Positions 1 through 51,249 of a DNA stretch of 51,249 nucleotides are shown in pieces. Where the stretch lies: the NCBI GenBank assembly GCA_029561465.1, contig JAKQIZ010000086.1, positions 1 through 51,249 of the forward strand, in the 5' to 3' direction. The notes under the pieces are model-generated. The model ran no database searches and had not been told where the DNA came from. It worked only from the letters and a program-made list of their open reading frames with translations. The position numbers and the translations under genes are program-made. The stretch's first letter is position 1; each line of letters opens with the position of its first letter. Origin of the DNA: Deltaproteobacteria bacterium (lineage in GTDB: Bacteria; Desulfobacterota; Syntrophia; Syntrophales; UBA8958).

Positions 1-141
1 TCCTGTGAAGACGAGTGCCCGGTAGAGGCCATCAGCGAGGGCGAGGATAAATATGTAATCGATCCCAAGGTTTGTACGGACTGCGGGGCGTGTGCGGATC
101 AATGTCCGGTGGAAGCGATCATCCCCGGGGACGACAAGTAA
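1..141 (+). CDS. 4Fe-4S ferredoxin, C-terminal part (start lies before the window)
   Basis: The reading frame is open from the first base to a TAA at 139-141 and gives the last 46 residues of a small iron-sulfur protein. The visible part has one full cluster-binding motif, CTDCGACADQCP (C-x2-C-x2-C-x3-C-P), and before it the end of a second one (Cys-x3-Cys-Pro near the left edge). This is the layout of a bacterial 2[4Fe-4S] ferredoxin, a soluble low-potential electron carrier typical of anaerobes. The spacer between the motifs is acidic. Missing: the N-terminus with the first cysteines. It ends 47 bases before tmk and could share its transcript. A ferredoxin domain ending a larger enzyme cannot be excluded. 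Confidence 0.85.
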   Translation, partial: SCEDECPVEAISEGEDKYVIDPKVCTDCGACADQCPVEAIIPGDDK

Positions 142-188
142 GCGGCCAGGGTCACCCCTTCTTTACCCCTCCCAGTATTTAATACGTC

Positions 189-845
189 ATGGGACTATTC
201 GTTACCTTCGAAGGCATAGAGGGCAGTGGTAAAACCACACAAATCGAACTGGCCGGGGAGTATCTCGGTCAGCGGGGGATACCGTGCCTCCGGACGGAAG
301 AGCCGGGCGGCACTTCTTTGGGCAGGCGGCTCCGGGAACTGCTCCTCAATCGGGGGCCATTCGCTATTTGTCCTGAAGCCGAACTGCTGTTGTTTGCCGC
401 CGCCCGGGCGCAGCATGTCCGCGAGGCGATCCTGCCGGCCCTGGCGGCCGGCAAGGTGGTGCTCTGCGATCGGTTTGCCGATGCCACCGCGGTGTATCAG
501 GGTTACGCCCGGGGGCTGGATATGGAAACCGTCAATTTCCTCAATGCCTTTTCCATCCAGGGGCGACATCCGGATCTCACCCTGCTTTTCGATTTGCCAG
601 TCGAGACGGGGCTGACACGGGCCCGGACCCGCATTGAACTCATGACCCCCGGGCAAAAGGAAGACCGTTTCGAAGCGGAAGAATTGTCTTTCCACAGGAA
701 GGTCCGGGAAGGCTACCTGCTTGCGGCCCACCGCGAGGTGGAGCGGTTCCGGGTTATCGACGCCGCCGGCACCATTGCCGAGCTGCGGGAAACAGTTTGC
801 TTCCACCTGGACAGGATGCTGATGGAGCGGGGATTAAATACATAG
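189..845 (+). CDS. tmk: Thymidylate kinase
   Basis: Phosphorylates dTMP to dTDP with ATP in the cytoplasm, the last specific step toward dTTP. The 218 residues match the family length. The P-loop is FEGIEGSGKTT near residues 7-17. The DRF motif (residues ~94-96) is followed by the substrate-binding stretch ATAVYQGYARG, and an Arg-rich lid region lies near residues 140-165. The ATG at 189 begins at the expected family N-terminus (MGLFVTFEGIEGSGKTT). It is followed after 7 bases by holB, a tmk-holB pairing common in bacteria, which supports both calls. Confidence 0.96.
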   Translation: MGLFVTFEGIEGSGKTTQIELAGEYLGQRGIPCLRTEEPGGTSLGRRLRELLLNRGPFAICPEAELLLFAAARAQHVREAILPALAAGKVVLCDRFADATAVYQGYARGLDMETVNFLNAFSIQGRHPDLTLLFDLPVETGLTRARTRIELMTPGQKEDRFEAEELSFHRKVREGYLLAAHREVERFRVIDAAGTIAELRETVCFHLDRMLMERGLNT

Positions 846-852
846 CGACAGA

Positions 853-1839
853 ATGGGGTTGAGAAGGATGTCCGGAAGGGGTGTCTACGGACATGAACGG
901 CAAAAGGAACAACTGGGAGCGGCCATTGCCAGCGGGCGCCTGGCCCATGCCTATCTCTTTCACGGCCGCGACGGAATCGGCAAGAAGGAGGTGGCGAAAG
1001 CCTTTGCCACGGCCGTCCTTTGCGGGAAGGGGCGACCGGAGGCCTGCAATGCCTGCCGGTCCTGCAAGAAGGTGAAAAGCGGCAATCACCCCGATCTGAT
1101 CACCGTCAAGCCCGACGGGGCGTTCATCAAAATGCAGGCCGTCCGGGAACTGATCGGCATCATGGCCTTCCGACCCATGGAAGGAGGGCGGCGTTTGTTT
1201 CTTATCGACGATGCCGACCGGTTGCACCCGGCGGCGGCCAACGCCCTGCTGAAAACCCTGGAAGAACCGGCGGCGGCGAATATTATCATTCTGATCACCG
1301 CCAAGCCTTACCTTTTGCCCCGGACCATCATCTCCCGCTGCCAGCAGCTCCGCTTCCGGCCCCTGCGCCGGGAAACCGTCGCCCGTTTCCTGGAAGAACA
1401 AGCCGGTCTCGAAGCCACCGTCACCCGCGCCCTTGCCGCCAGTGCCGAGGGAAGCATCGCCCGAGCGCTCCAGCTTCAGCAGGAGGATTATCTGGCGGAC
1501 CGGGAAGGGATCTTGACGCGCCTCGCCTCCGGGCATGCCGGTGCCCCCCTGCCGAGACTGGCGCTGTTCAGGTATCTGGGAAAAAGCAAGAAGGAAATCC
1601 ACGACAAGCTTACCCTTCTGCAATCCTGTTTTCGGGATGCTTTGGTCTGGAAGGAACTCCGGGACCAGGGAATGCTCGTCCACGGCGATCACCTGGATCA
1701 GGTCCACGGCATCGCCAGGCTGACCACGGATGACCTGCTCTTCAATCTGGATGCCATCGCCGCTTCCCTAAGGGCTCTAGAAGCCAACGCCAATAAATTA
1801 TTGACATTAGAGGCCATGACGTTTACACTCCGCCTTTAA
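853..1839 (+). CDS. holB: DNA polymerase III, delta-prime subunit
   Basis: Stator subunit of the clamp loader that puts the sliding clamp on DNA during replication. The 328-residue protein has the AAA+ fold signatures: a P-loop-like HGRDGIGKKE near residues 37-46, a zinc-knuckle cysteine set (C-x8-C-x2-C-x2-C, around residues 57-72), the DADRL region with LLKTLEEP after it, and the SRC sensor motif in ISRCQQLRF. The degenerate P-loop is normal for delta-prime, which does not hydrolyse ATP in well-studied species. ATG 853 lies 7 bases after tmk; an in-frame ATG at 868 is an alternative start with no better ribosome site. Confidence 0.93.
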   Translation: MGLRRMSGRGVYGHERQKEQLGAAIASGRLAHAYLFHGRDGIGKKEVAKAFATAVLCGKGRPEACNACRSCKKVKSGNHPDLITVKPDGAFIKMQAVRELIGIMAFRPMEGGRRLFLIDDADRLHPAAANALLKTLEEPAAANIIILITAKPYLLPRTIISRCQQLRFRPLRRETVARFLEEQAGLEATVTRALAASAEGSIARALQLQQEDYLADREGILTRLASGHAGAPLPRLALFRYLGKSKKEIHDKLTLLQSCFRDALVWKELRDQGMLVHGDHLDQVHGIARLTTDDLLFNLDAIAASLRALEANANKLLTLEAMTFTLRL

Positions 1840-1933
1840 ATCAAAACAACTATGGAAGCCATTGCAATCTATGGATTTCAGAGGAAGTTACTCAATAACA
1901 TTGGGAAACTACTGATGCATTTTTAGGGTGGGT

Positions 1934-2728
1934 ATGTCTGAAGAGTATTTGGTGGGCGTGAAGTTCAAGCGGGAGGGTAAGGTATATTATTTCCATGATG
2001 CCGGCATCCCCCTGCAAAAGGACGATCATGTAATCGTGGAGACGGATAACGGTACGGTCTTCGGCACTATAGTTGCGGAGCGGGAATTGGCGTCCGCAAG
2101 AGGCCGGACCGGCGCTCACAAGCCCATTCTCCGGAAAGCCACCGACGAGGACCTGCAGATCCAGGCGGAGAATCAGGTTATGGAAAGGGAGGCCCGGCGT
2201 TTTTGCGTGGAGAAAGTGACGCAGCGGGACCTTCCCATGAAGATCGTCGATGTGGAATATCTTTTCGATCGCGGCAAGGTGGTCTTTTATTTCACTGCTG
2301 AAAACCGGGTGGATTTTCGGGAACTGATCAAGGATCTGGTGCAGCGGTTCAAAACTAGGATCGAGCTGCGGCAGATCGGTGCCCGGCAGGAGACCCGCAT
2401 GATCAAGGGGATGGGGATTTGCGGCCGGGAGGTATGTTGCGCCACCATGCTGCACAACCTGGACCGGGTGTCCGTGAAGATGGCCAAGGAACAGAGTATG
2501 TCTCTCAACCCGGAGAAGATTTCGGGGCTCTGTGGCCGGCTCATGTGCTGCCTTGCCTTCGAATATGAAACCTATCTGGGCATGAAAAAAGACATGCCCA
2601 AATGCGGCAAGTTCATTCAAATGGACAACACGCGGGCCAAGGTCGTTCGCCATAGCGTCCTGAAAGGCGAAATCACCGTGGCCATGGAAAACGGCGAGGA
2701 ACGGACGGTAAAAGTCGCCGATTTATAA
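1934..2728 (+). CDS. ricT: PSP1/RicT-family protein (regulator of RNase and biofilm type)
   Basis: A 264-residue PSP1-domain protein related to Bacillus YaaT/RicT, which joins a small Fe-S complex that modulates RNase Y-dependent mRNA processing. Seen here: an N-terminal beta-rich half (EYLVGVKFKREGKVYYF), then the C-terminal PSP1 core with two cysteine clusters, CGREVCC and CGRLMCC, which are the family's cluster-ligand candidates. I chose ATG 1934 (MSEEYL) because an upstream in-frame GTG at 1928 adds only two residues. It stands between holB and metG, an arrangement I associate with deltaproteobacteria and Firmicutes. What RicT does outside Bacillus is not established; the symbol reflects family membership. 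Confidence 0.85.
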   Translation: MSEEYLVGVKFKREGKVYYFHDAGIPLQKDDHVIVETDNGTVFGTIVAERELASARGRTGAHKPILRKATDEDLQIQAENQVMEREARRFCVEKVTQRDLPMKIVDVEYLFDRGKVVFYFTAENRVDFRELIKDLVQRFKTRIELRQIGARQETRMIKGMGICGREVCCATMLHNLDRVSVKMAKEQSMSLNPEKISGLCGRLMCCLAFEYETYLGMKKDMPKCGKFIQMDNTRAKVVRHSVLKGEITVAMENGEERTVKVADL

Positions 2729-2759
2729 CCGAATTCAACCCCCGCGAGGTAAGTATGCC

Positions 2760-4661
2760 ATGGACAAGACCTATTATGTCACGACCCCGATTTACTATGT
2801 CAATGCCTCGCCGCACATCGGCCATGCCTATACGACCATCGTCGCCGATGTCCTGGCGCGTTATCATAAGCTGTCCGGCTACCGGACTTTTTTCATGACC
2901 GGTACGGACGAACATGGCGACAAGATCGCCGAGGCCGCCCAGAAGGCCGCCGTCGATCCCAAGACCTATGCCGACGGCATCAGTGCCCAGTTCCGGGACA
3001 TCTGGCCGGAATTGAATGTCGACCATGACTACTTCATCCGCACCACCGACGAAAATCATGTCCGGGTCGTAAGGATGATCCTCCAGCAGGTCTATGACGC
3101 CGGCGATATCTATTTCGGCCACTACGAGGGATTCTACTGTGTAGGCTGTGAACGCTTTTATATGGAAAAGGAACTTGTGGACGGCTTGTGTCCCGATCAC
3201 CAGTGCGAACCGGAGCACCGGAAGGAGAGTAACTATTTCTTCCGGATGAGCAAATATCAGGAGTGGCTGATCAAATACATAGAAGAGCATCCGGATTTCA
3301 TCCGTCCGGAGCGTTACCGCAACGAAGCCCTGGCATTCCTTCGGGAGCCCCTGGAGGATCTATGCATCTCCCGCCCGAAGAGCCGCCTTACCTGGGGCAT
3401 CACCCTGCCCTTCGACGAAAATTATGTCACCTATGTCTGGTTCGACGCCCTGATCAACTATATCACCGGCGTCGGATATCCCGACGGGGAGAACTTCCGG
3501 ACCTTCTGGCCCGCTGTGGAGCATCTCATCGCCAAGGATATCCTCAAACCCCACGGCATTTACTGGCCCACTATGCTCAAGGCGGCGGGAATCGAACCAT
3601 ACCGCCACTTAAACGTCCACGGCTACTGGAATGTCGATCAAAGTAAGATGTCCAAGAGCTTGGGCAACGTGATCAAACCACTTGATTTAAAAGACAAATA
3701 TGGTCTTGATGCCTTCCGTTACTTTCTCTTGAGAGACATGGTCTTCGGCCTAGATTCCTGCTTCAGTGAGGAAAACTTCATCCAACGCGTCAATTCCGAC
3801 CTAGCCAATGATCTGGGCAACCTCATCAGCCGGGTGATGGCCATGGCGATAAAATATTTCGATGGCCGGGTGCCGGCGCCCGCGGCCCCGAACGACCAGG
3901 ATCGGGAATTCAGCACCTCCGCCCGGCGCACCCTGCGCGAGGTGGAGCTGTGCTTCCAGGAATTGACATTCCACAAGGCCCTGATCGCGATCTGGGAGTT
4001 TGTCAATGGGGCCAACAAGTATATCGTGACGAGCGAACCTTGGAACCTGGCCAAGGAGCCCGGTTTGAAGGACCGGCTGGCTACGGTGATCTACAATCTC
4101 CTTGAAGCCCTCAGGTGCATCGCCGTCTTCATTACCCCCTTCATGCCGGGGACGGCGGAAAAGGTGCTGTCCCATCTGGGCATAACGGACATGGCGCGTG
4201 AGGATTTATCCACCCTGGAGGAATGGGGAGGGTTGCCAGTGGGCAATGTCCTGCAAAAAATTGCGGCCCTTTTCCCGCGTATCGAATACAAAAAGGAAGA
4301 AAAAATGGAAGCACAAACAAAAGCTGCGCCGGTATTCAAACCGGAAATATCCTACGAAGACTTTGATAAGATCGATCTCCGCATCGCCCGGGTTCTGGAG
4401 GCGGAACCGGTGCCGAAATCAAGCAAACTCTTGAAATTGAAGATTGATCTTGGGGAGGAGCGAGTGATCGTCGCGGGAATGGGAAAGGATTACAAGCCGG
4501 AAGAGATAGTTGGTAAAATGATCGTTGTCGTAGCCAATCTCAAGCCGACGAAACTCATGGGCGTCGAATCCCAGGGGATGCTTCTCGCCACGGATACCGC
4601 CGAAGGTCTTGCTCTCATCTCCGCCGATCGCGCGCCGGTGGTGGGGGCAAAGGTGCGCTGA
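2760..4661 (+). CDS. metG: Methionyl-tRNA synthetase with C-terminal tRNA-binding domain
   Basis: Charges tRNA-Met with methionine. The 633-residue protein has the class I signatures HIGH (PHIGHAYT, residues 18-25) and KMSKS (residues 296-300). Between them is a single zinc knuckle, CVGC followed by CPDH, as in the one-zinc bacterial type. Residues ~525-633 form an EMAP-II/Trbp111-like OB-fold domain (DLRIARVLEAEPVPKSSKL ... GVESQGMLLA) that binds tRNA and usually mediates dimerisation. It begins 31 bases after ricT. A linker with the charged stretch YKKEEKMEAQTKAA precedes the OB domain. Confidence 0.97.
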   Translation: MDKTYYVTTPIYYVNASPHIGHAYTTIVADVLARYHKLSGYRTFFMTGTDEHGDKIAEAAQKAAVDPKTYADGISAQFRDIWPELNVDHDYFIRTTDENHVRVVRMILQQVYDAGDIYFGHYEGFYCVGCERFYMEKELVDGLCPDHQCEPEHRKESNYFFRMSKYQEWLIKYIEEHPDFIRPERYRNEALAFLREPLEDLCISRPKSRLTWGITLPFDENYVTYVWFDALINYITGVGYPDGENFRTFWPAVEHLIAKDILKPHGIYWPTMLKAAGIEPYRHLNVHGYWNVDQSKMSKSLGNVIKPLDLKDKYGLDAFRYFLLRDMVFGLDSCFSEENFIQRVNSDLANDLGNLISRVMAMAIKYFDGRVPAPAAPNDQDREFSTSARRTLREVELCFQELTFHKALIAIWEFVNGANKYIVTSEPWNLAKEPGLKDRLATVIYNLLEALRCIAVFITPFMPGTAEKVLSHLGITDMAREDLSTLEEWGGLPVGNVLQKIAALFPRIEYKKEEKMEAQTKAAPVFKPEISYEDFDKIDLRIARVLEAEPVPKSSKLLKLKIDLGEERVIVAGMGKDYKPEEIVGKMIVVVANLKPTKLMGVESQGMLLATDTAEGLALISADRAPVVGAKVR

Positions 4662-4823
4662 ACCGCCGCCGCTTGTGAGTTGTCGCCTTGCCGGCGCCAG
4701 CCTCGGCAGCGGGTGACCGAGCGCCGGAGTGGTAACAAAATTCACTCCCGTTTCACCGTGATGGTGTCTTTACTCGGGAAGGTGTCTCACTGCCAAACGG
4801 AGTTGCCGCCGGTCTTTCCGGAT

Positions 4824-6218
4824 TCATGCCACCAGATCCCGTGGGGCTTGCAGGGGGACATCCACCGGAGGAACATATTTATCCAGAAGTACCTTTGTCC
4901 CGGCCATATTCAATTTTGTGAAAAGAAAAGAAAACTGGTTTTCCAACTCCTTCCCGAGGGCGGCCAGGGTAGCCGGGGGCAAATCCCAGAAATCCTTCTT
5001 GAATGGTCCGAATCCCTTCTTCCGGGTTTTATAGAGGAACTGTTCCTCTGTTTCACCTTCCTTCTTTTCGCCCCGGTATGTCTGACGCAGATGGTCATAA
5101 ACCCGGGACTTCAGATCGGCGGGAAGATGGGGGCTCTCGTAAACGATGTTCTGGAACCCCGTGGCCAGATGCACTTCCGCGGTTCCCACGGCGGGAAATC
5201 GGTCGAAGGCCTCGGGCGGCAGGGTCGATGCCCCGTGTTGTACCGCTCCGGCAAGGCCGTAGGTGGCCCGCGCTTCCCGGGAGAGTTGCTCGAGGGTGGC
5301 GAAATCAAGTTTCACCTTGGCTACGGTGCCGTCCGGCATGGGGACACCGCCGTGGGTGGTCCCCGTCTGGATGCTGATCTTGCTGATCCCCTTCATGGCG
5401 GGGCCGATCTTCTTAAGTTCTTCCCTATAACCGGCCATGAAGGCGGCCAGTTCCTCCACCGTGCTGTTCTTCCCGCCCACCTCCCCGATCTCGCCGCCAA
5501 CGGAAACGGTGATTCCCGCCGGCTCCAGATCCCGGATCATGGCCGTCAGCTCCGCCGCAAGGGTATAGTTGATCCGTTGCTGATCCTTGACCGTTTTTTG
5601 GGTGAGATCCACCAGGGTGGAGGTGTCCACGTCGATGTTGTAGAATCCCGCCTCGATGGCCTCCCAGATCAGGTCTTTCACCGCCTTGACCTCCCGCTCG
5701 GAGTTTTGGGCGTATTTCCCCGCATTGATCTGGAAATGATCCCCTTGAAGAAACAGCGGCCCCCGATAACCAACCTTGAGGGCCGCGGCGGTGACGGCGG
5801 CGATATATTCCGTTGGTCGCTGCCGGGTGTAATCGATTTCCGACCGGGCGATCTCGAAAATCACGGGGCCGACGTCGAGCTTCATGGCGGCCCGGAGCAC
5901 CGCCTGGGCGGTGTGGTAGGTGAGGGCGCGGATATTGATGGCGGGTACGGTAAAGCCTTTGGCCTCCCCGCGTCCCATGGCCTCATACAGAGGCTGGATC
6001 GACGCCGAGAGCACACCCGCCGCCGCGCCGGCCCGGCGGATCAGCCACCGGGCCGCGGTGCGCATCGCTTCGTCGTCGCTGAAGACGGCGGTATGGATCA
6101 AATCGTCCACTGCCCGTTCCCGCAATCCGGTCCCGTCGTTGATCTCCACCTGTTCACCGGCGATCTTGAGGATGCCGGCCATGCCTTTTTGCACTTCCCC
6201 AACCTGCTGGTAAATCAC
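4824..6218 (-). CDS. fba: Class II fructose-bisphosphate aldolase, long form
   Basis: Zinc-dependent aldolase interconverting fructose-1,6-bisphosphate and two triose phosphates. The 464 residues exceed the ~350 of the E. coli enzyme and fit a longer class II subgroup. Likely metal and substrate motifs are LQGDHFQIN, the glutamate in GGEIGEVGG, the histidine in TGTTHGG, and QHGAST. Its ATG overlaps the stop of fbp by four bases, so the two are translationally coupled. Together they make fructose-6-phosphate from triose phosphates, the gluconeogenic direction expected in an organism growing on acids. The first ~90 residues are extra relative to the short enzymes. Tagatose-bisphosphate specificity is possible but less likely beside fbp. 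Confidence 0.88.
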   Translation of the reverse strand: MIYQQVGEVQKGMAGILKIAGEQVEINDGTGLRERAVDDLIHTAVFSDDEAMRTAARWLIRRAGAAAGVLSASIQPLYEAMGRGEAKGFTVPAINIRALTYHTAQAVLRAAMKLDVGPVIFEIARSEIDYTRQRPTEYIAAVTAAALKVGYRGPLFLQGDHFQINAGKYAQNSEREVKAVKDLIWEAIEAGFYNIDVDTSTLVDLTQKTVKDQQRINYTLAAELTAMIRDLEPAGITVSVGGEIGEVGGKNSTVEELAAFMAGYREELKKIGPAMKGISKISIQTGTTHGGVPMPDGTVAKVKLDFATLEQLSREARATYGLAGAVQHGASTLPPEAFDRFPAVGTAEVHLATGFQNIVYESPHLPADLKSRVYDHLRQTYRGEKKEGETEEQFLYKTRKKGFGPFKKDFWDLPPATLAALGKELENQFSFLFTKLNMAGTKVLLDKYVPPVDVPLQAPRDLVA

Positions 6219-7162
6219 TTTTCCACCTCCTCCAAATACTTCCGGGCCTTTTCCACTTCATAGCGGCTGCCGATGTAGATGGGACTTCGCTGGCCGATCT
6301 CCTCCACGGGGATGTCCAGGATGCGCCGTTTGCCGTCTGTCGCCTCCCCCCCCGCCTGTTCGATGAGGAAGGCCATGGGAAGCAGTTCAAACAGGAGCCG
6401 CAGTTTTCCCTGGGGGCTCTTCCGCAGGGCGGGGTAGGTGAAAACACCGCCGTTTTTGATCAGCACCTGGTTGATGTCCGGGACGAAACCGCCGCTGTAC
6501 CTTAGCTTGTATCCCGCGGCCTCGAGATCCGCGACGAAACGTAGATGCTCCGGGGTCCAGTCCTTCCGGAGGCCTCCCAGACTGTAAATGTCCCCCTTTT
6601 CCCGGAGACGGATGTTCTCCTGGGAGAGGACATATTCTCCTTCCCGGTTCAGGACGAATTCATGGGTTCCCTTGCCAGCGGAATAAACCATGGTGATCAG
6701 AGGGCCGTAAGTGATATAGAGGGCCGCCACCATGGTTTCCCGACCTTTTCCATACATCGTGCCGTTGTGAATGCCGATGATGGTGCCGATGGCCAGGTTG
6801 GTGTCCACCAGGGACGATCCGTCCAGGGGGTCGGCGGTAACGAAGTATTTTTCTTGGCCTTTACCGATCTGGATGATCTGATCCTGCTCTTCCGAGGCAT
6901 ATTCCCGGACAAAACCGGAAAATTGGAGCTGGTTTTTCAGGATGGCGTCGGAACTCTTGTCCAGGGCCAGTTGCTCCTCGCCGTACATGTTCTTGAATCC
7001 CGCCAGCTTGCGGTTCGACTCATGGATCTTGGCGGAGATGTATTTTCCTGTGACAGCGATCTGCCAGATGAGACGCCGCAGCTCCGTCTCCACGCCCGCC
7101 ATCCACATGTGCCTGCGAAGATCTACGCAAAATTTTGTATAGTCGGAAATTCCCTCGCCCAT
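6215..7162 (-). CDS. fbp: Fructose-1,6-bisphosphatase, class I
   Basis: Hydrolyses fructose-1,6-bisphosphate to fructose-6-phosphate, the committed step of gluconeogenesis. The 315-residue protein carries the metal-binding motif DPLDGSS (residues 111-117), the YSAGKGTHEF region, and the substrate-binding YSGGFVPDI segment near residue 225. The length fits the class I family. ATG 7162 follows a GAGG ribosome site and a small stem-loop in the leader. The gene's stop overlaps the start of fba. Confidence 0.96.
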   Translation of the reverse strand: MGEGISDYTKFCVDLRRHMWMAGVETELRRLIWQIAVTGKYISAKIHESNRKLAGFKNMYGEEQLALDKSSDAILKNQLQFSGFVREYASEEQDQIIQIGKGQEKYFVTADPLDGSSLVDTNLAIGTIIGIHNGTMYGKGRETMVAALYITYGPLITMVYSAGKGTHEFVLNREGEYVLSQENIRLREKGDIYSLGGLRKDWTPEHLRFVADLEAAGYKLRYSGGFVPDINQVLIKNGGVFTYPALRKSPQGKLRLLFELLPMAFLIEQAGGEATDGKRRILDIPVEEIGQRSPIYIGSRYEVEKARKYLEEVEK

Positions 7163-7179
7163 AAGCTATCAACCTCGCA

Positions 7180-7197
7180 AATCAGCTTCCGCTGATT
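7180..7197 (-). promoter_or_regulatory. Stem-loop in the fbp leader
   Basis: On the minus strand AATCAGC and GCTGATT flank a GGAA tetraloop, a perfect 7-bp hairpin ending about 17 bases before the fbp ATG and just upstream of its GAGG ribosome site. It lacks a following T-run, so it does not look like a terminator for fabG. It could tune translation or mRNA stability of fbp-fba, or mean nothing. Confidence 0.35.
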
Positions 7198-7262
7198 AAT
7201 GTTCATGATTTCGCCCGTAATTAGCAATTAATGAGGTTTTTGACAAGATGAAAATGAACGGC

Positions 7263-7991
7263 TTACACCATCCCGCCGTTGACGGAGATCACCTGGCCGG
7301 TGATATAGGAGGCATCAGGGGAGCAGAGGAACCGGACTACCCGGGCCACTTCCTCCGGCCGGCCGATGCGGTTCATGGGAATGAACTCCTTGATCGTTTC
7401 CACCGGGGCATGGCTGATCATGTCCGTTTCCACCAGTCCGGGAGCCACGACGTTTACCCGGATGCCGAACCGGGCCACTTCCGTGGCCAGGGAACGGCTG
7501 GCGGCAATGATGCCGGCCTTGGCCGCCGAATAGTTAGTCTGGCCTCGATTGGCGACAAGACCGGCCACGGAGGCAATGGAGACGATAGCCCCGGATTTTT
7601 TCCGGGCCATATGGCGGAGAACGGGCTTGGTTACGTTGAAAAATCCCCCGAGGGCGGTGTCGATAACCAGGTCCCAGTCCCGGGCGGGCATCATGAGAAA
7701 AAGGTTGTCGGCGGTGACGCCGGCATTGTTGACCAAGACATTTATGCGGCCGAGGCGGGAGATAATTCCACCTATCTGCCGCTCCGTTAAGGCCCGGTCC
7801 GTGACATCGAAGCAGCAGATTTCCCCCCGGCCTCCCTCTGTCTCGATCTCGCCCAGGGTAGCTTCCGCAGTTTCCTGCCTTTGGCGGTAATTTATGACCA
7901 CATAGGCGCCACCGGCGGCAAACTCCCGGACGATAGCCCGGCCGATGCCCCGGCCCCCCCCGGTTACGAGGACGATATTTTCTTCGCGCAC
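7263..7991 (-). CDS. fabG: FabG-like 3-oxoacyl-ACP reductase (short-chain dehydrogenase)
   Basis: NADPH-dependent short-chain dehydrogenase of the FabG type, 242 residues. Seen: the dinucleotide motif [11 protein letters not shown] near residues 10-20, NNAG (~85), the catalytic Ser and YSAAK (Tyr-x3-Lys, ~150-155), and a C-terminus ending VNGGMV as in FabG. I chose GTG 7991 because GGAGG lies 7 bases upstream; a TTG at 8009 would add six residues but has no such site. It is the last gene of the biotin-uptake operon, 73 bases after ecfT. FabG acts in fatty-acid elongation and on pimeloyl precursors of biotin, so its place here may link chain elongation to biotin supply; that link is inferred. 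Confidence 0.88.
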
Positions 7992-8064
7992 GTCTTTACC
8001 TCCGCTCAATGCATAGAAGCATATTTTCCGGACAAGTCAAGAAAAACCTCGCTCCGGACGGGAT

Positions 8065-8859
8065 TTACATGAAAAGCCGGCAAGCGAAGAACAGGCCGGT
8101 GAAAGAAGCAAGGATGGCGACGGCGGCGTAATCCCCCCTGTTGAGGCACAGTTCCCGCATGGAGGTCCGGGGACCCCGGGCATAACCCCGGGCCTCCATG
8201 GCCGCGGCCAAGTCTTCGGCCCGGCGGAGGGCACTGAGGATCAGTGCTATCGCCAGGCGCCCGGAAGTTTGCAATTTTCTGGACAGACGCTCTCCGGGGA
8301 TCCCTCCGCCACGGGCCAGCCGGGCCGTTTTCATACGCTGGTACTCTTCCAGAAAGGTGGGGGCGAAGCGCAGGGCCATGGCCACCATAACGGTCAGATC
8401 CTGGGTAGGTACACGGAAGACCTGCAGGGGGCGGAGGATCTTGTCTAGGGCTGCGACCAGTTCGGAGGGGAGGGTGGTAAGGGTGAGCAGACCGCCGGTA
8501 ACGACCAGGGCGGCAAACTGCCAGGCCACGGTCCCCCCCTGCACCAGACCTTCGTAGGTCACCGCCGGTAATATGGGCAAGCTGAAGACCTCCCGGCCCG
8601 GGGTAAACAAGGCGTGGAGGAAAAAGAGCAGGACGGAAAAAAAGGCGATGGGTTTGAGGATCCTTCCCAGTTCGCGGATGCCCCCCCCGGAAAAAACGAT
8701 CAGGAGGGCCAGAAAGAGGCTGAGGAGAACGATTTGACCGGGACCGGCCTGAAAGATAAGGATGCTCAGAACCACCGTAGCGACGATCTTTACGCGGGGG
8801 TCGACGTTGCGGAGTGGCGACGGTCCGGGCGCGGAGACCGGGGAGAGCATATTGCTCAT
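8065..8859 (-). CDS. bioN: ECF transporter transmembrane subunit EcfT (BioN-like)
   Basis: Membrane scaffold of an energy-coupling-factor vitamin importer. The 264-residue protein has several hydrophobic helices (residues ~25-65, 70-95, 110-130, 245-264). The two short Ala-Arg-Gly coupling motifs, LARGGG (~185) and EARGYARG (~225), dock onto the ATPases in this family. Its ATG overlaps the ecfA stop by four bases. Because bioY sits in the same operon, biotin is the expected substrate, giving a BioMNY-type system. A shared scaffold serving other S components is possible. Confidence 0.9.
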   Translation of the reverse strand: MSNMLSPVSAPGPSPLRNVDPRVKIVATVVLSILIFQAGPGQIVLLSLFLALLIVFSGGGIRELGRILKPIAFFSVLLFFLHALFTPGREVFSLPILPAVTYEGLVQGGTVAWQFAALVVTGGLLTLTTLPSELVAALDKILRPLQVFRVPTQDLTVMVAMALRFAPTFLEEYQRMKTARLARGGGIPGERLSRKLQTSGRLAIALILSALRRAEDLAAAMEARGYARGPRTSMRELCLNRGDYAAVAILASFTGLFFACRLFM

Positions 8860-9704
8860 GAGGACGCTCCCCTTCCGGCAATTTTTACCAGATAATCATG
8901 AATCTCCCGGTGCGCCGCCTCCAGGGAGATGACATTCACCGGCACGTCCCATCCCGACCGCCGGAGCTTTGCCATCAGGGCGGCCATGGCCGGGGCCTCG
9001 ATTTCCCATTGTGTTTCCGACATCAGGAAGGCGCAAACATCACCAGGGGGGCCGTCCATGATTACCCGGCCCCTTTCCAGGACCAGGATCCGCTCGGCAT
9101 CGGCGGCCTCGCCGAGGTCGTGGGTGATATGGACGATTCCCATTCCCTCCCGGTGGAGGGAGGCGATCATGGCGAGCACCAGGCGCCGCCCCGCCGCATC
9201 GAGGTAGGCCGTTGGCTCGTCCAGGACCAGCCAACGGGGATTCATCACCAGGACCCCCGCCAGGGAGACCAGCCTCTTTTCCCCGCCGGAAAGGGTGAAG
9301 GGTGCCCGCTGCTCGCAGCCGGCCATCTCGACCCGGGCCAGGGCGTCCCGGACACGGATGGCGATTTCTCCGGGGGGTACGGCCAGATTCTCCAGCCCGA
9401 AGGCGATATCCTCCGCCACCGTCATGCCCACGATCTGATGATCGGGATTTTGAAAAACCATTCCCACCCGGCGGCGGAGTTCCCGATGCCCCGAGGGGTC
9501 CCGGGTGTTCAGGCCATCGACGCTGACCTCACCCCGGGAGGGGATCAAAAGGGCGTTCAGGTGCTTGCTCAGGGTGGTCTTCCCGCAGCCGTTGGGGCCG
9601 ATGATCACCACATACTGACCGTCGGGAATCCGCAACGACAACCGCTCCAGAACGGGCGGCCGCCTTTCACCATATTGGTAGGAAACTTCTTTGAATTCGA
9701 TCAT
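8856..9704 (-). CDS. bioM: ECF transporter ATPase EcfA (BioM-like)
   Basis: ATP-binding subunit driving ECF-type uptake. The 282 residues contain Walker A GPNGCGKTT (~36-44), the Q-loop in VFQNPDHQIVG, the signature LSGGEKRLVSLA (~140), Walker B WLVLDEPTAYLD and the switch His in HITHDLGE. The NPDHQ stretch after the Q-loop is typical of EcfA/CbiO proteins. Only one ATPase gene is present, so a homodimer is expected, as in BioMNY. It starts 10 bases after bioY, ends overlapping ecfT, and is the third gene of the BirA-controlled operon. Confidence 0.92.
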   Translation of the reverse strand: MIEFKEVSYQYGERRPPVLERLSLRIPDGQYVVIIGPNGCGKTTLSKHLNALLIPSRGEVSVDGLNTRDPSGHRELRRRVGMVFQNPDHQIVGMTVAEDIAFGLENLAVPPGEIAIRVRDALARVEMAGCEQRAPFTLSGGEKRLVSLAGVLVMNPRWLVLDEPTAYLDAAGRRLVLAMIASLHREGMGIVHITHDLGEAADAERILVLERGRVIMDGPPGDVCAFLMSETQWEIEAPAMAALMAKLRRSGWDVPVNVISLEAAHREIHDYLVKIAGRGASS

Positions 9705-9714
9705 TGCCGATAAC

Positions 9715-10251
9715 TTACAGTTTGATGTGCTCCCGCACTTTGAGACAGATCATGGCCGCCATGACGATTTTCAGTATACCTCCGGGAATGATGGGGAGCA
9801 GGCCGACGGCCAGGGCTTTGGCCAGGGTCAATTTCGCCACGACCATCAACTGAACGATTCCCAGGGCGTAGAGGAACAGATGGCCCACCGTCATGGCTGC
9901 GATCAGCCGCCAGAAACCGGGACGATCCTTCCCTGCGGTCATCCGGCCGATGACATAGGCCCCGACCACAAAGCCGATGAGATAACCCCCGGTGGGCCCC
10001 AGCAAGACCCCGAACCCGGCCTTGCCGCCGGCGAAAACGGGCAGGCCGATCACCCCGAGGAGGATATACACCACCTGGCTCATGGCCCCGAGGTATCCCC
10101 CCAGGAGGGCGCCGGCCAGGGAAACGAAAAAGTCCTGCATGGTGATGGGCACCGGGGGCAGGGGGATCATCATGAAGGCCCCGGCGGCGGTCAGGGCGCC
10201 GAACATGGATGCATAGGCCATGCCCCTGAGCGACGGTGGATTCTGTTTCAT
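9715..10251 (-). CDS. bioY: Biotin transporter substrate-binding membrane protein BioY
   Basis: S component that binds biotin in the membrane. The 178-residue protein has about six helices and the BioY features PLPPVPITMQDFFVSLAGALLGG near the N-terminus, GFGVLLGPTGGYLIGFV in the middle, and PGGILKIVMAA near the C-terminus. I chose ATG 10251 (MKQNPPSL), 10 bases after the birA stop. The frame is open further upstream, but that part lies inside birA and has an unnatural Arg-rich composition. It sits between birA and the ECF module genes. Confidence 0.95.
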   Translation of the reverse strand: MKQNPPSLRGMAYASMFGALTAAGAFMMIPLPPVPITMQDFFVSLAGALLGGYLGAMSQVVYILLGVIGLPVFAGGKAGFGVLLGPTGGYLIGFVVGAYVIGRMTAGKDRPGFWRLIAAMTVGHLFLYALGIVQLMVVAKLTLAKALAVGLLPIIPGGILKIVMAAMICLKVREHIKL

Positions 10252-10261
10252 CGCCGGCCCC

Positions 10262-11281
10262 CTAAACAAAATGCACGTCTCCGAAAAAGAGCCGCAACTC
10301 CTCCCCGCCCGGGGTCCGGAGGACCAGTGCGCCGTCAGCGTCGAAAGCCGCAACCTCGCCGGTGAGCATCCGTCCCCTGACCTCCACCGCCACCTCACGG
10401 CCCAACATCTCGGTAAAATCCTGCCAGCGCTTCAAAATTGGCGCGAAACCTTCCCGCCGGTACTCGTGGTATGTCGATTCCAGGCTTTCCAGAAGCCTTT
10501 TTGTCAGGAGTATCCTGCCAGCCGGTCGGCCGGTCTCCTCCCGGATGCTTGTGGCGATGGACTGAAGTTCTGGGGGAAACTCCCGCCGGTTCAAATTCAC
10601 GTTCAATCCCACGCCGATGACCAGGTACTCCACCCGGTCCATTTCCATGCTGGCCTCGGTGAGGATGCCTCCCATCTTCCGCCCGCCGGCCAGGATATCG
10701 TTTGGCCATTTTATCATAACCTCCAGGCTGGTCGTTTCCCGGACCGCCGCCGCCACCGCCGCTGCGGCCAGGAGGGCAAACCGGGGCGCTTCCTGAGGCG
10801 GTATGTCCGGCCGGAGGATCAGGGACATATAGATGCCCGTCCGGGGAGGCGAAAACCAGGCCCTCCCCCGCCGGCCCCGGCCAGCGCTCTGTTCTTCCGC
10901 TATCACCACCGTTCCTTCCGGCGCCCCGGCGGCGGCCAGGGCTTTAGCCTGCCGGTTCGTCGAATCCGTCCGGGGGAAAAACCGGATATCCCCCTGGCCA
11001 ATCAGGGCGGTTTGCAATCCCTCCTGAAGTTCTTGGGGCAGAAGCAGGTCGGGTATCTCCCGGAGAAGATAGCCCTTTCGCGGCGAGGAGTCGATGCGAT
11101 ATCCGGCCGTTCTCAGGGCACAGACATGCTTCCACACTGCGGTACGGCTCATCCGCAAGGATTGGCTCAGGGTTTCACCGGACACCCACTGGCCCTCCCC
11201 CTCCCCTAATTGCTGCCGGAGCAACGTGACGGGATGGTGGGCCGCGGGATTGGAGGTAGTTTTCTTCTTTGCTTGTGCCAT
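10262..11281 (-). CDS. birA: Bifunctional biotin-[acetyl-CoA-carboxylase] ligase / biotin operon repressor
   Basis: Attaches biotin to carboxylase carrier proteins and, through an N-terminal winged helix, represses biotin genes when biotin is plentiful. Of the 339 residues, ~17-75 form the HTH (SGETLSQSLRMSRTAVWKHV). The ligase core follows with GRGRRGR (134-140), the biotinyl-adenylate loop, and KWPNDIL. A small C-terminal SH3-like domain ends the protein. I chose ATG 11281; a TTG at 11314 would put the coding start inside the predicted promoter region. Having both domains, and an operator-like site just upstream, it is expected to autoregulate the whole operon. Confidence 0.95.
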   Translation of the reverse strand: MAQAKKKTTSNPAAHHPVTLLRQQLGEGEGQWVSGETLSQSLRMSRTAVWKHVCALRTAGYRIDSSPRKGYLLREIPDLLLPQELQEGLQTALIGQGDIRFFPRTDSTNRQAKALAAAGAPEGTVVIAEEQSAGRGRRGRAWFSPPRTGIYMSLILRPDIPPQEAPRFALLAAAAVAAAVRETTSLEVMIKWPNDILAGGRKMGGILTEASMEMDRVEYLVIGVGLNVNLNRREFPPELQSIATSIREETGRPAGRILLTKRLLESLESTYHEYRREGFAPILKRWQDFTEMLGREVAVEVRGRMLTGEVAAFDADGALVLRTPGGEELRLFFGDVHFV

Positions 11282-11316
11282 AACTTTAAAATAGAGTCTT
11301 CCCTGAAACCGCAAGG

Positions 11317-11345
11317 TTCATAATGGATATGCGGTTGATTGTCAA
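11317..11345 (-). promoter_or_regulatory. Predicted sigma-70 promoter of the birA-bioY-ecfAT-fabG operon
   Basis: Reading leftward on the minus strand: TTGACA (-35, at 11345-11340), a 17-base spacer, and TATGAA (-10, at 11322-11317). Transcription would start near 11310, leaving a leader of about 30 bases before the birA ATG. The -35 hexamer lies inside the left half of the BirA-type operator, so a bound repressor would block it. Confidence 0.65.
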
Positions 11346-11370
11346 CCAATAAATGGTAAATGGTTGTTAA
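11339..11370. promoter_or_regulatory. Predicted BirA operator
   Basis: On the plus strand TTGTCAACC (11339-11347), 14 bases, then GGTTGTTAA (11362-11370): an inverted repeat with 7 of 9 paired positions. It closely fits the BirA consensus known across bacteria (TTGTAAACC, 14-16 bases, GGTTTACAA). Position and overlap with the -35 box of the biotin operon agree with repression by BirA-biotinyl-AMP. A second, tighter inverted repeat, GGTTGA-TTG-TCAACC (11333-11347), is nested in the left half. Confidence 0.8.
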
Positions 11371-11526
11371 TGCCCGGAAGGTGATGATCGGCGATATAAT
11401 CTTGCCGGGAACAACGACATAATTTTGTATGAAAAAATGGAAAAATGGTGTAATTAGAAAATACACGAGAGACCTGAAAATTCAAATGGGAAGGCAATTC
11501 CCAAAAAAAGTGAAAAAGGAGGATAA

Positions 11527-11970
11527 ATGATGAAACGGGTTGTTATGTATGGTGCTGTTATTCTGGCGGCAATTTTTTTGCTTGCGGGTCCGGCTTTTTG
11601 CCAGGACAAGCCCGACGCCACCATCAAGCTCTCTCAGGGGCAGGTAGCAGTGGGTATCGGCTATAGCTGGGGCGGCGGCGTCCTGACCTATCAGGGGAAA
11701 GAATATCCCTTTAAAATCAGGGGGCTCTCCGTTATCGATGTGGGCATCAGCCGGGCGGATGCCAAAGGAAATGTCTTCAAACTCAAGAAGCTGGAGGATT
11801 TTAACGGGACCTACACCACCCTTTCCGCCGAGGCCACGGTGGCCGGAGGCGTGGGTGGCGTTACCATGCAGAATCAGAATGGGGTTATTATCAAGTTAGT
11901 GGCGGCGACCCAGGGCGTCAATTTCAAACTCTCCCTGGAAGGTGTCAAGATGACCCTGACCAAGAAATAG
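11527..11970 (+). CDS. Secreted beta-rich protein of unknown function (EipA/DUF1134-like)
   Basis: A 147-residue exported protein. Residues 1-26 are a Sec signal peptide with cleavage probably after AFC or nearby (GPAFCQ). The mature part is rich in short beta strands and glycine: VAVGIGYSWGGGVLTYQG, FKIRGLSVIDVG, LKKLEDFNGTY, and MQNQNGVIIKLV. This pattern recalls EipA/DUF1134 envelope proteins, but I cannot align it, so the family name is tentative. The cysteine at the signal end might make it a lipoprotein, though the lipobox is poor. GGAGG lies just upstream of the ATG pair and a strong terminator follows, so it is probably a single-gene unit. Confidence 0.75.
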   Translation: MMKRVVMYGAVILAAIFLLAGPAFCQDKPDATIKLSQGQVAVGIGYSWGGGVLTYQGKEYPFKIRGLSVIDVGISRADAKGNVFKLKKLEDFNGTYTTLSAEATVAGGVGGVTMQNQNGVIIKLVAATQGVNFKLSLEGVKMTLTKK

Positions 11971-11996
11971 ATCCATATAGAGAAAACGACCTTTCA

Positions 11997-12040
11997 GGCC
12001 GGTGAAGAGCGCCAGCAATGCTTTCCACCGGCCTTTTTTT
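11997..12040 (+). terminator. Rho-independent terminator
   Basis: GGCCGGTG (11997-12004) pairs with CACCGGCC (12026-12033), followed at once by seven T. The 8-bp GC-rich stem with its T-run lies 26 bases after the stop of the secreted protein gene. Confidence 0.85.
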
Positions 12041-12107
12041 CATGGCCATTGATATACAATCCTCAGCGCCGCCCTGAACGGTAAAGTTGACATTTACATG
12101 TTTCTCA

Positions 12108-12136
12108 TTGACAAGCAAAAGGGGTTTGTATATTTT
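12108..12136 (+). promoter_or_regulatory. Possible sigma-70 promoter
   Basis: TTGACA (12108-12113), a 17-base spacer and TATTTT (12131-12136), about 80 bases before the four-helix membrane protein gene and just after a terminator. A second TTGACA at 12087-12092 has no matching -10. The weak -10 keeps confidence low. Confidence 0.4.
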
Positions 12137-12217
12137 CTGGCCACAATCAGCTTTCCAATGATGGCCGGCTTTTCAGAAAGCTAAACCGAACAACCGATAT
12201 GATCGTGTGCTCATGTA

Positions 12218-12721
12218 ATGCATCCTGAAAAAAACTGGAAATATTACCTGGGGTTGTCCCTTTTCGGATATTCGTTTGTTCCCATCTTGACGGTCGAACT
12301 GCTCTTCTTCCTTCCCATTTCCCATGCCGAGGCGGCTTCGCTGGCGGTGATCTATGTCGGTTCTGGAGAGGTGGCCTTTTTTGCCGCCATAGCCCTCTTG
12401 GGCCGGCCGTTTGTGGACACCCTCAAGACCAAGTTGAAGTCCTTTTTCATCCGCAATAAACCCGCCCGACCTCCCCGTCCCATCGGCAAAACCCGACATA
12501 CCATCGGGGTAATCCTTTTCTTTGCGAGTTTTCTCCCCTATCCGTTTGTGGTGGCGGCCCTCATGTTTTTGCACCCCACGGGGCGGGATATTCATTATCT
12601 CGTCGCCGCCCTGTTGGCCGGAGACGGGATATTTATCACGAGTCTGTTTGTCCTGGGGGGGGAATTCTGGGAGCGGTTGAAAAGGCTTTTCGAATGGCCG
12701 GGGAAGCAGCAGGCGGCATAA
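12218..12721 (+). CDS. Small four-helix membrane protein of unknown function
   Basis: 167 residues with four clear membrane helices (about 9-30, 38-60, 92-115, 124-147) and a cytoplasmic-looking basic loop between helices 2 and 3 (KTKLKSFFIRNKPARPPRP). The C-terminus is amphipathic and charged. It resembles the short four-helix proteins annotated as transporter suffix domains, found alone or at the end of transporters, but no function is established for those and I am unsure of the match. It ends 28 bases before the next gene, so the two may be cotranscribed. Confidence 0.7.
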   Translation: MHPEKNWKYYLGLSLFGYSFVPILTVELLFFLPISHAEAASLAVIYVGSGEVAFFAAIALLGRPFVDTLKTKLKSFFIRNKPARPPRPIGKTRHTIGVILFFASFLPYPFVVAALMFLHPTGRDIHYLVAALLAGDGIFITSLFVLGGEFWERLKRLFEWPGKQQAA

Positions 12722-12749
12722 TTTAAAGGAACAATCAAGGAGGGGGATT

Positions 12750-13922
12750 ATGAACGTCTTGTGTCTGGGGGCAGGCGGCATGGGGGCGCTGGCGGCGGAG
12801 ACGCTGGCGGGTTTTGAAGAAGTCGGCAGGATGACCGTTGCCGATCTCAATCCGGAGGCGGCGCAGCGGGTGGCGGCCGCCTGTCGGGGCAAGGCGACGG
12901 CCCGTGCCGTCAGCGTGGAAGACGCCGCGGCCCTGACCGAATTGATGCGGGGCCATGATGTTGTGGCCAACTGCGTGGGGCCCTTCTTCCGTTTTGCCGT
13001 TCCCATCCTTTCTTGCGCCATCGCGGCGGGAGTGAACTATTTCGACATCTGTGACGATCCGGAGCCGACGCTGGCGATGCTGAAGATGGGAAAGGAGGCG
13101 GAAGCGGCGGGGATCACGGCGGTGGTCGGCGTCGGGGCCACCCCGGGGATAACGAACATGCTCGCGGCGAGGATATATCCAATGTTTCAAAAGGTGGAGG
13201 AACTGCACGCCGCCTGGAACATCGAGGAACAGGATGCCGACAAGCCCGAGGCGCTGACCTATTCCGCCGCTATCGTACACTGGATGCAGCAGTGCTCGGG
13301 GATGATCCTGGAACACCGGAATGGCCGACTGCAGGAGGTGAAACCGCTGGAAGGGGTGGAGCTGTACTATCCCGGACGGGGCACGCGGACGGTGTGGACG
13401 GTGGGTCATCCGGAACCGGTGGCCTTCTCCTGGTCATATCCGGAGATAGAACGGTCCTCCTGTTTCATGGTCATGCCTTCCCTGACCGCCGATTATTTCC
13501 GGAAATTGAGCAAACAGATCGACGCCGGCCGCCTGACCCTGGAAGCGGCGGGGCATCAACTGGTGGACGAAGCCAAAAACGTCTCCTTTCTGGATCATAT
13601 CCTCGCGGTGATCTCGGGTATCTTCGATCATCCCCGCCTGCCCCTGTTCTTCGTCGTGGCCAAAGGCGTCATCGATGGCCGTAAGGCCACTGTAGCCGCG
13701 ACCGTAAAGGCAAACCCCCCCGGCATGGCCAGGTCAACTGGCATCCCTCTGGCCATCGGTGTACACCAGTTTGTCCGCGGGATGGTCAAGGTCAAAGGAG
13801 TGGCGGCGCCGGAAAAGGCCCTGGATGCCCAGGCCTTTTTTCAGGAACTGGCCCCTTATTGCACCTTCCCGAAACCGGCGCCGAATGGCGACATCCTGGA
13901 CATTGTCCGGGAGTGGAAGTAA
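12750..13922 (+). CDS. Saccharopine dehydrogenase-like NAD(P)-binding oxidoreductase
   Basis: 390 residues. The N-terminal Rossmann fold has the motif GAGGMGALAAETL at residues 7-19 and an acidic residue at the end of the second strand (VADLN), suggesting NAD preference. Then VVANCVGPFFRFAVPIL and GVNYFDICDDPEPT match the family's substrate-domain entry. The middle and C-terminal parts fit saccharopine dehydrogenase-like reductases (lysine, carboxynorspermidine and related amine/amino-acid dehydrogenases). The real substrate cannot be told from sequence. A GGAGGGGG ribosome site precedes the ATG. Confidence 0.8.
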   Translation: MNVLCLGAGGMGALAAETLAGFEEVGRMTVADLNPEAAQRVAAACRGKATARAVSVEDAAALTELMRGHDVVANCVGPFFRFAVPILSCAIAAGVNYFDICDDPEPTLAMLKMGKEAEAAGITAVVGVGATPGITNMLAARIYPMFQKVEELHAAWNIEEQDADKPEALTYSAAIVHWMQQCSGMILEHRNGRLQEVKPLEGVELYYPGRGTRTVWTVGHPEPVAFSWSYPEIERSSCFMVMPSLTADYFRKLSKQIDAGRLTLEAAGHQLVDEAKNVSFLDHILAVISGIFDHPRLPLFFVVAKGVIDGRKATVAATVKANPPGMARSTGIPLAIGVHQFVRGMVKVKGVAAPEKALDAQAFFQELAPYCTFPKPAPNGDILDIVREWK

Positions 13923-14094
13923 ACCAGGGTTGGGCCGATAGATCTTGATGCCGGCGAGTGATGAAAATCGGCGTATCATGATCTTCCCGGCCAAAAACCG
14001 CCCTTGTTAGCCGGGCGGGGAGACGGATTATCTGCGGGCTGGATCAAGTCATAATTGACGCAACGTCGGCCTAAACCCCGGCGTTCCACCGGGG

Positions 14095-15465
14095 ATGGGA
14101 AAACGGCAAATGGCCTGGAAAAGACGGATCTTGTGGTTGTTCACAGCGGGACTGGTAGCCCTGGGGGGGCAGATTGCCTTTGTCCCGGCCATTGCCGCAA
14201 CCCCCGAGATACTGACTCTGGAAGACGCCGTGGCCCTGGCCCTGCAAAACAACCGGAATGTCCAGAATGCCGCGGCGGAGGCGGAGAAAACCGACGCCGC
14301 CCTGGCCGCCCTCCGCACCCGTCGCTATCCAAATCTTAATCTGCGCTACACCGGGGCCCAGCAGTTGAATGCCCTGGATTTCGAGTTCAAGCGAGGATCA
14401 CTGGGCAATCTGTCTTCCGGGGAGGCCATTCCCACCACGGATACGATCATCCCCACTCCCAGGCAGTGGGAAAACCAGGGACAGGCAGTGATGGCCCAAC
14501 CTCTTGCCCAGTTGTACCGCCTGTCCCTGGAGATCGATCAGGTCGGGCTGGCAAAAACCGCCGCCGAAGAACAGTATCGCCAAAGCCGGACGGCGGTGGT
14601 CAACGATGTCCGGAAGACCTATTTCGGCATCCTGGAAAGCCAGAGCGCCCTCCGGGCCGTTCGAGAGGCCATGGGCTTCTATACGGAACTGGAACGGTTG
14701 ATGACCGACCATCTCCGGCAGCAGACCATCCTCCGGGCCGATCTGCTGGAGGTCCGCTCGAAGCTGGCCCGGGCCCGTTACGATGCCACCCGTACAGAAA
14801 ATGCCCTGACGGCGCAGAAGGAACAACTCAACCACCTCCTGGGGAGGGACCTCGCCACGCCCTTTTCCGTAAGCGCGGCCGTGAATCCGGCGCCGCCGGA
14901 GATGGACCTGGCGGCGGCGGTGGCGAGGGCCAGGGAGCGACGGCCGGAGATCAGGGAGGCGAAACTCAAGGCCCGCCAGGCGGAGTACGGGATCAGGATC
15001 AAGCGCTCGGAATATATCCCCGATGTCGATCTGATTGTTTCTTACACCCGTTTGCCGGAGATGGAGATCATGCCCAAGGATTACGCCTATGCCGGCATCC
15101 GGGTCTCTTGGGAGCCCTTCGATTGGGGACGGAGGTCTCAGGAGCTTTCGGAACGCAAGAAGACCCTGGCCCAGGCCAATACCGCCGCCCGGGAGGCGGA
15201 ATCGCTGGTGATAATGGATGTTTCCCAGCGGTGGCGGGCGTTGCGGGAGAGCCATCAATATCTCGCGCTGACGAGGCTGAATGCAGAGGCGGCCCGGGAG
15301 CGGCTCCGGGTGGTTATGGACCGCTATCGGCAGCAGATCGCCCTTGCCAAGGATCTCCTTCAGACCCAGGCCCAGGCGGCCGAAGCGGATCATCAGGTCC
15401 ATCAGGCCCTTTTGGCCTGCCTGGCCGCCCATGCCGATTTCCAGAAGGCCCTGGGGGGGGAATGA
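14095..15465 (+). CDS. TolC-family outer-membrane efflux protein
   Basis: 456 residues with a signal peptide (residues 1-35, ending AIAATPE). Then come the repeated alpha-helical hairpin segments of TolC proteins: LTLEDAVALALQNNRNVQNA at 41-60 and the duplicated element near 275-300 (MDLAAAVARARERRPEIREA). Charged heptad-like helices follow, and YTRLPEMEIMPKDYAYAGIRVSWEPFDWG marks beta-barrel strands. It forms the outer-membrane channel of the tripartite pump encoded next. An ATG at 14110 is an alternative start giving a more standard signal peptide. Confidence 0.92.
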   Translation: MGKRQMAWKRRILWLFTAGLVALGGQIAFVPAIAATPEILTLEDAVALALQNNRNVQNAAAEAEKTDAALAALRTRRYPNLNLRYTGAQQLNALDFEFKRGSLGNLSSGEAIPTTDTIIPTPRQWENQGQAVMAQPLAQLYRLSLEIDQVGLAKTAAEEQYRQSRTAVVNDVRKTYFGILESQSALRAVREAMGFYTELERLMTDHLRQQTILRADLLEVRSKLARARYDATRTENALTAQKEQLNHLLGRDLATPFSVSAAVNPAPPEMDLAAAVARARERRPEIREAKLKARQAEYGIRIKRSEYIPDVDLIVSYTRLPEMEIMPKDYAYAGIRVSWEPFDWGRRSQELSERKKTLAQANTAAREAESLVIMDVSQRWRALRESHQYLALTRLNAEAARERLRVVMDRYRQQIALAKDLLQTQAQAAEADHQVHQALLACLAAHADFQKALGGE

Positions 15466-15511
15466 GGGCTTTCTCCGGCGGCGGAAAAGCGATGGAGACA
15501 GGAAAGGATAG

Positions 15512-16705
15512 ATGAGCAAGGAAAATGCCCAGATGCATATACCGCTTCCGAACGAAAGCGGTCCGGCCTCCCGGCGGGATGACCGGAGGGTGACGGTCAA
15601 CGGGTGGATGATTGTCTGTGTCGCTGTGATAGCGATGCAGATTGTCTGGGGTTGCGGCGATGACCAGGCGAAAAAAAAGCCTCTTCCCAAGGCCGTGCAG
15701 GTCGTCACCGTCCAGGAAGAGGCCCTGGCGGGGGGACTCCGCTATTCCGCCAACATCAAACCGAATCGCCAGGTGGATCTCGCTTTCAAGAACGGGGGCT
15801 ATGTAGCCTCTCTCCTTAAGGTGCGGGGCCGGGATGTTCAGGAAGGGGACCGGATCTCCCGGGGCCAGATCCTGGCAACCCTCCGGGACCGGGACTACGC
15901 CCTCAAAGAGGCCCAGACCCGGGCGGCCCTTACCGAGGCCGAAGCCGCCTGGGAGCAGGCGCGCCAGGATTACGGACGGGCCGAGAATCTCTTTGCCTCC
16001 GGCAGCCTTACGAAGCCAGATTTCGAGGCCGCCCGGGCCCGTCGGGACATGCTGGCGGCAAAAACGTCGGCAGCCCGGGCGATGCATGACGAGGCCCTTC
16101 TGGCCGTACAGGATGTCTCCCTCCGTTCCCCCTTCTCCGGAGTGGTCCTGAAAAAGAATATCGAACAGGGGAGTCTGGTCGGGCCCGGCGCCGCTGCCTT
16201 CGTGGTGGCCGACACCTCCGTGGTGAAGGCGGAGTTCGGGGTGCCCGACGTGCTCCTCAAGCATATCCGGATCGGCAAGACATATACGCTGATCAGCGAG
16301 GCCTTCCCCGGTGAGGAATTCACCGGCCGGATATTCCGCATCGCCGCCGCCGCCGATGCCGGCAGCCGGGTCTTTGCCGTGGAGGTCGCCATCCCCAATC
16401 CCCGGGACCAGCTCAAAACGGGCATGGTCATGTCCTTGGTGATCGATGACGCCAAACTCCCCAAACCGGCCGCGGTCATTCCCCTCAATGCCGTCGTCCG
16501 CCCCCGGAACAACCCGGAAGCCTTTGCGGTCTTCACGATCGTTCCCCAGGGAGGCAGATCCATTGCCAAGGCGAAGATCGTGAAGCTGGGCGAGGTGGTG
16601 GGAAACCGGATGACGGTCCTGGAAGGTTTGAAGGCGGGGGAGCAAATAGTGGGCAACGGCGCCGCTCTTCTCCAGGACGGGGACGAGATTCAGGCGTTCA
16701 AATAG
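15512..16705 (+). CDS. RND efflux periplasmic adaptor lipoprotein
   Basis: 397-residue membrane-fusion protein that bridges the inner-membrane RND pump and the TolC channel. A hydrophobic segment at residues 33-48 ends in a lipobox-like IVWGC, so the mature N-terminus is probably an acylated cysteine. The first ~30 residues are an unusually long hydrophilic pre-signal tail. Then come the lipoyl-like half (YVASLLKVRGRDVQEGDRI), a helical hairpin (about 130-190), the second lipoyl half (LRSPFSGVVLKKNIEQGSLV), and the beta-barrel domain. It starts 46 bases after the TolC gene. Confidence 0.92.
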   Translation: MSKENAQMHIPLPNESGPASRRDDRRVTVNGWMIVCVAVIAMQIVWGCGDDQAKKKPLPKAVQVVTVQEEALAGGLRYSANIKPNRQVDLAFKNGGYVASLLKVRGRDVQEGDRISRGQILATLRDRDYALKEAQTRAALTEAEAAWEQARQDYGRAENLFASGSLTKPDFEAARARRDMLAAKTSAARAMHDEALLAVQDVSLRSPFSGVVLKKNIEQGSLVGPGAAAFVVADTSVVKAEFGVPDVLLKHIRIGKTYTLISEAFPGEEFTGRIFRIAAAADAGSRVFAVEVAIPNPRDQLKTGMVMSLVIDDAKLPKPAAVIPLNAVVRPRNNPEAFAVFTIVPQGGRSIAKAKIVKLGEVVGNRMTVLEGLKAGEQIVGNGAALLQDGDEIQAFK

Positions 16706-16893
16706 ATGACGGCGGCGTTTTGCCGTGAGCGGAGCTGAAAGCCCGCGCTGCCTTCAGGATGAGCATTGGGGTAAAACCATCTTCTTCGTATCGATGCCGA
16801 AAAATTAAAACGGTCTGTTACCATGAAAATTTTTCCGCCATACTGTAGAATTTTTTCCTGTTTGGCTGGGCCGGGCTTGTGCACGGGGGGTTC

Positions 16894-19800
16894 ATGAAGC
16901 ACCGCTCGGATGAAGACCATATCGAAAAAACCAAAAATACCGCCAGGTTTTTCGTCGAGCACCGCCATATCTCCTGGATATTGTTTTTTACCGTTATCCT
17001 CTGGGGCATCTATGGCTATCTGGAGATGCCCAAGCGCAAGGACCCCAACATTCCCGGCCGCGTGGCCGTGGTCCTCTGCCCCTGGCCGGGGGCGGGGGCG
17101 GAAAAGGTCGAACAGCTCCTGACCCGGCGGATCGAAGAAAAGATCGCGGAAAATCCCAAGATCAAACGGATCTACACCGTCGCCCGGACGGGGATGGCGG
17201 TGATCCATCTGGAATTGCTGGACAATTTCAAGGAGGCGGCCAAGGAATTCGACGATATCAAGCTGCGTCTGGACGGTATCCGGGATCTTCCGGAGAACGC
17301 CGGTCCGATATATTTCATCAAGGATTATTCCGATACCGCCGCCCTGATGCTGACCGTGGCCAGCCCCAGGGCCGACGAAGCCGAGCTGGCTATCCGGACG
17401 GACGCGATCCGCAAGGCCATTGCCGCCGCCCGGGCCTCCGCTCCGCCTTCCGGAAGCGGACCGCCGGCGCCCCGGGCGACGCTGTCCGTAGTTTTCCCCT
17501 TCGCCATTGATCCCGAAACACTCCTCCCCTCTTTCCGGATCCTCATCCGGGCCATCGAGAAAGACGGGATCATGAAGAAGGCAAGGATCGTCAAGACGGC
17601 GGGATACCTCGGCCTGGATGGCGAAACGGCGTTGGACGACGCGGCGCTGCTCGCCTATGTAGACAAATATCTTAAGGAACATATGCAGTTGGCGGAGTTT
17701 CACCCCGACATTTGGGAAGTGGGCGTAATCCGGAAGGTCGAAGACGTGGCGGCGGTGCTCCGGAAGGGCGCCGGAGACAAGTACAGCTTCCGCCAGCTCG
17801 ACGACATGACGGATCTCATTGTCCGGACCCTGAAGACGGTCCCTGATGTGGCCAAGGTGGACCGGGTGGGGGTGCAGCAGGAACATATTTATCTGGAATA
17901 CTCTCAGGAGCGACTTGCGGCTTACGGGGTAAATCCGATGAATATCCGGGACATTCTGGGAGCGAGAAACATCACCGGTCAGGGCGGCGTGGTGGAGATC
18001 TCCGGCCGGAACATTGCCATCGATCCCTCCGGAGAGTTCAAGAACGAAGGAGAGATCGGCAACGTCCTCCTCACCGCCGCCAATTCCGGGGCCCCCATGT
18101 ATCTCCGGGATCTGCTGACTATTACCCGGAGCTATGAGAATCCCGTCCGCTTCCTCAACTTCTATACCAGCAAGGAGGCGGACGGCAAATGGCGGCGGAG
18201 CCGGGCCGTCACCCTTGCCGTGCAGATGCGGGAAGGGCATCAGATCGCTGATTTTGGCCGTCATGTGGACGAGGCCCTGGCGGGGATCGCCGGGGGGCTG
18301 CCGGCGGATCTGGTTTTGGCCCGGACCTCCGATCAGCCCCTCCAGGTGAAGGAAAGCATCGACCTCTTCATGAAGAGTCTCTATGAGGCCATCGTCCTGG
18401 TGGTCCTCATGGCCTTCATCGGTTTTTGGGAATGGCGCTCCGCGGTCCTCCTCTCCCTGTCCATTCCCCTCACCATGGCCATGACCTTCGGGATGATGCA
18501 TCTGCTGGGCATCGACATGCAGCAGGTATCCATCGCCTCCCTCATCATCGCCCTGGGACTCCTTGTAGATGACCCGGTGGTGGCGGGGGACGCCATCAAG
18601 CGGGACCTCAACGCCGGCCATTCCCCGGCGGTCTCCGCCTGGCTGGGGCCCACCAAGCTCGCCACGGTCATCATGTATGCGACGATCACCAATATCGTGG
18701 CCTACCTGCCCTTCCTCCTCCTCAAGGGGGATTCGGGAACCTTCATCTACAGCCTTCCCGTGGTTCTCACCTGTTCGCTCGTGGCCTCCCGGATCGTTTC
18801 CATGACCTTCATCCCGTTTCTGGCCTACTATCTCCTCCGTCCGGACAAACAGGCGCCCCCGACTCCGGAAGAACGGCGCACCCGGGGATTTTCGGGATTC
18901 TATTTCCGCGTCGGCGCCGCGGCGATCCGGCACCGCTGGCGGGTCCTCCTGGCCTCCCTGGTCTTTCTCGTCTCCGGTGTCTTCTTCATGGCCAGCCTGA
19001 AGATGCAGTACTTTCCCAATGATCTGTCTTACTTGTCCTATGTGGATATCTGGCTGCCGGAAGACGCCTCCCTCGGCGCAACCTTTGAAGCGGCGGGGCG
19101 TACGGAGGAGATCATCCGCCAGGTGGCGGAGCGGTACGGCAAGGAACATCCCGATGAAGACGGAAAATCACGGGAGATCCTGGCTTCCCTGACTACCTTT
19201 ATAGGTGGAGGAGGCCCCCGGTTCTGGTTTTCCATCAGTCCTGAGATGGAACAGCTCAATTACGCCCAGATCGTCATCCTGGCAAAGGACAAACATGACA
19301 CATCCCCGCTGTTGGGACCGCTGCAGACGGCGCTGGTTGGTGCTGTTCCGGGGGCGCGGATCGACGTGCGGCCCCTGGAAACGGGGGCCGTGGTGGGAAT
19401 ACCTGTCCAGATCAGGATTTCCGGGAACGATATCGCCACCTTGCGCAGGCATGCCGACGAAATCCGGGATGTCTTACTGAAGCTTCCCGAGGCCTCGGGA
19501 GTCCGGGATGACTGGGGTACGGAGAGTCTCAAGGTCAAGTACCGCATCGACTCCGACCGGGCCAATCTGGCCCGGGTATCCAACGCCGATATCGCCTTTT
19601 CCTCCGCTACGGCGGTCAGCGGTTTCCCCGTCGCTGTCCTCCGGGAAGGACACCGTCAGATCCCCGTCGTTATGAGACTCCGCATGGATGAAAGGGGACA
19701 GCTTGGTGACCTGGCCAATCTCTATGTCTCCTCATCCCAGGAAAAGTTCAAGGTGCCCCTGCGGCAGGTGGCGGCCATCGGGTATGGCATGGAGTCGGAA

Positions 19801-20481
19801 AAGATCAGAAGGCGGGATCAGTTCCGGACGATAACCGTTTCCTGCTTCCCCGCGGAAGGTTATCTCGCTTCGGAGGTGATGGATAAGGCGCGGCCGGATA
19901 TCGCCCGGATCGCCAAAGGGCTGCCGTCGGGATACAAACTGGAGATCGGCGGCGAAGAGGAGGAGCAGGAAAAGGGCTTCAAGGAGTTGACCATCGTGCT
20001 GGCCACCTGCGTCTTCTCCATCTTCCTGGCCCTGGTCTTCCAGTTCAAGAACGCCGTCAAGCCGCTGCTCGTCTTTGCCGCCATTCCCTTCGGAATGGTT
20101 GGGGCCTATGCCGGCCTCTATTTCATGGGCCTGCCCTTCGGTTTCATGGCCTTTCTGGGGATCATCAGCCTCGTGGGCGTAATCGTCAGCCACATTATCG
20201 TCCTGTTCGATTTTATCGAGGAGATGCGGGAGAAGGGGGAGCCCCTTGAGGAGGCCCTGCTGGATGCCGGGATCGTGCGGCTGCGGCCCGTAATGGTCAC
20301 CGTCGGCGCCACGGTCTTCGGTCTGGTGCCCCTGGCCCTTCACGGCGGCCCGCTGTGGGAGCCCCTCTGCTATGCCCAGATCGGGGGATTGAGCCTGGCG
20401 ACCTTTATCACCCTCATCCTCGTGCCGGTCATCTACGCCATTTCCGTCCTCGACCTGAAGATCGTCAAGTGGGAGGCATGA
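16894..20481 (+). CDS. RND-family efflux pump, inner-membrane subunit, extra-long
   Basis: 1195-residue proton-driven exporter of the AcrB superfamily. Helix 1 lies at ~24-42 (WILFFTVILWGIYGYLEMP). The proton-relay aspartate pair in helix 4 is present in LGLLVDDPVVAGDAI. Helices 2-6 and 8-12 and the two large periplasmic loops are recognisable. The helix-10 lysine usual in AcrB is replaced (GVIVSHIIVLFDF). The protein is ~150 residues longer than AcrB. Most of the excess lies at about residues 165-295, between the LMLTVASP strand and LDDMTDLIVRTL, within the first porter domain. I chose ATG 16894 over GTG 16879. Substrate unknown; hydrophobic compounds or metals are both possible. Confidence 0.92.
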   Translation: MKHRSDEDHIEKTKNTARFFVEHRHISWILFFTVILWGIYGYLEMPKRKDPNIPGRVAVVLCPWPGAGAEKVEQLLTRRIEEKIAENPKIKRIYTVARTGMAVIHLELLDNFKEAAKEFDDIKLRLDGIRDLPENAGPIYFIKDYSDTAALMLTVASPRADEAELAIRTDAIRKAIAAARASAPPSGSGPPAPRATLSVVFPFAIDPETLLPSFRILIRAIEKDGIMKKARIVKTAGYLGLDGETALDDAALLAYVDKYLKEHMQLAEFHPDIWEVGVIRKVEDVAAVLRKGAGDKYSFRQLDDMTDLIVRTLKTVPDVAKVDRVGVQQEHIYLEYSQERLAAYGVNPMNIRDILGARNITGQGGVVEISGRNIAIDPSGEFKNEGEIGNVLLTAANSGAPMYLRDLLTITRSYENPVRFLNFYTSKEADGKWRRSRAVTLAVQMREGHQIADFGRHVDEALAGIAGGLPADLVLARTSDQPLQVKESIDLFMKSLYEAIVLVVLMAFIGFWEWRSAVLLSLSIPLTMAMTFGMMHLLGIDMQQVSIASLIIALGLLVDDPVVAGDAIKRDLNAGHSPAVSAWLGPTKLATVIMYATITNIVAYLPFLLLKGDSGTFIYSLPVVLTCSLVASRIVSMTFIPFLAYYLLRPDKQAPPTPEERRTRGFSGFYFRVGAAAIRHRWRVLLASLVFLVSGVFFMASLKMQYFPNDLSYLSYVDIWLPEDASLGATFEAAGRTEEIIRQVAERYGKEHPDEDGKSREILASLTTFIGGGGPRFWFSISPEMEQLNYAQIVILAKDKHDTSPLLGPLQTALVGAVPGARIDVRPLETGAVVGIPVQIRISGNDIATLRRHADEIRDVLLKLPEASGVRDDWGTESLKVKYRIDSDRANLARVSNADIAFSSATAVSGFPVAVLREGHRQIPVVMRLRMDERGQLGDLANLYVSSSQEKFKVPLRQVAAIGYGMESEKIRRRDQFRTITVSCFPAEGYLASEVMDKARPDIARIAKGLPSGYKLEIGGEEEEQEKGFKELTIVLATCVFSIFLALVFQFKNAVKPLLVFAAIPFGMVGAYAGLYFMGLPFGFMAFLGIISLVGVIVSHIIVLFDFIEEMREKGEPLEEALLDAGIVRLRPVMVTVGATVFGLVPLALHGGPLWEPLCYAQIGGLSLATFITLILVPVIYAISVLDLKIVKWEA

Positions 20482-20571
20482 TCCCCCGTTTTTCTTTTGG
20501 CGCGTCTCGGGACATTGGCTATTGTCGTCAGGGTAAAGACATTAATAAGTATCAACGAGAAGTGAAGGTTC

Positions 20572-20589
20572 CGGCGCCTTGAGGCGCCG
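20572..20589. terminator. GC hairpin between convergent genes
   Basis: CGGCGCC-TTGA-GGCGCCG, a perfect 7-bp stem with a four-base loop, lies between the convergent ends of the RND pump gene and dapL. There is no T-run on either strand, so intrinsic termination is doubtful; it may instead stabilise 3' ends. Confidence 0.35.
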
Positions 20590-20651
20590 TCAACCCTTTG
20601 CCAATGCGCTCCATGACGACAGTCCGCCGCCGGCGCCCGGCCTCAGGGGTG

Positions 20652-21821
20652 TCAGGGTGCGAACTCTTTCTCGATGCGAGCCATGGCTTCGGCAAGGCGG
20701 TCGTCAGGGAGCGTGAGGGATATCCGGATGTAGCCTTCGCCGTATTTGCCGTAGGCGGTGCCGGCGGCCACGACGATGGCCGTCCGGTCGAAGAGGCGGT
20801 TGGTGAATTCCAGCGAGGTCATCCCCTTCGGGACCGGCACCCACAGGTAGAAGGTGCCCCGGGGCGGCGCAAAGTCGATGCCGATCTTCTTCAGGGTGGC
20901 CAGGACCAGCTCCCGGCGCCGACCGTAGAGCGCCGTCATGCCCTCGATGAAGGCCTCCTCGTTTTTCAGGGCCTGAATCCCGGCGAACTGGATGGGGTTG
21001 AAGATGCCCGAATCGGTATTTTCCTTCACCTTGCTGATGGCGGCGATGAGGTCCGGATTGCCGCAGGCCATGCCCAGGCGCCAGCCGCACATGTTGAAAG
21101 GCTTGGAGAGGGAGTTCAACTCCACCCCCACGTCCTTCGCCCCCGGGGCCATGAGAAAGCTGATCCGCTCCTGGCCGGCAAAAAGGATCTCGCTGTAGGG
21201 GTTGTCATAGCAGATGGCGATATCGTAATCTTTGGCAAACACCACGAGATCGTTCAGAAATTTCTTTGTGGCGCAGGCCCCGGTAGGATTGTTGGGGTAG
21301 TTGAGAAACATCCCCCGGGCCTTTTTGGCGATATCCGTGGGAATGTCGGCAAAGTCGGGGAGATAGTCATTTTTGGCCAGAATCGGGACGTTCCAGGGCT
21401 CGCCGCCGCCCATGAGGATGCTTGCCCGGTAGGCGGGGTAGCCGGGATCGGTCATGAGGACCACGTCGCCGGGATTTATCCGGGCCAGGATGAAATGATG
21501 ACACCCCTCCTTGGAACCGATGAGCCCCAGGATCTCCGTGGCGGGATCGAGGGCGACGCCGTAACGGCGATCGTACCACCGGGCCGCCTCCTGGCGGAAG
21601 GCCAGCATCCCCTTTTCCTCGTCCGTGGGGTAGCGGTGATTCTCCGGGTCGTAGGCCGTCCGGCAGAGCTCATCGATGACGGACTTCGGGGTGGCCTCCA
21701 CGGGGTCGCCGATGGCCAGGCTGATGACGTCCACGCCGGCGGCCCGGGCGGCGCCGATCTTCTTTCGCAGCTCCATGAACAGGTAAGGGGGGATCTTGGT
21801 CAAACGTTCGGCAATCTCCAC
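20652..21821 (-). CDS. dapL: LL-diaminopimelate aminotransferase
   Basis: PLP-dependent class I/II aminotransferase of 389 residues. In the DapL pathway it converts tetrahydrodipicolinate directly to LL-diaminopimelate with glutamate. Seen: DVISLAIGDPVEATP near residue 33, YPNNPTGA (~170), the acidic cofactor contact in ICYDNPYSEI, and the PLP lysine in NSLSKPFNMCGWRLG (~235). The nearby dapF, which epimerises the product, supports DapL over a general aspartate/alanine aminotransferase, though the family is broad. The start is a GTG preceded by GAGGAGG, and a promoter lies about 45 bases upstream. Confidence 0.85.
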   Translation of the reverse strand: MEIAERLTKIPPYLFMELRKKIGAARAAGVDVISLAIGDPVEATPKSVIDELCRTAYDPENHRYPTDEEKGMLAFRQEAARWYDRRYGVALDPATEILGLIGSKEGCHHFILARINPGDVVLMTDPGYPAYRASILMGGGEPWNVPILAKNDYLPDFADIPTDIAKKARGMFLNYPNNPTGACATKKFLNDLVVFAKDYDIAICYDNPYSEILFAGQERISFLMAPGAKDVGVELNSLSKPFNMCGWRLGMACGNPDLIAAISKVKENTDSGIFNPIQFAGIQALKNEEAFIEGMTALYGRRRELVLATLKKIGIDFAPPRGTFYLWVPVPKGMTSLEFTNRLFDRTAIVVAAGTAYGKYGEGYIRISLTLPDDRLAEAMARIEKEFAP

Positions 21822-21866
21822 GGTGTTTATCCTCCTCGGTCACAATCGGATTTTTCTGGGGGTGTC

Positions 21867-21894
21867 TATATAGGAAAAGGGCGGGAATCGTCAA
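21867..21894 (-). promoter_or_regulatory. Predicted sigma-70 promoter of dapL
   Basis: Minus strand: TTGACG (-35, 21894-21889), a 16-base spacer, TATATA (-10, 21872-21867). The distance to the dapL GTG is 45 bases. This gives dapL its own promoter although dapF lies upstream in the same direction. Confidence 0.55.
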
Positions 21895-22210
21895 TAGAAA
21901 CCTCCCCTGAGAACCTCAAATACTGGCCGATCACTCAATCCCGTCCTTGCGGTCCCACCGCCGGACCGTCAGGCAAGTGTCGCGACAACCTTGCCGAGCA
22001 CCCTTTCGGAGCGGTAACATATTGTAACTATTAGTAAATATTTATTTGCATGAGTCTTTTCATTGTTGAAACGACACTCGATCGAATTGCCGCGGAAGCC
22101 GGCATGGTGACGGCGGGCCCGGGCGCGGTCTTTCCGCCCCGGGTTTGGCGTCGTCGGATGTCCCCGGGGCGGCCCCGGTGAGTTCGGCGGATTTCCTTGT
22201 TCCGGTGAAA
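21895..22210. other. Spacer between dapF and dapL without a gene
   Basis: About 315 bases with no convincing coding frame. It contains a short AT-rich tract (22015-22060) and a GC hairpin CCGGGGC-G-GCCCCGG near 22160 without a T-run. Nothing else is recognised. Confidence 0.6.
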
Positions 22211-23047
22211 TCAACCTCGGGCATACGCCTCCGGCCAGAGGCGACCGGAACAGATTACCGCCGTTTTCCCCTCCAGATAGACATTCCTGAATCCGGCGCC
22301 GGTCTTTTCGAAGTGGATCCGAAGGATCTCGCCGCTTTTTACCCGGACATCCACGGGAGACGACGCCAGTCCCTTGGCGGCGGCGATGATCGCGGCCGCC
22401 ACGGAGCCGGTGCCGCAGGCCAGGGTTTCATCCTCCACGCCCCGCTCGTAAGTGCGGACGGCGATCGTTCCCGAAGCGAGTATCTTTACGAAATTGGCGT
22501 TCGTCCCCCGGGGCCGGTAGAGCTCATGATACCGGATTTCCCGGCCGAGGGAAAAGACGTCACAGGCATCCAGGTCGTCCACATAATGGACCACATGGGG
22601 AACCCCGGTGTTGATGCTGCTGACCTTGAAATCCCGGCCGCCGATCGCGATCGTCTCGTCTATGCGCAGATCGCCGGGGTCCGTCAACCTAAGCTTGACG
22701 ATGTTATCCCGAACCTCGGCATCGATGATCCCTGCCCCCGTTTCGAAGGACATCCGTTCCGGGGCGATCCTCAGGAGGAAGGCGAAGCGGGCTGCACAGC
22801 GACCCCCGTTGCCGCACATCTCCACCTCCGAGCCGTCGGCGTTGAAGAAACGCCAGGAGAAATCGGCCCGAGTGGATTCCTGGATAATGATGAGGCCGTC
22901 GGCGCCCAGAGAAATCCTGGGAGTACAGACCGCCTGGACGAACTCAACCACGGATCCGGCGCCTAGCTTTTCCTCCACCTGGCGCCGGCGATTGTCGATG
23001 AGGATGAAATCATTGCCACTGCCGCTCATCTTGTAGAACTCGATCAT
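22211..23047 (-). CDS. dapF: Diaminopimelate epimerase
   Basis: Interconverts LL- and meso-diaminopimelate for lysine and peptidoglycan synthesis. The 278-residue protein has the two-cysteine acid/base machinery of the family: MCGNGGRC (~70-77) and ACGTGS (~215-220). It also has the N-terminal KMSGSGNDF and the RGTNANFV segment. I chose ATG 23047 (MIEFYKMSGSG); ATGs at 23053 and 23068 would extend it by a few residues. It pairs functionally with dapL downstream. Confidence 0.96.
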   Translation of the reverse strand: MIEFYKMSGSGNDFILIDNRRRQVEEKLGAGSVVEFVQAVCTPRISLGADGLIIIQESTRADFSWRFFNADGSEVEMCGNGGRCAARFAFLLRIAPERMSFETGAGIIDAEVRDNIVKLRLTDPGDLRIDETIAIGGRDFKVSSINTGVPHVVHYVDDLDACDVFSLGREIRYHELYRPRGTNANFVKILASGTIAVRTYERGVEDETLACGTGSVAAAIIAAAKGLASSPVDVRVKSGEILRIHFEKTGAGFRNVYLEGKTAVICSGRLWPEAYARG

Positions 23048-23079
23048 GGTCATGTGCCCTTTCCACAATTTATATTCCT

Positions 23080-23289
23080 TTACATGAAAATGTCCACAAA
23101 TAGCTTGATATTTTCATCTTTCATTGTGCCCGGAACGGGCATGATGGTTAGTTTGCCTTCCTGGCCGTCCTCGTACGACTCCGCCGCTTCTCTTAAACGA
23201 TCTTTCGGAAAATATGAAGAGAAAAAACGTTGTGCCTCTTTCTGCTCGTGGTCGGAAACGAGAGGAGCATCATCGGCAATTTCAATCAT
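23080..23289 (-). CDS. Possible small acidic protein, unrecognised
   Basis: A 69-residue frame beginning MIEIADDAPLVSDHEQ and ending FVDIFM, 32 bases before dapF on the same strand. Its composition (acidic, with ordinary hydrophobic spacing) looks protein-like, whereas the opposite-strand frame is Ser-rich and shadow-like. There is no clear ribosome site before the ATG and no family I recognise. It may be a small gene cotranscribed with dapF or chance. Confidence 0.35.
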   Translation of the reverse strand: MIEIADDAPLVSDHEQKEAQRFFSSYFPKDRLREAAESYEDGQEGKLTIMPVPGTMKDENIKLFVDIFM

Positions 23290-23351
23290 GTAGTTAACAT
23301 GGCTTAATGTTATTATTTGTTGGAATCAATCACTTTTCGTTGCTTTTTGTC

Positions 23352-23381
23352 TTGACATTCCCCCGAAAAAATCCGTATAAG
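23352..23381 (+). promoter_or_regulatory. Predicted sigma-70 promoter of the tungstate-type locus
   Basis: TTGACA (23352-23357), an 18-base spacer, TATAAG (23376-23381). Transcription would begin near 23388, leaving about 100 bases of leader before the regulator gene at 23486. Confidence 0.6.
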
Positions 23382-23382
23382 G

Positions 23383-23438
23383 CTATCGACTGCCGAGGTG
23401 CGGCGGGTATTCTCTTCGGCCCCGATCCGCGTCGATAG
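23383..23438 (+). promoter_or_regulatory. Inverted repeat around and after the transcription start
   Basis: CTATCGAC (23383-23390) is exactly complementary to GTCGATAG (23431-23438). Between them GCCGA and TCGGC can form an inner 5-bp stem. The outer left arm straddles the predicted +1, so a DNA site for the adjacent HTH regulator is at least as likely as a leader RNA structure. I could not match it to the molybdenum-cofactor riboswitch consensus. Confidence 0.4.
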
Positions 23439-23485
23439 GCAACTACAGAAATGGCGCCGGTCCTTGATAGAGAAAGGTCGTCCCG

Positions 23486-24403
23486 ATGTCGGCCGAGCTG
23501 ATGACCACCAAAGAAGTTGCCAAGTATCTGAATATCAATGACAAACAGGTTTATGCCCTCATCCGGGAGGGAGGCATCCCCGCCAGCCGGGCGACGGGGA
23601 AGTGGCTTTTTCCCAAGCAACTGATCGACGCGTGGATCGAAAGCTCGGCCCGGGAGGGATTGTCCCGGGCCCGCCGGCAGAGTGAAAAGGCGGCCGGCGC
23701 CCTCCTGGCGGCGGGGAGCAACGATCCCCTCTTAGACATCCTCCAGACGGCGATCCGCCGAATCCATCCCGAACTGTACATCTTTTCCGCCAATACGGGC
23801 AGCTCGGAGGGGCTGGCGGCGCTGAACAACGGCTACACGGACATCGCCTGGTCCCACCTCTGGGATCCGGAGACCGGCCGGTATAACACGCCCTTTATCC
23901 CGTCCCGACTGCCCCGGATCGATGCCGTCGTCGTCAACCTCTTCCACCGTGATCTGGGACTGATCGTCGCCCCGGGCAACCCCCTGGGCGTCAGGACGAT
24001 CGGGGACCTGGGAAAGCCGGGGCTGCACTTCATCAACCGTCAGGACGGCTCCGGGACCCGCCTCCTCATCGACTACCATTTACAGCGGGCCGGGGTAGAT
24101 CCGCTCCGGATCGCCGGCTATGAGCGCGAGGTGAGCACCCATCTGGAAGTGGGTCTGGCCGTCCTCTCCCGTCAGGCCGATGCGGGGGTGGCCACGGGTT
24201 CCGTATCCCGCCTCCTCGGACTGGAATTTATCACCCTGGTCCGGGAAAGCTTCGATATGATCCTCGCGAAGGAGACCTATTTCAAGAAGGGGGTTCAGGA
24301 CTTTATCGAGACCTTGAGATCCGACGGCTTCCGCCGGGGGGTAGAGAATCTTGGTCATTACGATTTCCACGCGTCGGGGAAGGTCCTGTTTGCCGTGAAT
24401 TGA
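23486..24403 (+). CDS. HTH transcriptional regulator fused to a binding-protein-like domain
   Basis: 305 residues. Residues ~6-52 are an excisionase/MerR-type winged helix (MTTKEVAKYLNINDKQVYALIREGGIP). Residues ~85-300 form a periplasmic-binding-protein-like ligand domain (PF12727 type), with an oxyanion-loop-like stretch NRQDGSGTRLL that parallels the RGDxSGTH motif of TupA. A MarR/LysR relationship is excluded by the fold order. Such one-component regulators usually sit by molybdate or tungstate transporters, and this one heads the tup locus, 39 bases before the first binding-protein gene. It is therefore predicted to sense cytoplasmic oxyanion and control the locus. Start at 23486 or the in-frame ATG at 23501. 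Confidence 0.88.
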   Translation: MSAELMTTKEVAKYLNINDKQVYALIREGGIPASRATGKWLFPKQLIDAWIESSAREGLSRARRQSEKAAGALLAAGSNDPLLDILQTAIRRIHPELYIFSANTGSSEGLAALNNGYTDIAWSHLWDPETGRYNTPFIPSRLPRIDAVVVNLFHRDLGLIVAPGNPLGVRTIGDLGKPGLHFINRQDGSGTRLLIDYHLQRAGVDPLRIAGYEREVSTHLEVGLAVLSRQADAGVATGSVSRLLGLEFITLVRESFDMILAKETYFKKGVQDFIETLRSDGFRRGVENLGHYDFHASGKVLFAVN

Positions 24404-24442
24404 CCGAGAGGATCGAAAGGGAATTTATTGTTGGAGGGTGAC

Positions 24443-25297
24443 ATGAAAAAAATATCTCTGCTGCTGCTTGCCATCCTCCTGGTCACGCCGCCGGGGACAG
24501 CCGTTGCCAAGGACAAGAAGTTTATCCTCATGGCTTCCACCATCGGTCCCATTGATGCCGGGATTGTCGGCGCGCTGGAGGATAGTTTTGAGAAAGAGAA
24601 AGGAATCCGGGTCCGTCATGTCGGCGCCGGAACGGGAGCGACGTTGAAAATCGCCCAGAAGTGCAATGTCGACCTGGTAATGGTCCACGCCAGGTCTTTG
24701 GAGGAAAAATTTGTTGCCGATGGTTATGGCACCGAGCGGATTCCCCTGATGTACAACGACTTTGTCATGGTGGGACCGGCAGCGGATCCCGCGGGGATCA
24801 AAGGCCTGAAGAGCGCCGCGGAGGCCATGCGGAAAATCGCCGCCGCCGGGGCGCCGTTCGTTACCCGGGGCGATAAATCCGGAACCCATGTAGCCGAAAT
24901 GGAGCTTTGGAAAGCCGCCGGGATCAATCCCGCCGGAACCTGGTATGTAGTTTTTGAAAAAGGCTCGGAAGGAAACGTGGCAACCCTGCGTTTCACCGAT
25001 CAAAAAAGGGCTTACACCGTTATCGACCGGGCTACCTTTCTGGCCCTGCAAAAAGAAGTGAAACTGGCCGTCCTCGTGGAAGGGGATGAGGCCCTGCTGA
25101 ACCGCATCACCTTAATTCCGGTGAATCCCGGGAAATGTCCCCAGGCCAACCTCAAAGAAACGATGATCTTCGTCGATTGGCTCACGGATCCGAACAAGGG
25201 ACAGCGGTTCATTGAGACCTTCGGGGTGGAAAAATACGGGAAACCCATGTTCTTCCCCGATTCGATTCCCTGGCGGCAGCGTGGCGGCGGCAAATAG
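24443..25297 (+). CDS. Divergent TupA-like periplasmic oxyanion-binding protein
   Basis: 284 residues with a signal peptide (residues 1-22, ending AVA). The overall plan matches TupA: RHVGAGTGATLKIAQKCNVDLVMVHA, NDFVMVGP, TRGDKSGTHVAEMELWKAAGI and a C-terminal TFGVEKYGKPMFFPD. The first ligand loop differs: where the canonical protein downstream has TTTSTQDTG, this one has ASTIGPIDAG (residues 31-40), losing several hydroxyl donors. The arginine of RGDxSGTH is kept. It may bind another anion or have lower affinity. ATG 24443 follows GGAGGGTG. It lies between the regulator and the porin. Confidence 0.85.
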   Translation: MKKISLLLLAILLVTPPGTAVAKDKKFILMASTIGPIDAGIVGALEDSFEKEKGIRVRHVGAGTGATLKIAQKCNVDLVMVHARSLEEKFVADGYGTERIPLMYNDFVMVGPAADPAGIKGLKSAAEAMRKIAAAGAPFVTRGDKSGTHVAEMELWKAAGINPAGTWYVVFEKGSEGNVATLRFTDQKRAYTVIDRATFLALQKEVKLAVLVEGDEALLNRITLIPVNPGKCPQANLKETMIFVDWLTDPNKGQRFIETFGVEKYGKPMFFPDSIPWRQRGGGK

Positions 25298-25371
25298 CGG
25301 TCGCCAGGACAGATACTTGGCACAACAACCCGCTGTAGGTAATAATGGGTAATAAGATTAGGAGGTTAAAA

Positions 25372-26982
25372 GTGAAAAAAGGTCTATTTATTTTACTTGT
25401 CCTGTTCCTGACGGCCTTGGCCGCCGCTCCCGCGGTGGCGGTGGACGTCAAGTTCAGCGGCAGCTACTACACGCTAGGCTGGTATGTGGACAACCCGTCG
25501 CATCTGGACAAGAACGAGGCGCCGGGGGCTGCCTCGTGGGGCACCGTGGACGCCTCACAGGCCAATTACGCCAACCGGGACGCCCGGAGTCGGCGGGGCG
25601 CCGATGCCTTTTACAGCCAGCGGTTTCGTTTGCAGACGGAATTTCAGGTAGTGGAAGGTTTGAAGCTCGTTACCCGCTTCGACGCCCTGGAGAAGCGCTG
25701 GGGTGATCAGGCCTGGGCGGGGGGCACGGGTGAGACCCAGTCCCGGACCCAGACGCCCCAGGGATCTCTCGATCCCAATGGGGTGAGACGCGGCGCCGCC
25801 AATCCCAAGGCTCAGGAAAACCTGGAATGGGAACGGGCCTATCTGGATTTCAACGTCCCCTTCGGCAAGTTTCAGGTGGGTTACATGCAGTTTCTTACCT
25901 GGGGAACGACCTTCCTGGACACGACCCTGACTTCCGCCGGCATCCGCTACCTTTACAGCCGCGGGCCCTGGCAGGCGGTGGCGGCCATCGAGAAGCGAGG
26001 GGAGTGGGTAGGCCTCAACGCGAACAACATCGGCGTGGCCAATGACGCCGACCGGGATGTGTACGATTTTGGGGCCATCTATAAATTCAAACCCGGCGAG
26101 GCGGGCATTCTCTATCAATACAGCCGGAGCGGCCAGAACAAATGGGAGCAGGGCAACGGTTATCTGACGCAGCTCAACGGCCTGTATCCCTATGCGAAGG
26201 CCACCTTCGGGAAGTTGTTCCTCGAAGGAGAGGCAATGTACGCCTTCGGTGATCTGCGATCTTACGAGAGCACCAGTGCGGCCCCCACGGGCGGTACCGC
26301 GGGCACCAACCGTCCGGGTGGGGTGAGCATCAACAATCCTGCTCAGAACGTGGGCGTCCAGGCTTTCGGGGCCTATGTCCATGGTAAGTACGATCTGAAG
26401 CCGGCCTATGTGGGGATAAAGTTCGCCTATTTGAGCGGTGACGACAACTCCAACAGCGACAAAGCGACGGGATCTATCATGCAGTCCCAGCAGATGAACC
26501 GGAGCTTCTATCCCACCCTGATCCTCTGGAACGATGACTACCAGAACAACATGGGAAACATCCAGGGCAACGTGCCCGCAGGGGCGACGGGAGCGAATCG
26601 CCGCACCGGCCAGAACTACACGATCAGCCAGAATATGGACAATGTGTGGTTCTATCAGATCTATGCCGGCGTCAAACCGATGCCCAAGATGAATCTGATG
26701 ATGGCCCTGTCCTACGCCACGGCGGACAAGAAACCGAAGAGCGACGTGGGCGCCGTGGGTTCCCCGGGTTACTACAACCCGGCGAACCGGGTGACGGAAT
26801 TCGTTTCAGACAAGTACGGGACGGAGCTCGACTTCATCGGCACCTACAAGATCTACGACAACCTCACCTACATGATCGGCATCGGCTATCTGTGGACGGG
26901 GGACTATTTCAAAGGTTACGACAACGACGCCAAGATCAGGGACAACTACCTTCTTTCGCATAAGTTGACCCTGAACTTCTAA
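25372..26982 (+). CDS. Outer-membrane porin-like beta-barrel protein
   Basis: 536 residues starting at GTG 25372, with GGAGG six bases upstream. A signal peptide (about 1-24, ending AVAVD) is followed by repeated amphipathic strands: FSGSYYTLGWYV, FRLQTEFQVVEGLKLVTRFDALE, WERAYLDFNVPFGKFQVGYM and YMIGIGYLWTGDYF. The protein ends in LTLNF, with the terminal Phe needed for barrel assembly. Gly/Asn-rich loops lie around residues 290-330 and 375-420. It lies inside the tungstate-type cluster, so it may be a dedicated outer-membrane entry route for the anion; that is an inference from position. The family is not one I can name more exactly. Confidence 0.85.
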   Translation: MKKGLFILLVLFLTALAAAPAVAVDVKFSGSYYTLGWYVDNPSHLDKNEAPGAASWGTVDASQANYANRDARSRRGADAFYSQRFRLQTEFQVVEGLKLVTRFDALEKRWGDQAWAGGTGETQSRTQTPQGSLDPNGVRRGAANPKAQENLEWERAYLDFNVPFGKFQVGYMQFLTWGTTFLDTTLTSAGIRYLYSRGPWQAVAAIEKRGEWVGLNANNIGVANDADRDVYDFGAIYKFKPGEAGILYQYSRSGQNKWEQGNGYLTQLNGLYPYAKATFGKLFLEGEAMYAFGDLRSYESTSAAPTGGTAGTNRPGGVSINNPAQNVGVQAFGAYVHGKYDLKPAYVGIKFAYLSGDDNSNSDKATGSIMQSQQMNRSFYPTLILWNDDYQNNMGNIQGNVPAGATGANRRTGQNYTISQNMDNVWFYQIYAGVKPMPKMNLMMALSYATADKKPKSDVGAVGSPGYYNPANRVTEFVSDKYGTELDFIGTYKIYDNLTYMIGIGYLWTGDYFKGYDNDAKIRDNYLLSHKLTLNF

Positions 26983-27026
26983 GAGCAGGTCCTTTGTCTG
27001 GAACGGTAGAGAATTACAAGTAAAAT

Positions 27027-27061
27027 CCGGGGCGTCGGCAAGCGGCGCCCCGGTTCGTTTT
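27027..27061 (+). terminator. Terminator or attenuator between porin gene and tupA
   Basis: CCGGGGCG (27027-27034) pairs with CGCCCCGG (27046-27053), followed by TTCGTTTT. The interrupted T-run suggests partial termination, so tupABC may be expressed at a different level from the upstream genes. Confidence 0.6.
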
Positions 27062-27155
27062 CGATCGGAAACCGGCCCCAAGTTCGGTGATTAGACAAAC
27101 CCAAAGGGCAGGTCGCCTGCCATCGACATCGAGATTCAATTAAGGAGAAATGGAA

Positions 27156-28031
27156 ATGAAAAGATATGCAAGGATTGCCATTCTGATCGCTGTATACTAT
27201 ACTTTACTCCTTCTGGCCGGAGTCGGCGGCGCCGATGCCGCCCGCAAGGCGCCGGCGAAACAGAAGAACCTCATCCTGGCCACCACGACCAGCACCCAGG
27301 ACACGGGTCTTCTGGATGTTCTGATTCCCATCTTCGAGAAGAAGACCGGCTATTTCGTCAAGACCATCGCCGTTGGTTCCGGCCAGGCCATGACCATGGG
27401 GAGTAAGGGAGAGGCGGATGTCCTGCTGGTCCATTCCCAGGCGGCGGAGAAGAAATTCATGGAGGCCGGCAATGGCGTCAATCGCCGCTTGGTCATGCAC
27501 AATGACTTCATTGTTGTAGGTCCTCCCGCGGATTCGGTGGCCCTCAAGGGAACCAAGAAGGCGACGGAGGGATTCAAAAAGATCAGCGCCGCCAATGCCC
27601 TCTTCGTGTCCCGAGGCGACAATTCCGGAACCCATGCCAAGGAGAAGGAGATCTGGAAGGCCGCGGGCATTCAGCCGGAGGGGCAGAAATGGTACCAGCA
27701 GACGGGACTCGGGATGGGACAGACCCTTAGCGTGGCCGCGGAAAAGAAGGGTTATACCCTTACCGACCGCGGCACCTATCTAGCGCTGAAGAAGAACCTT
27801 GGCATGGATAGCCTCCTCGAGGGGGATGCGGTGCTCCTCAATATCTATCATGTCATCGAGGTCAACCATGCCAAATGGCCCAAGGTGAACGCCGCCGCCG
27901 CCAAGGCCTTTGCCGATTTCATGGTGTCCAAAGAGGTCCAGAAGATCATCAAGACCTTCGGCGTGGCGAAGTTCGGATCCCCCCTGTTCTTCCCCGATGC
28001 CGGCAAGAAGGTGGAAGATCTGGGCAAATAA
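27156..28031 (+). CDS. tupA: Tungstate ABC transporter substrate-binding protein
   Basis: Periplasmic protein that captures tungstate for TupBC. Of its 291 residues, 1-29 are the signal peptide. The mature part begins with the signature TTTSTQDTGLLD (TTTST at 43-47). The second ligand element SRGDNSGTHAKEKEIW supplies the conserved arginine. The C-terminus FGVAKFGSPLFFPDAG fits the family. ATG 27156 is 8 bases after AAGGAG; an ATG at 27150 is too close to it. TupA proteins prefer tungstate over molybdate; this preference is known for the family, not shown here. Confidence 0.92.
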   Translation: MKRYARIAILIAVYYTLLLLAGVGGADAARKAPAKQKNLILATTTSTQDTGLLDVLIPIFEKKTGYFVKTIAVGSGQAMTMGSKGEADVLLVHSQAAEKKFMEAGNGVNRRLVMHNDFIVVGPPADSVALKGTKKATEGFKKISAANALFVSRGDNSGTHAKEKEIWKAAGIQPEGQKWYQQTGLGMGQTLSVAAEKKGYTLTDRGTYLALKKNLGMDSLLEGDAVLLNIYHVIEVNHAKWPKVNAAAAKAFADFMVSKEVQKIIKTFGVAKFGSPLFFPDAGKKVEDLGK

Positions 28032-28204
28032 TCTGTGGGACGCCTTTCATCTGGATATGTCGGCGCGCGAGCGGTTTTAAATCCGCCGCCGCATCCGTTC
28101 GAGCCGGGGGTGGGAGACGGGATGTTTTCAGCCGGTGAAAAAAACCGGCAAAGGGTGGATACTTTCATGTCCGTGGGGATAGCGCCGACGGGGGAGAGGC
28201 GGGA

Positions 28205-28903
28205 ATGGAGATAATACTCGCCGGGATCAAACAGGCCCTCTCCCTCCTGATCAGCTTCGACCCCGAGGTCCTGGCGATCACGTGGCTGTCCCTGAAGGTT
28301 TCGGGGACCGCCACCCTGATCAGCCTGTTTATCGGCATCGGCATTGGCACCGCCGTAGCCCTCTCCTCCTTCCCCGGGCGGCAGATTGTCGTGAGCGTCA
28401 TCAATACGGGGATGGCCCTGCCGCCTGTTGTCGTGGGCCTTTTCGTCACGATCTTTCTCTGGCGCAACGGTCCTTTCGGCTATCTGGAGATCCTCTACAC
28501 GCCCGCGGCCATCATCATCGCCCAGGCCATCATCGCCACCCCCATTGTCATGGGTATCACCCTGGCTGCCATGCAACAGTTGCCCCGGAAGCTTCGGTTG
28601 CAGATCCTGGCCCTGGGAGCGACGCGCTTTCAGATGGTCTGGCTGCTTATCAAGGAGGCCCGACTGTCCCTCATGGCCGCCGTCATGGCCGGCTTTGGAG
28701 GCGTTATCTCCGAGGTCGGGGCCTCCATCATGGTCGGCGGCAACATCAAGGGCTATACCCGTGTCCTGACCACCGCCACGGTCATGGAAACCAGCAGGGG
28801 CAATTTCGATCTCGCCATTGCCCTGGGGGTGATCCTGCTTCTCTTCGCCTTTGTCATCAACCTGGTTCTCACCCGAATCCAGCAGCGGGAACGTCCCCAA
28901 TGA
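28205..28903 (+). CDS. tupB: Tungstate ABC transporter permease
   Basis: 232-residue inner-membrane permease with about five helices and the cytoplasmic EAA loop (LALGATRFQMVWLLIKEARLSLMAAVMAGFG, ~138-168) that contacts the ATPase. The element VNTGMALPPVVVGLFV fits the TupB/ModB-like group. It starts 173 bases after tupA, and its stop overlaps the tupC start (ATGA at 28900-28903), implying coupled translation. A homodimer is expected because only one permease gene is present. Confidence 0.93.
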   Translation: MEIILAGIKQALSLLISFDPEVLAITWLSLKVSGTATLISLFIGIGIGTAVALSSFPGRQIVVSVINTGMALPPVVVGLFVTIFLWRNGPFGYLEILYTPAAIIIAQAIIATPIVMGITLAAMQQLPRKLRLQILALGATRFQMVWLLIKEARLSLMAAVMAGFGGVISEVGASIMVGGNIKGYTRVLTTATVMETSRGNFDLAIALGVILLLFAFVINLVLTRIQQRERPQ

Positions 28904-30222
28904 ACGGCGGATCGATTCTGGAGGGCAGAGACATCCAGGTGCGGCGGGGCGGCCGACTGATCCTCGATGTCGCTTCTCTGAACATCGCGGCGGGAGAGGT
29001 GCTGTCCGTGATCGGGCCCAACGGGGCGGGGAAAACGACGCTCCTTCAGGCCCTGTCGGTCCTCCTGCGGCTCAATCGAGGGGAGATTCGCTTCCGGGGC
29101 GCCCGGATCGGCGTGGATATCACCCCTCTGGATTACCGCCGGCAGTTGGCCATGGTCTTCCAGGAGGCCCTCCTCTTCGATGCGACGGTAACCGCCAATG
29201 TGGCGGCGGGACTTCGGCTCCGCGGGACTGACGCCGGGGAAGCAAAAAGGATTGTCGCCGCTAAGCTGGAGCAGTTCGGCATCAGTTCCCTTCACGACCG
29301 CTCCGCCAAGACCCTCTCCGGTGGTGAGGCCCAACGGACCAGCCTTGCCCGGGCCTTTGCCATTGGGCCGCAGATCCTTTTTCTGGACGAGCCCTTTGCC
29401 GCCCTCGATCCACCCACCCGGGAATCCCTGATCGAAGACCTCAGCCGCATCCTCCGTGAATCGGGCGCCACGGCCATCATGGCCACCCATGATCAGGGGG
29501 AGGCCCTGCGTCTTTCCGACCGGATCGCCGTGATGCATGAAGGGCGGATCGCTCAGATCGGTCCCCCGGTGGAGGTGATGAACCACCCCGTCGATGAGAG
29601 TGTGGCGGCCTTCGTGGGGGTGGAAATGATTCTTGCCGGCCGGGTCGTCCAATACGAACGGGGGACGGCCACCGTGGCCATCACGAATGATGTGGGCCCC
29701 CCGAAGTTATCTTACCCTCGGGGCAATCCTGGCGAGATACTCTCCGGGACCGGAAGGGAGAGAACGGCAGGGGAAGCGCCCGGTGAGAGATCATCGGCCT
29801 CGTTATCATCCGATGGCATGGAGATGCCGCCGGAAGCTACGGGTGGACGGATAGACGGGGAGGGTTCTTGCGTATGGGAAGACGCCGCTGTGATGGGGGG
29901 AAGGCGACGTCCCGCCACCGTGTTTCTGGAGGCCGCGGGAGAGGCGAAAGCAGGGGAGGAAGTGTTCTGCTGTATCCGCCCGGAGCACGTCACCCTCGCC
30001 AGGGGGTTGCCCCCGGGGCGGACCAGCGCTCGTAACTCCTTCCCCGCCGTCATCAACAGGATCATCCCCGCCGGCCCTTTTTACAAGCTGTACCTGGATG
30101 GCAGCCTTCCCCTGTCCGCGTACATAACCGCCCAATCCCTGGAAGAACTGGATTTGCGAATCGGGATGACGGTTACGGCTTCCTTCAAGGCCACCTCCGT
30201 CCATTTGATCCGGCGGGGATAG
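28900..30222 (+). CDS. tupC: Tungstate ABC transporter ATP-binding protein with linker insertion
   Basis: 440 residues. The ATPase domain (1-235) has Walker A GPNGAGKTT, Q-loop VFQEALLFDATV, signature LSGGEAQRTSLARA, Walker B ILFLDEPFAALD and the switch histidine in MATHDQGE. A C-terminal accessory part follows with the RPEHVTLA strand (~358) and a TOBE/Mop-like oxyanion domain (~375-440). Between residues ~265 and ~340 is an insertion rich in Gly, Ser, Glu and Arg with no visible fold, so the protein is longer than most TupC/ModC-like ATPases. The frame is open upstream inside tupB, but the ATGA overlap marks the start. Confidence 0.9.
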   Translation: MNGGSILEGRDIQVRRGGRLILDVASLNIAAGEVLSVIGPNGAGKTTLLQALSVLLRLNRGEIRFRGARIGVDITPLDYRRQLAMVFQEALLFDATVTANVAAGLRLRGTDAGEAKRIVAAKLEQFGISSLHDRSAKTLSGGEAQRTSLARAFAIGPQILFLDEPFAALDPPTRESLIEDLSRILRESGATAIMATHDQGEALRLSDRIAVMHEGRIAQIGPPVEVMNHPVDESVAAFVGVEMILAGRVVQYERGTATVAITNDVGPPKLSYPRGNPGEILSGTGRERTAGEAPGERSSASLSSDGMEMPPEATGGRIDGEGSCVWEDAAVMGGRRRPATVFLEAAGEAKAGEEVFCCIRPEHVTLARGLPPGRTSARNSFPAVINRIIPAGPFYKLYLDGSLPLSAYITAQSLEELDLRIGMTVTASFKATSVHLIRRG

Positions 30223-30236
30223 TGATCCCCCGCCGG
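30210..30236. repeat. Strong GC hairpin over the tupC stop codon
   Basis: CCGGCGGGGAT, then AGTG, then ATCCCCCGCCGG: an 11-bp stem with one bulged C that contains the end of tupC. No T-run follows. It lies between tupC and the convergent acyl-CoA dehydrogenase gene and may protect 3' ends or aid termination on either strand. Confidence 0.5.
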
Positions 30237-30352
30237 GGCCTCGCATCCCCGGTCCCGGATGCCACGGATGCCTTTGCTGGACATAAAATCCGCAATCAGG
30301 CCCAAGCCCCGCCTAACCCGTGTTCCGATCCGGTCCGGGGCTTTCCGCCCGG

Positions 30353-31603
30353 TTATTCGTAGATCTTCTCTTCCGCCGCGAAGGCCTCTTCAGCGTCCGC
30401 CTCGTGATCTCGGGGCCGGGTCCGGATCTCCTTGCCCAGGAACTCCCGGTACCACTCGTGGGCCGTGATCATGGACATTACCTCGCTCGTCCCGGTCCAG
30501 ATGCTGGCCAGGCGGATGTCCCGGTAAATCCGCTCCAGGGGGAATACATTGGTGTAACCGATGCCGCCCACGACCTGCATGGCGTTGTGGACGACCTTTT
30601 GGCAGGACTCGGTGATGAATTTCTTCGTCTCCGAGACCAGGCGCCGGATCCGGAGCATCTCCTGCCCCGTCTCCACGGCCCGGGCGGTGGTGTAGGCCAT
30701 GGACCGGCAGGCGTCGAGGAGCATTACCGCTTCGGCGACCTGGAAGCTCACCCCTTCGAAGGTGGCGATGATTTTACCGAAGGCCTTGCGCCGGGCGGTG
30801 TATTTCGTGGCGATCTCAATGGCCGGCCGGGCGGCGCCGATGGTCATCATGGCCGTTCCAAGGCGTTCCGGGATCATCATGGTGTTGAAGACGGCGTAAG
30901 CCCCGTTGACCTGGCCGACGACATTCTCCTTGGGGACCATGACATTCTTGAAGACGATGCGGGCCGTGCCGCCTCCCCGGCACCCCATGAGGCCGTAGAG
31001 ATACTTCGTTTCCACCCCGGGCCCCCGGTCCACGACAAAGGCCGTGAGGCAGTCTTGGGGTTTGGCGGCGGGATCGAAGTTGGTCCGGGCGTAAACCAGG
31101 AAATAATCCGCCCCTTCCCCGCCAACGATGAAGCGCTTCTGGCCGTTGAGAAGGTAATGGTCCCCCCGGTCCTCGGCCTTCGTAGTGGCGCCGAAGAAAT
31201 CCGAACCGCCCCGGGGCTCCGTGAGGCATTCCGCGGCGAAAATCTCTCCCCGCAGGAGGGGCCGGACATATTTTTCCTTCAGATGGTCCGTACCGTGGAG
31301 GATGATGGCATCGCAGACCAACTCCGCTCCCACGCCGAAGACGCAGGCGAACTCGTACCCCAGGGTGCCGATCTCCTCCAGAATCGCGGCGGTGGTGACC
31401 CAGTCCATCTCCCGTCCTCCCCATTGCCGGGGATACCGGCAGCCCAGCAGGTTCCGCCGTCCCGCCTCGGCGAGAAACTCCTTGGGAAAACGGATCCGGT
31501 CCTGGTCCATGTCGAGAATCATCTGGCGGGGTACCCATTTGACCAATTCCCGGGCCTCGTCCCGGATGGCCAGTTGCTCTTTGGTAAGCAGATATTCGAA
31601 CAT
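30353..31603 (-). CDS. Acyl-CoA dehydrogenase lacking the usual catalytic glutamate
   Basis: 416-residue flavoprotein of the acyl-CoA dehydrogenase family, which introduces a double bond next to a CoA thioester and passes electrons to ETF. Family landmarks: CLTEPRGGSDFFGATTKAE (FAD/substrate loop, ~126-144), RKAFGK (~272-277), QVVGGIGYTNVFPLERIYRDIR (~343-364). In medium-chain enzymes the segment after this is IYEGTSQ with the catalytic Glu; here it is IWTGTSE, with Thr370 in that place. Known exceptions include LCAD/IVD-type enzymes and the alicyclic dehydrogenases of benzoate-degrading anaerobes, which use a base elsewhere. Start ATG 31603 follows GGAG. Confidence 0.9.
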   Translation of the reverse strand: MFEYLLTKEQLAIRDEARELVKWVPRQMILDMDQDRIRFPKEFLAEAGRRNLLGCRYPRQWGGREMDWVTTAAILEEIGTLGYEFACVFGVGAELVCDAIILHGTDHLKEKYVRPLLRGEIFAAECLTEPRGGSDFFGATTKAEDRGDHYLLNGQKRFIVGGEGADYFLVYARTNFDPAAKPQDCLTAFVVDRGPGVETKYLYGLMGCRGGGTARIVFKNVMVPKENVVGQVNGAYAVFNTMMIPERLGTAMMTIGAARPAIEIATKYTARRKAFGKIIATFEGVSFQVAEAVMLLDACRSMAYTTARAVETGQEMLRIRRLVSETKKFITESCQKVVHNAMQVVGGIGYTNVFPLERIYRDIRLASIWTGTSEVMSMITAHEWYREFLGKEIRTRPRDHEADAEEAFAAEEKIYE

Positions 31604-31716
31604 CACGAACTCCTTTCCTGTAAAGCCCTCACTGTTCCCGCGGCGGGGCAGGCGGAGTATAGGGAGATGCGCGAAACCTGTCAAGGGAGGAAAAAACGAC
31701 CCCTCGGGATTTGATG

Positions 31717-31744
31717 TTGACAGCACCCGCCACTGCGGTAGAAT
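31717..31744 (+). promoter_or_regulatory. Predicted sigma-70 promoter of the DUF364 gene
   Basis: TTGACA (31717-31722), a 16-base spacer, TAGAAT (31739-31744), 24 bases before the ATG at 31769, with GGGGAG as ribosome site between them. Confidence 0.6.
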
Positions 31745-31768
31745 CAGTCGATCATAGGGGAGTCTGTT

Positions 31769-32593
31769 ATGACCATGAAAAAACCCGGCCTACTGGCCAG
31801 AAGTCTCCGCGATCTCCTCTACAAAGAGGCGCGGATCAGAACCGTCGCCGGTGTATGCATCGGCTCGACCTACATCGCCGTCCGGCTGGACGATGACGGC
31901 CTCGGCCTTGCCGCCGTGCCGGTCGCGGCATTATCCGGGCCCGAACAAGAGATGTCGTTTCCTCCGGAAGCATCCCTGCGGGGCCGGCCGGCGGCCTTCC
32001 TTCTGGACTGGCTGACTCAAAGCGATCACCCGCGGCAAAAGGCCCTCGCCCTGGCCACGGCCAATGCCCTGATCCGCCAGGATCACAGCGATTTTGACGG
32101 TGATGCCCTCGATGCATTTCATCTGACCGCTGACGACAGAGTGGTCATGGTCGGCCGCTTTACCCCCCTGATGGCGAGAATCACCGCCACTGGAGCCGCG
32201 CTGACGGTTCTGGAGAAGAACCCCGCCAAAGGAATGGTCCTTCCGGCCGAAGAGCGCCGCCGCGTTCTGGAAAGGGGAACGGTCGCAATCATTACGGCCA
32301 CCGCGATGCTGTACGACGATCTGGAAGAGATCCTCTCCGATCTCGTCCGTCCCCGCCATGTTTCCCTTTTGGGCCCCTCCACCCCCATGCTGCCCGAAAT
32401 TTTTGCCCTTACCCCGGTGACCCATTTGGGGGGAGTCAAGATTACCGATACCGACCGAGTAATGTCTATCGTCGCCGCCGGAGGAGGGACGCGGACCATG
32501 CGCCTCGGTCTGGAGATGACCAATATGGTATTGAAAAGGGGGGGCCAGGGGGATGAAATGCATGAACCATCCCCACCCCTTGTAAGGGTGTAA
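31769..32593 (+). CDS. DUF364-family protein (putative heavy-metal chelation domain)
   Basis: 274 residues. The N-terminal part (to ~110) fits the DUF4213 segment that precedes DUF364: KEARIRTVAGVCIGSTYIAVRL, ALALATANALI. The C-terminal part is the Rossmann-like DUF364 core, with DRVVMVGRFTPLMARI, GTVAIITATAMLYDDLEEIL and VSLLGPSTPMLPEIF. The family often occurs near molybdenum, tungsten or corrinoid genes and is called a putative heavy-metal chelation domain, but no reaction is established. Here it is near the tungstate locus, but with its own promoter and with the acyl-CoA dehydrogenase gene between. The last 20 residues are unstructured. Confidence 0.8.
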   Translation: MTMKKPGLLARSLRDLLYKEARIRTVAGVCIGSTYIAVRLDDDGLGLAAVPVAALSGPEQEMSFPPEASLRGRPAAFLLDWLTQSDHPRQKALALATANALIRQDHSDFDGDALDAFHLTADDRVVMVGRFTPLMARITATGAALTVLEKNPAKGMVLPAEERRRVLERGTVAIITATAMLYDDLEEILSDLVRPRHVSLLGPSTPMLPEIFALTPVTHLGGVKITDTDRVMSIVAAGGGTRTMRLGLEMTNMVLKRGGQGDEMHEPSPPLVRV

Positions 32594-32652
32594 ATATAAT
32601 TAGTGAATGAAGTCAAGAATATAAGAGACTAATTTCAGAAGTAACGCGATGG

Positions 32653-34020
32653 TCACTTCCGCAGGTTATACTTGATCATCTTCAACTGGAGGCCCTTGCG
32701 GCTCAGGCCCAACCGCTGGGCCGCCCGGGTGACGTTGCCGCCGCATTCCTCGAGGCAGCGGACCAGCATCTGGCGTTCCGCCTCCTCCGTATGGCTCCGG
32801 ATGAACTCCTTGAACTGGCTGGGTTTTTTTTCCGGCGGCAGGAGGGATTGTTCATATACGGCCTGCTTGATTTCTCCGGGGACGTCCGCCATGGCGATGG
32901 TCTGCCCCCGGGCCATGAGGACGAGTCTTTCCAAAAGGTTTTCCATCTCCCGGATGTTGCCCGGCCAGTCATAATTGATGAACAGATCCAGGACGTCGTC
33001 TTCCAGACCCTGGATGTCCCGGCCGAGCTTCTTACGGAACCGGTCCACAAAATACGCGATCAGCGTGGGGATGTCGTCCCGCCGCTCCCGCAGGGCGGGC
33101 AGGTGAATGGGCAGGACATTGAGGCGGTAGAAGAGGTCCTCCCGGAAACGCCCCTCCTTGACGTCCTGAAAGAGGTTCCGGTTGGTGGCCGTGATGAGGC
33201 GCACGTCCACCTTGATCGTCTTGAGTCCCCCGACCCGCTCGAAGGTCTGCTCCTGGATGACCCGCAGGAGCTTCACCTGCATCTCCTTGGGCAGTTCCCC
33301 TACTTCGTCGAGAAAGAGGGTGCCCTTGTGAGCCAGCTCGAAACGTCCCGGCTTGGTCACCACCGCCCCGGTGAACGCCCCCTTTTCATAGCCGAATAGC
33401 TCACTTTCCATGAGGTTTTCCGCAATGGCCGCACAGTTGATCTTGATAAGGGGGTTGCCTTTCCGCGGGCTGTTGATGTGGATGGCGTTGGCGATGAGTT
33501 CCTTGCCCGTTCCCGTCTCGCCGGAGATGAGGATGGTGGTGGTTGTCGGGGCCACCCGCTTGATGGTCTCGAAGATCTCCTGCATCGGCTCGCTGGCGCC
33601 GACGATGCCATAGCGGTCGATTTCGTCGGCGCCGGCGACAAATTCCTCGTCGCTCAGCCGGCGCGTCTTGATGGCCTTGAGAACTACGTTTTTCAGTTCA
33701 TCCTGCTCGAAGGGCTTGGTTACGTAATCGAACGCCCCTTTCTTCAGAGCGTCCACCGCCGTGGCCACCGTTCCGTGGGCGGTGATCATGATTACGGGGA
33801 CCGCCGGATAGTCGGCCGCCACCCGCTCCAGAAGGCCCATGCCGTCCAGGTTGGGCATCTTGAGATCCGTGACGACCACGTCGATGTCGTCATCAGCCAG
33901 AACCTTGAGGGCCTCGCGGCCGTCCGGGGCGGTGAATACCTCGTAACCTTCCTTTTTCAGCATGGCCCGGAGGACCACCTGCATGTTGATTTCGTCGTCG
34001 ACAACCAGAATCCTGTTCAT
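32653..34020 (-). CDS. Sigma-54-dependent response regulator, NtrC type
   Basis: 455 residues in the NtrC/AtoC order: receiver domain (1-120) with Asp52 as phosphoacceptor in VVTDLKMPNLDG and Lys in YVTKPF; AAA+ domain (~140-380) with Walker A GETGTGKE, the sigma-54 contact loop GAFTGAV and Walker B LFLDEVGELP; and a Fis-type HTH at the C-terminus (GGNVTRAAQRLGLSRKGLQ). It activates transcription by the sigma-54 polymerase when phosphorylated. Its kinase lies 124 bases upstream on the same strand. Targets are not evident; no -24/-12 promoter stood out nearby. Confidence 0.95.
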   Translation of the reverse strand: MNRILVVDDEINMQVVLRAMLKKEGYEVFTAPDGREALKVLADDDIDVVVTDLKMPNLDGMGLLERVAADYPAVPVIMITAHGTVATAVDALKKGAFDYVTKPFEQDELKNVVLKAIKTRRLSDEEFVAGADEIDRYGIVGASEPMQEIFETIKRVAPTTTTILISGETGTGKELIANAIHINSPRKGNPLIKINCAAIAENLMESELFGYEKGAFTGAVVTKPGRFELAHKGTLFLDEVGELPKEMQVKLLRVIQEQTFERVGGLKTIKVDVRLITATNRNLFQDVKEGRFREDLFYRLNVLPIHLPALRERRDDIPTLIAYFVDRFRKKLGRDIQGLEDDVLDLFINYDWPGNIREMENLLERLVLMARGQTIAMADVPGEIKQAVYEQSLLPPEKKPSQFKEFIRSHTEEAERQMLVRCLEECGGNVTRAAQRLGLSRKGLQLKMIKYNLRK

Positions 34021-34144
34021 CCCCTCGCCTTGGCAGCTTTGTATTATCGATTATAATCGTCCCTATTATTTATCTCTAAAAGGACGTTTTGACCAGCCCG
34101 CAATCCCTCATGGGGTCGGGAAGAAAGGCCGCCCGGCGGGAGCG

Positions 34145-35668
34145 TCAGGAAGCCTTTTGGAGCCGGATATAGAAGATGCTCCCCTGTCCGGGCAGGGACT
34201 TGACCCGGATATGGCCGCCGTGGCTCCTGATGATCCGCTGGCAGATGGCCAATCCCAGGCCGACTCCCCGCTCCTTGGTGGTGAAAAAAGGTTTGAAGAC
34301 ATTTCTTAGCTCTTCCTTCTTGATCCCTTTGCCGGTGTCGCGGATGGAGATGCCCACCGCCTCTCCCAGGTCGCTGTCGATCCGACGGGTGCGGAAGATG
34401 AGCTTGCCTCCTGTCGGCATGGCCTCCAGGGCATTGAAGGCGATATTCAGGATTACCTGGATGAGCTGCTCCGCGTCGATATTCATCGGGGGCAGCTCCG
34501 AACGCAGCTCCTCTTCGATGACGATCCGTTCCGTCAAGTCGTTGGCCCGGACGATGGAGATGGCTTTGGTGATCACGGCGTTCACGTCCTGGAGCTTCAG
34601 ATTGAGCTGGTAGGGTTTCGCATAGCTCAGGAACTGGTTGACGACGCTGTTGAGGCGGTTCACCTCTGCGATGATGACGTCGATCAGGCGCCGGTCCTCT
34701 TCGTTCAGCACCTCCGAACGGAGGTACTGGGCGGCCCCCTTGATGGAGCCCAGGGGATTGCGGATCTCGTGGGCCAAAACCGGGGCCATTTCCTCCAGAA
34801 GCATGCTCTTCTCTCTTTCCAGTTTCCGGTCGAAGGCATAGAGGAAATTGAAGGCGTCCTTGCTTTCCGGATAGACCCAACCGAAGATGTTTTTGAGGAC
34901 CTGCTTCAAGGGTTCGATTGAAATTACGATGAGATACGAGGCCAGGAGGATGTAGGTGAGGGACGATGAGGATGGATGCCCGAAGAGGCGGATGAAGACA
35001 TAGATGACCAGGGTGGCGCACAGGGTGAGCACGCCGGTGATCAGCGCCCGGGCCATAACCTCGTGGAGTTCCATGAGCTGGGGATGGGTGATAATCAAAA
35101 AAATCATGTACATCAGTACGGCGAGAAAGATGTTGTACAGCGGATAAAAATCGTAACCGAAAAATTTGACCACATCCAGGGTGCTGATGACGGCGGCCAT
35201 CCCGAAAGCGATGGAGAGATACAACATCCGGGTTCTCTCCGTTCCCGCCGGCCGGTTCCGGATAAAGAGAATCAGGGCACCGTAGCAGAGGGCCAAAATG
35301 GCGGCGGGATAGAGATAAATGAGCATCCGCCAATAAGGCCAGTCCGCCAGGGGGGTGAACAGGGAGATGAAAAGGGCCACGCTGGTGAACGTCGCTGTGG
35401 CGGTCCGGCGCGGAGAAAGGAGGCTCTGATCGTTGAGGAGGCGCCGTCCGAAGGACATGAGCAGCGGGGGAATGGCCATAAGGCCGCACAACTCGATCAG
35501 ATTCCAGACGTCGGAGTGAAAGTGACCGGAAAAGAAACCTCCTCCCTTGTAGAGAAAAACGGCCAGGCAAAGCCAGGCAAAAGATAGATGGGTGCGGTTC
35601 TGCCGTTTGGTAAAAAAGAGAAAAACGGCGATCGCCAGGCTGACGGTGGCTAAGGTGAAGACTTCCAT
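34145..35668 (-). CDS. Membrane sensor histidine kinase
   Basis: 507 residues. The N-terminal half (1-265) is about eight membrane helices without a large periplasmic domain, so it probably senses something in or at the membrane. A helical linker precedes the HisKA dimerisation domain with His300 in LAHEIRNPLGSI. The ATPase domain follows: N-box NIAFNALEA, G1 DTGKGI, F-box FKPFFTTKE, G2 GVGLGLAI. The design recalls NtrB/PrsK-like kinases. I chose ATG 35668 (MEVFTLATV) with GGAG six bases upstream; the 24 residues before it are not membrane-like. It is the partner of the NtrC-type regulator downstream. Confidence 0.93.
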   Translation of the reverse strand: MEVFTLATVSLAIAVFLFFTKRQNRTHLSFAWLCLAVFLYKGGGFFSGHFHSDVWNLIELCGLMAIPPLLMSFGRRLLNDQSLLSPRRTATATFTSVALFISLFTPLADWPYWRMLIYLYPAAILALCYGALILFIRNRPAGTERTRMLYLSIAFGMAAVISTLDVVKFFGYDFYPLYNIFLAVLMYMIFLIITHPQLMELHEVMARALITGVLTLCATLVIYVFIRLFGHPSSSSLTYILLASYLIVISIEPLKQVLKNIFGWVYPESKDAFNFLYAFDRKLEREKSMLLEEMAPVLAHEIRNPLGSIKGAAQYLRSEVLNEEDRRLIDVIIAEVNRLNSVVNQFLSYAKPYQLNLKLQDVNAVITKAISIVRANDLTERIVIEEELRSELPPMNIDAEQLIQVILNIAFNALEAMPTGGKLIFRTRRIDSDLGEAVGISIRDTGKGIKKEELRNVFKPFFTTKERGVGLGLAICQRIIRSHGGHIRVKSLPGQGSIFYIRLQKAS

Positions 35669-35747
35669 TGATCTCCAAGATGATATGTCCTGAATATAAA
35701 CCCGCCGCTGAAGAATAACGGGAAATGAATCTGTAGTCAAGAAAGAC

Positions 35748-35793
35748 CATAAAAAAACAGGAGCTTCCCCCCCCCTTGGAACAGCTCCTGTTT
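35748..35793 (-). terminator. Rho-independent terminator after the Lys/Ala-rich gene
   Basis: AAACAGGAGCT and AGCTCCTGTTT form a perfect 11-bp stem around a 17-base loop. On the minus strand the stem is followed by a run of T. It stands 40 bases beyond the stop at 35836 and isolates that gene from the histidine kinase gene. Confidence 0.88.
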
Positions 35794-35835
35794 ACCTCCG
35801 TTGATGACAACGGATTAGTGTCGACGGCAAAGATC

Positions 35836-36261
35836 TTAGGCCGGCTCTCCCTCCGCCGGCAGGGCATAACGGAAACAACTGGTGTTTTCATAGATCGCCG
35901 GAGAGATTATGTATCCCTCTTCGATCCGGAAGACCCGGGACTCCTGGCCCCGCATCTTGATGGCCCGTCCCTTGAGGAATACCCTGATATTCCCCTCGAT
36001 GAGGTTCGTGATGTCGAACTGACCGAAGGTGTGATACACATCGATGCTGCCGACTTCCTCGGACCGGAGATGCCAGTGGTCGTGAATCCCCGCTTCGGTT
36101 TCCTCGAAGAACGACTCGAGTTTGTCCTTCCACTTCTCCGGGAGTTCCTCCGCGGTCAGCTCGAAGACCCGATCCACGTCGTCTCTTTTTTTCGTCTTTT
36201 TGGTCGCTTTTACGGCTTTGGTCGCGGTGACCGCCTTTGCCGCCTTTATTGATTTCGCCAT
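35836..36261 (-). CDS. Unknown protein with Lys/Ala-rich N-terminal tail
   Basis: 141 residues. The first 26 are a low-complexity basic tail of KAAKAV/TATKAVKATKK repeats, resembling the tails of histone-H1-like or AlgP-type nucleic-acid-binding proteins. Residues 27-141 form a compact acidic domain (ELTAEELPEKWKDKLESFF ... IDVYHTFGQFDITNLIEGNIRVFLKG) that I do not recognise. GAGGAGG precedes the ATG and a strong terminator follows, so it is a free-standing, well-expressed-looking gene. The tail suggests DNA or RNA binding; that is a guess from composition only. Confidence 0.75.
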   Translation of the reverse strand: MAKSIKAAKAVTATKAVKATKKTKKRDDVDRVFELTAEELPEKWKDKLESFFEETEAGIHDHWHLRSEEVGSIDVYHTFGQFDITNLIEGNIRVFLKGRAIKMRGQESRVFRIEEGYIISPAIYENTSCFRYALPAEGEPA

Positions 36262-36545
36262 GATTGCCTCCTCTTTCTATTGAGTATGTCCATAGTTGTT
36301 ACTCTGTACGCTGTTGTTTATGGGCGGCCGAAGTCCTGCATGATATCTATCACAATGTATGCCAGGGCGGCTTTTTAGCCGTCAATATGTCCTATGTATA
36401 TGATGTAGTTGCATTTATTGGCAAGGAGTCTTCGGTGGGCGCAAATGGCACGGCCCCGGTGGCAGGTCATAAATGCGTAGCATCCTTCGCAGGGTGAAGA
36501 TGATTTCGCACCCACTCTGATCCGTCGTGTCAGCCAAATAAATAT
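36262..36545. other. Divergent intergenic region
   Basis: About 285 bases between two divergent genes. It must hold the promoter of the minus-strand Lys/Ala-rich gene. I see no convincing coding frame; a 69-codon minus-strand frame at 36375-36584 overlaps the methyltransferase promoter and has shadow-like composition. Confidence 0.55.
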
Positions 36546-36574
36546 TTGACGGTCCTGGAAAAAGGACCTATGCT
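36546..36574 (+). promoter_or_regulatory. Predicted promoter with inverted repeat in the spacer
   Basis: TTGACG (36546-36551), a 17-base spacer, TATGCT (36569-36574). The spacer is nearly filled by GGTCCT-GGAAAA-AGGACC (36551-36568), a perfect 6-bp inverted repeat well placed for a repressor. The methyltransferase gene starts 34 bases downstream. Confidence 0.5.
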
Positions 36575-36608
36575 TTACCGGCAATCGTCCTTAATACGGT
36601 AGGGAGTT

Positions 36609-37469
36609 ATGAACAAGGAAGCGCAGCAGGAACAAATCGCCGCGGTTTTTACCGGCGTCGATGCCCACTTGGTGACGGCGGAGCTTATCCGGTCCCATTC
36701 CACCAACCGGGAAGACATTCGGGAGGTGGCCCTGCGGGGACTGGATTTGCGACCCTGCCGGCGGATTCTCGACCTGGGCTGCGGCTTCGGATTCTTTTCC
36801 GAAGCCCTCCGGAACCGGGTGGGGCCCGGCGCCCGCCTGACCGGTCTGGACATGATCCCCGCCTACGAACGCCTCTTCCTGGATGTCTGTCGCCGCATCG
36901 GGGTCCGGGGACGCTTTATCGCCGCCCCGGTCTCGCACGTCGAAACCCTTCCCGAGCGTTCCTGGGATCTTGTCCTGTGTAGTTACGCCCTGTATTTCTT
37001 TCCCGAGATCACGGTGCGGATTGCCCGGCTCCTCGCTGCCGGGGGGATTTTCATCGCCATCACCCATGGGGAGAAGAACATGGGGGAACTGTTCACCGCC
37101 GCTAGGACCGTCCTGAAGGAACAGGGCATCATGAACCGGGAGCGCTTACCCGTGGAAGAGATCATCGGCCGCTTCTGCGCGGAAAACGGCGGAGAGCTAC
37201 TCAGGCGCTCTTTCCACCGCATCGACACTATCGACTATCCCAACACCCTGATTTTCAAACCCCATGAACTGCCTCTGCTTTTGGCCTACTTTCACTTCAA
37301 GAGCCCCTTCTTTCTCGCCGGGATCGACGCACTGCACCGGGACAGGATCATGACCACGTTTGCCGCCCATCTGGAGGACGTAACCCGGCGGCAAGAGGGT
37401 TTCACCATCTTCAAGGACGACCGCATCTTCATCTGCCGGGAGCCCCGGGACAACGCGGATGGGCCGTGA
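36609..37469 (+). CDS. SAM-dependent class I methyltransferase
   Basis: 286 residues. Motif I is ILDLGCGFGFFSEALR (~53-68), with an acidic residue ending the next strand (LTGLDMIP). Post-I elements VSHVETLPERSWDLVLCSYALYFF and a strand IFIAITHGE follow, as in small-molecule methyltransferases of the UbiE/MenG-like fold. The C-terminal 90 residues are a cap that could set substrate choice. Acceptor unknown. It precedes the NUDIX and btuF genes in one direction with short gaps, so a role in corrinoid or envelope metabolism is possible but unproven. Confidence 0.82.
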   Translation: MNKEAQQEQIAAVFTGVDAHLVTAELIRSHSTNREDIREVALRGLDLRPCRRILDLGCGFGFFSEALRNRVGPGARLTGLDMIPAYERLFLDVCRRIGVRGRFIAAPVSHVETLPERSWDLVLCSYALYFFPEITVRIARLLAAGGIFIAITHGEKNMGELFTAARTVLKEQGIMNRERLPVEEIIGRFCAENGGELLRRSFHRIDTIDYPNTLIFKPHELPLLLAYFHFKSPFFLAGIDALHRDRIMTTFAAHLEDVTRRQEGFTIFKDDRIFICREPRDNADGP

Positions 37470-37540
37470 AAACAAGGGGTGAGCCCCCGATGCTGCCCTA
37501 TGGATTCATTAAGAAATTCACATTGATATAGGAGACGCCG

Positions 37541-38551
37541 GTGAAAAGAAAGCGCCTGTACTGCCCCCATTGCGGCGGCGACATCCGCCGGGAGTGGGAG
37601 GAGGACGTGGAGAGGGATTTTTGTGCCGCCTGCCGGACCTTCTTCTATGAAAATCCCCTCCCGGTGGTGTCCGTGATTCTGCTGTCGGCGGATCGGGAGA
37701 TCCTGCTGGTTAAACGGGGTCGCCGGCCGTACCGGGGACGGTGGTGCCTGCCGACGGGGTTTGTGGAAAGCGGGGAAAGCATCGAAACGGCCGCCCTGCG
37801 GGAGCTGGCGGAGGAAACGGGACTCCGGGGGCGTGTCGCCGGTCTGGTGGATGTGGATTCGGGGCGGAACAGCTTTTACGGAGATCTGATCTTTCTGACC
37901 TTCGAGGCAGAGGCGGAGGGGGAGACGGGGCCTCCGCAATCCGGGGGCGATACCGTGGCGGCCCGCTATTTTCCCCTCGGGGGGCTTCCCCGCCTGGCCT
38001 TTCCGGCCAACAACCGGGCGGTGAAGCGTTTTGTCGCCGCCAAGGCCGACTACTGGGCCATCGTCGATTCCTTTTCCCTGGCCGCTGGCGGGGACGGCGC
38101 CACCGGCGGGCGAAACACGAATCTCCTTTCCGACCGTCTCGTTCGGGTCATCGAGGTCAATGCGGAACTCATCTCCCGCCTCTGGATCGAAGAGGTAACC
38201 ACCAGCCGCTCCACCCCCGGCTACCATCATTTCGACCGGCAACGCCTCTTCCGCCGGGTCCACACCATCCTCTCCCAGTTCGGAAAATGGCTGGGCGGGG
38301 GATATGACGACCGGGACATCCAGGCCTACTACACAGACATGGGCCGGGAACGCCGGCGGGAGGGATTCCGATTGGGAGAGATCCTGAGTGCCCTGAGCCT
38401 CATCAAGAAACACCTCTGGGAGTTTGCCCTTTCCCGGGGGATGTGGCAGAAGACCATCGACATCTACATGGCCCTGGAGTTGGACCGCCGCATCGTGATC
38501 TTCTTCGACAAGGCCTCTTTTTACACCGCCCGGGGCTATGAAGACAAATAG
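37541..38551 (+). CDS. NUDIX hydrolase with zinc ribbon and C-terminal RsbRD_N-like domain
   Basis: 336 residues in three parts. Residues 7-35 are a zinc ribbon (CPHC ... CAAC). Residues ~40-170 are a NUDIX domain with a perfect box, [23 protein letters not shown] split as G-x5-E-x7-REL-x-EE-x-G, the pyrophosphatase metal site. Residues ~195-336 are all-helical ([54 protein letters not shown]), resembling the RsbRD N-terminal sensor domain of stress-response regulators. The start is GTG with AGGAG upstream. Its end overlaps btuF by 14 bases. The substrate is not apparent; NUDIX proteins with a ribbon are often NADH or ADP-ribose pyrophosphatases. Confidence 0.82.
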
Positions 38552-39395
38552 GCATTTCTTTTTTAAAGCAATCATTTTCGTCCTGCTGCCGCACCTTTTG
38601 GGCGTTTCCGGGGCGGCGGCGTCCCCCCCCCGGCGGATCGTCTCCCTGGCCCCGAACATCACGGAAATCATCTTCGGTCTGGGACTGGGGGACCGGCTGG
38701 TGGGGGTGACCACCTACTGCGACTTTCCCCAGGCTGCCCGGAAAAAGCACAAGATCGGCGGTTTTTCCAACCCCTCCCTGGAGGCGATCCTGGCCCTCCG
38801 CCCCGATGCGGTAATCCTCACCGAGGACGGCAATCCCCCGGAGATCGCCCCCCGGCTGGAAAGACTGGGGATCTCCATCCATGTCTTCCGGGCCCGGAAG
38901 ATCGAGGAACTCCCCGGGGCCCTCAGGGAAATGGGACGTTTTCTCCAGGTGGAGGCCGCCGCCCGGCGGCAGGCGGCGGAAATGGAGCGCCGGCTGAAAG
39001 ATTACCGGTCGTCGGCTCGGCAGCGGCGCCGGGCCGCCAATCCAAAGGCCCTGTTCATAATCCAGCCCGAGCCCCTTATCGTGGCCGGGCCCGGCACCCC
39101 CATGGACGACGCCATGAACATCATGGGGCTGGCCAATATCGCCGATGATGTGACCGGGCGCTACCCGAAATACTCCCTGGAGGAGACCCTCCGGAGGCAA
39201 CCGCAGCTTTTGTTTATCGGCCAGGGCCCCGGGATGGAGGAAGACGTTCGGAGGCTTTCCCGACGGCTTCGGACCCTGGAAGCCGTCCGGTTGGGACGGG
39301 TTTACACGATCCGCGAAACCCTTTTCCGCCTCGGCCCCCGGGTGTTCATCGGCCTGGAGGAGATGAAGGCGGCGGTGGTGCAGAGCGGTTTGTAA
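38538..39395 (+). CDS. btuF: Cobalamin ABC transporter periplasmic binding protein
   Basis: 285 residues with a signal peptide (1-27, ending GAAAS). The BtuF plan is visible: [32 protein letters not shown] at 33-64, [20 protein letters not shown], and the C-terminal lobe [23 protein letters not shown]. It delivers vitamin B12 or related corrinoids to BtuCD. It begins inside the end of the NUDIX gene, so it is translated with that upstream unit. The cobalamin riboswitch comes after it, leaving btuF outside that control. Confidence 0.9.
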
Positions 39396-39471
39396 AAAAC
39401 GAGGTAGTGAATTTGCCCCTTGACATAAGGAAATTCTTTCGGTAATTATCATCGCGTAAATCTTGCCAGAC

Positions 39472-39613
39472 CAGATGGGTGTGTGGAAGAGGGGTGCAAA
39501 TCCCCCGCTGCCCCGCAGCCGTAACGGGAACGAAAGCCGGAATGCCACTGTCTCCACCAGGGGACGGGAAGGCGGCGAGTAGGGCGCCCGGAGCCGGAAG
39601 ACCGGCCCATCTG
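39472..39613 (+). ncRNA. Cobalamin riboswitch controlling btuCD
   Basis: Seen elements in order: P1 closed by CAGATGGG (39472-39479) and CCCATCTG (39606-39613), a perfect 8-bp pair; GGTGCAAATCCCCCGCTGCC followed by CCGCAGCCGTAACGGG; the core GCCACTG (39544-39550); GGGAAGGCGGCGAGTAGG; and the B12-box-like GAGCCGGAAGACCGGCC. The btuC ribosome site GGGGGAGGGG begins about 9 bases after P1, so ligand binding probably hides it and blocks translation. Confidence 0.93.
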
Positions 39614-39637
39614 TTTGACCTCGGGGGAGGGGAAGCA

Positions 39638-40693
39638 TTGGGCGCGTTTTCACTGCCGACATCATATCTCGCCGTAACGCCGGCGCGGGTGGTCAGAATC
39701 TCCCTGCTGCTGTGCCTGCTTCTCGTTGCCGTGGCCCTGGCGTCCCTTTTCACCGGGACGGCCGATATCTCCATCCGGGCCACCCTCCGCGAATTCTTCC
39801 CCTGGGCCTCCTTCCTGTCCGGTGGCCTGACCGAAGCCGAAACGTCTATCATCATGTCTGTCCGCCTGCCCCGGATCATCCTGGCCGCCATTGTCGGGGC
39901 ATCCCTCTCCGTGGCGGGTGTGGTGTTTCAGGCCCTGTTGAGAAATCCCCTGGCGGACCCCTATATCCTCGGAATATCCGCTGGTTCCGCGGTGGGGGCC
40001 GTCATGGGAATTCTCCTGGGGGTGGGTGCCTGGAGCCTGGGCATTCCCGGTCTGGCCTTTCTCGGCGCCCTGGCTGCGATCCTGATCGTCTTCGGCATCG
40101 CCGGCCGGGAAAAACGCCGGGAAACCAACACCCTGCTTTTGACCGGCGTCATGGTCAACGCCTTTTTCAACGCCTTCATCCTCTTCGTCTTCACCATCAG
40201 CGACCATGTGCAACTCCAGCGGGCCCTCAACTGGATCATGGGCGATTTGAGCCTGGCGGATGAACAGGCCCTGTTTTACACCTCCGTTTTTCTCGTCCTC
40301 GGGTCGGTTTTTATCTACGCCTTCGCCCGTCCCCTGAACCTCCTCGTCACCGGCGAGGAAACGGCGCAACAGTTGGGCGTGGCCGTGGAAAAGACCAGGA
40401 TCGCCCTTTTGGCCGCCGCCGCCCTGATCACCGCCGCCGCCGTTTCCGCCAGCGGCACCATCGGCTTCGTCGGCCTCATCATCCCCCACATCCTCCGCCT
40501 CCTCGTCGGTCCGGATCACCGCCTCCTCATCCCCACCGCTTTCTTTACGGGGGGGGCCTTTCTCGTCGTCGCCGACACCCTGGCCCGGTGTCTCGTGGCG
40601 CCGGCGGAACTGCCCGTAGGGGTCATCACCGCCCTGTGTGGTGCCCCATATTTTCTGCTGTTGCTCCGCCGGAGGTTGCGGTTGACGTCATGA
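39638..40693 (+). CDS. btuC: Cobalamin ABC transporter permease
   Basis: 351-residue FecCD/BtuC-family permease with about ten helices. Signatures: VRLPRIILAAIVGASLSVAGVVFQALLRNPLADPYILGIS, the ATPase-facing loop AQQLGVAVEKTR, and SGTIGFVGLIIPHILRLLVGPDHR. The frame is open through the riboswitch, but that part is not protein-like. I chose TTG 39638, which sits 7 bases after GGAGGGG and gives the family's usual length. A later start is possible. Its stop overlaps the btuD start (ATGA). Confidence 0.92.
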   Translation: MGAFSLPTSYLAVTPARVVRISLLLCLLLVAVALASLFTGTADISIRATLREFFPWASFLSGGLTEAETSIIMSVRLPRIILAAIVGASLSVAGVVFQALLRNPLADPYILGISAGSAVGAVMGILLGVGAWSLGIPGLAFLGALAAILIVFGIAGREKRRETNTLLLTGVMVNAFFNAFILFVFTISDHVQLQRALNWIMGDLSLADEQALFYTSVFLVLGSVFIYAFARPLNLLVTGEETAQQLGVAVEKTRIALLAAAALITAAAVSASGTIGFVGLIIPHILRLLVGPDHRLLIPTAFFTGGAFLVVADTLARCLVAPAELPVGVITALCGAPYFLLLLRRRLRLTS

Positions 40694-41475
40694 CCCTCAT
40701 GAAGATCGACCAACTGGGTTTTCGTTATGGTGACCCCTGGGTCCTCCGGGGGGTTACTTTCTCCCTTGCGCAGGGGGATTTCATCGGGGTCCTCGGTCCC
40801 AACGGGTCGGGAAAATCGACGTTGCTCCGCCTGCTGGCTGGCATCCTCACGCCCCAGGAGGGAGAGGCGCTGCTGGAGGGCCGTCCCGTTCACACCATGA
40901 AAAGGCGGGATGTGGCCCGGCGCATCGCCGTCGTTCCCCAGAGCTATGAGGGGATCTTCGCCTTTTCCGCCCGGGAGGTCGTCCTCATGGGCCGGTCGCC
41001 CCATCTCCCCGCCTGGTCATTCGAGGCGCCGCATGATTTCGCGGTAGTGGAAAGGGTTATGGAACAGACGGATACTCGGGAACTGGCCGCCCGTCCCCTG
41101 GACCAGCTCAGCGGCGGGGAGCGGCAGCGGGTCCTCATCGCCCGCGCCCTGGCCCAGGAGCCCCGGCTCCTCCTCCTCGACGAGCCCACGGCCTTCCTCG
41201 ACATCCGCCATCAGGTGGAGATTCTCAACCTTATCAAGACCTTCAATAAAAAAGAAAAACTGGCGGTGGTCGCCGTCACCCACGATATCAATCTCGCCTC
41301 CCTATACTGCGACCGGATCATTCTCCTGGACCGGGGGGTGGTGCATGATGACGGGGTTCCGGAGGCGGTCCTCACGGTGGGGAATATCGAGTGTGTCTAT
41401 GGGACTCCGGTATTGACGAGCCGTCATGAACTTACGGGGCGGCCCGTCGTCGCTCCACGCACGGAGATTTGGTGA
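40690..41475 (+). CDS. btuD: Cobalamin ABC transporter ATP-binding protein
   Basis: 261-residue ATPase that powers BtuC. Walker A GPNGSGKST, Q-loop VVPQSYEGIFAFSAREVV, signature LSGGERQRVLIARA, Walker B LLLLDEPTAFLD and switch His in VTHDINLA are all present. The GIFAFSAREVVLMGRSPH stretch is characteristic of FecE/BtuD-type ATPases. ATG 40690 overlaps the btuC stop by four bases. Upstream in-frame codons lie inside btuC and are disregarded. Confidence 0.94.
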   Translation: MTLMKIDQLGFRYGDPWVLRGVTFSLAQGDFIGVLGPNGSGKSTLLRLLAGILTPQEGEALLEGRPVHTMKRRDVARRIAVVPQSYEGIFAFSAREVVLMGRSPHLPAWSFEAPHDFAVVERVMEQTDTRELAARPLDQLSGGERQRVLIARALAQEPRLLLLDEPTAFLDIRHQVEILNLIKTFNKKEKLAVVAVTHDINLASLYCDRIILLDRGVVHDDGVPEAVLTVGNIECVYGTPVLTSRHELTGRPVVAPRTEIW

Positions 41476-41564
41476 AGAACGGCCGTGCCGTTGTACCGGT
41501 GCGATGCAGCAAGTGGATATTGAGGAAGATGTAAGCATTCTCGAAGATGTAGCCACGGATATTA

Positions 41565-41718
41565 CTTCGTCGGGGGAAGGAAGCCGGTGCAAAGCCGGCG
41601 CTGCCCCGCAACTGTAAGGGGAACGAAAACCGCGGCAGACCACTGACGGCTGGAAGGGCCGCCGGGAAGGCGCGGCGAGTAGGCGTGAGCCCCGAGCCAG
41701 GAAACTTGCCTGACGAAG
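41565..41718 (+). ncRNA. Second cobalamin riboswitch, controlling btuB-tonB
   Basis: P1 is CTTCGTC (41565-41571) with GACGAAG (41712-41718). Between them: GCCGGTGCAAAGCCGGCGCTG, split as GCCGGTGC-AAA-GCCGGC; CCCCGCAACTGTAAGGGG; ACCACTG near 41640; GGGAAGGCGCGGCGAGTAGGC; and a full B12 box GAGCCAGGAAACTTGCC. It is a closer match to the consensus than the first copy and lies just upstream of the TonB-dependent receptor gene. Confidence 0.96.
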
Positions 41719-41725
41719 CGAACAT

Positions 41726-41752
41726 TTCTTTTCTCCCGCGGGGGAAGAAGGA
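41726..41752 (+). promoter_or_regulatory. Possible expression-platform hairpin before btuB
   Basis: Pyrimidine-rich TTCTTTTCTCCC faces GGGGGAAGAAGGA just before the btuB ATG. Their imperfect pairing would cover the GGAGG ribosome site, which suggests that the riboswitch acts on translation. The stem has mismatches. Confidence 0.4.
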
Positions 41753-41758
41753 GGAATC

Positions 41759-44029
41759 ATGAACAGATCGCTGGTTTGGTGGTTTGGTTTGGCGTCGTTG
41801 GTCTTGGTTGCGGCATTGGGGTCCACCCCGGCTTTTTCCTGGGAAGGGGCGCGACGACCGTCGCTACAGATGGAATTCCCGCGGGCGGTCCGGGTCGGGT
41901 TTTTTGATTTAGCGTCGCGCAGCGATGCTGAACCGAAAGCCTCAACACCACTGGAAAATGCGGGTAAAGCAAGCAGCGCGACGGCCGCCGGAGAGAAGAC
42001 GCCCGTTGCGTCGCCCGGAGTGAAAAGCCGGGGGGAGGCGCCGGCCCTCCGCATGGAGGAGGTGGTCGTCACGGCGACCCGGGACTGGGAGGAGGTGCGG
42101 AAGGTTCCCGCTGATGTCTCCGTGATCACCGAGGCGGATATCAAGAAATCCGGGGCGACCTCCCTGGTGGAGGTCCTGGAGAAGCTGGAAGGAATACAGA
42201 TCCGCTCTTACAGCGGCCAGTCCCCCCAGTCCATGGTGGATCTGAGGGGTTTCGGAGGGGAGAACCCCTTCGGCAAGACCCTGGTCCTCATCGACGGCCG
42301 GCGCCAGAACCGCCCGGATATGAGTTCCAACAACTGGTTCCAAATCCCCCTGGGGAGCATCGAGCGGGTGGAGGTGGTCCGGGGGGCCGGTACGGTCCTC
42401 TACGGTGACAACGCCATCGGCGGGGTAATCAACATCATCACGAAGAAGGGCAAGGGCAAACCGGCGGTCACAGTGGCGGCTACGGCGGGCAGTTACGGCC
42501 TCAACAACGAAAGGATCGGCATCACAGGAAGGCAGGATAAGCTGTCCTACTCGGTCAACGGGGAAAACTACTTCTCCTGGGGCTACCGGGAACGCTCGAA
42601 ACTCACCTCCCAGTCCGCGGGGTTCGAGCTCGGATACGAGCTCGGCGAGCATTTCCAGTTATCCCTGGGTATGTCGGGAAACCGCAGCGACTACAATCTC
42701 CCCGGGGCCCTGACCAAGAAGCAGATGGACCAGGACCGCCGCCAGTACCAGCCCGCGACACCGGAAAACTGGACCAACGCCGCCCCGGATGACGACGGCC
42801 GGGACCGGACGGGGCGGATCAACCTGGGGGCTACGGCCGTTCACGAATCCCTCGGGCAGTTGGACCTCCTCTTCGGTTACGGCAGTAATGCCTATGAGTT
42901 CAACATGCCTTCGTGGAATTTCAACTCGTACACCAACACCGATATGGATTCCGTCTCCTTCACGCCCAAGTACACCCTGGAGAAAGGCATCCTCGGTTTT
43001 CAGAACAAACTGACCGCCGGATTGGATTACTATAACGAGCCGTATCGCAAGACCGCGTGGGACAGCCGGGAACGCCAGGTAAAGACGGGCTGGGCGGAAC
43101 TGCGGCGGAAGACGCTGGAGTATTACGTCCGCGACGAATTTTCCCCCTGGAAGCGCCTGATCCTTGCGGCGGGCTATCGGGCCGGGGACACCACCCTCGG
43201 CGGCGACCATACGGACGCCCTGACCCCGGCCAACAGCTTTTCCAATCAGGAAAAACGCCACCCCGCCGAGGCCTGGGAGGGAAGCGCGACGGTCCTGTTG
43301 GGAAAGAAATCCAATCTTTACGGCAAATACGCCCGGATCTACCGGATCCCCTTTCTGGACGAACAGGCCTCTTTCAACGGCTGGGGCGGCGGTTTCTATA
43401 CGAACCTGGAGAAGGAACAGGGGCAGAGCATGGAGGTGGGGACCCTCCTGTACCCCCTGGAAGCCTTGAAGGTCTCCCTGTCGCTGTTCCGCATCGACAT
43501 GGAGGACGAGATCACCTGGAACAACGCCACAAAGCGCAACGAAAACCTCGACCGGACCCGCCACCAAGGAATAGAGGGATCGTTTTCCTGGAATATCAAG
43601 GGGATCGTAACCCTGAACGGACAGTACACCTACCACATGGCGACCTTCGAAGACGGTCAGTACAACAAAAAGGAACTTCCCCTGGTTCCCAACCGGATCA
43701 TGGGGGCCGGCGCCGACATCAAGCTGCCCTTTTCCTTCACCCTCCGCCCGGAGGTCCGCTACGTGAGCGACTGCTATCTCTCGGGCGATTACGACAACAA
43801 TGCGGAGAAACTTTCCTCTTTTATCGTCTATAATCTTTTCCTCTTCTTCGAGCGACGGCAGCCCCTGGGGAAACATTTCCTCAACATCCGGGCCTTCGCC
43901 GCCGTAGAAAACATAAACGGTGAAAAATATGCGGGTTTCGGTACGGACAACGACTCCTGGGGCGGCTTGAACACTTACTATCCCATGCCGGAGCGAACCT
44001 TCAAGGGCGGGCTGTCCCTGGAATTTTGA
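41759..44029 (+). CDS. btuB: TonB-dependent outer-membrane cobalamin receptor
   Basis: 756 residues. Signal peptide at 1-27. An unusual hydrophilic Ala/Pro-rich extension covers ~28-98, then the TonB box EEVVVTATRD (101-109). The plug domain follows (SVITEADIKKSGATSLVEVLEKLEGIQIR ... VRGAGTVLYGDNAIGGVINIITKKG). The 22-strand barrel ends in LSLEF with a terminal Phe. Cobalamin as ligand is inferred from the riboswitch and the btuCD/tonB neighbours; the barrel could accept other corrinoids. GGAGG lies 5 bases before the ATG. Confidence 0.92.
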   Translation: MNRSLVWWFGLASLVLVAALGSTPAFSWEGARRPSLQMEFPRAVRVGFFDLASRSDAEPKASTPLENAGKASSATAAGEKTPVASPGVKSRGEAPALRMEEVVVTATRDWEEVRKVPADVSVITEADIKKSGATSLVEVLEKLEGIQIRSYSGQSPQSMVDLRGFGGENPFGKTLVLIDGRRQNRPDMSSNNWFQIPLGSIERVEVVRGAGTVLYGDNAIGGVINIITKKGKGKPAVTVAATAGSYGLNNERIGITGRQDKLSYSVNGENYFSWGYRERSKLTSQSAGFELGYELGEHFQLSLGMSGNRSDYNLPGALTKKQMDQDRRQYQPATPENWTNAAPDDDGRDRTGRINLGATAVHESLGQLDLLFGYGSNAYEFNMPSWNFNSYTNTDMDSVSFTPKYTLEKGILGFQNKLTAGLDYYNEPYRKTAWDSRERQVKTGWAELRRKTLEYYVRDEFSPWKRLILAAGYRAGDTTLGGDHTDALTPANSFSNQEKRHPAEAWEGSATVLLGKKSNLYGKYARIYRIPFLDEQASFNGWGGGFYTNLEKEQGQSMEVGTLLYPLEALKVSLSLFRIDMEDEITWNNATKRNENLDRTRHQGIEGSFSWNIKGIVTLNGQYTYHMATFEDGQYNKKELPLVPNRIMGAGADIKLPFSFTLRPEVRYVSDCYLSGDYDNNAEKLSSFIVYNLFLFFERRQPLGKHFLNIRAFAAVENINGEKYAGFGTDNDSWGGLNTYYPMPERTFKGGLSLEF

Positions 44030-44053
44030 ACATGGGAGCGGTTTGATAACACA

Positions 44054-44809
44054 GTGAATGGGTTGGAACAAGAGCAAACGGATTTGAGGTTGGGAGTCAC
44101 TTTAGACAGCTCGGGACTCCGGAGGGGGGTCTTCCTGTCCCTGGGGGTCCACGCCCTGGCAGTTCTGATCCTTGCCGGCGGGTTGGCCGGCTCGAACCCG
44201 CCCCGTCCGATCAAGGGATTCGATTCCTGTCTCCATGTCGATCTCGTTTCCACGGCGCGGGCGCCTGCTCACCCGACGCCGCATCCCGCCCCCCCGGAGG
44301 CGGTACGGAGGATAAAGCCCGTGCCGGCGCCGGTGCCGACACCGGTCGCGGCGCCGGCCGATCATCCCCGGAGCGAATCGTTGCGGGCGGCGGCGGTCCT
44401 GGCCTCCCTGGCGCGGCGCCTGCCCCTCGGCCATGACGGGAGCAGCGCCGGGGTCGGGTCCGGAGAAGACGGCACCCCCCCGCCGGCGGCTCCGAGCGGA
44501 CCGGCGGGGGGTAAAGAGACAAGCGGGACCGAGACCTCCCTGGCGGTACCGCGGTATCACGAGAATCCCCACCCGGCTTACCCGCGCCTGGCCCGCCTCC
44601 GGGGCCATGAGGGGGTGGTCCTCCTGGCCGTGGAGGTACTGTCCAACGGCAAGGTGGGGCGACTCAGGGTCAAGACCTCTTCCGGACATGCCCTCCTGGA
44701 TCAATCGGCCCTCGCCGGCCTGAAAAAGTGGACCTTCGAACCCGGCCGGAAGCTGGGTGTTCCCGTCGCCATGTGGGTGGACGTCCCCGTCCGCTTCCAT
44801 TTGCAATAG
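44054..44809 (+). CDS. tonB: TonB energy-transducing protein
   Basis: 251 residues. One membrane anchor (~25-46, VFLSLGVHALAVLILAGGLAG), a Pro/Ala-rich spacer (~70-120) that spans the periplasm, a Gly/Ser stretch, and a C-terminal TonB domain (~168-251: NPHPAYPRLARLRGHEGVVLLAVEV ... LKKWTFEPGRKLGVPVAMWVDVPVRF). It couples the inner-membrane proton gradient to BtuB. It begins 24 bases after btuB, so it belongs to the same riboswitch-controlled transcript. The GTG start is uncertain; no exbB or exbD is in the window. Confidence 0.9.
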   Translation: MNGLEQEQTDLRLGVTLDSSGLRRGVFLSLGVHALAVLILAGGLAGSNPPRPIKGFDSCLHVDLVSTARAPAHPTPHPAPPEAVRRIKPVPAPVPTPVAAPADHPRSESLRAAAVLASLARRLPLGHDGSSAGVGSGEDGTPPPAAPSGPAGGKETSGTETSLAVPRYHENPHPAYPRLARLRGHEGVVLLAVEVLSNGKVGRLRVKTSSGHALLDQSALAGLKKWTFEPGRKLGVPVAMWVDVPVRFHLQ

Positions 44810-44914
44810 GAGCGCCGGTTCCCTTTTCCGCCGCCGGCCCGCCCGTTTTCCCTTGACTTTGCCCGTCTCGTTGACTATGTCCATACGAGGCGATAAAAAA
44901 AGGAAAAGCGATAT

Positions 44915-45952
44915 ATGCCCTTTGATTTCGATTCTTTACGGGAATACCTCCTCCCCGTGGCCTTCCTGGCCGGTGGGGTGATAGGAGGGTTGATCGTGGA
45001 AAAGATCGTCCTTTACGAGCTCAGGAAACTGACGAACAGGACGAAAGGGGAACTGGACAATCTCGCCATCCGGTCCCTCCACGGCATGCCTCTCCTCTGG
45101 CTCACCCTGGCCGGGATCTACGGTGCCATCAACAATGTGGACATGCGGCCGGGTCTTCTGAGCTTCCTACAGCAGGCGCTCCTTGTGGCGGCGATTGCCT
45201 CCCTCACCTGGGCGACGGCGCGGTTCCTCGTGGGCTTCGTGAACCATTACAGCGCCAAGGTGGGCGGCCCCCTCCTTTCCACATCCATGTTCGCCAACCT
45301 GACGCGGATTATCGTTTTTATCGTCGGCGGTTTGATCATCCTTCAATCCCTCGGCGTTTCCGTAACGCCCCTCCTCACGGCCCTGGGGGTGGGCAGCCTC
45401 GCCGTGGCCCTGGCCCTCCAGGACACCCTTTCCAATCTCTTTGCGGGGATTCACATCATCGCCTCCCAGCAGGTCCGCCCGGGGGATTACGTGCAGTTGG
45501 ACAGTGCCCAGGAGGGGTACGTCACAGACATCACCTGGCGTTATACAACCATCCGGGCCCTGCCCAACAACATGGTGATCATCCCGAATTCCAAACTGGC
45601 CTCGGCTATCGTCACCAACTTCTACAACCCGGAAACCCAGATGGCCGTCCGCGTTCCGGTGGGGGTGAACTATGCCAGCGACCTGGACCGGGTGGAGGAG
45701 ATCTCCCTGGCGGTGGCCCGGGAGACCATGCGCGAGGTCCCCGGCGGCATACCCGATTTTGAACCGGTCCTTCGCTTCCACACCTTCGGCGAGTCCAGCA
45801 TCGACTTCAATGTCATCATGCGCTGCCGGGAGTTTACCGACCAGTTCGTCGTCCGCCACGAGTTCGTGAAGAGGTTGCACCGGCGCTACCGTGCCGAAGG
45901 CATTGAGATCCCCTTTCCCATCCGTACGGTGCACCTGCAAAAGGAGAAGTGA
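44915..45952 (+). CDS. MscS-family mechanosensitive channel
   Basis: 345 residues. Four predicted helices (about 12-30, 55-75, 84-105, 128-150) precede the pore-lining segment VTPLLTALGVGSLAVALALQDTLSNLFAGI, the MscS TM3 with its Gly/Ala pattern. The beta domain (RPGDYVQLDSAQEGYVTDITWRYTTIRALPNN) and the C-terminal alpha/beta domain follow. It relieves turgor on osmotic downshift. The extra N-terminal helices put it in the small YnaI-like group rather than three-helix MscS. It lies 105 bases after tonB; TTGACT...TATGTC at 44853-44881 may give it its own promoter. Confidence 0.93.
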   Translation: MPFDFDSLREYLLPVAFLAGGVIGGLIVEKIVLYELRKLTNRTKGELDNLAIRSLHGMPLLWLTLAGIYGAINNVDMRPGLLSFLQQALLVAAIASLTWATARFLVGFVNHYSAKVGGPLLSTSMFANLTRIIVFIVGGLIILQSLGVSVTPLLTALGVGSLAVALALQDTLSNLFAGIHIIASQQVRPGDYVQLDSAQEGYVTDITWRYTTIRALPNNMVIIPNSKLASAIVTNFYNPETQMAVRVPVGVNYASDLDRVEEISLAVARETMREVPGGIPDFEPVLRFHTFGESSIDFNVIMRCREFTDQFVVRHEFVKRLHRRYRAEGIEIPFPIRTVHLQKEK

Positions 45953-46413
45953 CATACATCGGGGAAACACCATCTACGCCTCTTCAAATCATTTATTCCA
46001 TTAGAGTTTTCATCGTTTCACGCTTCGCCACCGGCGGGTCTCAGGCATCGGCCCCCGGGCCGCCGTACCAAGCCCGTTGTTTCGCAATCCGGACCATATT
46101 GCCGGCGCCGCTGGGGGTGGCAAAAAAATTATCTTAATCCGATAGCATTTAACTTCTTGATATTATTAAGCGAAAATGGAACCCAATGCAGCCGTAGGGC
46201 TCCGGGGTTTTTCTGAATAATAATCTCGTTATTTCAAGGTGTTATGGAGTAGGCACCTAATTATGGGGGGGGTGAATATCCTCTGCCTCGAATCGAGAAT
46301 AATGTCTCCCAATATTTTCCAGGAATATATTCAGATTCAGGTTACACGGTCGGGTCCAGTTTGATGGGGATATCCCCCTTCGGTATCGTTCAAAATGCCG
46401 CCGGGATCATTGA
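45953..46413. other. Intergenic region without a recognised gene
   Basis: About 460 bases between the convergent mscS-like and znuC genes. It is locally AT-rich (46110-46230) and has no frame with protein-like composition. No znuB permease gene or remnant is visible, although this is where one would follow znuC. No terminator with a clean T-run was found. Confidence 0.6.
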
Positions 46414-47163
46414 TTATTTTACTGTTTGCAGCCCGTGGCGGTGGTTTACCATGCGGACGTCGGCGCCGTATAGGGCGCTGATCACCTCCCCGGTCACCGC
46501 AGCGGTGGGATGGACCATGACCCGGCGGTTGACGCAGATGACACTCTCCACGTACTGGGAAACGAAGCCGAGATCGTGACTGACCACCACGATGGTGATG
46601 TCGGCGCTCATGACGTGGAGGAGTTCGAACAATTCCGTTTCCACCGCCATATCCACGTTGGCCGTCGGTTCGTCCAGAAGCAGGAGTTCCGGCTCCGCCG
46701 CAAGGGCCCGGGCGATGAGGACCCGCTGGCGCTGTCCTCCGGAGAGGTCGGTGAAGGGGCGCCTCCGAAAGGCTTCCATCTCCAGGCGTCGCAGGGCCTC
46801 CAGCGCCGCTTCACGGTCGGCCTTCCGGTAGGGCCCGATACCCGCGCCGGCGCCGAGGCGGCCCATGAGGGCCACATCCAGGACGCTTACCGGGAAACGG
46901 GAATCGAACTGGACATGCTGGGGCATGTAACCGATGCGGGGACGGGCCTTCACCGGGGGCAGACCGAAGATTTCGATGCGGCCCCGGTCCGGTTTGAGGA
47001 GGCCCAGCATCAGTTTCAGCAGGGTCGTCTTGCCGCCGGCATTGGGTCCGACGATGGAGATGAAGGTCCGGGCGGGGATGGCGAACTGTACCCCTGCCAG
47101 TACCGGGGCGCCGTTGTAGGAAAAATTGACATCGGTAAATTTGACGACGGTTCGATCATTCAT
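46414..47163 (-). CDS. znuC: Zinc/manganese ABC transporter ATP-binding protein
   Basis: 249-residue ATPase of the metal-uptake group. Walker A GPNAGGKTT (with Ala-Gly as in ZnuC/MntB relatives), QHVQFDSRFPVSVLDVALMG after the Q-loop, signature LSGGQRQRVLIARA, Walker B LLLLDEPTANVD and switch His in VVSHDLGF. The PVSVLDVALMG segment is typical of ZnuC-like proteins. It starts 30 bases after znuA. The permease that should complete the transporter is absent here. Confidence 0.9.
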   Translation of the reverse strand: MNDRTVVKFTDVNFSYNGAPVLAGVQFAIPARTFISIVGPNAGGKTTLLKLMLGLLKPDRGRIEIFGLPPVKARPRIGYMPQHVQFDSRFPVSVLDVALMGRLGAGAGIGPYRKADREAALEALRRLEMEAFRRRPFTDLSGGQRQRVLIARALAAEPELLLLDEPTANVDMAVETELFELLHVMSADITIVVVSHDLGFVSQYVESVICVNRRVMVHPTAAVTGEVISALYGADVRMVNHRHGLQTVK

Positions 47164-47193
47164 TTTTCATTGTACCCACGCCGGGCATGGCGC

Positions 47194-48228
47194 TCAGAGG
47201 CCAAGACCTTGTTCCACCGCCGCGGCGATGCGGTTCAGATTGTCCAGGTAATCCCGGGCCAGGGGATCGATGGGCACCACGACGCCCCCGATCGCCCGGG
47301 CCACGGCGGCGGCGCTCTTGGCGGGAAACTGGGACTGAACGAAGATTACCTTGACGCCGTCTCTTCGCGCGGCGGCAATGAGGGACGCCAACTGCCGGGC
47401 GCTCGGTTCCCGGCCGCCCCGTTCCACGGGCGTCTGGATCAGGCCGTAGGCGGCGGCGAAATATCCGAACGAGGGGTGATAGACGTACAGCTTCTTCCCC
47501 TTGAGCGGGGCAAGCGCCCGGGCGATCCGGGCGTCCACCCGATCCAGATCCGCTTGGAACGCCTGGAGATTAGCCCCGTATTCCTGCCGGTGGGCCGGGT
47601 CCAGACGGCAGAGGGCGTCATGGATGTTCCGTGCCTGGATCTTGACCAGCCGGGGATCCAGCCAGATGTGCGGGTCCGGCGCCCGCCGCCCCCCCGCTGG
47701 ATGTGGGGGCGCCCCCGGTTTCCCGGCTGTTTTCCCGCCCCGGGCGGAGGTTCGCCCCTGTTCATGAGTCGAGGCGTCGGTTTTCTCCTTTACCTTCCGC
47801 GGCTTCCCTTTACCGTCGTTGCCCCCGTTGTCATGGCCTTCTTCATCGGGATACCGGAAGGGAACACCCTGCTGGGTGGCGAAGATCTCGATCTTCCGGT
47901 GGGAGGCCCCGATCTTACCCAGTACGGCTCTTTCCACCGGCACGCCGATGCAGAAGTAGGCCCGGGCCCCGCTGAGTCTGGCCATCTGCCGCGGTGTCGG
48001 TTCATAGCTGTGGGGGGACTGCCCCTCCCCCACCAGCACCGAGACATCCACGTGCCGGCCCCCGATCCGCTCGACGAAATAGGCCTGGGGAAGAATGGTG
48101 ACAAAGATGGGGAGCCGCGGCGTCGGTCCGGGGGATGAGCCCCCCCCTTCCTGCCCCCGGAGGAGCGGCGCCGGGACCGCCAGCAGGACGCCGGCCAGGC
48201 AGCAGCAGCAAAGCAGGCGCCCGAACAT
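47194..48228 (-). CDS. znuA: Zinc ABC transporter substrate-binding protein
   Basis: 344 residues. Signal peptide 1-25, containing an unusual run of four cysteines (LLCCCCLAG). Metal ligands expected for the cluster A-I family are His73 (QSPHSYEPTP), His187 (DPHIWLDP), His251 (YHPSFGYFAAAYGL) and Asp321 (IDPLARDYLDN); the three-His plus Asp set favours zinc. A charged loop with several His (~128-185) before His187 is the zinc-capturing insertion of ZnuA proteins. I chose ATG 48228; longer frames run into the upstream regulator gene. It is the second gene of a regulator-znuA-znuC unit. Confidence 0.9.
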   Translation of the reverse strand: MFGRLLCCCCLAGVLLAVPAPLLRGQEGGGSSPGPTPRLPIFVTILPQAYFVERIGGRHVDVSVLVGEGQSPHSYEPTPRQMARLSGARAYFCIGVPVERAVLGKIGASHRKIEIFATQQGVPFRYPDEEGHDNGGNDGKGKPRKVKEKTDASTHEQGRTSARGGKTAGKPGAPPHPAGGRRAPDPHIWLDPRLVKIQARNIHDALCRLDPAHRQEYGANLQAFQADLDRVDARIARALAPLKGKKLYVYHPSFGYFAAAYGLIQTPVERGGREPSARQLASLIAAARRDGVKVIFVQSQFPAKSAAAVARAIGGVVVPIDPLARDYLDNLNRIAAAVEQGLGL

Positions 48229-48244
48229 AGATCCGGACCGTTTT

Positions 48245-48514
48245 CTATTCAGGCTTGGCGACGACATTCGCACATTCGATAAAAAGCTCATGGCAATCTT
48301 CGCAGCGCCTGATGGCATGGTTTTGCGCGAAACCTTCCCAGTGCTCCTTCTGCTTTGGCGAAAGGATCCCCGTACCGTTGCAGAGCGGACAGACATTTTC
48401 CAGGGCCGTCATGATCGCCGCCCGGATGAACTCCGAGCGGTTGGGGATGTTGCTGATCACCTCCCGGAGGTCCTCGTTGACCTTAAAGGTGATAATGGCT
48501 TCCTTTTTCTTCAT
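48245..48514 (-). CDS. Ribbon-helix-helix regulator with Cys-rich metal-binding tail
   Basis: 89 residues. Residues 5-38 fit a CopG/MetJ-type ribbon-helix-helix (AIITFKVNEDLREVISNIPNRSEFIRAAIMTAL). The rest has CPLCNGTG, then HWEGFAQNHAIRRCEDCHELFIEC: two CxxC pairs plus His and a further Cys, a likely zinc site. It begins ~30 bases after a promoter holding a perfect 15-base palindrome and ends 17 bases before znuA. The obvious prediction is an autoregulated, zinc-responsive repressor of znuAC replacing Zur. I know of similar annotated proteins beside znu genes in deltaproteobacteria but no characterised member. Confidence 0.82.
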   Translation of the reverse strand: MKKKEAIITFKVNEDLREVISNIPNRSEFIRAAIMTALENVCPLCNGTGILSPKQKEHWEGFAQNHAIRRCEDCHELFIECANVVAKPE

Positions 48515-48542
48515 CGGCGGCGCTCCCAGTGCTTTGTTTTTT

Positions 48543-48571
48543 ATATTACTAAGTAATACCAGACTTGTCAA
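48543..48571 (-). promoter_or_regulatory. Promoter with overlapping palindromic operator
   Basis: Minus strand: TTGACA (-35, 48571-48566), a 17-base spacer, TAATAT (-10, 48548-48543). TATTACT-A-AGTAATA (48544-48558) is a perfect palindrome with 7-base arms covering the -10 and half the spacer. It precedes the ribbon-helix-helix gene and is the natural candidate site for that protein. Confidence 0.75.
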
Positions 48572-48607
48572 GGAGCGCCGGTGCATAAAAGGGACGGAAT
48601 TAAAAAA

Positions 48608-48627
48608 GACGACATCGTAAAAGGTCA
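48608..48627. repeat. Extra terminal fragment of the 126-bp repeat
   Basis: GACGACATCGTAAAAGGTC repeats the left end of the copy at 51112 (GACGACATCGTAAAAAGTCC) and stands 37 bases before the full copy at 48645. A short hairpin GTCCC-ATTT-GGGAC lies between. It looks like a remnant end of another or nested element. Confidence 0.6.
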
Positions 48628-48644
48628 AAAAATGTCCCATTTGG

Positions 48645-48771
48645 GACGGTATCGTAAAAAGATCCGCAGGCGAGGCGCGCGCATCCTGAGGAATGAGGCG
48701 TACTGGGACGTACGTCGCAGTGACGAGGGATGAAGCGCTTTCGAAGCATCCGGACTTTTTACGATGCCGTC
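48645..48771 (+). repeat. Palindromic-ended repeat element, copy A
   Basis: About 127 bp bounded by GACGGTATCGTAAAAAG and the reverse complement of GACGGCATCGTAAAAAG (16 of 17 match). The inside contains ATCCTGAGGAATGAGGCGTA and ACGTACGTCGCAGTGACGAG. An inverted copy with high similarity lies at 51112-51237. It has no coding capacity; it fits a non-autonomous miniature element or an intergenic palindromic repeat family. Confidence 0.85.
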
Positions 48772-48907
48772 AAAAAAAGATCGATTCGTAATGCTGGTGT
48801 CAATCCGGCAGCCAATGCCGCATGCGCGGGAACAATAAAAATGGGTGTTGTGCAAAGATATAAAGATGTTAAGGAATCTGTCCGGCATCGCCTGGGGCCG
48901 GATTTTA

Positions 48908-49357
48908 TTAGTAGAGGGGGAGAACCAAGCCGGAGAAAAAGAGGCTGAAGACGCCCAACCCGGCCAGGAAGGCCCCCAGGGCCAAGGGCTTTCTCATGGC
49001 GGCGAAGTTGACGGCGAAGAGGACGACGACACAAGCCCCGAAGGCCAGGCACAGGGGGCAGTATGTATCGTTGACGATCTGGAAGCGAACCAGCAGCGCC
49101 TCGCCCCCCAGGGCGCCGGAGATGAGGGCCGTGCGCAGATGTTCGCCCATGTTTCCGTAGCGGCCGGGGAGGGGGAGATTGAGTGCCAGCAGGAGGCCCA
49201 TGAAGATGATCCCGACATCCTGCAGCTCCATGCCCAGCAGGTCGCCCTTCAGGTAGCGGCAGGAGGTGTCGCAGAAGGAATAGAAGATCAGCAACCCCAT
49301 GCCGATCAGCGGCAGGATCACGTTGAAACTCCTGCGGATCGTCGCCCCGGCGGTCAC
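48908..49357 (-). CDS. VKOR/DsbB-like membrane disulfide-exchange protein
   Basis: 149 residues with about four helices (10-27, 47-63, 97-117, 124-147). Two cysteine pairs face the same side as in VKOR-type enzymes: CDTSC at the end of helix 1 and CPLC at the start of helix 3 (NDTYCPLCLAFGACVVVL). VKOR and DsbB reoxidise DsbA-like proteins and pass electrons to quinone. The GTG start overlaps the stop of the DsbA-like gene, so the two are coupled. It is shorter than typical VKOR, and the loop between helices 1 and 2 lacks the extra cysteine pair, so the subfamily is uncertain. Confidence 0.8.
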   Translation of the reverse strand: MTAGATIRRSFNVILPLIGMGLLIFYSFCDTSCRYLKGDLLGMELQDVGIIFMGLLLALNLPLPGRYGNMGEHLRTALISGALGGEALLVRFQIVNDTYCPLCLAFGACVVVLFAVNFAAMRKPLALGAFLAGLGVFSLFFSGLVLPLY

Positions 49358-50013
49358 GGCAGCTTCTTCAGGGCCTTGATGACCTCATCCGTGCCGATGA
49401 AGGTCTCTTTCTTCCCCGTCTTCACGATTACGCACGTGGGCGTGGAATGGACGCCGTCTTCCTTGATCAGCTCGTTGTAACGGGCAAACAAGGCCTTGGG
49501 ATCAAAGCTTGCAAAGGCTATCCCCTTGTTCTTGAAGGCCGTTTCGATCCGCTCCGGCGACGATTTTTCCCTCGCTGCCGCCGTTTCGAATAGGAAGTTC
49601 CGGACCTTCAGGGCATGTTCCAATTCGTTGCGTTTGTTCAGGGCGTAGAGAAAATAGCGGGCGTAAAGGACGCTGTTGCGGGTGAGGGGGAGATCCACCA
49701 GGGTCAGAGTGATCCGTTGCTTTTTCACCAGGTCGCGCAGCAGCGCCTCCGCCGTCGGCTCGATGGAGCGACAGGGACCGCAGAAATAGTCGGTGTACAG
49801 GCGGACTTGAATCACCCCGGCACCGTATTGGGGAAAGGCCCCCGGCTCGTCGCCAGCGACGCCGCCGGGAAACAGCGGCCAGGAAAGGAGTACAAGCGCC
49901 ATGGCGATTATGATGCTTAAACTTGACTTGTCTGTAGGGACTTTAAACTTTGTTTTATAGACTTTAAAATTCGTGCTTGCCACCTTCCATGATGTCGACT
50001 CGTCTCCGTTCAT
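49354..50013 (-). CDS. DsbA-like thioredoxin-fold protein, membrane-anchored
   Basis: 219 residues from ATG 50013, which overlaps the preceding stop (ATGA). An uncleaved or cleavable N-terminal helix lies at ~34-53 (IIIAMALVLLSWPLFPGGVA). The active site is CGPC in LYTDYFCGPCRSIEP (~75-85), followed by a helical insertion and the cis-Pro segment VHSTPTCVIV, the hallmarks of DsbA/DsbG-type oxidoreductases. With the VKOR-like protein next to it, it should oxidise or isomerise exported thiols. An ATG at 50025 is an alternative start. Confidence 0.85.
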   Translation of the reverse strand: MNGDESTSWKVASTNFKVYKTKFKVPTDKSSLSIIIAMALVLLSWPLFPGGVAGDEPGAFPQYGAGVIQVRLYTDYFCGPCRSIEPTAEALLRDLVKKQRITLTLVDLPLTRNSVLYARYFLYALNKRNELEHALKVRNFLFETAAAREKSSPERIETAFKNKGIAFASFDPKALFARYNELIKEDGVHSTPTCVIVKTGKKETFIGTDEVIKALKKLP

Positions 50014-50243
50014 TTTTTCAGCCATCTGACGACCTCGTCTTTTGTAGGGATCTTCCCGGCGCATTTTACCTCGTTATCGACGATCAGGGCCGGGGTGATG
50101 AAGACGCCATAGGCGGCGAATCTCTTTACGTCTTTGATTTTTTCTATCGTCGCGGGGATTTTCTCCGCCGCCAGGACCTCCGTGACCAGTTTCTCCACAT
50201 GGTCGCACCGGGCGCATCCCGGTCCCAAGATCTTGATGTCCAT
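50010..50243 (-). CDS. Small thioredoxin/glutaredoxin-like protein
   Basis: 77 residues: MDIKILGPGCARCDHVEKLV with a CxxC site (CARC, residues 10-13), and the cis-Pro in GVFITPALIVDNEVKCAGKIP. This is the size and pattern of the redox-active disulfide protein 2 family (MTH895/TM0996-like). No signal peptide, so it is cytoplasmic. It starts 22 bases after murI and is translationally coupled to the DsbA-like gene. Family members may work with arsenic or thiol-reducing systems; the partner here is unknown. Confidence 0.88.
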   Translation of the reverse strand: MDIKILGPGCARCDHVEKLVTEVLAAEKIPATIEKIKDVKRFAAYGVFITPALIVDNEVKCAGKIPTKDEVVRWLKK

Positions 50244-50265
50244 CGCGATTACCTCATTTGGCTGC

Positions 50266-51081
50266 TTATTGCATGGGCAATTTCACCACCTCCACGTGCT
50301 TTAGGGTCCGACCCAGGAAGCGCTCGGCGATGGTTTGAAACCGGAAGGGGACGTCAGAGACGCAGAAGCGATACTCCGGGGGAATCCGGAGAGGGTTGGC
50401 CAACCCCTTCTTCTGCAGTAGCCGGGCGGTGATCTCCGCCATGGCCTCGGCGGAATCCACGAGCTTTATTGCGTTCCCGACGACATCCGAAAGCAGGGAC
50501 TTGAGGAGCGGGTAATGGGTGCAGCCCAGAACCAGGGTGTCCACGTGTTCCGCCAGAATCGGTTTCAGATATTCCTGGGCGGTCAGGCGGGTCACCGGAT
50601 GATCCAGCCAGCCCTCTTCCACGAGGGGGACGAATAGGGGACAAGCCTGGGAAAAAACCCGGATGTCCGGGTCGAGGCTGTGGATCGTCCGGGCGTAGGC
50701 GTTGCTGTTCACCGTTGTTGGGGTGCCGATGACCGCCACCTGTTTGGTCTTCGTCGTCGCGGCGGCGCAGGAGGCCCCGGCCTCGATGACATCCAGGACC
50801 GGTACGGGCGAGCGCTCCTGGATCGCCTCGTAGGCGGCGGCGGCGATGGTGTTGCAGGCGACGATCAAGAGCTTGACCTGCTTCTTCAGAAGAAAATCGG
50901 TTATTTCTATGGCGTACCTGGTGATGGTTTCCACGGATTTGATGCCGTAGGGAACTCGGGCCGTATCACCGAAATAGATGATGTTTTCAAAGGGCAGGCG
51001 CTCCATCAGGGACCGGACCACGGTCAGTCCGCCGATGCCGGAATCGAAGACGCCGATGGGGTGGACAAGGCTCAGATCCAT
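50266..51081 (-). CDS. murI: Glutamate racemase
   Basis: Makes D-glutamate for peptidoglycan. The 271-residue protein has the catalytic elements IGVFDSGIGGLTV (8-20), YFGDTARVPYG, the first cysteine in VACNTIAAAAYE (~75) and the second in LGCTHYPLL (~185). I chose ATG 51081 with AAAGGAAA upstream; the longer open frame runs into repeat copy B and is not coding. It heads the transcript that continues into the redox genes. Confidence 0.96.
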   Translation of the reverse strand: MDLSLVHPIGVFDSGIGGLTVVRSLMERLPFENIIYFGDTARVPYGIKSVETITRYAIEITDFLLKKQVKLLIVACNTIAAAAYEAIQERSPVPVLDVIEAGASCAAATTKTKQVAVIGTPTTVNSNAYARTIHSLDPDIRVFSQACPLFVPLVEEGWLDHPVTRLTAQEYLKPILAEHVDTLVLGCTHYPLLKSLLSDVVGNAIKLVDSAEAMAEITARLLQKKGLANPLRIPPEYRFCVSDVPFRFQTIAERFLGRTLKHVEVVKLPMQ

Positions 51082-51111
51082 GTCGGGTTTCCTTTTATGA
51101 ACATTAAGCTT

Positions 51112-51237
51112 GACGACATCGTAAAAAGTCCATATGCGGCGTTGCGCTTCATCCTTCGTCACTGCGACGTACGCACAAGTACGCCTCATTCCTCAGGATT
51201 CGCGCGCCTTGCCTCTGGAGCTTTTTACTTCGTCGTC
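51112..51237 (-). repeat. Palindromic-ended repeat element, copy B (inverted)
   Basis: About 126 bp with ends GACGACATCGTAAAAAG and the reverse complement of GACGACGAAGTAAAAAG (14 of 17 match). Read on the minus strand it follows copy A almost base for base through the core (ATCCTGAGGAATGAGGCGTA, then TACGTCGCAGTGACGA). It sits just upstream of murI and may contain or influence its promoter. Confidence 0.85.
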
Positions 51238-51249
51238 TCCATCATGACT

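Follow-up and report, generated by a model that had tools for sequence, protein, structure and literature searches.

The window, a 51,249 nt stretch of DNA that forms one of the 194 contigs of a 2.62 Mb draft genome (here G000), carries what we read, with a probability of roughly 0.6, as an uptake locus for tungsten or molybdenum oxyanions extended at its outer end: two binding proteins would feed a single TupBC pump, and porins appear to have been recruited to such loci repeatedly. Gene content, homology, conserved residues and the recurrence of both extra genes come from sequence comparison, and from these we infer the steps of the mechanism. Six genes, all open on the + strand, span positions 23486-30222 and encode a regulator, a divergent TupA-like protein (named SBP1 here), a barrel, TupA, TupB and TupC; the gene set and shared direction given in a preliminary description of this DNA are thereby borne out. 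The features are as follows.

23352..23381, + strand: promoter-like TTGACA-18-TATAAG ahead of the regulator (sequence reading, consensus only)
23486..24403, + strand: regulator with HTH_17 and PBP_like domains, 305 aa (Pfam)
24443..25297, + strand: SBP1, TupA-like, STIGP replacing TTTS, 284 aa (Pfam, NCBIfam, alignment, structure model, tree)
25372..26982, + strand: outer-membrane barrel (porin), 536 aa from GTG, distantly DESULF_POR1-like (NCBIfam, structure prediction)
27027..27053, + strand: terminator-like GC hairpin with a poor T-tract, between the porin and tupA (terminator scan)
27150..28031, + strand: TupA of the TTTS type, 293 aa (Pfam, NCBIfam, alignment)
28205..28903, + strand: TupB permease, 232 aa (NF038017)
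28900..30222, + strand: TupC ATPase with a TOBE domain, 440 aa (Pfam, NCBIfam)

Gaps of 39 bp (regulator to SBP1), 74 bp (SBP1 to porin), 167 bp (porin to TupA) and 173 bp (TupA to TupB) separate the genes, and the start of TupC overlaps the end of TupB by 4 bp. The barrel's length of 536 residues, as first described, is upheld by AGGAGG, a good ribosome-binding sequence, closely upstream of its GTG at 25372. The promoter-like sequence at 23352-23381 was not listed by the promoter scanner, which demands T as the last base. The hairpin at 27027-27053 is one of a class for which the terminator scan gave 10 sites against 8.0 expected from shuffling, and it is also kept in the related genome G002; hence the locus may not be read as one continuous transcript, and SBP1 and the porin might be made at higher levels than the pump, or independently of it. 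Rfam gave no match within the locus. A candidate operator motif, an inverted repeat ahead of the regulator, was dropped because the full repeat did not recur; each of its halves was present in one other of 99 upstream regions.

The window has the adjacent A, B and C genes that mark TupABC systems, in the same order as in those represented by the TupA structures of D. alaskensis (PDB 5my5) and Geobacter (3lr1), and differs from them in adding SBP1, the porin and the HTH-PBP regulator. Alignment with 5my5 and with relatives shows that the window TupA retains the TTTS motif and the SRGDxSGTH motif, here SRGDNSGTH. For the D. alaskensis protein, the available text of PMC5517513 names the TTTS motif, His59, Arg118, Thr124 and Asp170 in tungstate binding; all of these are present in the window TupA, the numbering having been matched via the alignment. 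Neither TupA (252 bits, cut-off 400) nor TupB (168 bits, cut-off 320) reaches the NCBIfam model of its name, whilst TupB passes the broader permease model NF038017 (273 bits, cut-off 100). The regulator scores 56 bits for HTH_17 and 213 bits for PBP_like, and the latter part matches the PBP region of PRK14498 (209 bits, cut-off 534). Two genes of the AFOR_C family are found in the same genome. The locus is probably a tungstate-type importer, with a putative preference for tungstate itself. ModABC, the molybdate importer, likewise takes an oxyanion and belongs to the same transporter superfamily; the ModA of the window genome is encoded away from the tup locus (G000:C134).

SBP1 scores 109 bits against PBP_like_2 and 180 bits against the NCBIfam TupA model, below the cut-off of 400. 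Its residues were compared in 43 aligned proteins, namely that of the window and those of 42 of the 61 named SBP1 loci introduced below. At the site of TupA's TTTS these have STIG followed by proline, in which position 32 is S in 40 proteins and T in three, and T33, I34, G35 and P36 are invariant. H82, R142, T148 and D195, the counterparts in the alignment of TupA's remaining named ligand residues, are also invariant (43/43), and the same pattern is seen in 24 SBP1 proteins of the window's order. The QTGLGMG segment of TupA gives way to a conserved EKG..GN-type segment with a three-residue insertion. Hence the residues of one lobe appear to have been retained and the TTTS loop exchanged. The structure model is confident (pLDDT 91.8), its best solved match being TupA 5my5 (TM 0.80/0.91, 40% identity). 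In a tree of 132 rows, 60 of which were labelled SBP1 by profile score, the SBP1 rows form one clade on a long stem (SH-aLRT 100); as the protein lacks TTTS and its TIGP is invariant, we file it as a sister clade that is TupA-like.

Within the order (60 genomes, including the window's), 43 genomes have some match to the wider TupA family and 24 encode a full SBP1, at 56-100% identity; G055 adds a fragment where a contig ends, and a remnant-like piece in G059 suggests that SBP1 can be lost. Of the order's 25 SBP1 loci, 22 have TupA immediately after SBP1 and two have a porin between them (the window and G002), and in one a contig end intervenes. A sample of 148 genomes from the phylum contained TupA-family matches in 90, only six of which have SBP1; these score at least 508 bits, every other family member scoring at most 284, and in all six SBP1 has a TupA-family gene as its neighbour, separated from it by the porin in the window. 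A scan of named genomes, limited to the best 80 of 592 stretches as ranked by likeness to SBP1, gave 61 SBP1 loci (L103-L163). Among these best 80, the holders are Desulfobacterota-type lineages, Bacillota, Holophagaceae, a Nitrospirae draft, Synergistota and one Methanocorpusculum, which from their names we take to be anaerobes.

Fifteen of the 61 named loci show no TupA in the stretch covered; two of these (L132 and L160) are cut short by the end of a contig, which leaves 13 orphans. Since a further TupA-family gene is present in all 13 orphan-bearing genomes, no replacement of TupA by SBP1 was observed; in the genome of L132, a search for such a gene found none beyond SBP1 itself. A TupB-like permease is present in all 20 genomes searched, including the 13 with orphans. 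As only one strong match (at least 172 bits) was found in 19 of the 20, with two in G076, there was no sign of a separate permease accompanying SBP1, and no second BC pair adjoins it at the order loci or the named loci. These distributions agree with the earlier suggestion that two capture proteins may share one BC pump. Twenty proteins neighbouring SBP1 were chosen by eye and then scanned with Pfam. Seven belong to molybdenum or tungsten metabolism, comprising MoaE (L107, L124), MoeA-type proteins (L124, L157), MoaA (L157), a TOBE protein (L156) and a molybdopterin-binding protein (L141), with an XDH-type molybdenum enzyme at L141 as an eighth. The remainder, which are the majority, are unrelated to these metals and include histidine kinases (L143, L129), two TonB receptors (L129), a Porin_O_P protein (L123), and an AraC regulator and glutamate dehydrogenase (L151).

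The porin of the window matches no Pfam family. All six aligned members of its family weakly match DESULF_POR1 (NF033939), the model of an outer-membrane homotrimeric porin, and the window protein is predicted to be strand-rich; it differs in reaching only 51 bits against the curated cut-off of 250 and in its placement at tup genes. The monomer model is poor (pLDDT 47.8), and its structural matches, to AlgE, MOMP and OprD-type barrels, are consistent with a beta barrel and with no finer call. The available text of PMC2996986 names a porin without connecting it with tup. By hand count, the family occupies about 75 places in 48 of the 60 order genomes, about 67 of them not beside tup genes, a figure from which contig ends may hide some linked copies. 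The eight places beside SBP1 or TupA (G000, G002, G003, G005, G006, G052, G025 and G037) lie within 1.5 kb and on the same strand at eight of the 25 SBP1 loci of the order, five of them from one genus. There the gene orders are SBP1-porin-TupA (G000, G002), porin-regulator-SBP1-TupA (G003) and porin-SBP1-TupA (G005, G006); the G007 locus has no porin, and those of G001 and G004 lie away from the locus, the former at a contig end. The order regulator-SBP1-porin-TupABC, whose conservation the preliminary description proposed to search for, was found among the mapped loci in the window genome only. The G002 locus reads SBP1-porin-TupABC, and its 18 kb stretch showed no regulator.

Linkage of this porin family to SBP1 is nonetheless commoner than chance, occurring within 6 kb at 8/28 SBP1 loci against 1/52 TupA-only loci (Fisher p 0.0007) and, in the order only, at 8/25 against 0/13 (p 0.022), where these p-values are optimistic since the loci are related and their independence is overstated. 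The phylum contributed 40 loci from the 90 family-positive genomes, taken regardless of porins; the 13 TupA-only loci of the order come from 15 rows, the omitted two being split halves at contig ends. Many family copies stand beside acs- and etf-like genes, as recognised by eye, and G004 has an 86% identical copy beside pst-like genes, likewise recognised by eye; this placement, with that of the 67 or so unlinked copies, argues against the porin being a dedicated tup component. A tup-specific porin clade was considered and rejected, as the tup-linked copies are scattered over the porin tree, requiring nine changes, and 90 of 500 shuffles gave values as low.

Other lineages also place a porin directly at tup genes, drawn from a different family, Porin_O_P (PF07396), which comprises the anion-selective OprP and OprO. 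Such a porin lies directly upstream, on the same strand, at the SBP1 loci L110 (about 50 bp away), L116 (two in tandem), L123 and L127, and also at the TupA-only loci L220, L228 and L247; each of these seven genomes encodes one to three L123-like porins, with or without fragments. In the phylum sample, Porin_O_P occupies 59 places in 47 of 148 genomes, eight of them within 0.5 kb of TupA-family genes and on the same strand (G082, G100, G104, G139, G173, G190, G201 and G218), against about 0.1 expected by our own arithmetic. Positions compared by hand spread these eight over five families, and two further places (G148 and G180) lie within 3 kb. The association of porins with tup genes put forward earlier is consistent with the counts for both families. 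G190 and G218 have the order SBP-SBP-porin-SBP, in which some SBP frames are short or at contig ends, and G133 and G096 have SBP-SBP-SBP-porin-TupB, with porins matching Porin_O_P at 52 bits. Hence several binding proteins with a porin form a recurring layout, rather than an accident of the window. A porin of either family lies within 1.5 kb at ten of the 61 named SBP1 loci, six of the window's family (L103 being G002 again) and four Porin_O_P; four of the ten are on the opposite strand (L111, L112, L121 and L163). Exclusive linkage of porins to SBP1 loci was rejected once Porin_O_P was counted, since 5/37 TupA-only phylum loci have a Porin_O_P-type porin within 1.5 kb (L220, L228 and L247, whose porins went into the search model, and the weak candidate matches L233 and L246, at 68 and 59 bits), but it does hold for the window's own family by the 6 kb counts above. 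Both the porin and SBP1 thus occur apart from tupABC, which is in part the outcome that the preliminary description named as refuting it, yet their linkage to tup exceeds chance.

Several other explanations bear on these results. SBP1 may bind the same tungstate as TupA, adding only capacity or another affinity rather than taking a new ligand; the odds of this variant overlap with those of our main explanation, and as a reading in itself we hold it to be tentative, if a real possibility. It is favoured by the four ligand-type residues, His, Arg, Thr and Asp, kept in all 43 proteins, and by the co-occurrence of SBP1 with TupA, whereas the fixed STIGP and the conserved segment with its insertion exceed what drift would be expected to leave. 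That the porin is a general pore which landed here by chance, the functional unit being SBP1-TupABC alone, seems unlikely: the copies beside acs- and etf-like genes, for an acs-linked one of which acetate export is proposed in the available text of PMC13101534, the near orthologue at pst-like genes and the lack of a single tup-linked clade all fit this idea, but not the proximity at eight of 25 order SBP1 loci, the three gene orders in one genus, or the second porin family directly at tup genes in five families.

Distinctly unlikely, in our view, is that SBP1 is mainly a periplasmic sensor, which would bind the anion and signal to a membrane kinase or tune TupBC, and would lie in the operon for the sake of co-expression. 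An orphan SBP1 does precede a CHASE histidine kinase (Pfam) in Holophagaceae (L143), a layout which L145 and L149 resemble, and in Geomonas (L129) SBP1 is followed by a PAS histidine kinase; response regulators located after such kinases were recognised by eye only. Against this, none of the six locus proteins matched a kinase family in Pfam or NCBIfam, a regulator that carries a ligand domain is already present in the locus, and TupA is found in the same stretch at 46 of the 61 named SBP1 loci from the best 80 of 592.

Under the preferred reading, as an uptake locus, the porin would be the passage for the anion through the outer membrane, drawn repeatedly from a general stock of porins of more than one family and not a fixed part of the system. 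TupA and SBP1 would both catch ligand in the periplasm and hand it to the single TupBC pump, the rebuilt lobe-A loop of SBP1 perhaps conferring a different affinity or accepting a different tungsten or molybdenum species, and the HTH-PBP regulator would sense the anion and set expression. The ligand residues of TupA, the two AFOR_C genes, the SBP1 clade with its conserved residues and TupA-like model, its co-occurrence with TupA and TupB, the MoaE, MoeA, MoaA or TOBE genes near some SBP1 genes and the porin linkage argue for this; against it stand the sub-threshold TupA scores of both binding proteins, a porin family found mostly elsewhere whose tup-linked copies are not one clade, the hairpin before tupA, orphan SBP1 genes, some beside sensor kinases, the lack of SBP1 in most TupA-bearing genomes of the phylum, and a majority of scanned neighbours unrelated to the metals. 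The recurrence of both extras beside importers hints at a dedicated entry path across two membranes. The passage of tungstate and molybdate across the outer membrane is usually ascribed to nonspecific diffusion; if two different porin families have repeatedly been recruited to tup loci, this step would become specific, and testable. Searches of the open-access literature gave no recognisable account of either the SBP1 clade or a porin within a tup operon; the clade and the porin recruitment are the strongest new points. SBP1 and TupA of one operon also offer a pair from which to learn how anaerobes dependent on tungsten enzymes discriminate between tungsten, molybdenum and perhaps their thio-forms.

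A bolder version, which we regard as speculative and improbable, is that SBP1 is a separate family, widespread in anaerobes, taking tungsten or molybdenum species poorly handled by TTTS-type TupA, such as thiotungstate or thiomolybdate, and feeding a shared TupBC, with porins completing a tungsten route across both membranes. Thiotungstate is reported to form in sulfidic waters; as a ligand of SBP1 it is an idea without direct support in the sequence. Molybdate, earlier offered as a possible second ligand, has become less likely as the speciality of SBP1, because a separate ModA exceeds the family cut-off in 20 of the 24 full-SBP1 genomes, including the window's, albeit that this is a weak argument; of the other four, G025 has one just below the cut-off, and none was found in G005, G018 and G057. 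Near the ModA of the window genome lies a 698-codon frame with a PBP_like domain, perhaps a MoeA-PBP fusion.

The TupC encoded in the window (28900-30222) is 440 aa long, as against 398 aa in G003 and G007, two genomes of the same genus, and about 360-370 aa in many relatives of the order; its additional residues are placed between the ATPase and TOBE domains.

Among the compared loci, a third TupA-like subfamily is marked by ATGSPGELG at the position of the ligand loop (L255, L256, L249, L250, L164, L182 and L064), and in L255, L256, L164, L182 and L064 such a protein is paired in tandem with a TTTS- or STTS-type TupA. Immediately 5' of TupA in genome G059 (L062) is a short match to the C-terminal part of SBP1, the divergent TupA-like binding protein, apparently the remnant of a lost SBP1 gene. 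The orphan SBP1 of Geomonas silvestris (L129), which has no TupA in its neighbourhood, is flanked by two TonB-dependent receptor genes and lies close to a PAS histidine kinase. The porin genes of L183 (G004, same genus) and L254 (G173) either carry an early in-frame stop codon, close to their 5' end, or are split into two ORFs, reflecting decay or assembly error.

Elsewhere in the window, Rfam matches identify two cobalamin riboswitches, the second followed by a TonB-receptor-like ORF:

39460-39624, cobalamin riboswitch 1 (74.7 bits)
41530-41727, cobalamin riboswitch 2 (86 bits)
41759-44029, TonB-receptor-like ORF (756 aa)

The ORF probably encodes a vitamin B12 receptor.
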